This document shows positions 1-19,926 of a DNA stretch of 19,926 nucleotides, piece after piece. The stretch covers positions 1-19,926 of the forward strand of contig RGUK01000015.1 of assembly GCA_010027825.1 (NCBI GenBank). The letters are read 5' to 3'. Both the position numbers and the translations under genes were made by a program. The stretch comes from a bacterium (GTDB lineage Bacteria > Dependentiae > Babeliae > Babeliales > RVW-14). The notes beneath the pieces are model-generated. The model ran no database searches and had not been told where the DNA came from. It worked only from the letters and a program-made list of their open reading frames with translations. Position 1 is the first letter of the stretch; each line of letters begins with the position of its first letter.

Positions 1-441
1 CCATTTCGGTTGGTGCCCGACTGCCGTGTTGTTGGACCACCAAAGCTTTCCTGTCGGGGTTGCTGCGATAATGAATTCATAGTCACATCGAAGCCAGTCT
101 GGCCCACCGCTGCCAGGGATGCCGACTCGATGGTAGATAGGTGGACATCTCAGATTCACGCCCGCGCGGTGCAGGTCGGCCATCAACAAAGCTGGGGTCG
201 ACGACCACCTAAAGCCTTTTGTTTTCCCCTGTAATACCCAAAAGACAGGTCCACGAGAAACCCGATAGCATTCAAGAAACCTTTCGACAGCCCATGAAAC
301 CCACTGCTCTCCCGACAGCGAAAAATCAATCCCGTATGTGCGAAGGTCTTCATACGGCGGGCTGGTTATTACCATGTCAACCGATCCCGATGACATTGAT
401 CGCATTAGCTCTAGGCAGTCCCCGCAATACAGTTCACTCAC
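1..441 (-). CDS. DNA methyltransferase, beta-class N4-cytosine/N6-adenine type (3' part beyond window)
   Basis: Reading leftward from a GTG at 441, 147 codons stay open to the left edge, so the C-terminus lies outside the window. The protein opens with LYCGDCLELM and reaches TSPPY at about residues 26-30. The first is the usual start of phage and restriction methyltransferases; the second is catalytic motif IV. Motif IV so close to the N-terminus indicates the permuted beta class, in which the SAM-binding FxGxG follows later, here off-window. S in place of D in (D/S)PPY is common in N4-cytosine enzymes, but the base cannot be assigned. A GGAGG sequence lies upstream, and the GTG overlaps the TGA of the preceding gene (GTGA), implying translational coupling at the end of the minus-strand operon. 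No restriction partner is visible; a stand-alone protective methylase is likely. Confidence 0.88.
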   Translation of the reverse strand, partial: MSELYCGDCLELMRSMSSGSVDMVITSPPYEDLRTYGIDFSLSGEQWVSWAVERFLECYRVSRGPVFWVLQGKTKGFRWSSTPALLMADLHRAGVNLRCPPIYHRVGIPGSGGPDWLRCDYEFIIAATPTGKLWWSNNTAVGHQPKW

Positions 442-785
442 CTCGGCACCTCCACCCGTGGCCCGTAGGCGGTGATGTTGTAATCGGCACGTGAATACAC
501 GCCCCAGCCGAGCGGACCATTTGCCAGCACTTCAATACAGTTTGGATCGCCTGGTATTCGACGAATCACAATACCTTCCAACTTGTCGCCTGGGACACAT
601 CTCACCCACCACCCGACGCCCCAGCCCTTGGGCGGAGTCTCTGACCAGGCCGGCTGGTCGTCGATGCTGTGGATCTCGACGCGGATGGTATCTCGCTCCG
701 GGATGTTTAATGACTTATACACTAAGCTTTCGAGCACGTAGTCATCTTGCTCCAATCCATCAAATAGCATCTCAGCCAGCTTCAT
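438..785 (-). CDS. Hypothetical protein, 115 aa
   Basis: I do not recognise this gene. The start at 785 is preferred over an ATG six codons upstream: AGGAGA lies at proper distance and the ATG overlaps the TGA of the preceding gene as ATGA. The protein has an acidic N-terminal helix-like stretch (MKLAEMLFDGLEQDDY) and then a Trp/Gly-rich, probably beta, second half with GWGVGWWVRCVPGD at about residues 60-73. No signal peptide or membrane segment is seen. It is the penultimate gene of the leftward operon, directly before the methyltransferase. Confidence 0.75.
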   Translation of the reverse strand: MKLAEMLFDGLEQDDYVLESLVYKSLNIPERDTIRVEIHSIDDQPAWSETPPKGWGVGWWVRCVPGDKLEGIVIRRIPGDPNCIEVLANGPLGWGVYSRADYNITAYGPRVEVPR

Positions 786-1063
786 CGCTTCTCCTGCATG
801 CACTTCTCTAAATACAACGCACTTGCTTTGAGCTGCTTCTTTATCTCCCCAATTACCGACCTATTTGGTTTCTGATCTATCATGAAGTAGACCGGTATTG
901 ATTGTTTGTCCAACCAGTTGGCTATCTGCTCGGGTGTTGCGTCCTCACCAAGTTCTTTTCTCGCAAGGTCGCACACGAGATCGATCAAAAAACCCTTGGA
1001 ATAACAAACCTCTATTGCTCGCTCAAGGTACTTCGGAATTGAAACTGCGCCTCGCCCTTGCAT
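782..1063 (-). CDS. Hypothetical protein, 93 aa
   Basis: An unrecognised small protein that is predicted mostly helical, with no membrane segment. Its ATG at 1063 shares one base with the TAA of the hexapeptide-repeat gene upstream (TAATG), and its TGA overlaps the next start (ATGA). A GGAGGG sequence lies about ten bases before the start. The middle reads as a helix-turn-helix-sized helical region (LVCDLARKELGEDATPEQIA), but I cannot assign DNA binding. It belongs to the leftward operon. Confidence 0.72.
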   Translation of the reverse strand: MQGRGAVSIPKYLERAIEVCYSKGFLIDLVCDLARKELGEDATPEQIANWLDKQSIPVYFMIDQKPNRSVIGEIKKQLKASALYLEKCMQEKR

Positions 1064-1575
1064 TACTCAGTACCCTCCGCTATTTCCCCCTGATACAACG
1101 CACCGCTTTCGCACCCCTGAATCATCCAGCGAATCGCACGTACGTATTGCTCGGTGACTTCGTCGCTGTACTTAGCTTTTTTGCACTCCTCTCGAATTCG
1201 CTCATCGGTCGCATCAGCGAATGCAATTTCGACACATCCAGAGCGGATAACACCGGGTCGTGAAATGTGCAAAAATGTGTACCGCAGATGCATCTGCGGC
1301 GGTGACGTGATCCATTTGGTGCCATCCCCCAGTGAGCAGCCATCCCCCAGTGAGCAGCGATACCCCAGTGAGCAGCGATCCCCCAGTGAGCAGCCATCCC
1401 CCAGTGAGCAGCCATACGATACTGTCGCAGTCGGATGTATGTAGACTCTATTGCCAACCCTCGCCGAATCCGCGACCCATCCACCCTCCGACCAGTCTGG
1501 ATTGACGTGCCGATGGGCAGCAATAGGACCGTAGCCAAAATCGTAGGTCGTTTGTGTCACGTCATTGTCACTCAT
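1063..1575 (-). CDS. Left-handed beta-helix (hexapeptide-repeat) phage protein, 170 aa
   Basis: Residues about 33-85 carry the imperfect then perfect hexapeptide pattern of left-handed beta-helix proteins: WVADSARVGNRVYIHPTATV, then five consecutive CSLGDx/CSLGYx units (about 56-85). The preceding YGPIAAHRH motif followed by GGWVADSA resembles phage proteins of this type. The C-terminal 50 residues are a separate charged helical segment. The start has GGAGGT eight bases upstream and overlaps the stop of the 41-residue gene (ATGA). There is no acyltransferase active-site evidence, so a structural or scaffold role is as likely as an enzymatic one. The near-identical DNA of the repeats indicates recent expansion and a possible in-frame length variation. 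Confidence 0.82.
   Translation of the reverse strand: MSDNDVTQTTYDFGYGPIAAHRHVNPDWSEGGWVADSARVGNRVYIHPTATVSYGCSLGDGCSLGDRCSLGYRCSLGDGCSLGDGTKWITSPPQMHLRYTFLHISRPGVIRSGCVEIAFADATDERIREECKKAKYSDEVTEQYVRAIRWMIQGCESGALYQGEIAEGTE
1324..1413 (-). repeat. Five tandem 18-bp units encoding hexapeptide repeats
   Basis: Five contiguous copies of an 18-bp unit start at 1324, 1342, 1360, 1378 and 1396, beginning ATCCCCCAGTGAGCAGC on the plus strand. Copies differ at one or two positions (last base C or G, one C to A). On the minus strand each unit encodes six residues (CSLGDG or a close variant). Because 18 is a multiple of three, gain or loss of a unit keeps the reading frame. Confidence 0.97.
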
Positions 1576-1697
1576 TGGTAATTACCTCCAATCCAAATCC
1601 CCACCCCGAACGCTCCAACCGCCAGCCACGCAAGAACCACGATAACGAGTCCCGCGCATCCGTTCGGCTCGCGTGGTCCTGAGTTGATCTCGTCCAT
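1572..1697 (-). CDS. Small single-pass membrane peptide, 41 aa
   Basis: A short gene with an ATG at 1697 and a TGA overlapping the next ATG (ATGA at 1575-1572). The first ~13 residues are polar (MDEINSGPREPNG). They are followed by an uninterrupted hydrophobic stretch of about 24 residues (LVIVVLAWLAVGAFGVGIWI), long enough for one membrane helix, and a polar GGNYQ tail. The Shine-Dalgarno sequence is weak (GGGG). The small size and a membrane helix between csrA and the beta-helix gene do not reveal a role; holin-like or membrane-anchor functions are guesses only. Confidence 0.68.
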   Translation of the reverse strand: MDEINSGPREPNGCAGLVIVVLAWLAVGAFGVGIWIGGNYQ

Positions 1698-1707
1698 GAG
1701 TTAGCCC

Positions 1708-1917
1708 CTACTCAAACGTCACGTACTCTTTCTCGATTTCACCCCGTAAGATCGCCATTTCCTTCGGAGCCTCAAACCCAAGCCGAACCTTGTTCCCGCG
1801 AACCGCACACACAGTCACGGTCACTCGATGATCGCCGACAAACAGAACCACCGACTCACCAGGGAACCTCCCGATGACCAGGTTCCCGTGGTTGGCATCC
1901 CTAGCTGAATTGCTCAT
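1708..1917 (-). CDS. csrA: CsrA/RsmA-like RNA-binding translational regulator, 69 aa
   Basis: Residues from about 12 onward match the CsrA fold: LVIGRFPGESVVLFVGDHRV for strands 1-2, then VTVCAVRGNKVRLGFEAPKE, the family's diagnostic VxxVRGxKVRLGxEAP core, then the C-terminal helix. CsrA dimers bind GGA motifs, often over ribosome sites. The N-terminus has about ten extra residues relative to the usual MLxLxR start, so the first strand is diverged. The start at 1917 has AAGGAGGG eight bases upstream and overlaps the previous stop (ATGA). Its own leader contains two GGA motifs, one within the Shine-Dalgarno sequence, which would allow autoregulation (inference). It sits early in the leftward operon. 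Confidence 0.9.
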   Translation of the reverse strand: MSNSARDANHGNLVIGRFPGESVVLFVGDHRVTVTVCAVRGNKVRLGFEAPKEMAILRGEIEKEYVTFE

Positions 1918-2162
1918 TCCAAAACCCTCCTTGGTTGATCTTGAAACCTGAACGCGTGTACGGTAGATTCTGATGGTCGGCATGGAGTGCCGGAAGTTCC
2001 TGCCATGGAGTCGGGGCCGGCGGCCCAACGCAACTCATTTCGCTGCAATCGTTTTGGTATCGCGATGATGCCGTCCAGTTTTGGCTGGGTGGTGGGCTCC
2101 GTTGTTGCGATAATGAAGATCTGTCTTTCGCGGACAATAGCCCCCGCGAGAGGGTGTGTCAT
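1914..2162 (-). CDS. Hypothetical protein, 82 aa, first gene of leftward operon
   Basis: Coding is supported by smooth, GC-ending codon use and by the ATGA overlap of its stop with the csrA start. The protein has an RERQIFIIAT stretch at about residues 11-20 that superficially resembles the RER-x-FI-A segment (motif VIII) of 5-methylcytosine methyltransferases, but the rest does not follow that family. The second half (NELRWAAGPDSMAGT) is unrecognised. The ATG at 2162-2160 lies in a TCATGA palindrome shared with the start of the divergent HTH gene. No Shine-Dalgarno sequence is evident, so the start could be the TTG two codons upstream or lie elsewhere. Function unknown. Confidence 0.5.
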   Translation of the reverse strand: MTHPLAGAIVRERQIFIIATTEPTTQPKLDGIIAIPKRLQRNELRWAAGPDSMAGTSGTPCRPSESTVHAFRFQDQPRRVLE

Positions 2163-2559
2163 GACTGTCAACCGTTTGCGAGCGTACTTCGAGATGTCAC
2201 CTAAAGCAAAGCCAGTAAAATTCACGGCACTGCAAGAGAGGCTGAATGATCTTGGCTTGCGAGCGTCCCTTGTCTCGAAGATTCTTCGTATCGAAGAGTC
2301 CCGAATCTCACAGTTTCTTTCGATGCAACTACCTGATAAGATCACCCCCCTGTTTGAGCGATTTTGTAACGGCATCGGCGTTATCCCTGGGGAACTGATC
2401 AAAGGCAAAGTGGTGGTCAATCCTGACTTTGACCCATCAAGCCTCATCACCCCGCAGCAAAAGCTTGAGGCGTTACTCCAGGATAAAGAGCATTCGCGAA
2501 CCATTAGCCACATCCTTGACATTGCGTTTGAGCAGCTTCACTCACGAAATAGCGGGTAA
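2161..2559 (+). CDS. Putative phage HTH repressor/regulator, 132 aa
   Basis: From about residue 20 the protein carries a helix-turn-helix-like segment (FTALQERLNDLGLRASLVSK then ILRIEESRISQF). An acidic-to-neutral tail with GVIPGELIKGK and a C-terminal helical segment follow. This is reminiscent of small Cro/CI-type (XRE) regulators, but the match is not strong. The open frame extends upstream to 1987, but that part is compositionally poor and lies opposite a better-coding minus frame, so 2161 (AGAGGG before it) is chosen; 2194 is an alternative. The gene is divergent from the csrA operon and convergent with, and overlapping by 18 bases, the 72-residue HTH gene. Confidence 0.62.
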   Translation: MTVNRLRAYFEMSPKAKPVKFTALQERLNDLGLRASLVSKILRIEESRISQFLSMQLPDKITPLFERFCNGIGVIPGELIKGKVVVNPDFDPSSLITPQQKLEALLQDKEHSRTISHILDIAFEQLHSRNSG

Positions 2560-2760
2560 GCCTTCAGCGATTCGCTTCTTAGCTCGCTCCACTTCTTCGC
2601 GCGGAATGCGATACGTCTGCCGACCGTTGGACGTAACGCATTCCGCCCCCAGCTTGCCGGCAACCGCCCATCGCCAGATGGTTGATTGACCCTTACCGAG
2701 AACAAACGCGGCCTCGGCGCACGTCAACCACTTCGGAGATACCTTGATTGGCTTGATCAT
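2542..2760 (-). CDS. Excisionase/AlpA-like HTH (MerR-type winged helix) protein, 72 aa
   Basis: The layout is that of HTH_17/excisionase-like proteins: WLTCAEAAFVLGKGQSTIWR (recognition-helix pair), then WAVAGKLGAECV, the short wing, then GRQTYRIPREEVERAKKR. The family includes phage Xis, AlpA and plasmid regulators. AAGGAAGGG lies upstream of the ATG. The gene is transcribed from one side of a divergent promoter region and ends inside the 3' end of the repressor-like gene. Without an integrase in the window, it could be a regulator or an excisionase. Confidence 0.8.
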   Translation of the reverse strand: MIKPIKVSPKWLTCAEAAFVLGKGQSTIWRWAVAGKLGAECVTSNGRQTYRIPREEVERAKKRIAEGLPAIS

Positions 2761-2789
2761 TTTTCCCTTCCTTTTCTTGACCCACCATC

Positions 2790-2856
2790 ATCTTATAATC
2801 GTTGCCGATAAAATTCAATGGGTGCTCTTGAATTTTAAGTCCATCGCTTCTATCAT
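2790..2856. promoter_or_regulatory. Divergent promoter pair sharing one inverted-repeat operator
   Basis: A perfect 10-bp inverted repeat, TAAAATTCAA (2809-2818) and TTGAATTTTA (2828-2837), is separated by nine bases. Each arm supplies a TTGAAT -35 box pointing outward. Rightward: TTGAAT at 2828-2833, 17-bp spacer, TATCAT at 2851-2856. Leftward: TTGAAT at 2818-2813, 17-bp spacer, TAAGAT at 2795-2790. A dimeric repressor bound here would shut both promoters. Rightward transcription would feed the nuclease/ATPase/SSB genes after a leader of about 100 bases. Leftward transcription would feed the 72-residue HTH gene. Confidence 0.6.
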
Positions 2857-2965
2857 ACTAATCGTCATCGACGGCCAACGGCATTAGCCAAGTGCTCGCG
2901 GGGATGTGGATACAGAGCCCGCGTAGATGACCGGTGCTAGGTAGGAACCTTCGAGGGCTTCAAGG

Positions 2966-3148
2966 ATGGAGAGCGATTTAAATCTCAGCCGCGACAGCCG
3001 GCAAGCAGCATTCCGTGTGATTGGGATCGAGCGACCACCAAAGATTCGCGAATCGGTGGAGCTTCCCGCGCGGGAATACAAGCGGCGCATTGCACGCTAC
3101 AGCCGGCGAGCAGACAAAGGCCAACCACTTTTTCAGGAGAGAGTATGA
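2966..3148 (+). CDS. Hypothetical basic protein, 60 aa
   Basis: A short Arg-rich protein (REYKRRIARYSRRADKG near residues 36-52) with no recognised domain. GAGGG lies eight bases before the only in-frame ATG, and its TGA overlaps the next start. It is the first gene after the rightward promoter. The high Arg content suggests nucleic-acid contact but does not prove it. Confidence 0.55.
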   Translation: MESDLNLSRDSRQAAFRVIGIERPPKIRESVELPAREYKRRIARYSRRADKGQPLFQERV

Positions 3149-3321
3149 GCGAAGCAACCGTCCAGGATTTCTCCGAGCATGCGGCATGGGTACAGAAGCT
3201 CGAAGACGAGCTTGTGGACCTGAAAACACAGGTGAAGGAGAAGCGCGACGAATTAAAGAAGGCTATCGAGCAATACGTCTCGATGGGATTGCAAGAGAAG
3301 GGGTCGGCACAAGATGAGTGA
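3145..3321 (+). CDS. Small coiled-coil protein, 58 aa
   Basis: The start has AGGAGAG just upstream and overlaps the previous stop (ATGA at 3145-3148); the end overlaps the nuclease start by eight bases. Residues about 14-45 form a highly charged heptad-like helix (WVQKLEDELVDLKTQVKEKR and onward), typical of a short coiled coil. Function unknown; the position immediately before the nuclease suggests an early recombination-module accessory. Confidence 0.72.
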   Translation: MSEATVQDFSEHAAWVQKLEDELVDLKTQVKEKRDELKKAIEQYVSMGLQEKGSAQDE

Positions 3322-4318
3322 TATCGACCCCTACGACCGTGCAACCATCGACGCATTGATTACAGGTTATCGCGAGCACTACGCACGCGATACTTTTCGA
3401 GCAGTCGCCATCGAGCAAGAGTTCCGCTTGCCGATCTTTAACCCGCACAGCAAGCGGGTGAGCACATCAAAGACCTATGAGTATTCCGGAAAGATCGACC
3501 TACTCGTAGACGATCCAATGCAACCAGGAAAGATCTGGTTGATGGATCACAAGACCACCTCGGAGGATATTGAGAACCAAGCATCCCCCTTTTGGATGCG
3601 TCTCAGGAACGCAACCCAGCCAACTCATTACCAACTTGCACTCAAGCAACTTGGCCTTGAGATCGACGGGTGTGTCTGGGATGTCATCAAGAAGCCGACC
3701 ATCAGGCCACGCAAGCTTACCAAGGAGGAAAAGAAAGAACTGGAAATGTTTGGCACGTACCACGGCGTCTTGATTGACATGGGGTATGTACCTGATGCAG
3801 AGCAGCCCGAGCACTACGCGGCTCGTGTGCTATCCGATATCCGGGCAACACCTGGTAAGTACTTTCAGCGTCAGATTGTGCCGCGAACCAATGAAGACCT
3901 CTACGAGTATGCGTCGGAATTGTTTGGGATTTCGACACGAATTCGTGAGTGTGAAACCGACGGCCGGTTTTACAAGACGGGCGAGCCACACTCTTGCACG
4001 CTTTATAACCGCACATGCGAATACCTTCCGTTGTGTGTGCGTGAAGGATCGACCTTTGATTACGTGCAGTCACCTGGGCACTCTGAATTAGAGGACCAGG
4101 GAGACGGGTTGAAGATCCTGACCAACTCAAGCCTATCGATGTTTCGTCAATGCGAACGCAAGTACCGCTACCGTTACGTCGATGGTCTCAAGCCGATGTG
4201 TGAATCGTCTTCGCTGGGGTTTGGCACGGCGTTTCATGTCGCGATGAATAACTTCTGGTCCGACCGTCTGGCCCCAGAAAGCGAACGCATTTATCTGAAG
4301 GGGGTGTCTGTTGAGTAA
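3314..4318 (+). CDS. PD-(D/E)XK (RecB/Cas4-like) Fe-S nuclease with circularly permuted motif order, 334 aa
   Basis: Residues 59-62 (GKID) and 78-80 (DHK, followed by TT) are nuclease motifs II and III; Q107 in THYQLALKQLG is the following Q motif. Cys228, Cys235 and Cys241 form the C-terminal three-Cys part of an Fe-S cluster site. What is normally the N-terminus of such proteins lies at the C-terminus: LTNSSLSMFRQCERKYRYRY (269-288) with Cys280, then GFGTAFH (302-308) with the GxxxH histidine. All usual motifs are therefore present, but the order is II-III-Q-CCC then C-GxxxH. The protein probably acts as an exonuclease in recombination with the ATPase and SSB downstream. The start follows AAGGGG; the stop overlaps the next start by eight bases. 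Confidence 0.88.
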   Translation: MSDIDPYDRATIDALITGYREHYARDTFRAVAIEQEFRLPIFNPHSKRVSTSKTYEYSGKIDLLVDDPMQPGKIWLMDHKTTSEDIENQASPFWMRLRNATQPTHYQLALKQLGLEIDGCVWDVIKKPTIRPRKLTKEEKKELEMFGTYHGVLIDMGYVPDAEQPEHYAARVLSDIRATPGKYFQRQIVPRTNEDLYEYASELFGISTRIRECETDGRFYKTGEPHSCTLYNRTCEYLPLCVREGSTFDYVQSPGHSELEDQGDGLKILTNSSLSMFRQCERKYRYRYVDGLKPMCESSSLGFGTAFHVAMNNFWSDRLAPESERIYLKGVSVE

Positions 4319-5177
4319 TGGAATGCTGCCGATGCGCAAGACGCAGCGGTTCACGTTGGAGTCGATCTCGAATCGACCTAAAGAAAAAGTTTCCCATCGG
4401 ATCGTCATCAACGGAATAGCCGGTATCGGAAAGACTTCCCTTGCCGCACAATTCCCAAGCCCGGTGTTCATTCAATCTCGCGGCGAATCTGGCCTACAGG
4501 TGTTGGAGTCGGCCGGCATTTGCTCCGCACCGATTATGCCTTTCGAGCATGACGGTAAGACGTTCTATGAGGCGCAGTCCTACGAGGATGTCGCCGACGC
4601 TCTTGACTGGTTGGCGAGCAATGACCACCCATACAAGACGCTGTGTATCGACGTGTTGAATGGGGTTGAAAAGCTGATTCATGAGAGCGTTTGTAACTCG
4701 CAATTCGGGGGCGACTGGGGGGACAAAGGCTTCTCTTCATTCATGCGCGGCTACGAAGTGTCGCTACCCAAGGTCAAAGATCTTTGTATCCGTCTCGATC
4801 GCTTGCGGATGAACGGAATGACAATCGTGCTTTTGTGTCACACGAAGGTCAAGAACTTCAAGAATCCTGTCGGCCCCGACTACGACCAGTACGTACCCGA
4901 CATGCATGAAAAGACCTGGAATATTCTGTACGGATGGTCCGATATTGTTCTGTTCTGCAACGCTGAAGTCGAGGTGAAGACCGACAAGAGCAGCGACAAA
5001 AAGGGAAAAGCAATTTCCCAGACGCGCGTCATGTACACCGAGGGCTCGGCGGCATGGCACGCGAAGAACCGGCACAATTTACCTCCAGAAATTGAAATGG
5101 GGCGGAGCGCGCAGGAGTGCTACGCGAACCTGGTTGAAGCAATGAAACAAGCGAAGACACAGAATCAGAAAGGGTAA
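4311..5177 (+). CDS. RecA-like phage ATPase, Sak4/AAA_24 type (single-strand annealing/recombination)
   Basis: The protein is 288 aa. A Walker A loop lies at about residues 35-43 (GIAGIGKTS), a hydrophobic-Asp Walker B at 110-114 (TLCID), and a LLCHTKVKNF segment at about 174-183 in the sensor position of AAA_24 phage proteins. These belong to the RecA fold and include Sak4-type annealing ATPases that work with a phage SSB, which is the next gene. The start is probably the TTG at 4311, with AAGGGGGTG just upstream and an eight-base overlap with the nuclease stop; ATGs at 4323 or 4332 are alternatives. The tail is Lys/Gln-rich. Confidence 0.85.
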   Translation: MSNGMLPMRKTQRFTLESISNRPKEKVSHRIVINGIAGIGKTSLAAQFPSPVFIQSRGESGLQVLESAGICSAPIMPFEHDGKTFYEAQSYEDVADALDWLASNDHPYKTLCIDVLNGVEKLIHESVCNSQFGGDWGDKGFSSFMRGYEVSLPKVKDLCIRLDRLRMNGMTIVLLCHTKVKNFKNPVGPDYDQYVPDMHEKTWNILYGWSDIVLFCNAEVEVKTDKSSDKKGKAISQTRVMYTEGSAAWHAKNRHNLPPEIEMGRSAQECYANLVEAMKQAKTQNQKG

Positions 5178-5180
5178 ACA

Positions 5181-5726
5181 ATGAGCTACCGAAACGGAAC
5201 TTACACAGCGAGGATCTTGCAGGCTGGCCACGCGATGAAGCGAACCAGGGAGGACGAAGAATACCTCCGACTGTACTTTCAGATCCAACCCATATTGTGG
5301 CATGGCCCTGATGGTGACTACGACGTGTCACAATTCGACGCGCAATACGTCAACTTCAATCTGATCCGGTCCAATGAGGACTCGATCAAGTACGCGATGT
5401 CGGATTTGGAATCAATCGGATTTGTCGGGACAGTCAATGAGTTTTTGTCGGCGTCGTGGTCGGGGATCGAGATTAAGGTCCATTGCCGACAGAGTGAATA
5501 CAAGGGGAAGATCTACTTCAACTGGAATATCGACCGGCCAAAGCAACCGGTTGACGAATCCACCCTGTCACAGTTTGACCGGCTGATGAAAAAGTTCGTA
5601 CCGAAGAATCCACCGAAGAAATCGGTCGAGGCGGTTCAGCCGAAGCCATCTCCGCCGAAGAAGGAACCTGTGACCGCACCAACTCAGAGTGGCGAGGAGT
5701 CGCCGTCGGACGAGATTCCGTTCTAA
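5181..5726 (+). CDS. ssb: Phage single-stranded DNA-binding protein with SSB-type acidic tip, 181 aa
   Basis: The N-terminal ~120 residues have a beta-rich, OB-like composition (NGTYTARILQAGHAM at the start, KIYFNWNIDRP near 109-119). A Pro/Lys-rich flexible linker (about 138-168) and an acidic C-terminal tip ending SPSDEIPF follow. That tip is the hallmark by which SSBs recruit partner proteins. The gene starts three bases after the ATPase stop. N-terminal similarity to classical SSB is weak; the assignment rests on the tail and the neighbours. Confidence 0.8.
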   Translation: MSYRNGTYTARILQAGHAMKRTREDEEYLRLYFQIQPILWHGPDGDYDVSQFDAQYVNFNLIRSNEDSIKYAMSDLESIGFVGTVNEFLSASWSGIEIKVHCRQSEYKGKIYFNWNIDRPKQPVDESTLSQFDRLMKKFVPKNPPKKSVEAVQPKPSPPKKEPVTAPTQSGEESPSDEIPF

Positions 5727-5841
5727 TCCCACGATGGGTTGAACGCACGCACGCGAGCGGGCTTTCGATTCACGATGAATCGGGAGCAATGGCAAAGCCA
5801 AGATGGTGCCGGCGGCGGGGGCCGGCGCGTGCGGATGCCGT

Positions 5842-5910
5842 GGCCTTGCGGGGCGCGGCTTGGCAGGGCTTGGCAGGGCAAGGCACCGCAACGCAAGGCA
5901 AGGATTCTTT
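5842..5910 (+). repeat. GGCNN pentamer repeat block A
   Basis: Five-base-period repeat in exact register from 5842: GGCCT TGCGG GGCGC, then units such as GGCTT GGCAG, ending CGCAA GGCAA GGA, followed by a T-rich end (TTCTTT). It is followed by AAGGGGG and a three-codon frame, ATGAAACACTGA (5924-5935). The rest of the 5727-5841 gap is GC-rich with no gene that I can support. Confidence 0.93.
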
Positions 5911-5951
5911 AAGGGGGTTGGCAATGAAACACTGATGAAGCAACCACGGTC

Positions 5952-6003
5952 GGGCACGGCCTGGCTGGGCAAGGCTGGGCACGGCATGGCAAGGCAAGGA
6001 TTT
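5952..6003 (+). repeat. GGCNN pentamer repeat block B
   Basis: Nine units in register from 5953 (GGCAC GGCCT GGCTG and onward to GGCAA GGCAA), ending GGATTTAA. It lies immediately upstream of the 185-residue gene at 6028, whose own Shine-Dalgarno (AAGGAAAA) follows the block. Confidence 0.93.
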
Positions 6004-6027
6004 AATTCAACACAAGGAAAATCATTC

Positions 6028-6585
6028 ATGCGAACTGTCAAAGCATCACTCAAGAGTATCAGTCCTTATTCCCAAAGTCGGTTCTACGAAGTGCCGAAGC
6101 TCGAACGCGAGCTTCCAGCAGAGTACGAAGAACGCACCTGGATGGAGCGACTCCACGTCAACAAGGACGGCAATGTTTACATCCCTCCGATGGCGCTGAA
6201 GAACTGTCTTTCTGACGCGGCCAAGTACATGGGAATTCAAATTCCTGGTAAAGGAAAATCAAACTACAAAAAGCACTTCGAAGCCGGCCTCATCGTCACA
6301 AGCCCGATTATCCTTCCGATTAAGAAGGAAGACGTAAATGGCGAGTGGTTGTTCCTACCATCCAACGGTAATCGTGGTGACGGCAAGCGGGTGAAGAAGT
6401 GTATGCCTCTGATTGCAGAATGGAGCGGCGAGGCAACATTCTACATCGTCGATGAGATTATCACTCTTGATGTCTTCCGGCGGCACCTAGAAGCGGCTGG
6501 GTCATTCATCGGGTTGGGTCGTTTCCGCCCGCGAAACAACGGCTTTTACGGACGGTTTGAAGTACTGTCTGTGAAGGAGGTTTAG
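6028..6585 (+). CDS. Phage protein of unknown function, 185 aa (possible RAMP-like fold)
   Basis: The start at 6028 follows AAGGAAAA; upstream in-frame codons run through repeat block B and are not protein-like. The middle has IPPMALKNCLSDAAKYMGIQ (52-71). Near the C-terminus is IGLGRFRPRNNGFYGRF (161-177), a Gly/Arg motif that superficially recalls the glycine-rich loop and C-terminal strand of RAMP (Cas7-like) proteins; this is a weak resemblance. No catalytic motif is visible and there are no membrane segments. Flanked on both sides by GGCNN blocks, it could be a mobile cassette within the recombination/replication region. Confidence 0.75.
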   Translation: MRTVKASLKSISPYSQSRFYEVPKLERELPAEYEERTWMERLHVNKDGNVYIPPMALKNCLSDAAKYMGIQIPGKGKSNYKKHFEAGLIVTSPIILPIKKEDVNGEWLFLPSNGNRGDGKRVKKCMPLIAEWSGEATFYIVDEIITLDVFRRHLEAAGSFIGLGRFRPRNNGFYGRFEVLSVKEV

Positions 6586-6610
6586 TGGAAACACCGGCTT
6601 GGTAAGTCGT

Positions 6611-6663
6611 GGCTGGGCACGGCCAAGCACGGCTTGGCATGGCAAGGTATGGCAAGGTTTTTT
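6611..6663 (+). repeat. GGCNN pentamer repeat block C
   Basis: Nine units in exact five-base register (GGCTG GGCAC GGCCA AGCAC and onward to GGCAA), ending AAGGTTTTTT at 6654-6663. It begins about 25 bases after the stop of the 185-residue gene. Confidence 0.93.
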
Positions 6664-6716
6664 GGAGTCGAATTAAATGGGAAACGCGAGAGCACCGTAA
6701 CAAATAAACATAGCGA

Positions 6717-6780
6717 GGCCGGGCTAGGCATGGCGTGGCGTGGCGCGGCGCGGCCGGGCATCACAAGGCAAGGGTTTTTT
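6717..6780 (+). repeat. GGCNN pentamer repeat block D
   Basis: Eleven units from 6717 (GGCCG GGCTA GGCAT GGCGT and onward), one deviating (CACAA), ending GGCAAGGGTTTTTT. An ATG follows directly at 6781, but the frame runs into block E and is not a convincing gene. Confidence 0.93.
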
Positions 6781-6801
6781 ATGCCGCCAACAAAACAACA
6801 T

Positions 6802-6868
6802 GGCTCGGCAGGGCCGGGCATGGCCCTGCACGGCGAGGCCACGCAACGCAACGCAAGGATCTTCTTTT
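6802..6868 (+). repeat. GGCNN pentamer repeat block E
   Basis: Eleven units from 6802 (GGCTC GGCAG GGCCG and onward), the last drifting to CGCAA CGCAA CGCAA, then GGATCTTCTTTT. It lies directly upstream of the 165-residue gene at 6882. Confidence 0.92.
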
Positions 6869-6881
6869 AATGGAGCAAACA

Positions 6882-7379
6882 ATGACAGTGAAATCAATTT
6901 CTGAAGTTCGAACGGAAACCAAGTTGATTGCAAATCGACTTTCAAAATTAACACATGACGAGGTTGTCACATACGACGAACTCGCGTCAATCTGCGGAGT
7001 CAACAAGATATCAGAACGCTTTCGTGGGTGGCTTGCATCGGCTCGACGGATGACCGAGAGAGACCACCACGGGATTTGGCTTGAAGCGGTTCACTCGGTC
7101 GGCATCAAGCGGTTGCCGCCATCGAGCCAACCTGAAAGTCTCGCGACGAAGTGTGTCCGCATGAGTAAGCAAGCTGGCCGGACTCTCAGGCGATCAGCAA
7201 ACATCGAGTACGAATCCTTGTCTGATCAAGAGAAAGTGTTCGTCAACACGACACGCACAATACTGCACGTCATGAAGCAGGCTGGGACGAAGAAGGTACA
7301 GAAGAATCTTCTTTCGGCTGTGCAGAATTCCGGCGCTGAACTTCCGATGGCGAAGGCGTTGGAACACTTTCAGAAGTAG
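6882..7379 (+). CDS. Phage protein of unknown function, 165 aa
   Basis: The ATG at 6882 is chosen because GGAG lies seven bases before it; an ATG four codons upstream is possible. The N-terminal half is a compact helical region (LTHDEVVTYDELASICGVNK at about 22-41, RGWLASARRMTERDHHGIW at about 48-66) that reads like a small DNA-binding or replication-regulator domain. A basic stretch (SKQAGRTLRRSANIEYESLS) and a helical C-terminus follow. I do not recognise the family. It is enclosed by repeat blocks E and F. Confidence 0.74.
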   Translation: MTVKSISEVRTETKLIANRLSKLTHDEVVTYDELASICGVNKISERFRGWLASARRMTERDHHGIWLEAVHSVGIKRLPPSSQPESLATKCVRMSKQAGRTLRRSANIEYESLSDQEKVFVNTTRTILHVMKQAGTKKVQKNLLSAVQNSGAELPMAKALEHFQK

Positions 7380-7386
7380 GAATCTT

Positions 7387-7458
7387 GGCTCGTCTGGGCT
7401 TAGCACGGCAAGGCCCGGCAGCGCACGGCGAGGCATCGCAACGCAAGGGTTCTCTTTG
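7387..7458 (+). repeat. GGCNN pentamer repeat block F
   Basis: Twelve units in register from 7387 (GGCTC GTCTG GGCTT and onward), ending CGCAA CGCAA GGG and TTCTCTTTG, then an ATG at 7459. The following frame (38 codons) runs through block G to end in Met-Lys-His-stop and is probably not a gene. Confidence 0.92.
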
Positions 7459-7490
7459 ATGCTGATGAATGAATCAAAACTAATTTGCTT

Positions 7491-7552
7491 GGCTTGGCGA
7501 GGCACGGCAAGTCCCGGCAAGGCTTGGCAAGGCATGGCAAGGGTTCTTTTTG
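7491..7552 (+). repeat. GGCNN pentamer repeat block G
   Basis: Ten units in perfect register (GGCTT GGCGA GGCAC GGCAA GTCCC and onward to GGCAT GGCAA), ending GGGTTCTTTTT. Like block A, it is followed by a GAGGG ribosome-site-like sequence and ATGAAACACT, here ATGAAACACTAA at 7564-7575. Confidence 0.93.
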
Positions 7553-7590
7553 AGGGACATCACATGAAACACTAACACCAAATCACCTAA

Positions 7591-7689
7591 CCCTAGGCTG
7601 AAACGGTGTGGCGTCACCTGCCCACCGTTCACCAGACGTTGATCGTGCAAAGCGTCCTAGGGGATGGAAACTCCGCGAACGATCAACGT
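7591..7689 (+). other. Potentially structured leader with an 11-bp inverted repeat and pseudoknot-capable pairings
   Basis: Three pairings are visible. CCCTAGG (7591-7597) pairs with CCTAGGG (7656-7662), though CCTAGG is itself palindromic. AACGGTG (7602-7608) pairs with CACCGTT (7623-7629). ACGTTGATCGT (7636-7646) pairs perfectly with ACGATCAACGT (7679-7689). The first and third cross, so all three together would make a pseudoknotted RNA upstream of the replication initiator gene. A DNA role (origin or operator) for the 11-bp inverted repeat is equally possible. No gene is supported between 7576 and 7745. Confidence 0.5.
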
Positions 7690-7745
7690 GGTGAGTCTGG
7701 CCGGCTGCGGCCACATTTGAGAACGGATACATACGAGGTCAACGG

Positions 7746-8573
7746 ATGGCTCGGATACGAACAATCAAACCTGAGTTCTGGACTTCCGAGCAAGTCGTCG
7801 ACTGCTCGCCGACCGCTCGGCTACTGTTCGTCGGAATGTGGAACTTCTGCGACGACTATGGAATCCATCCAGCATCATGCAAACAGATCAAGATGGAAGT
7901 TTTCCCAGGCGACTCCATCACCACCCAGGAAATCGAATCTTTAATTTCCGAACTGCTTCAAGCTGGATTGATTCGACAATACACAACGCAAGGTCGTTCC
8001 TATTGGCTAGTTACGGGATGGCATCACCAGAAAATCGAGAAGAAGAATAAGAAATACCCACACCCCTTAGAGCATGAATTCGACGACCAGTCGACGACCA
8101 TTCGACGACCGGTCGACGACCATTCACCCCCGGAGTCTAGTCTAAGGGAGTCTAAAGGAAAGGAAGGGAAGGGATACACAAACGCTGTCGCGTCTCCGTC
8201 GGCTGTCGCCGACTCTCCCCCCGATGTTGTAGTTGAATGCTCATCACCAAAGCCAAATGCCATACAACCGCCCTATTCGTCTATTACAGACACTTGGAAC
8301 AAGATCGCGAGTGAATTGTCATTGCCGCGGTGCGAATGCCTTAGCGAGGCGCGTAGGCGGGTTATAAGGCAAAGGTGGAAATCAGACTTTTGGCGGGAGA
8401 ATTACCTGTCGGCACTCGGGCTGATTCGTGGGAGCCCGTTCCTTCGGGGGGAGAACGATCGCGGGTGGGTTGCTAACATCGATTGGTTTCTACGCGGCGA
8501 GACAGTTACGAAATTGATCGAGGGGGCGTACTCCCCAGCGGTGGCAGTGAAGACTGACGACCTTCCATTTTAG
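7746..8573 (+). CDS. Phage replication initiator, lambda O-like, 275 aa
   Basis: The N-terminus (MARIRTIKPEFWTSEQV, then SPTARLLFVGMWNFCDDYGI at about 21-40) is the standard start of phage replication proteins with a winged-helix DNA-binding domain, followed by GLIRQYTTQGRSYWLVTGW. Residues about 105-175 are a low-complexity polar linker. The C-terminal domain (about 178-262) has the conserved W...WKSDFWRENYLSALGLI and RGWVANIDWFL pattern. The linker DNA carries four iterons, as in lambda. The protein ends KTDDLPF, resembling an SSB acidic tip. GAGG precedes the ATG. Confidence 0.88.
   Translation: MARIRTIKPEFWTSEQVVDCSPTARLLFVGMWNFCDDYGIHPASCKQIKMEVFPGDSITTQEIESLISELLQAGLIRQYTTQGRSYWLVTGWHHQKIEKKNKKYPHPLEHEFDDQSTTIRRPVDDHSPPESSLRESKGKEGKGYTNAVASPSAVADSPPDVVVECSSPKPNAIQPPYSSITDTWNKIASELSLPRCECLSEARRRVIRQRWKSDFWRENYLSALGLIRGSPFLRGENDRGWVANIDWFLRGETVTKLIEGAYSPAVAVKTDDLPF
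8080..8121 (+). repeat. Four 11-bp iterons inside the initiator gene (candidate replication origin)
   Basis: TCGACGACC occurs at 8080-8088, 8091-8099, 8102-8110 and 8113-8121, exactly 11 bases apart with two-base gaps. Since 11 is not a multiple of three, the protein sequence does not repeat in step, so the repetition is selected at DNA level. The location in the linker of an O-like gene matches ori-lambda. A purine-rich strand (about 8137-8178) with AGTCTA repeats follows and could be the unwinding element. Confidence 0.82.
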
Positions 8574-8581
8574 GAGCACCG

Positions 8582-9211
8582 ATGACGCACGATGAATGCA
8601 AGTCCTGGTTTGCTTACCACGCGGCCGCGTTTCCCGCGTTTGAGCGGGTTTATAGTGGCTTGCGAAAGGCTTCGACGCAATCAGCCCACTACGGCTGGAA
8701 TTTCATCATGCGTGATTTAGAAGATGTCACGCTCGATGAGGCAAAGATTGCAACCGATTACATGCGATCTGTGAATTCACAGATGAAACCTGAGCAACAT
8801 TCCCGCGAGGTGGCACGGATTGCAATCTCCGATCGCATTAAGCGGCGCGAAGAGTCTGAGACGTGGGACTGCAATCTTTGCCGGGACAGCGGAACAGCGT
8901 TGATATTCTCGGGGTGTTGTCCGTTTCTCATGAGACATGTGCACGAGGTCTACTGGAAGAAAAGGAAAGACAAAGACGGCAATCCAATCCCGCCCGACCC
9001 TCGGTGGAAGTTTCAGGTGTTTGGGGTTCCCTGTTGCTGCTCGGCGTCACAACGCGGCAACGAATGGTTGCATCGGCATCAGAGTGAAGTTGTGACCGCG
9101 TGGTATGGCGTCGGCGGGTTGTCAGCTGAAGATCAGCTTGCTGTCGAGTCAGGCGGCAGGGTGATGGCATCATCGTGGCAAATAGGAAGCAGAGAGGAGT
9201 TTGAATTCTAA
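8582..9211 (+). CDS. Zinc-ribbon-containing protein next to the initiator, 209 aa (possible helicase-loading accessory)
   Basis: The N-terminal ~90 residues are helical. Then WDCNLCRDSG (Cys97, Cys100) and a second Cys group near FQVFGVPCCC (Cys151-153) could build a zinc ribbon separated by a charged insert. Position directly after the O-like initiator is where phages often place a helicase or its loader, but there is no P-loop, so a loader role is only an inference from order. The start has AGGAG upstream. The C-terminus ends in an acidic/aromatic REEFEF. Confidence 0.72.
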   Translation: MTHDECKSWFAYHAAAFPAFERVYSGLRKASTQSAHYGWNFIMRDLEDVTLDEAKIATDYMRSVNSQMKPEQHSREVARIAISDRIKRREESETWDCNLCRDSGTALIFSGCCPFLMRHVHEVYWKKRKDKDGNPIPPDPRWKFQVFGVPCCCSASQRGNEWLHRHQSEVVTAWYGVGGLSAEDQLAVESGGRVMASSWQIGSREEFEF

Positions 9212-9492
9212 TGGAGGAGATTGATTTTATTGCACGCTTGAACAGCACGTACGTCAAGCGATGGCGCACGCATATCAAATTCCACCCCGCAAAGAGCGGC
9301 GGCACTCATCGTCGGTGCGGGGACAATAAGGTGGAGGAACTCATGCTCGATGCGATCGATGAAGTCTATCGGCTGCGTCGATTAGTGAACCCTGTCGCCG
9401 ACGAGAACAAGCGGCTGCGTCATCACTGCGACCAATTACAGCGCAAGCTCGATGACATCACGATTGGCCAATTGGTCGGGGGTGATGAATGA
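9211..9492 (+). CDS. Hypothetical protein with C-terminal coiled coil, 93 aa
   Basis: The ATG shares one base with the preceding TAA. The N-terminal half is basic; the second half has heptad-like leucines (DAIDEVYRLRRLV, then NKRLRHHCDQLQRKLDDI) suggesting a coiled-coil dimer. Its stop overlaps the RusA start (ATGA). The family is not recognised. Confidence 0.7.
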   Translation: MEEIDFIARLNSTYVKRWRTHIKFHPAKSGGTHRRCGDNKVEELMLDAIDEVYRLRRLVNPVADENKRLRHHCDQLQRKLDDITIGQLVGGDE

Positions 9493-9875
9493 TTGCATTT
9501 GTCGTCCCAGGCGAGCCAATCGCGCAGCCTCGGCAGCGACACACGAAGACGGGCAGGAACTACATTCCTGCCGATCATCCGATTCACGCATGGAAAAAGG
9601 CTATCGCGTTCTGGTGTCCGGCAAAATACCTGTTCGAAGGGAGTGTGGAATTAAGGGTGGATTTCCACATGAAGCGGCCAAAGTCGATGAAGCCAGGGCA
9701 GGTTAAACCATGTACCAAAAAGCCTGACCTTGACAATCTTTACAAGGCAGTTGCCGACGCACTCAATGGCATTGCGTACATCGACGATTCGCAGATCATA
9801 AAGGTTGTCGCGAGCAAAGAATATTCGCCAACCTCGCAGCCATCAGCGTTCATCTCAGTTCGAGAGATTCATTAG
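9489..9875 (+). CDS. rusA: RusA-family Holliday junction resolvase, 128 aa
   Basis: The diagnostic active-site block KKPDLDNLYKAVADALNG is followed by IAYIDDSQI. Asp80, Asp82, Lys86 and an Asp at 99-100 match the catalytic Asp/Lys set of RusA. The N-terminus VPGEPIAQPRQRH is also typical. The enzyme cuts Holliday junctions, and in phages resolves branched DNA before packaging. The length is normal. Its start overlaps the previous stop as ATGA. Confidence 0.95.
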   Translation: MIAFVVPGEPIAQPRQRHTKTGRNYIPADHPIHAWKKAIAFWCPAKYLFEGSVELRVDFHMKRPKSMKPGQVKPCTKKPDLDNLYKAVADALNGIAYIDDSQIIKVVASKEYSPTSQPSAFISVREIH

Positions 9876-9886
9876 AAAGGAATCGC

Positions 9887-10522
9887 ATGTTTTATTTAGC
9901 TGGTCCTTACTCAATTGACCCCGAGCGAATGTACGAGCGGCACCTAGACGCTGCCGAGCGGCTCATGTCGGCGGGCCATGTCGTTTACTCGCCGATCGTG
10001 GAAACTCATCATTGGCATGCGAGGTTTCCGCATGAATACGACGAATGGATTGTTCGGGATTTTTTTATCATTGCTTGCTCATCTGGATTAATTCGGCTTC
10101 CTGGTGAAAGCAAGGGTTCGGACATGGAGGTCGATTGTGCGGAATCGCTCGGGCTTCCAATCTGGCTGGGAGATTCCCCTGTTGACGATTTCATCGAAGG
10201 TCGAGACCCGACGATCATGCCGGCAGAAGACGGTTTGATTGATGGCACATCGATTCTTGATGAAGCAAAGCAACTCACATCACGCGACCGCAACGAAGAC
10301 TACGGCCACCCCGCTGACGATTTTGCGAAGGTTGTTGGCATGGTCAATGCGGCATTTAAGCACAAGCTTTTGGCACCATTTGAAGTTGAAGACTGGCCGC
10401 TGATTATGAATATGGTCAAGATCGCCCGCGAGATTCACAAGCCGAAACGGGATAACCGCGTGGATGGTGCGGGTTACTGGAATACGTTGCAGATGATTAT
10501 CGATCGGAAAGCGAATGTCTGA
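9887..10522 (+). CDS. Fusion of a DUF1937-like deoxyribosyltransferase-fold domain and a DUF6378/MazG-like domain, 211 aa
   Basis: Residues 1-95 open with YLAGPYS and end with GSDMEVDCAESLGLPI. These are the substrate loop and the Glu-containing helix (Glu81) of the nucleoside 2-deoxyribosyltransferase/DUF1937 superfamily. Residues about 122-211 contain SRDRNEDYGHPADDFAKV, then WPLIMNMVKIAREIH and RDNRVDGAGYWNTLQM. That is the pattern of the DUF6378 family, which resembles all-alpha MazG-type NTP pyrophosphatases. The combination suggests action on nucleotide pools, but substrate and reaction are unknown. AAAGGA precedes the ATG. Confidence 0.83.
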   Translation: MFYLAGPYSIDPERMYERHLDAAERLMSAGHVVYSPIVETHHWHARFPHEYDEWIVRDFFIIACSSGLIRLPGESKGSDMEVDCAESLGLPIWLGDSPVDDFIEGRDPTIMPAEDGLIDGTSILDEAKQLTSRDRNEDYGHPADDFAKVVGMVNAAFKHKLLAPFEVEDWPLIMNMVKIAREIHKPKRDNRVDGAGYWNTLQMIIDRKANV

Positions 10523-10829
10523 TTCATCGCGGTCATTTACCCAGATGATTTCCGGAAAGCGATGGCGGATCATCTTTGTTGATCCCCAGGAGCTACCGGA
10601 CAACCACATGGGCGACTGTGATATCATTTCCCGACGTATTCGCATTGCTCTGGGGATGTCTGAGCAAGAGACCAAAGAAACGATTCTTCACGAGATCGCA
10701 CATGCTGCGGTTTGGGATCTCGATGAAGAGGCAATTGTTCGAGTAGCTAACGCGCAGGCTCGCGCGCTGACGAAAGCGAACTTCTTTAACCAGGCGTTAT
10801 TGCATGGAGGAAAGAATGGTAAGTCCTGA
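10515..10829 (+). CDS. Small HExxH metallopeptidase-like protein, 104 aa
   Basis: LHEIAHA at residues 58-64 supplies the zinc-binding HExxH (His59, Glu60, His63), with acidic residues (DLDEE, 68-72) after it as candidate third ligands. The preceding DCDIISRRIRIAL strand resembles the edge strand of small phage metallopeptidases of the SprT/ImmA type. The start overlaps the preceding stop by eight bases. There is no signal peptide, so it would act in the cytoplasm. Target unknown. Confidence 0.78.
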   Translation: MSDSSRSFTQMISGKRWRIIFVDPQELPDNHMGDCDIISRRIRIALGMSEQETKETILHEIAHAAVWDLDEEAIVRVANAQARALTKANFFNQALLHGGKNGKS

Positions 10830-11052
10830 CATCAAGAAACGGGTTGCGAAGCATACCCGCAAAGTCGGCCAAAAAACGTGGTATGAGAGGCTAAACATCA
10901 AACAACGAAAGATTGTTGATGAGTACCTGAAGTTCTCTCATGAGAATCCTGGCGATCCCTTGTCGGCGGTGTGTGATGCAATGAATGAGCACGTTGGACT
11001 AAATTTGAGTCATTGTAGCTTCCGGCGTTTTGTGCAAGGGAGAGCCAAGTGA
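10816..11052 (+). CDS. Small helix-turn-helix-like protein, 78 aa
   Basis: The ATG at 10816 has GGAGG just upstream; an ATG at 10804 would also overlap the previous gene. The protein is basic at the N-terminus (KKRVAKHTRKVGQKTWYERL). A helical region NIKQRKIVDEYLKFS and a C-terminal LSHCSFRRFVQG that could be a recognition helix follow. A DNA-binding role, possibly a small-terminase-like or regulatory one, is suggested only by composition. Its end overlaps the next start (GTGA). Confidence 0.65.
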   Translation: MVSPDIKKRVAKHTRKVGQKTWYERLNIKQRKIVDEYLKFSHENPGDPLSAVCDAMNEHVGLNLSHCSFRRFVQGRAK

Positions 11053-12092
11053 GCATCAAAGACCGCATCACCAGCAAGCAACACCACTCTGAGATCTTAG
11101 ACAAAGATCGAGTGATTCATCGGCTCAAAGAAAACGTCGCACGACTTGCAGCACGCGAACGGGAGTTGATGCAACAACTTGAAATCACGGAGCGGAGGTC
11201 TCAGTTCCTTGATGCAATTGACTGCGAGCCCAACCGAGATTTAATCACCCGCAAACTTTCGCGGACGAAAGGCGAATCAACGGCAGTCTTGGTTCTTACC
11301 GACTGGCACATTGGCGAGACGGTTGAGTTGGAGAAGACAAACGGGCTTAACGAATTCAATCTTCGAATTGCTGAGCGGCGGGTGAAGCGTTGTTTTCAGA
11401 AGGCCCTTGACCGATTGGATCTTGCACGCAAAGAGGCAATGATTGACGTTTTCATTGTAGCAATTCTCGGAGATCTTATTAGCGGCGCGATTCATGAGGA
11501 ACTTCTGGAATCGGATGAGGCTTCGCCGATTGAATCGGCAATTATTGCAAAGGATTGGATTGTAAGCGGTTTGGAATTCCTGCTAAAAGAGTCGGGATGC
11601 AAAGAAATCGTTGTTCCTTGTGTCTTTGGAAACCATGGACGCACAACACACAAAATGCGGGTAGCGACGGCGGCGGAGAACTCTTACGAGTATTTTGTTT
11701 ATCGTGACATTGAAAGCCGCTTTCGTGGGAGGAAGGGTATTACATTCGACGTGTCGAAAGCTCTCCACTGCTACCAAGTCGTCCACGGTCGGACGATCCG
11801 ATTTACCCACGGCCACGCGATCAAGTATAGTGGCGGTAGCGGCGGGATTTCTATTCCGGTCAACAAAGCTATTCACGCATGGGACCGTACGCGACTAGCC
11901 GATGTAACATTCTTTGGTCACTACCACCAGTTCACAAATCAAAAACGATGGGTTGCGTGCCCTTCTCTTGTTGGGTACGACGCATACAGCCTATTCATCA
12001 AAGCCGAGTATCAAGAGCCTTGTCAACTTTTTGCGGTCATTAATGGGAAATACGGAAACGTCGAGGCAAAAGAGATTTTCCTGGAGGGATGA
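11049..12092 (+). CDS. Calcineurin-like metallophosphoesterase with N-terminal coiled coil, 347 aa
   Basis: All metal-site motifs are present in order: DWH (85-87), GDL (141-143), GNH (194-196), THGH (253-256) and GHYH (290-293). These define a two-metal phosphoesterase. Residues about 15-55 form a charged coiled coil (KENVARLAARERELMQQLE). The start is GTG, overlapping the preceding TGA. Such enzymes in phages cleave phosphodiesters in RNA, DNA or small molecules; the substrate here is unknown. Its end overlaps the next gene (ATGATGA). Confidence 0.9.
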   Translation: MSIKDRITSKQHHSEILDKDRVIHRLKENVARLAARERELMQQLEITERRSQFLDAIDCEPNRDLITRKLSRTKGESTAVLVLTDWHIGETVELEKTNGLNEFNLRIAERRVKRCFQKALDRLDLARKEAMIDVFIVAILGDLISGAIHEELLESDEASPIESAIIAKDWIVSGLEFLLKESGCKEIVVPCVFGNHGRTTHKMRVATAAENSYEYFVYRDIESRFRGRKGITFDVSKALHCYQVVHGRTIRFTHGHAIKYSGGSGGISIPVNKAIHAWDRTRLADVTFFGHYHQFTNQKRWVACPSLVGYDAYSLFIKAEYQEPCQLFAVINGKYGNVEAKEIFLEG

Positions 12093-12352
12093 TGAAGCGA
12101 ACTCGACTCATCCCCAGTGATCGGCTTTGCCCGCACTGCAAGAGGGGATGGCTGATATGCGACGGCCTGAAAAGACCAGATACGATTGGTGAGCTAACAG
12201 GTAAAGCCTATCGCAAGTGCGATCGATGCGCGGCAAAAGTCCCATCAAGGCAAGAGTACACATTGATCGAAGAGGATGTAGAGGAAGAAAAACAAGACGA
12301 CACTCCTGGATTGTTTGATGAACTGATCGAAGACGAGATAGCCACCAACTAA
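12089..12352 (+). CDS. Zinc-ribbon protein with acidic tail, 87 aa
   Basis: CPHC (14-17) and CDRC (44-47) form a four-Cys zinc ribbon separated by about 26 residues. The last third is strongly acidic (LIEEDVEEEKQDD and onward). This layout is common among small phage zinc-ribbon proteins that contact nucleic acid or polymerase, but no function can be assigned. Either ATG at 12089 or 12092 may start it. Confidence 0.75.
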   Translation: MMKRTRLIPSDRLCPHCKRGWLICDGLKRPDTIGELTGKAYRKCDRCAAKVPSRQEYTLIEEDVEEEKQDDTPGLFDELIEDEIATN

Positions 12353-12376
12353 CCACAACATTCCGTCCGTCGGACT

Positions 12377-12499
12377 ATGGCTGAGTTTGCATATCTAATT
12401 TCCCAACCCATCGAATACACTACGTCGAAGTCCCGTACGCGGGCACGGTTGACCGGTAAACTAGTTATGGATGGTGTGCCATGGATGGCGGGGGCATGA
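12377..12499 (+). CDS. Possible tiny gene, 40 aa
   Basis: Reads MAEFAYLISQPIEYTTSKSR and onward, ending VPWMAGA, with the TGA overlapping another ATG. No ribosome-binding site is evident. It lies in a 330-base stretch with no clear gene; composition is protein-like but the evidence is thin. Confidence 0.3.
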   Translation: MAEFAYLISQPIEYTTSKSRTRARLTGKLVMDGVPWMAGA

Positions 12500-12531
12500 A
12501 GCCCCATCTTAGCTCACCTGCCATGTGCAGG
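12491..12531 (+). promoter_or_regulatory. Tandem small hairpins at a strong ribosome-binding-site-like sequence
   Basis: Hairpin 1: GGGGC (12491-12495), loop ATGAA, GCCCC (12501-12505). Hairpin 2: CCTGC (12517-12521), loop CATGT, GCAGG (12527-12531). The right arm of hairpin 2 overlaps the start of GCAGGAGGAG, a strong Shine-Dalgarno sequence (12527-12536), so folding could mask it. No T-run follows, so an intrinsic terminator is not supported. Confidence 0.35.
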
Positions 12532-12668
12532 AGGAGTACCTTGGCCGTGATGAAATTCCGCCTCGCGCGGTGTGGAGTGATCCCTATATCACGGCTGAAA
12601 ATACATCCACCCGCGAACGAATCGCGCAATATCGGCGAAAGCTAAATGGGTTCGGTTCCGGGTGGTGA
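12525..12668 (+). CDS. Possible small gene, 47 aa
   Basis: From GTG 12525 the frame reads QEEYLGRDEIPPRAVWSDPY, then ITAENTSTRERIAQYRRKL, a convincing soluble-protein composition that ends just before the next gene. The strong Shine-Dalgarno sequence here lies after, not before, this GTG. The start is therefore unclear, and the piece may be the end of a longer broken gene. An overlapping frame (TTG 12541 to 12648) is an alternative user of that ribosome site. Confidence 0.38.
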   Translation: MQEEYLGRDEIPPRAVWSDPYITAENTSTRERIAQYRRKLNGFGSGW

Positions 12669-12682
12669 AATACGGAGGGGTG

Positions 12683-13672
12683 ATGACGAAGAAATTGTTT
12701 GAGCAACTACTGGCTTACGTCCTGTCGAGATTCGCCAGCCCCGAGAAGATCAAGGAGTATGCGGAGCTTGCCACGCGGTTTGGGTATCGCCTGGTCGATA
12801 TGCTTGTCGCAGCGGCGGTGACGGCAATTCTCGCGTATCTCAATCGGCCCGATGATGGGATCATTCTCGGAGTATGGGGTGATACCCCCGCGCAGGCGGT
12901 CGGGTCGGCTTCAGTGGCGTTCGTGCTGATTTCAATTCTGCGGTACGTCGGCCCGATCCTTCTCCAATCAATCAAAGTTTGGCTCGGTGTGGCAGCAGTG
13001 TTGTTGTTGTTGGTATCGCAGGTCAATGCGGCTGGCATCGATGGTCCTTCGCAGTCGCCGACAGGCCGGCTGATCAAGCTCACCGCGAAGGTCGATGCGA
13101 AATCCAAGATCGCGTGGTTCGCCTTTCCACCGGACAAAGCAGATTCGATTTTCCTTGATAATCAACTGATCTTCACCGGCCCCCCAGGTCGGTACGTCGT
13201 CTACCTTGTGGAGTTTCCTGAAGCCGGCGGACAATCGCAGGTCATGACGACGATCGACATTCTCGATGGAGTCACCCCACCCGGTCCAGGGCCATCCCCG
13301 ACCCCCGGCCCTGGACCGCTTCCACTGCCATTGCCGCCCACTCCTCCAGCCCCGAGCCCTCTACCTGATGGCCAATTTAAGCTTGCAGCGTGGGCATACC
13401 AGAACGCCAAGCCAATCAACGATCCTGCCGGCGCGGCGGCTCTAAGCGGTGCGGTTAAAGGGATGCTTGCAGCCTACGCGGCCGGCACGATGAAGGCGGC
13501 TGACCTTCTCCCGTCCCTCTCGTCAGCGATTCGTGAGCGTGGCCCCTCGTGGGACAAGTTTCGCAAAGACCTTGCGGCCGAACTCAATCGACAGGGTTTT
13601 CGAAGCCGCCCCCCTGCGGATTGGGTCACGGCGGGGAATGAGTTGGTGGCTGGACTGGATGCGGTCAAATGA
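12683..13672 (+). CDS. Multi-pass membrane protein with Pro/Gly-rich linker and soluble C-terminal domain, 329 aa
   Basis: Three hydrophobic segments lie at about residues 37-53, 72-95 and 98-117 (ending LLLLVSQVNAAG, which looks like a cleavage or membrane-exit site). They are followed by a beta-rich domain (about 120-195), a linker of about 30 residues composed mainly of Pro, Gly and Ser (198-229), and a helical C-terminal domain (about 230-329). The ATG at 12683 is preferred, with GGAGGGG just upstream, over the GTG at 12662. The architecture implies that the C-terminal domain lies outside the membrane. Family not recognised; a lysis or envelope-related role is an inference from its neighbours. 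Confidence 0.82.
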   Translation: MTKKLFEQLLAYVLSRFASPEKIKEYAELATRFGYRLVDMLVAAAVTAILAYLNRPDDGIILGVWGDTPAQAVGSASVAFVLISILRYVGPILLQSIKVWLGVAAVLLLLVSQVNAAGIDGPSQSPTGRLIKLTAKVDAKSKIAWFAFPPDKADSIFLDNQLIFTGPPGRYVVYLVEFPEAGGQSQVMTTIDILDGVTPPGPGPSPTPGPGPLPLPLPPTPPAPSPLPDGQFKLAAWAYQNAKPINDPAGAAALSGAVKGMLAAYAAGTMKAADLLPSLSSAIRERGPSWDKFRKDLAAELNRQGFRSRPPADWVTAGNELVAGLDAVK

Positions 13673-13809
13673 CCTTCGAGCAGATTGACAAGCTCGTTGA
13701 TGCGTTCGTGTTTTTGCTCCGATGCTGGGGCTATTCGTCTTGTGGGCTTGTGGTGCTGATGTCGCTCGCGTGGGTGACACATGAAATCCGTGGAGATGAA
13801 AAACGATGA
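13669..13809 (+). CDS. Small membrane peptide, 46 aa
   Basis: The ATG overlaps the previous stop (ATGA) and its own stop overlaps the next ATG. Hydrophobic residues about 12-37 (DAFVFLLRCWGYSSCGLVVL then MSLAW) give one, or a broken two-part, membrane segment, with a charged EIRGDEKR tail. Holin-like size, but the identity is not proven. Confidence 0.65.
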   Translation: MTFEQIDKLVDAFVFLLRCWGYSSCGLVVLMSLAWVTHEIRGDEKR

Positions 13810-14950
13810 GTCCACAAACAGAACGATTCTTCCAGAACATCAAAAACGGTGCCCTTGCAGTCGCGGCACTAACGATTGCAGTACTCGCGGTGGCGGTCAC
13901 AACGATTCTCTGGAAGCCAGTTGAGCCCGATCATCCGCCGCAGCCGCCACCCGATGAATCATCGATCAAGGAATCAGATATTCCCGGCTTGTGCGGATGG
14001 GCTGGGGAAGAAGCGGCGCATGACGCATTCGCAGAACTGAAAGGGAAATTCGTCCCTTTCGTGATCTGGGACACCCGGAAAGAAGCCGAGGCGGTGCCCC
14101 AGGACAAGAGGTCAGTCCTTTGGGACGCACCAACTTCCCCCAGCAAATCGGCGATTGCGTTTCATTCGGTGCGGCCAATGCGATCATGTATTTGGAGTGC
14201 GTGCAAGCACTCAGTGACCCGATCAAATATCGTCCGGTGTTTCAACCGTTCATCTACGGAACATCGCGTGTCCTGGTCGGCAAGGGTCGGCTGGGATGTA
14301 GTTCTGATGGCTCGGTTGGCTCGTGGGCGGCGGCGGCGATTCAGGACTATGGCGTGCTGTTTGCCGATGAATCTAGTGTGCCGTCGTACTCGGGGTCGGT
14401 AGCTAAGCAGTGGGGATGCAAGAAATCTGCCTTCGAAAAATTCCTTCCTGTAGCGAAAGAATTCCCCGTCCAATCCGTTGCTCAGGTCACTTCGTGGCAG
14501 CAAGTTCGCGATGCTATGATCAACGGCTACCCCGTCACTGTCGCATCGAATCAAGGCTTCACAATGCGGGGGAAGATTAGCAACAACAAACTTTGGCTTA
14601 CCCCGTCCGGCCAGTGGGCGCATCAGATGTGCATCATTGGTTACGACAACCAACCCGAGCCGTGCTTTTGCATCCTCAATTCGTGGGGGCCAGACGCACA
14701 CGGTAAGCCTGCCGGCAATGACCCACCGGGTTCATTCTGGACAACGGCCAAAGTGGTTGACCGCATGGTAAAACAGGGTGATTCGTTCGCGATCTCCGCA
14801 TTCAAGGGCTTCCCGGTCAACTGGGACTGGGATCTTGACATTCTCATGGAGAAAGGGCCCGATCATGGCCGCAATGATTCTTTGCGTCGCAATTACCGCG
14901 ACGGGTTTCAACTGGGATCTGACGATTCTCACTACGCAATCAGCCCCTAG
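13806..14950 (+). CDS. Membrane-anchored papain-like cysteine protease, frame changed by -1 within the gene
   Basis: Frame one (from 13806) encodes an N-terminal membrane anchor (ALAVAALTIAVLAVAVTTIL, about residues 16-35), a Pro-rich spacer and residues to about KRSVLWDA near 14127. The protease continues in the -1 frame. FPQQIGDCVSFG (from about 14135) carries the oxyanion Gln and catalytic Cys, GQWAHQM the catalytic His and LNSWGP the catalytic Asn of the C1 (papain) family. Without joining, frame one would run on to 14402 as nonsense-like sequence. Either a one-base loss (for example in the GGG at 14122-14124) or programmed -1 frameshifting explains it. A separate TTG start at 14120 is a third option. 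About 382 residues if joined. Confidence 0.8.
14054..14102 (+). promoter_or_regulatory. Candidate -1 programmed frameshift signal
   Basis: C CCT TTC (14054-14060) is a canonical X XXY YYZ heptamer in the incoming frame. Five bases later a stem begins: CTGGG (14066-14070) with CCCAG (14098-14102), continued by ACC (14073-14075) with GGT (14093-14095), and CGG (14076-14078) with CCG (14086-14088). Both frames are open across it, and the shift direction is the one needed to reach the protease domain. Codon use beyond it, however, favours the original frame for about 20 more codons. Confidence 0.35.
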
Positions 14951-15134
14951 CTACTCGTGGGATTTATCGGTTCTCGATGAGGGCTGCGATTGCTGCAAAT
15001 GTCCAGATTGTCATTGCGGGCAACCAGCGGCGACGAAGCCGGCAATCGTCCAAACAAAAGTGCAAAAGCCGAAATGGGTTTACCGGCAATTCTGCACGCC
15101 GAGCGGATGTCAGTTCTACTGGGTGGAGGAGTGA
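14865..15134 (+). CDS. Secreted Cys-rich peptide, 89 aa
   Basis: The start at 14865 (GGAGAAAGGG upstream) overlaps the 3' end of the protease gene by 86 bases in another frame. The first ~15 residues are hydrophobic (MAAMILCVAITATG), signal-like though without a basic N-region. Two FNWDLTIL/YSWDLSVL repeats follow, then a dense Cys cluster CDCCKCPDCHC (41-51) able to bind metal, and two more Cys near FCTPSGC. Function unknown. Confidence 0.62.
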   Translation: MAAMILCVAITATGFNWDLTILTTQSAPSYSWDLSVLDEGCDCCKCPDCHCGQPAATKPAIVQTKVQKPKWVYRQFCTPSGCQFYWVEE

Positions 15135-15475
15135 TGCGGTTGGTTGATCAGGGTGCTTTTCTGACAATCGTTCTCTGCTTGCAGAACGAACCAGATGCGA
15201 ACGTCATCTATGGATACAGCTATGACGAGCTGTTTCGGTTGATCGGCCAAGCAATCGAGCATTGGAGCGAAGACGAGGTTGATTCTATCGTCGCAGCGCG
15301 AATCGAACAATTGGTGCCAACGCGGGATCGTCGCGGCCGATGGCAGATCCTTCGCACGCTGCGGGACAGTGAACTGCGGCAGGTGCGACGAGCCTACAAG
15401 CGGCTCCACCCCGAACAAGTTCGGCACCGCGAACCAGTCGCGGCGGCACCCAAACCAAACTTTGTGATGAGGTGA
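15134..15475 (+). CDS. Hypothetical protein, 113 aa
   Basis: The ATG at 15134 has GGAGGAG upstream and shares a base with the previous stop (TGATG). The N-terminal half is helical and acidic (DELFRLIGQAIEHWSEDEVD). The second half is strongly basic with RDRRGRWQILRTLRDSELRQ and RRAYKRLHPEQVRHR. The family is not recognised; the basic C-terminus could bind nucleic acid. Confidence 0.7.
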   Translation: MRLVDQGAFLTIVLCLQNEPDANVIYGYSYDELFRLIGQAIEHWSEDEVDSIVAARIEQLVPTRDRRGRWQILRTLRDSELRQVRRAYKRLHPEQVRHREPVAAAPKPNFVMR

Positions 15476-15477
15476 AA

Positions 15478-16980
15478 ATGCTTTCTGTATTCATCGGAAT
15501 TTCATTGATTGTGCAGGCTCCACCGCCTGAGATTCACGCGGTCCATTTCATTCATGGGGATGTCCCGTCAATCATTGTTACGGGCCGAAATCTATGGGTC
15601 GAAACGGAAGGGTGGTCGCAGGCCGGCAAAGCCAACAAGATCTCGATCAACGGCACCGAGGGGACGTGGGACGCACTGACGGGGGCAAGCGGACATGACA
15701 CTAATCGAGGTCTGTATTGTATCCAGCGTGCTTGGTTTCGGACTGGCCTGCCGGCTACTTCGAATGCGGCGGTCAAACTCACTCGATGGGATGATGTCTC
15801 CACCACCTACAACACCTTCATTCCGGTCAATCGCGGACGATCTGAATTCACGAATTTCGGAACGACGCGCGTCATTTCAGAACCGATTATCGTCACGGAC
15901 TCGCAAACACTCGACCTGGAAGGAGCGACCGTTGTACCTGGTCCCGGATTCGTGGGAACGGAGATCCTCCGCTATGGTCTGGGTTCGGGTGTGAAGAATG
16001 GAAGAATCATTATTCCAGAATCATCGAATTGCCCGGCCACGGCGATCATGCGGGCGAACAATCCAAGAATCAACATCCCCTGGTCACTTGGTATTCATGT
16101 GACTGGAATGGAATTTCACGATCTGCGATATCGAGGCCAAGGGGTAGTGTCACGGGGGTTTCGCGGGTGCTTCTTCGCACACTGTAAATTCAACGCTTGG
16201 CTTTGCATTGAACGCGAACCAATGGACGATTCTTGCCAGAACATTTTCTACGACTGCGAATTCACTTGTCCGCGTGGGCGAAACGATGGGCAGATTGGAA
16301 ATGCTCTCTGCGGCCAGCAGAATCTCATCTGGCAATGCTCTTGGCACGATATCGACCGCGGGCCAACAGGCGGTTGCTTTGGTCCGCCACTAGAGAAAAC
16401 GACGTGGTGGGAGTGCGACCAATACCGCACCGGCACAAGCCAGGGGGCCAGCGAAGGGCTTCTCTATGAGTCGATGGAATGCGCTCAGGCGACAGCCCGG
16501 TTTGATGGCACGGTAGCAACCGTGACGGGCCTATCAGCGAACAGCAATCAAAACCAAATCCGGCCAGGCTACTTCGTCGTCCGTCCTGATGGTCGTTGGG
16601 CACGCATCACTGAAATGGATCGTCAGTCAAATTCGCCAACATTCACACTCAAGCTACATCGACCAATCTCTAATAACCAGCCCGGAGACTCTCTTGGAGA
16701 TGTTCGGATCGGAAACGCAATCATCGAAAACAATTTCCTGCGGTGTCGATTCGATGATGGTAAATCAGGGATCTACTTCTGGGGGTGTGCGATTGACAAC
16801 TATCTCGGTGGTTGTCAGTTCTCTAATCTCCGCGCCGCAATTGTGCAAAAGAAATCTCGCGACAACGAGGGGTGGAGTTTTGGCTGGAACCTGATCGATC
16901 GTCTTAGCGTCTATCGCAACGTGGTAGAGCAGCGGGTGGAAATCCCCAACTCAGTCAATTGGCCACCGGAGGCTAAATAG
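15478..16980 (+). CDS. Secreted right-handed beta-helix protein, 500 aa
   Basis: The N-terminus MLSVFIGISLIVQAPPPEIHAV looks like a signal peptide. From about residue 120 the sequence shows the repetitive strand-turn pattern of right-handed parallel beta-helix proteins (ISEPIIVTDSQTLDLEGATV, then GVKNGRIIIP, GMEFHDLRYR, FRGCFFAHCKFNAW, FYDCEFTC, IENNFLRCRF). Such folds occur in phage tailspikes and polysaccharide lyases. Catalytic residues cannot be picked out. The ATG at 15478 with GAGG upstream is preferred to the GTG at 15472, which overlaps the preceding stop. Confidence 0.8.
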   Translation: MLSVFIGISLIVQAPPPEIHAVHFIHGDVPSIIVTGRNLWVETEGWSQAGKANKISINGTEGTWDALTGASGHDTNRGLYCIQRAWFRTGLPATSNAAVKLTRWDDVSTTYNTFIPVNRGRSEFTNFGTTRVISEPIIVTDSQTLDLEGATVVPGPGFVGTEILRYGLGSGVKNGRIIIPESSNCPATAIMRANNPRINIPWSLGIHVTGMEFHDLRYRGQGVVSRGFRGCFFAHCKFNAWLCIEREPMDDSCQNIFYDCEFTCPRGRNDGQIGNALCGQQNLIWQCSWHDIDRGPTGGCFGPPLEKTTWWECDQYRTGTSQGASEGLLYESMECAQATARFDGTVATVTGLSANSNQNQIRPGYFVVRPDGRWARITEMDRQSNSPTFTLKLHRPISNNQPGDSLGDVRIGNAIIENNFLRCRFDDGKSGIYFWGCAIDNYLGGCQFSNLRAAIVQKKSRDNEGWSFGWNLIDRLSVYRNVVEQRVEIPNSVNWPPEAK

Positions 16981-16981
16981 C

Positions 16982-19141
16982 ATGCCGACCATCACAACTG
17001 CCGAAACCCTCTGTGGCACTCGACCCGCCCCGCACACGATGGCGTTCTTGCGGTGGTGCGATGAGTACATTTCACGACGGAAGCGGCAATGCGTCTTCAA
17101 GCGGCCAACCATCTACTACGTGGCAGCCAACGGTAACGACTCGAACAACGGCACAAGTCCGTCCACGCCTTGGCAGACCTACGCCAAGGTGATTAGTCAC
17201 ATCGGAGCCAACAGCGGCGGGAACTACTCGATTCTCTTCCGTCGGGGAGATACGTTTAGATCGGCAACTGGCATCACCTTGACGGCTCCTAATGTTCATT
17301 TCGGGGCTTATGGACCGTTGACGACAAATTCTGTATTGGTGCAGCGGCCGATTATTTCTCATTTTACGGTTCGCTGGATCGCTGGCGGTGGATCTTGGTC
17401 TCTCGTGAGCGGAAACACATACTCCGCGTCGGTACCAGCTAGCGGAACAAACAATCCGTCCGGAGCCACGTCGATTGGATTTCTGCGGCTCGATTATGAC
17501 CCGCTTAACCCGTTAAGAGCACAAGATAATGCATCTAATTGCGGGCTTGATCCATGGTCGTTTCATGTAGCAGGTTCTACGGTCTACATCAACCTCGATG
17601 GAAACAATCCGAACGACTTCACGATTGAGGCTGTTCCGGTTAATGTCTCTACTCCACCCTATGGAATTCGCATCCAAAACGGATCTTCTGGGGTGTGGAT
17701 TGACGAATTGCGATTTGATGGCTGGGGGGCTGGAACGCAAGGCCTAACGCTTGCAAACGGTAACCAGGCAAATGAGTCTGGTGTAGTGAATGAGGCGGGC
17801 GGCAATAGCGCCCAAGCGGAGCATGTGGCCTACATATCAAACTGTGAGTCATACTACAACGGCGGTCACGCATTCAGCCAGCAACCGTCTGGCATCGGCG
17901 GGACGCATATTGTCGAGGGTTGTCTAGCTGGTCTTGGCTACAACGCTCCCAACGGCGAGACGACGTTCAACACCTATGCCGGAGATGGCCAGCAAGAGGC
18001 GGTCTTCCGTCGGTGCTTTGTGCGTTTCGGTTTGTTGCCGCAGAATATTGGGACTGGTGGCCGGCTTGTTACAAAGGGGTCGATTACAACCAATGGTGCT
18101 TTCTTTGGGCATACCGCAGGCACAGCTAACCAGCCAGCCAATCTTTACCTAAACATCGAATGCGGCACCATGGATGAACGAGGATCTTTTGACCGCACGA
18201 CGACTTCCCAAGACTATTTTGGATTCCCTGAGGATAGTACAAGTATTTTTTATGGCACAGACAACGCTATCCCGTCGTCAATTCGTGCTTTTGTGATTGG
18301 CTACAGATCCAACCGGCTAAGAGTTACAACTAGTTTTCCGCTGCTTGGTTGCCAAAGAATGATTTTCATTAACTCTAGTTTCTATGTGCGTCGCGCATGG
18401 GCTATTGGCGGATCAATAACCTACGCCATTCGTGGTTTTCACTCGTTATGTATCAACTGTATTTTTGAGTTTGAAGATGAGCAGGGAGATCGGTCTTCAC
18501 TGTTTCAATCGCTAGATAACAACCCTACAGCGATGACGCGGCTACTTAATTGCTTGCTTATCTTCCGGGGTCATGCGGTCAACCAAGCGAGCGAGGATAA
18601 GTTTCAGATTCACGGGGCGAACGGAAATAATAAGCTTCGGCTTGCAAATACAATCATAATCAGTAAAGACAGGCTCTTGAATTCCGTTTCTGGAAAGCAA
18701 GTCTCACTCTGTCGAACAACAGATGTTGCGTCTAGTGGTCCAACCAACTCAACAGACACACTGCGAAACGTCGCCATTGCTGGGTGTTTCGTGGCGTCGG
18801 CCGGGTCATGGGTCGGCTTTGACGCAGCACCGGGATTGGTGAATCTCGAAACCGTCAACAACACGTACCCCGATCCCGCAGTCTTTGTCCTCGGAGATAC
18901 CGAGGCTCGTCGGATGCAGTCCGGGGGCCTGTACACACTCGACCCACAGTCCCCCCTCGCGGGCGCTGGCTCCGCCAACCCGTTCAGCGATAAGTCTGAC
19001 ATGCTCCCCGCACCGGAGTACGACTTCTTCGGCCGGCGTCGGCCGGCGACGCCGAGCATTGGGCCGGTGGATGTGATCAACCTGCGCGGCGGCTCTGGCG
19101 GTCTAACGTCTGGATCAACCGGTTCCGGTCTCTTGGCATAG
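16982..19141 (+). CDS. Right-handed beta-helix (pectate-lyase-like) protein, possible tailspike, 719 aa
   Basis: Residues about 44-70 carry the entry motif of secreted beta-helix proteins, YYVAANGNDSNNGTSPSTPW followed by QTYAKV. Long Asn/Gly/Thr/Ser-rich coils then run to about residue 650. The protein ends in a Gly/Ser-rich tail (GGSGGLTSGSTGSGLL). GGAGG lies nine bases before the start. There is no clear signal peptide. It directly follows another beta-helix gene, suggesting a paired surface or adhesion role. Polysaccharide binding or cleavage is an inference. Confidence 0.82.
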   Translation: MPTITTAETLCGTRPAPHTMAFLRWCDEYISRRKRQCVFKRPTIYYVAANGNDSNNGTSPSTPWQTYAKVISHIGANSGGNYSILFRRGDTFRSATGITLTAPNVHFGAYGPLTTNSVLVQRPIISHFTVRWIAGGGSWSLVSGNTYSASVPASGTNNPSGATSIGFLRLDYDPLNPLRAQDNASNCGLDPWSFHVAGSTVYINLDGNNPNDFTIEAVPVNVSTPPYGIRIQNGSSGVWIDELRFDGWGAGTQGLTLANGNQANESGVVNEAGGNSAQAEHVAYISNCESYYNGGHAFSQQPSGIGGTHIVEGCLAGLGYNAPNGETTFNTYAGDGQQEAVFRRCFVRFGLLPQNIGTGGRLVTKGSITTNGAFFGHTAGTANQPANLYLNIECGTMDERGSFDRTTTSQDYFGFPEDSTSIFYGTDNAIPSSIRAFVIGYRSNRLRVTTSFPLLGCQRMIFINSSFYVRRAWAIGGSITYAIRGFHSLCINCIFEFEDEQGDRSSLFQSLDNNPTAMTRLLNCLLIFRGHAVNQASEDKFQIHGANGNNKLRLANTIIISKDRLLNSVSGKQVSLCRTTDVASSGPTNSTDTLRNVAIAGCFVASAGSWVGFDAAPGLVNLETVNNTYPDPAVFVLGDTEARRMQSGGLYTLDPQSPLAGAGSANPFSDKSDMLPAPEYDFFGRRRPATPSIGPVDVINLRGGSGGLTSGSTGSGLLA

Positions 19142-19151
19142 GAGGTTTGGT

Positions 19152-19421
19152 ATGGCAGTTGTCACGGCGGATTTCACGAGCACAAACGATTCTCTATCGT
19201 TCTCGGGCCAGTCTCCTCCAATGATCCATATTGGCGGCACATGGTCTGGTATGTTGGTGTTTGAGAACTCGGTACGTCCAAATCTCTGGGTAACGCTGAA
19301 CACCTATACCGGCAACGGTGGCGATGTGGCCAAGGTGAAAGAAGGTGCGTTCCGGGCACGGCTCACCAGCTACAGCAGCGGCACCGTGAACGTTGCAATC
19401 AGTGATAGCGTACTTCCGTAA
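19152..19421 (+). CDS. Small beta-rich structural-type protein, 89 aa
   Basis: Alternating strands (LSFSGQSPPMIHIGGTWSGM, VTLNTYTGNGGD, AFRARLTSYSSGTVNVAISD) with little helix suggest a beta-sandwich of virion or tail-associated type. GGAGG precedes the ATG at good spacing. It lies between the long beta-helix protein and the HNH gene and may be a receptor-binding accessory. Not recognised more closely. Confidence 0.72.
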   Translation: MAVVTADFTSTNDSLSFSGQSPPMIHIGGTWSGMLVFENSVRPNLWVTLNTYTGNGGDVAKVKEGAFRARLTSYSSGTVNVAISDSVLP

Positions 19422-19711
19422 TGCCCAAAGCACCAAAGTCTCATGTGCCGGCAAGCAGGCCAACCAGGAGGCACCAAGACACCAACAGGCCCAACGCTCA
19501 CCAGCGTGGCTACTGTAGCGACAGGTGGCGACGGCTAAGGCTGATGGTGCTTAACCGTGACTTGGTGTGCCAGGTGTGCGGAGTAGTGCTTAGTAGGTCG
19601 TTTCACTGTGATCATATAGTTCCGAAGAAAAGCGGAGGACAAGACACAATGGAAAACCTGCAAGCGCTGTGTAACAAATGTCATTCAATCAAAACAAAGG
19701 AGGGACTGTAG
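19421..19711 (+). CDS. HNH endonuclease, 96 aa
   Basis: Motifs in order: RWRRLRLMVLNRD, CQVC (first zinc Cys pair), HCDHIVPKKSGG (catalytic HxxH-type His with Asp), ENLQALCNKCHSIKT (Asn and second Cys pair). This is the phage HNH type often placed beside terminase genes, where it takes part in DNA packaging cleavage; homing use is an alternative. The first ~30 residues are basic and disordered. Its ATG shares a base with the preceding stop. Confidence 0.92.
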   Translation: MPKAPKSHVPASRPTRRHQDTNRPNAHQRGYCSDRWRRLRLMVLNRDLVCQVCGVVLSRSFHCDHIVPKKSGGQDTMENLQALCNKCHSIKTKEGL

Positions 19712-19926
19712 TGGTACGCCATATAGACGTCGCTGGTGGGCCGTACCATATAGCGACGGGCCCATATAGCGAAAGCCTATATGGGCCGGAGGGGGCATTC
19801 CAAGAGATTGAGGACCACTATCGGGCCATCGTAGGTTGGGATGCATGGGAGTCCTTTTGGGACACCTGGGGGCTCTGGGGCGATGTTCACCCCGGGGAGT
19901 TTCGGGGTCAAGATAGGCGCCTAGAT
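19711..19926 (+). CDS. Unknown gene, 5' part only (72 codons in window)
   Basis: The GTG at 19711 shares a base with the HNH stop (TAGTG) and has AAGGAGGG upstream. The frame is open to the right edge. The protein starts VRHIDVAGGPYHIATGPYSE, with repeats of GPY, and continues with a Trp-rich segment (GWDAWESFWDTWGLWGD). Position after an HNH gene hints at a packaging (terminase) component, but no family motif is visible. Confidence 0.7.
   Translation, partial: MVRHIDVAGGPYHIATGPYSESLYGPEGAFQEIEDHYRAIVGWDAWESFWDTWGLWGDVHPGEFRGQDRRLD
19713..19787 (+). repeat. Cluster of palindromes with CCATATAG repeats at the 5' end of the last gene
   Basis: A perfect 11-bp inverted repeat GGCCCATATAG (19759-19769) / CTATATGGGCC (19777-19787) with loop CGAAAGC; a GAAA tetraloop is possible with one bulged C. 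GGTACG (19713-19718) also pairs with CGTACC (19742-19747). CCATATAG occurs at 19719, 19746 and 19762, and inverted at 19777. Candidate packaging or regulatory site. Confidence 0.7.

Follow-up and report, generated by a model that had tools for sequence, protein, structure and literature searches.

The gene at positions 3314..4318 of the window (the whole 19,926-nucleotide stretch of DNA that was analysed) very probably codes for an active Cas4/AddB-type PD-(D/E)XK exonuclease whose chain is circularly permuted and which serves, with Sak4 and a single-strand DNA binding protein (SSB), in a phage recombination module. The enzyme is a DNA-trimming exonuclease of soil and water phages, and its pieces stand in rotated order. 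Many protein families include circular permutants; what is unusual here is that a single family of presumed Fe-S nucleases has been permuted more than once. Because canonical and differently rotated forms surround the presumed cluster in one family, the origin of the permutations can be tested. The same series makes it possible to test whether a fold becomes permutable when a metal cluster links distant parts of its chain.

Rotated order of the nuclease

The features of the gene and its upstream neighbour are as follows.

3144..3317, plus strand: small upstream ORF of 57 amino acids, whose stop overlaps the nuclease start
3314..4318, plus strand: nuclease P0001, predicted circularly permuted PD-(D/E)XK exonuclease, 334 amino acids, ATG start
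3341..4048, plus strand: nuclease core, residues 10-245, with Pfam and PHROG matches
3488-3499, plus strand: motif II of the core, G59xxD62
3545-3553, plus strand: motif III of the core, D78HK80
3617-3631, plus strand: motif IV of the core, Q102xxxY106
3995-3997, 4016-4018 and 4034-4036, plus strand: core cysteines C228, C235 and C241
4049..4102, plus strand: linker, residues 246-263, with an HxEL motif (H256, E258, L259)
4103..4261, plus strand: moved N-terminal segment, residues 264-316, which matches profile starts
4151-4153, plus strand: fourth cysteine C280, in the moved segment
4223-4237, plus strand: G304xxxH308, in the moved segment

The original prediction had described a nuclease with intact motifs (GxxD, DHK, the Q motif, the cysteines, RYRY and GxxxH) in truly permuted order. 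All of these motifs are present where it had placed them, and FRQC280, RYRY and G304xxxH308 come, in this order, after C228, C235 and C241. Pfam PDDEXK_1 (PF12705) matches P0001 in two stretches (E 9.5e-18; 65.5 bits against a cut-off of 22), and the best stretch places residues 12-241 on positions 93-246 of the 247 in the profile. When the C-terminal 85 residues were searched alone, they matched profile positions 3-56 (E 8.3e-08); for residues 1-249 searched alone, no Pfam match was reported. PHROG 1218 also matches in pieces, the first covering residues 10-242 on profile positions 98-330 (E 1.2e-23) and the C-terminal piece falling on positions 5-58 (E 6e-12). The canonical relative P0187 gives a single PDDEXK_1 stretch, residues 18-317 on positions 2-246. 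Thus, P0001 is not collinear with the PDDEXK_1 profile and is a permuted variant of the family. In the block-order analysis, every block was present once and the order was rotated.

Canonical PDDEXK_1 and PHROG 1218 exonucleases such as P0187 and P0129 share the motifs, the four cysteines and the tail motif with P0001. However, they are built as N-segment then core, whereas P0001 is core then N-segment, and the HxEL motif of its linker, internal in P0001, lies in the C-terminal tail of the canonical relatives. The nuclease domains of AddB and AdnA, the Argonaute-associated Cas4 protein ACE1, Cas4 and Exo5 also have the canonical order, unlike P0001. The sequence shows that the P0001 chain starts at or after the stretch that follows the GxxxH helix in canonical relatives, and then runs through the core (motifs II-IV and three cysteines) and the short linker to the segment that carries GxxxH and the fourth cysteine.

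The AlphaFold2 model of P0001 has a pLDDT of 93.5 and a pTM of 0.89, and is confident through the C-terminal segment. The alignment of the model, from its residue 1 onwards, begins at residue 89 of ACE1 and at residue 868 of AddB; therefore, the N-terminal parts of those structures have no counterpart before the P0001 core. The fold is predicted to stay that of the canonical enzyme. A sequence search for solved structures returned none, apart from two chance antibody matches (E 0.17 and 0.28). The swapped profile matches, the confident model, the alignment ranges on ACE1 and AddB and the large family with the same order (next section) all support a true circular permutation.

A separate gene for the missing N-terminal half would have told against this reading. 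Within the window, no other ORF of at least 30 amino acids matched the N-segment models. The small upstream ORF has no PHROG match and does not supply the segment. A second N-segment was sought in 75 loci of the core-first order (hereafter type-1), and just two weak matches appeared at E <= 0.5 (L055, 0.16; L064, 0.19).

Spread and conservation of the core-first order

The protein search gave nine matches including the query; the rotated order is shared by seven relatives, at 67 to 33% identity, but not by P0009. A profile search gave 272 proteins, of which the best 120 were taken further; among 128 proteins compared in all, 127 have the core followed by the N-segment. The sole exception is again P0009, which lacks an N-segment match and by eye is canonical with a short N-terminus. 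The survey of homologues proposed earlier found the order in 200 of 306 sequences, which were not deduplicated. Because these sequences share the rotated order, the arrangement in the window is no local accident.

Two isolated phages of Tunturiibacter psychrotolerans, Tunturi_1 (ORF59) and Tunturi_2 (ORF56), encode the permuted form. Their exonucleases are about 31% identical to P0001 and have Sak4 and SSB neighbours as in the window, but a small ORF lies between exonuclease and Sak4 there. When the canonical P0187 was used as query, 30 phage records matched: P0187 aligned to the Tunturi proteins just from its residue 102, and to those of the other phages from residue 2-18. The Tunturi genes are annotated merely as exonuclease, and canonical-order proteins of named phages as Cas4 family exonuclease. 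Profile annotation hides the rotation, and aligning the entire nuclease family collinearly would give a wrong result.

On viral contigs, the order is permuted in all 12 loci L004-L015 and in 57 of the 61 loci L035-L095. The other four are L091, which is split by a frameshift, L092, a core piece alone, and the canonical L093 and L094. At L091:3310-4330, the permuted nuclease lies in two overlapping frames, through a sequencing error or because the gene is broken. Loci L001, L016-L024, L027, L028 and L030-L032 are canonical and distant, and an N-segment match was absent in L025, L026 and L029. A first scan of genome contigs gave no locus; a second gave two, on MAG contigs from a Red Sea Deltaproteobacteria bin and a Planctomycetaceae bin, both with the permuted form. 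No plasmid match was found, and the window had no near match in phage DNA.

A 2012 survey of the superfamily reportedly touches on permutations. The stem "permut" is absent from the main text of a 2007 survey, and our literature search, whose sources were partly accessible and which printed spellings of PD-(D/E)XK may escape, found no description of a permuted Cas4, RecB or PD-(D/E)XK nuclease. The main text of the Tunturi phage paper contains neither "exonuclease" nor "Sak4".

We then compared 125 aligned rows (P0009, P0010 and P0013 were excluded). D62, D78, K80, Q102, Y106, C228, C235, C241, C280, G304 and H308 have a frequency of 1.0, and G59 of 0.952. Conservation is 0.744 in the moved segment, 0.675 in the core and 0.165 in the tail after the segment. 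Thus, the moved segment is as well conserved as the core, and the tail beyond it is not. In 25 listed locus pairs, selected so that their segments were of the same length and 60% or more identical (near-copies were kept), the dN of the moved segment was 0 to 0.18 and the dS 0.06 to 1.3 (undefined in two). Purifying selection acts on the moved segment.

The pattern of Fe-S nucleases, in which the N-segment contributes one cysteine and three more come after the core, is invariant in the 125 rows, and the fourth cysteine now follows the other three, as had been noted before. By analogy, the four cysteines are presumed to be cluster ligands, a role for C228, C235, C241 and C280 that we take from the AddB and Cas4 cysteines.

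Could the C-terminal segment be a non-functional remnant left by a duplicated gene, or could misassembly or chimerism have produced the order? The homologues come mostly from metagenomic contigs, and permutation would presumably have passed through a duplication. However, the order is retained down to 33% identity and occurs in two isolated phages and in 200 of the 306 surveyed sequences, C280, G304 and H308 do not vary, and dN of the segment is below dS. We consider such an origin extremely improbable.

A second rotation and the route of permutation

In a sister group of 93 proteins, 79 are canonical, 11 carry a different rotation (type-2) and three are core-first. The type-2 proteins are P0155, P0158, P0164, P0169, P0175, P0180, P0182, P0183, P0185, P0193 and P0195; two type-2 loci are L102:3487-5070 and L103:5962-7134. 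In these proteins, the chain is opened between motifs II and III, which places motif III close to the N-terminus and the catalytic Asp of motif II close to the C-terminus. They have the same blocks and tail-to-head join as P0001 but a different opening point. Because there are two different breakpoints, at least two rearrangements occurred in the nuclease family.

We made a careful tree from 65 rows of our own choice (306 columns, 200 bootstrap trees). The 11 type-2 rows form one clade (support 100/97), and the type-1 rows were united in 0 of 200 bootstrap trees. The core-first P0179 and P0205 fall inside a group of 43 rows (95/96) that also contains canonical and type-2 proteins. The core-first P0221 adjoins P0219, a long-branched canonical protein from an Elusimicrobia MAG, and was joined to it at 95 in another tree; this pairing may mark another permutation event or be a long-branch artefact. 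Two of the three core-first proteins of the sister group may represent separate events.

It is possible, though doubtful, that all type-1 proteins, P0179 and P0205 included, descend from one permutation event. In the AU test, a single clade of the 23 type-1 rows was not rejected (p 0.144), with a log-likelihood 28.5 lower, and on the quick core tree, which was so poorly optimised that constrained trees were up to 42 log-likelihood units better, the tree that held them together was not worse (p 0.516). Against a single event stand the bootstrap trees, the 43-row group and the place of P0221 beside P0219, which widens the split. Moreover, the best core identities of P0179 and P0205 are with type-2 proteins (59% and 57%), and by eye P0179 retains a C-terminal helix that P0001 lacks there. 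Placing P0179 with P0205 was not rejected (p 0.495), nor was placing both with type-2 (p 0.592). Three or four rearrangement events are likely. The Sak4-associated Cas4-like exonuclease is, in our judgement, probably a natural hot spot of permutation, with the canonical and at least two rotated orders in one phage family and possibly a third or fourth event in P0179 and P0205.

The junction itself was also compared. An HxE[LI] motif occurs in 63 of 80 canonical tails, in 127 of 130 type-1 linkers and in 10 of 11 type-2 linkers, and the median lengths are 24, 23 and 34 residues, respectively. The motif in the linkers indicates that both permuted forms link the former C-terminal tail to the former N-segment. 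The new type-1 ends fall between the GxxxH helix and the core of canonical proteins (median gap 25). Since the type-1 linker is short, the C-terminal segment might pack on the core of a neighbouring subunit, as in a domain-swapped dimer, rather than on its own. The monomer model is confident overall, and we regard such a swap as unlikely.

The permutation may have arisen by tandem duplication or head-to-tail fusion, followed by loss of the outer parts. It had been proposed that a trimmed tandem duplication was the origin. The permutation itself held; a footprint of duplication, seen as similarity between the two ends, did not, since 5 of 127 type-1 sequences reached p<0.05, which is the chance level. 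A resemblance of the ends noticed by eye in P0205 lay outside the 12 best of this test. Tandem duplication remains the likely route. Because both would hold the Fe-S cluster, the old N- and C-termini are probably side by side, in which case a join between them and a break in a surface loop would be cheap. The cluster may act as a staple: it would hold the old termini to each other, and the fold would then tolerate different sites of chain opening.

An intein-based origin was considered and rejected. In the type-2 protein P0175 (residues 1-258), motif III is followed immediately by a LAGLIDADG domain and an end resembling that of an intein, near the type-2 breakpoint. The intein splicing model scored 20.9, below the cut-off of 35.8, and the idea concerns this one protein and reveals no route.

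Neighbouring genes and predicted function

Two ORFs follow the nuclease.

4311..5177, plus strand: next gene, Sak4-like RecA-core annealing protein (AAA_24; PHROG 124, E 1.9e-42)
5181..5726, plus strand: weak match to the single-strand DNA binding protein family PHROG 378 (E 0.00089)

The Sak4 of the window is 42.8% identical to that of Tunturi_1, and the homologue of ORF 5181..5726 in Tunturi_1 and Tunturi_2 is annotated as SSB. The type-1 loci with 900 nt or more of downstream sequence all have a Sak4-like ORF after the nuclease on the same strand (68 of 68); where 2 kb or more is available, an SSB-like ORF is present in 57 of 62. These counts include the window and repeated phages. The canonical sister loci L101, L104 and L105 also adjoin Sak4, and in the type-2 loci Sak4 lies 28 nt (L102) and 2.2 kb (L103) downstream. 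In the distant canonical loci L016-L032, a Sak4 match was absent, and L094 and L097-L100 gave weak matches of 13-31 bits. Therefore, among canonical loci, a Sak4 link is shown just for those of the close sister group, L101, L104 and L105. As a check for a CRISPR Cas4, P0001 gave no PADLOC match, and no Cas protein was found among ten neighbours scanned in parts of the window.

The lambda Red exonuclease is encoded with the annealing protein Red beta, like the pairing of exonuclease and Sak4 here. However, lambda exonuclease is not known to carry an Fe-S cluster, and Red beta belongs to the Rad52-like proteins instead of being a RecA-core Sak4. HK620 Sak4 is an ATP-dependent annealing protein that is stimulated by its SSB (PMC5928155). 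Because Sak4 is downstream in all 68 judged loci, the nuclease likely resects DNA ends for phage recombination. Such resection of duplex ends would be metal-dependent, and its polarity, at a guess, 5'-to-3'. SSB would coat the resulting single strand and Sak4 would anneal it. From gene content, the most likely role of the nuclease is to produce the single-stranded DNA used by SSB and Sak4.

Several other features were observed in the window. Islands of degenerate five-base GGCAN-like repeats lie at 5826-5999, 6590-6858 and 7381-7547, mostly between the main ORFs, with 14 overlapping copies at >=60% identity. An 18-base tandem repeat of 5.3 copies (1321-1415), in the minus-strand ORF 1063-1575, encodes CSLGDG repeats. 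A CsrA-like regulator is encoded on the minus strand at 1708-2028 (PHROG 9500, E 4e-11), and an HNH endonuclease at 19421-19711 (PHROG 589, E 3.2e-20).
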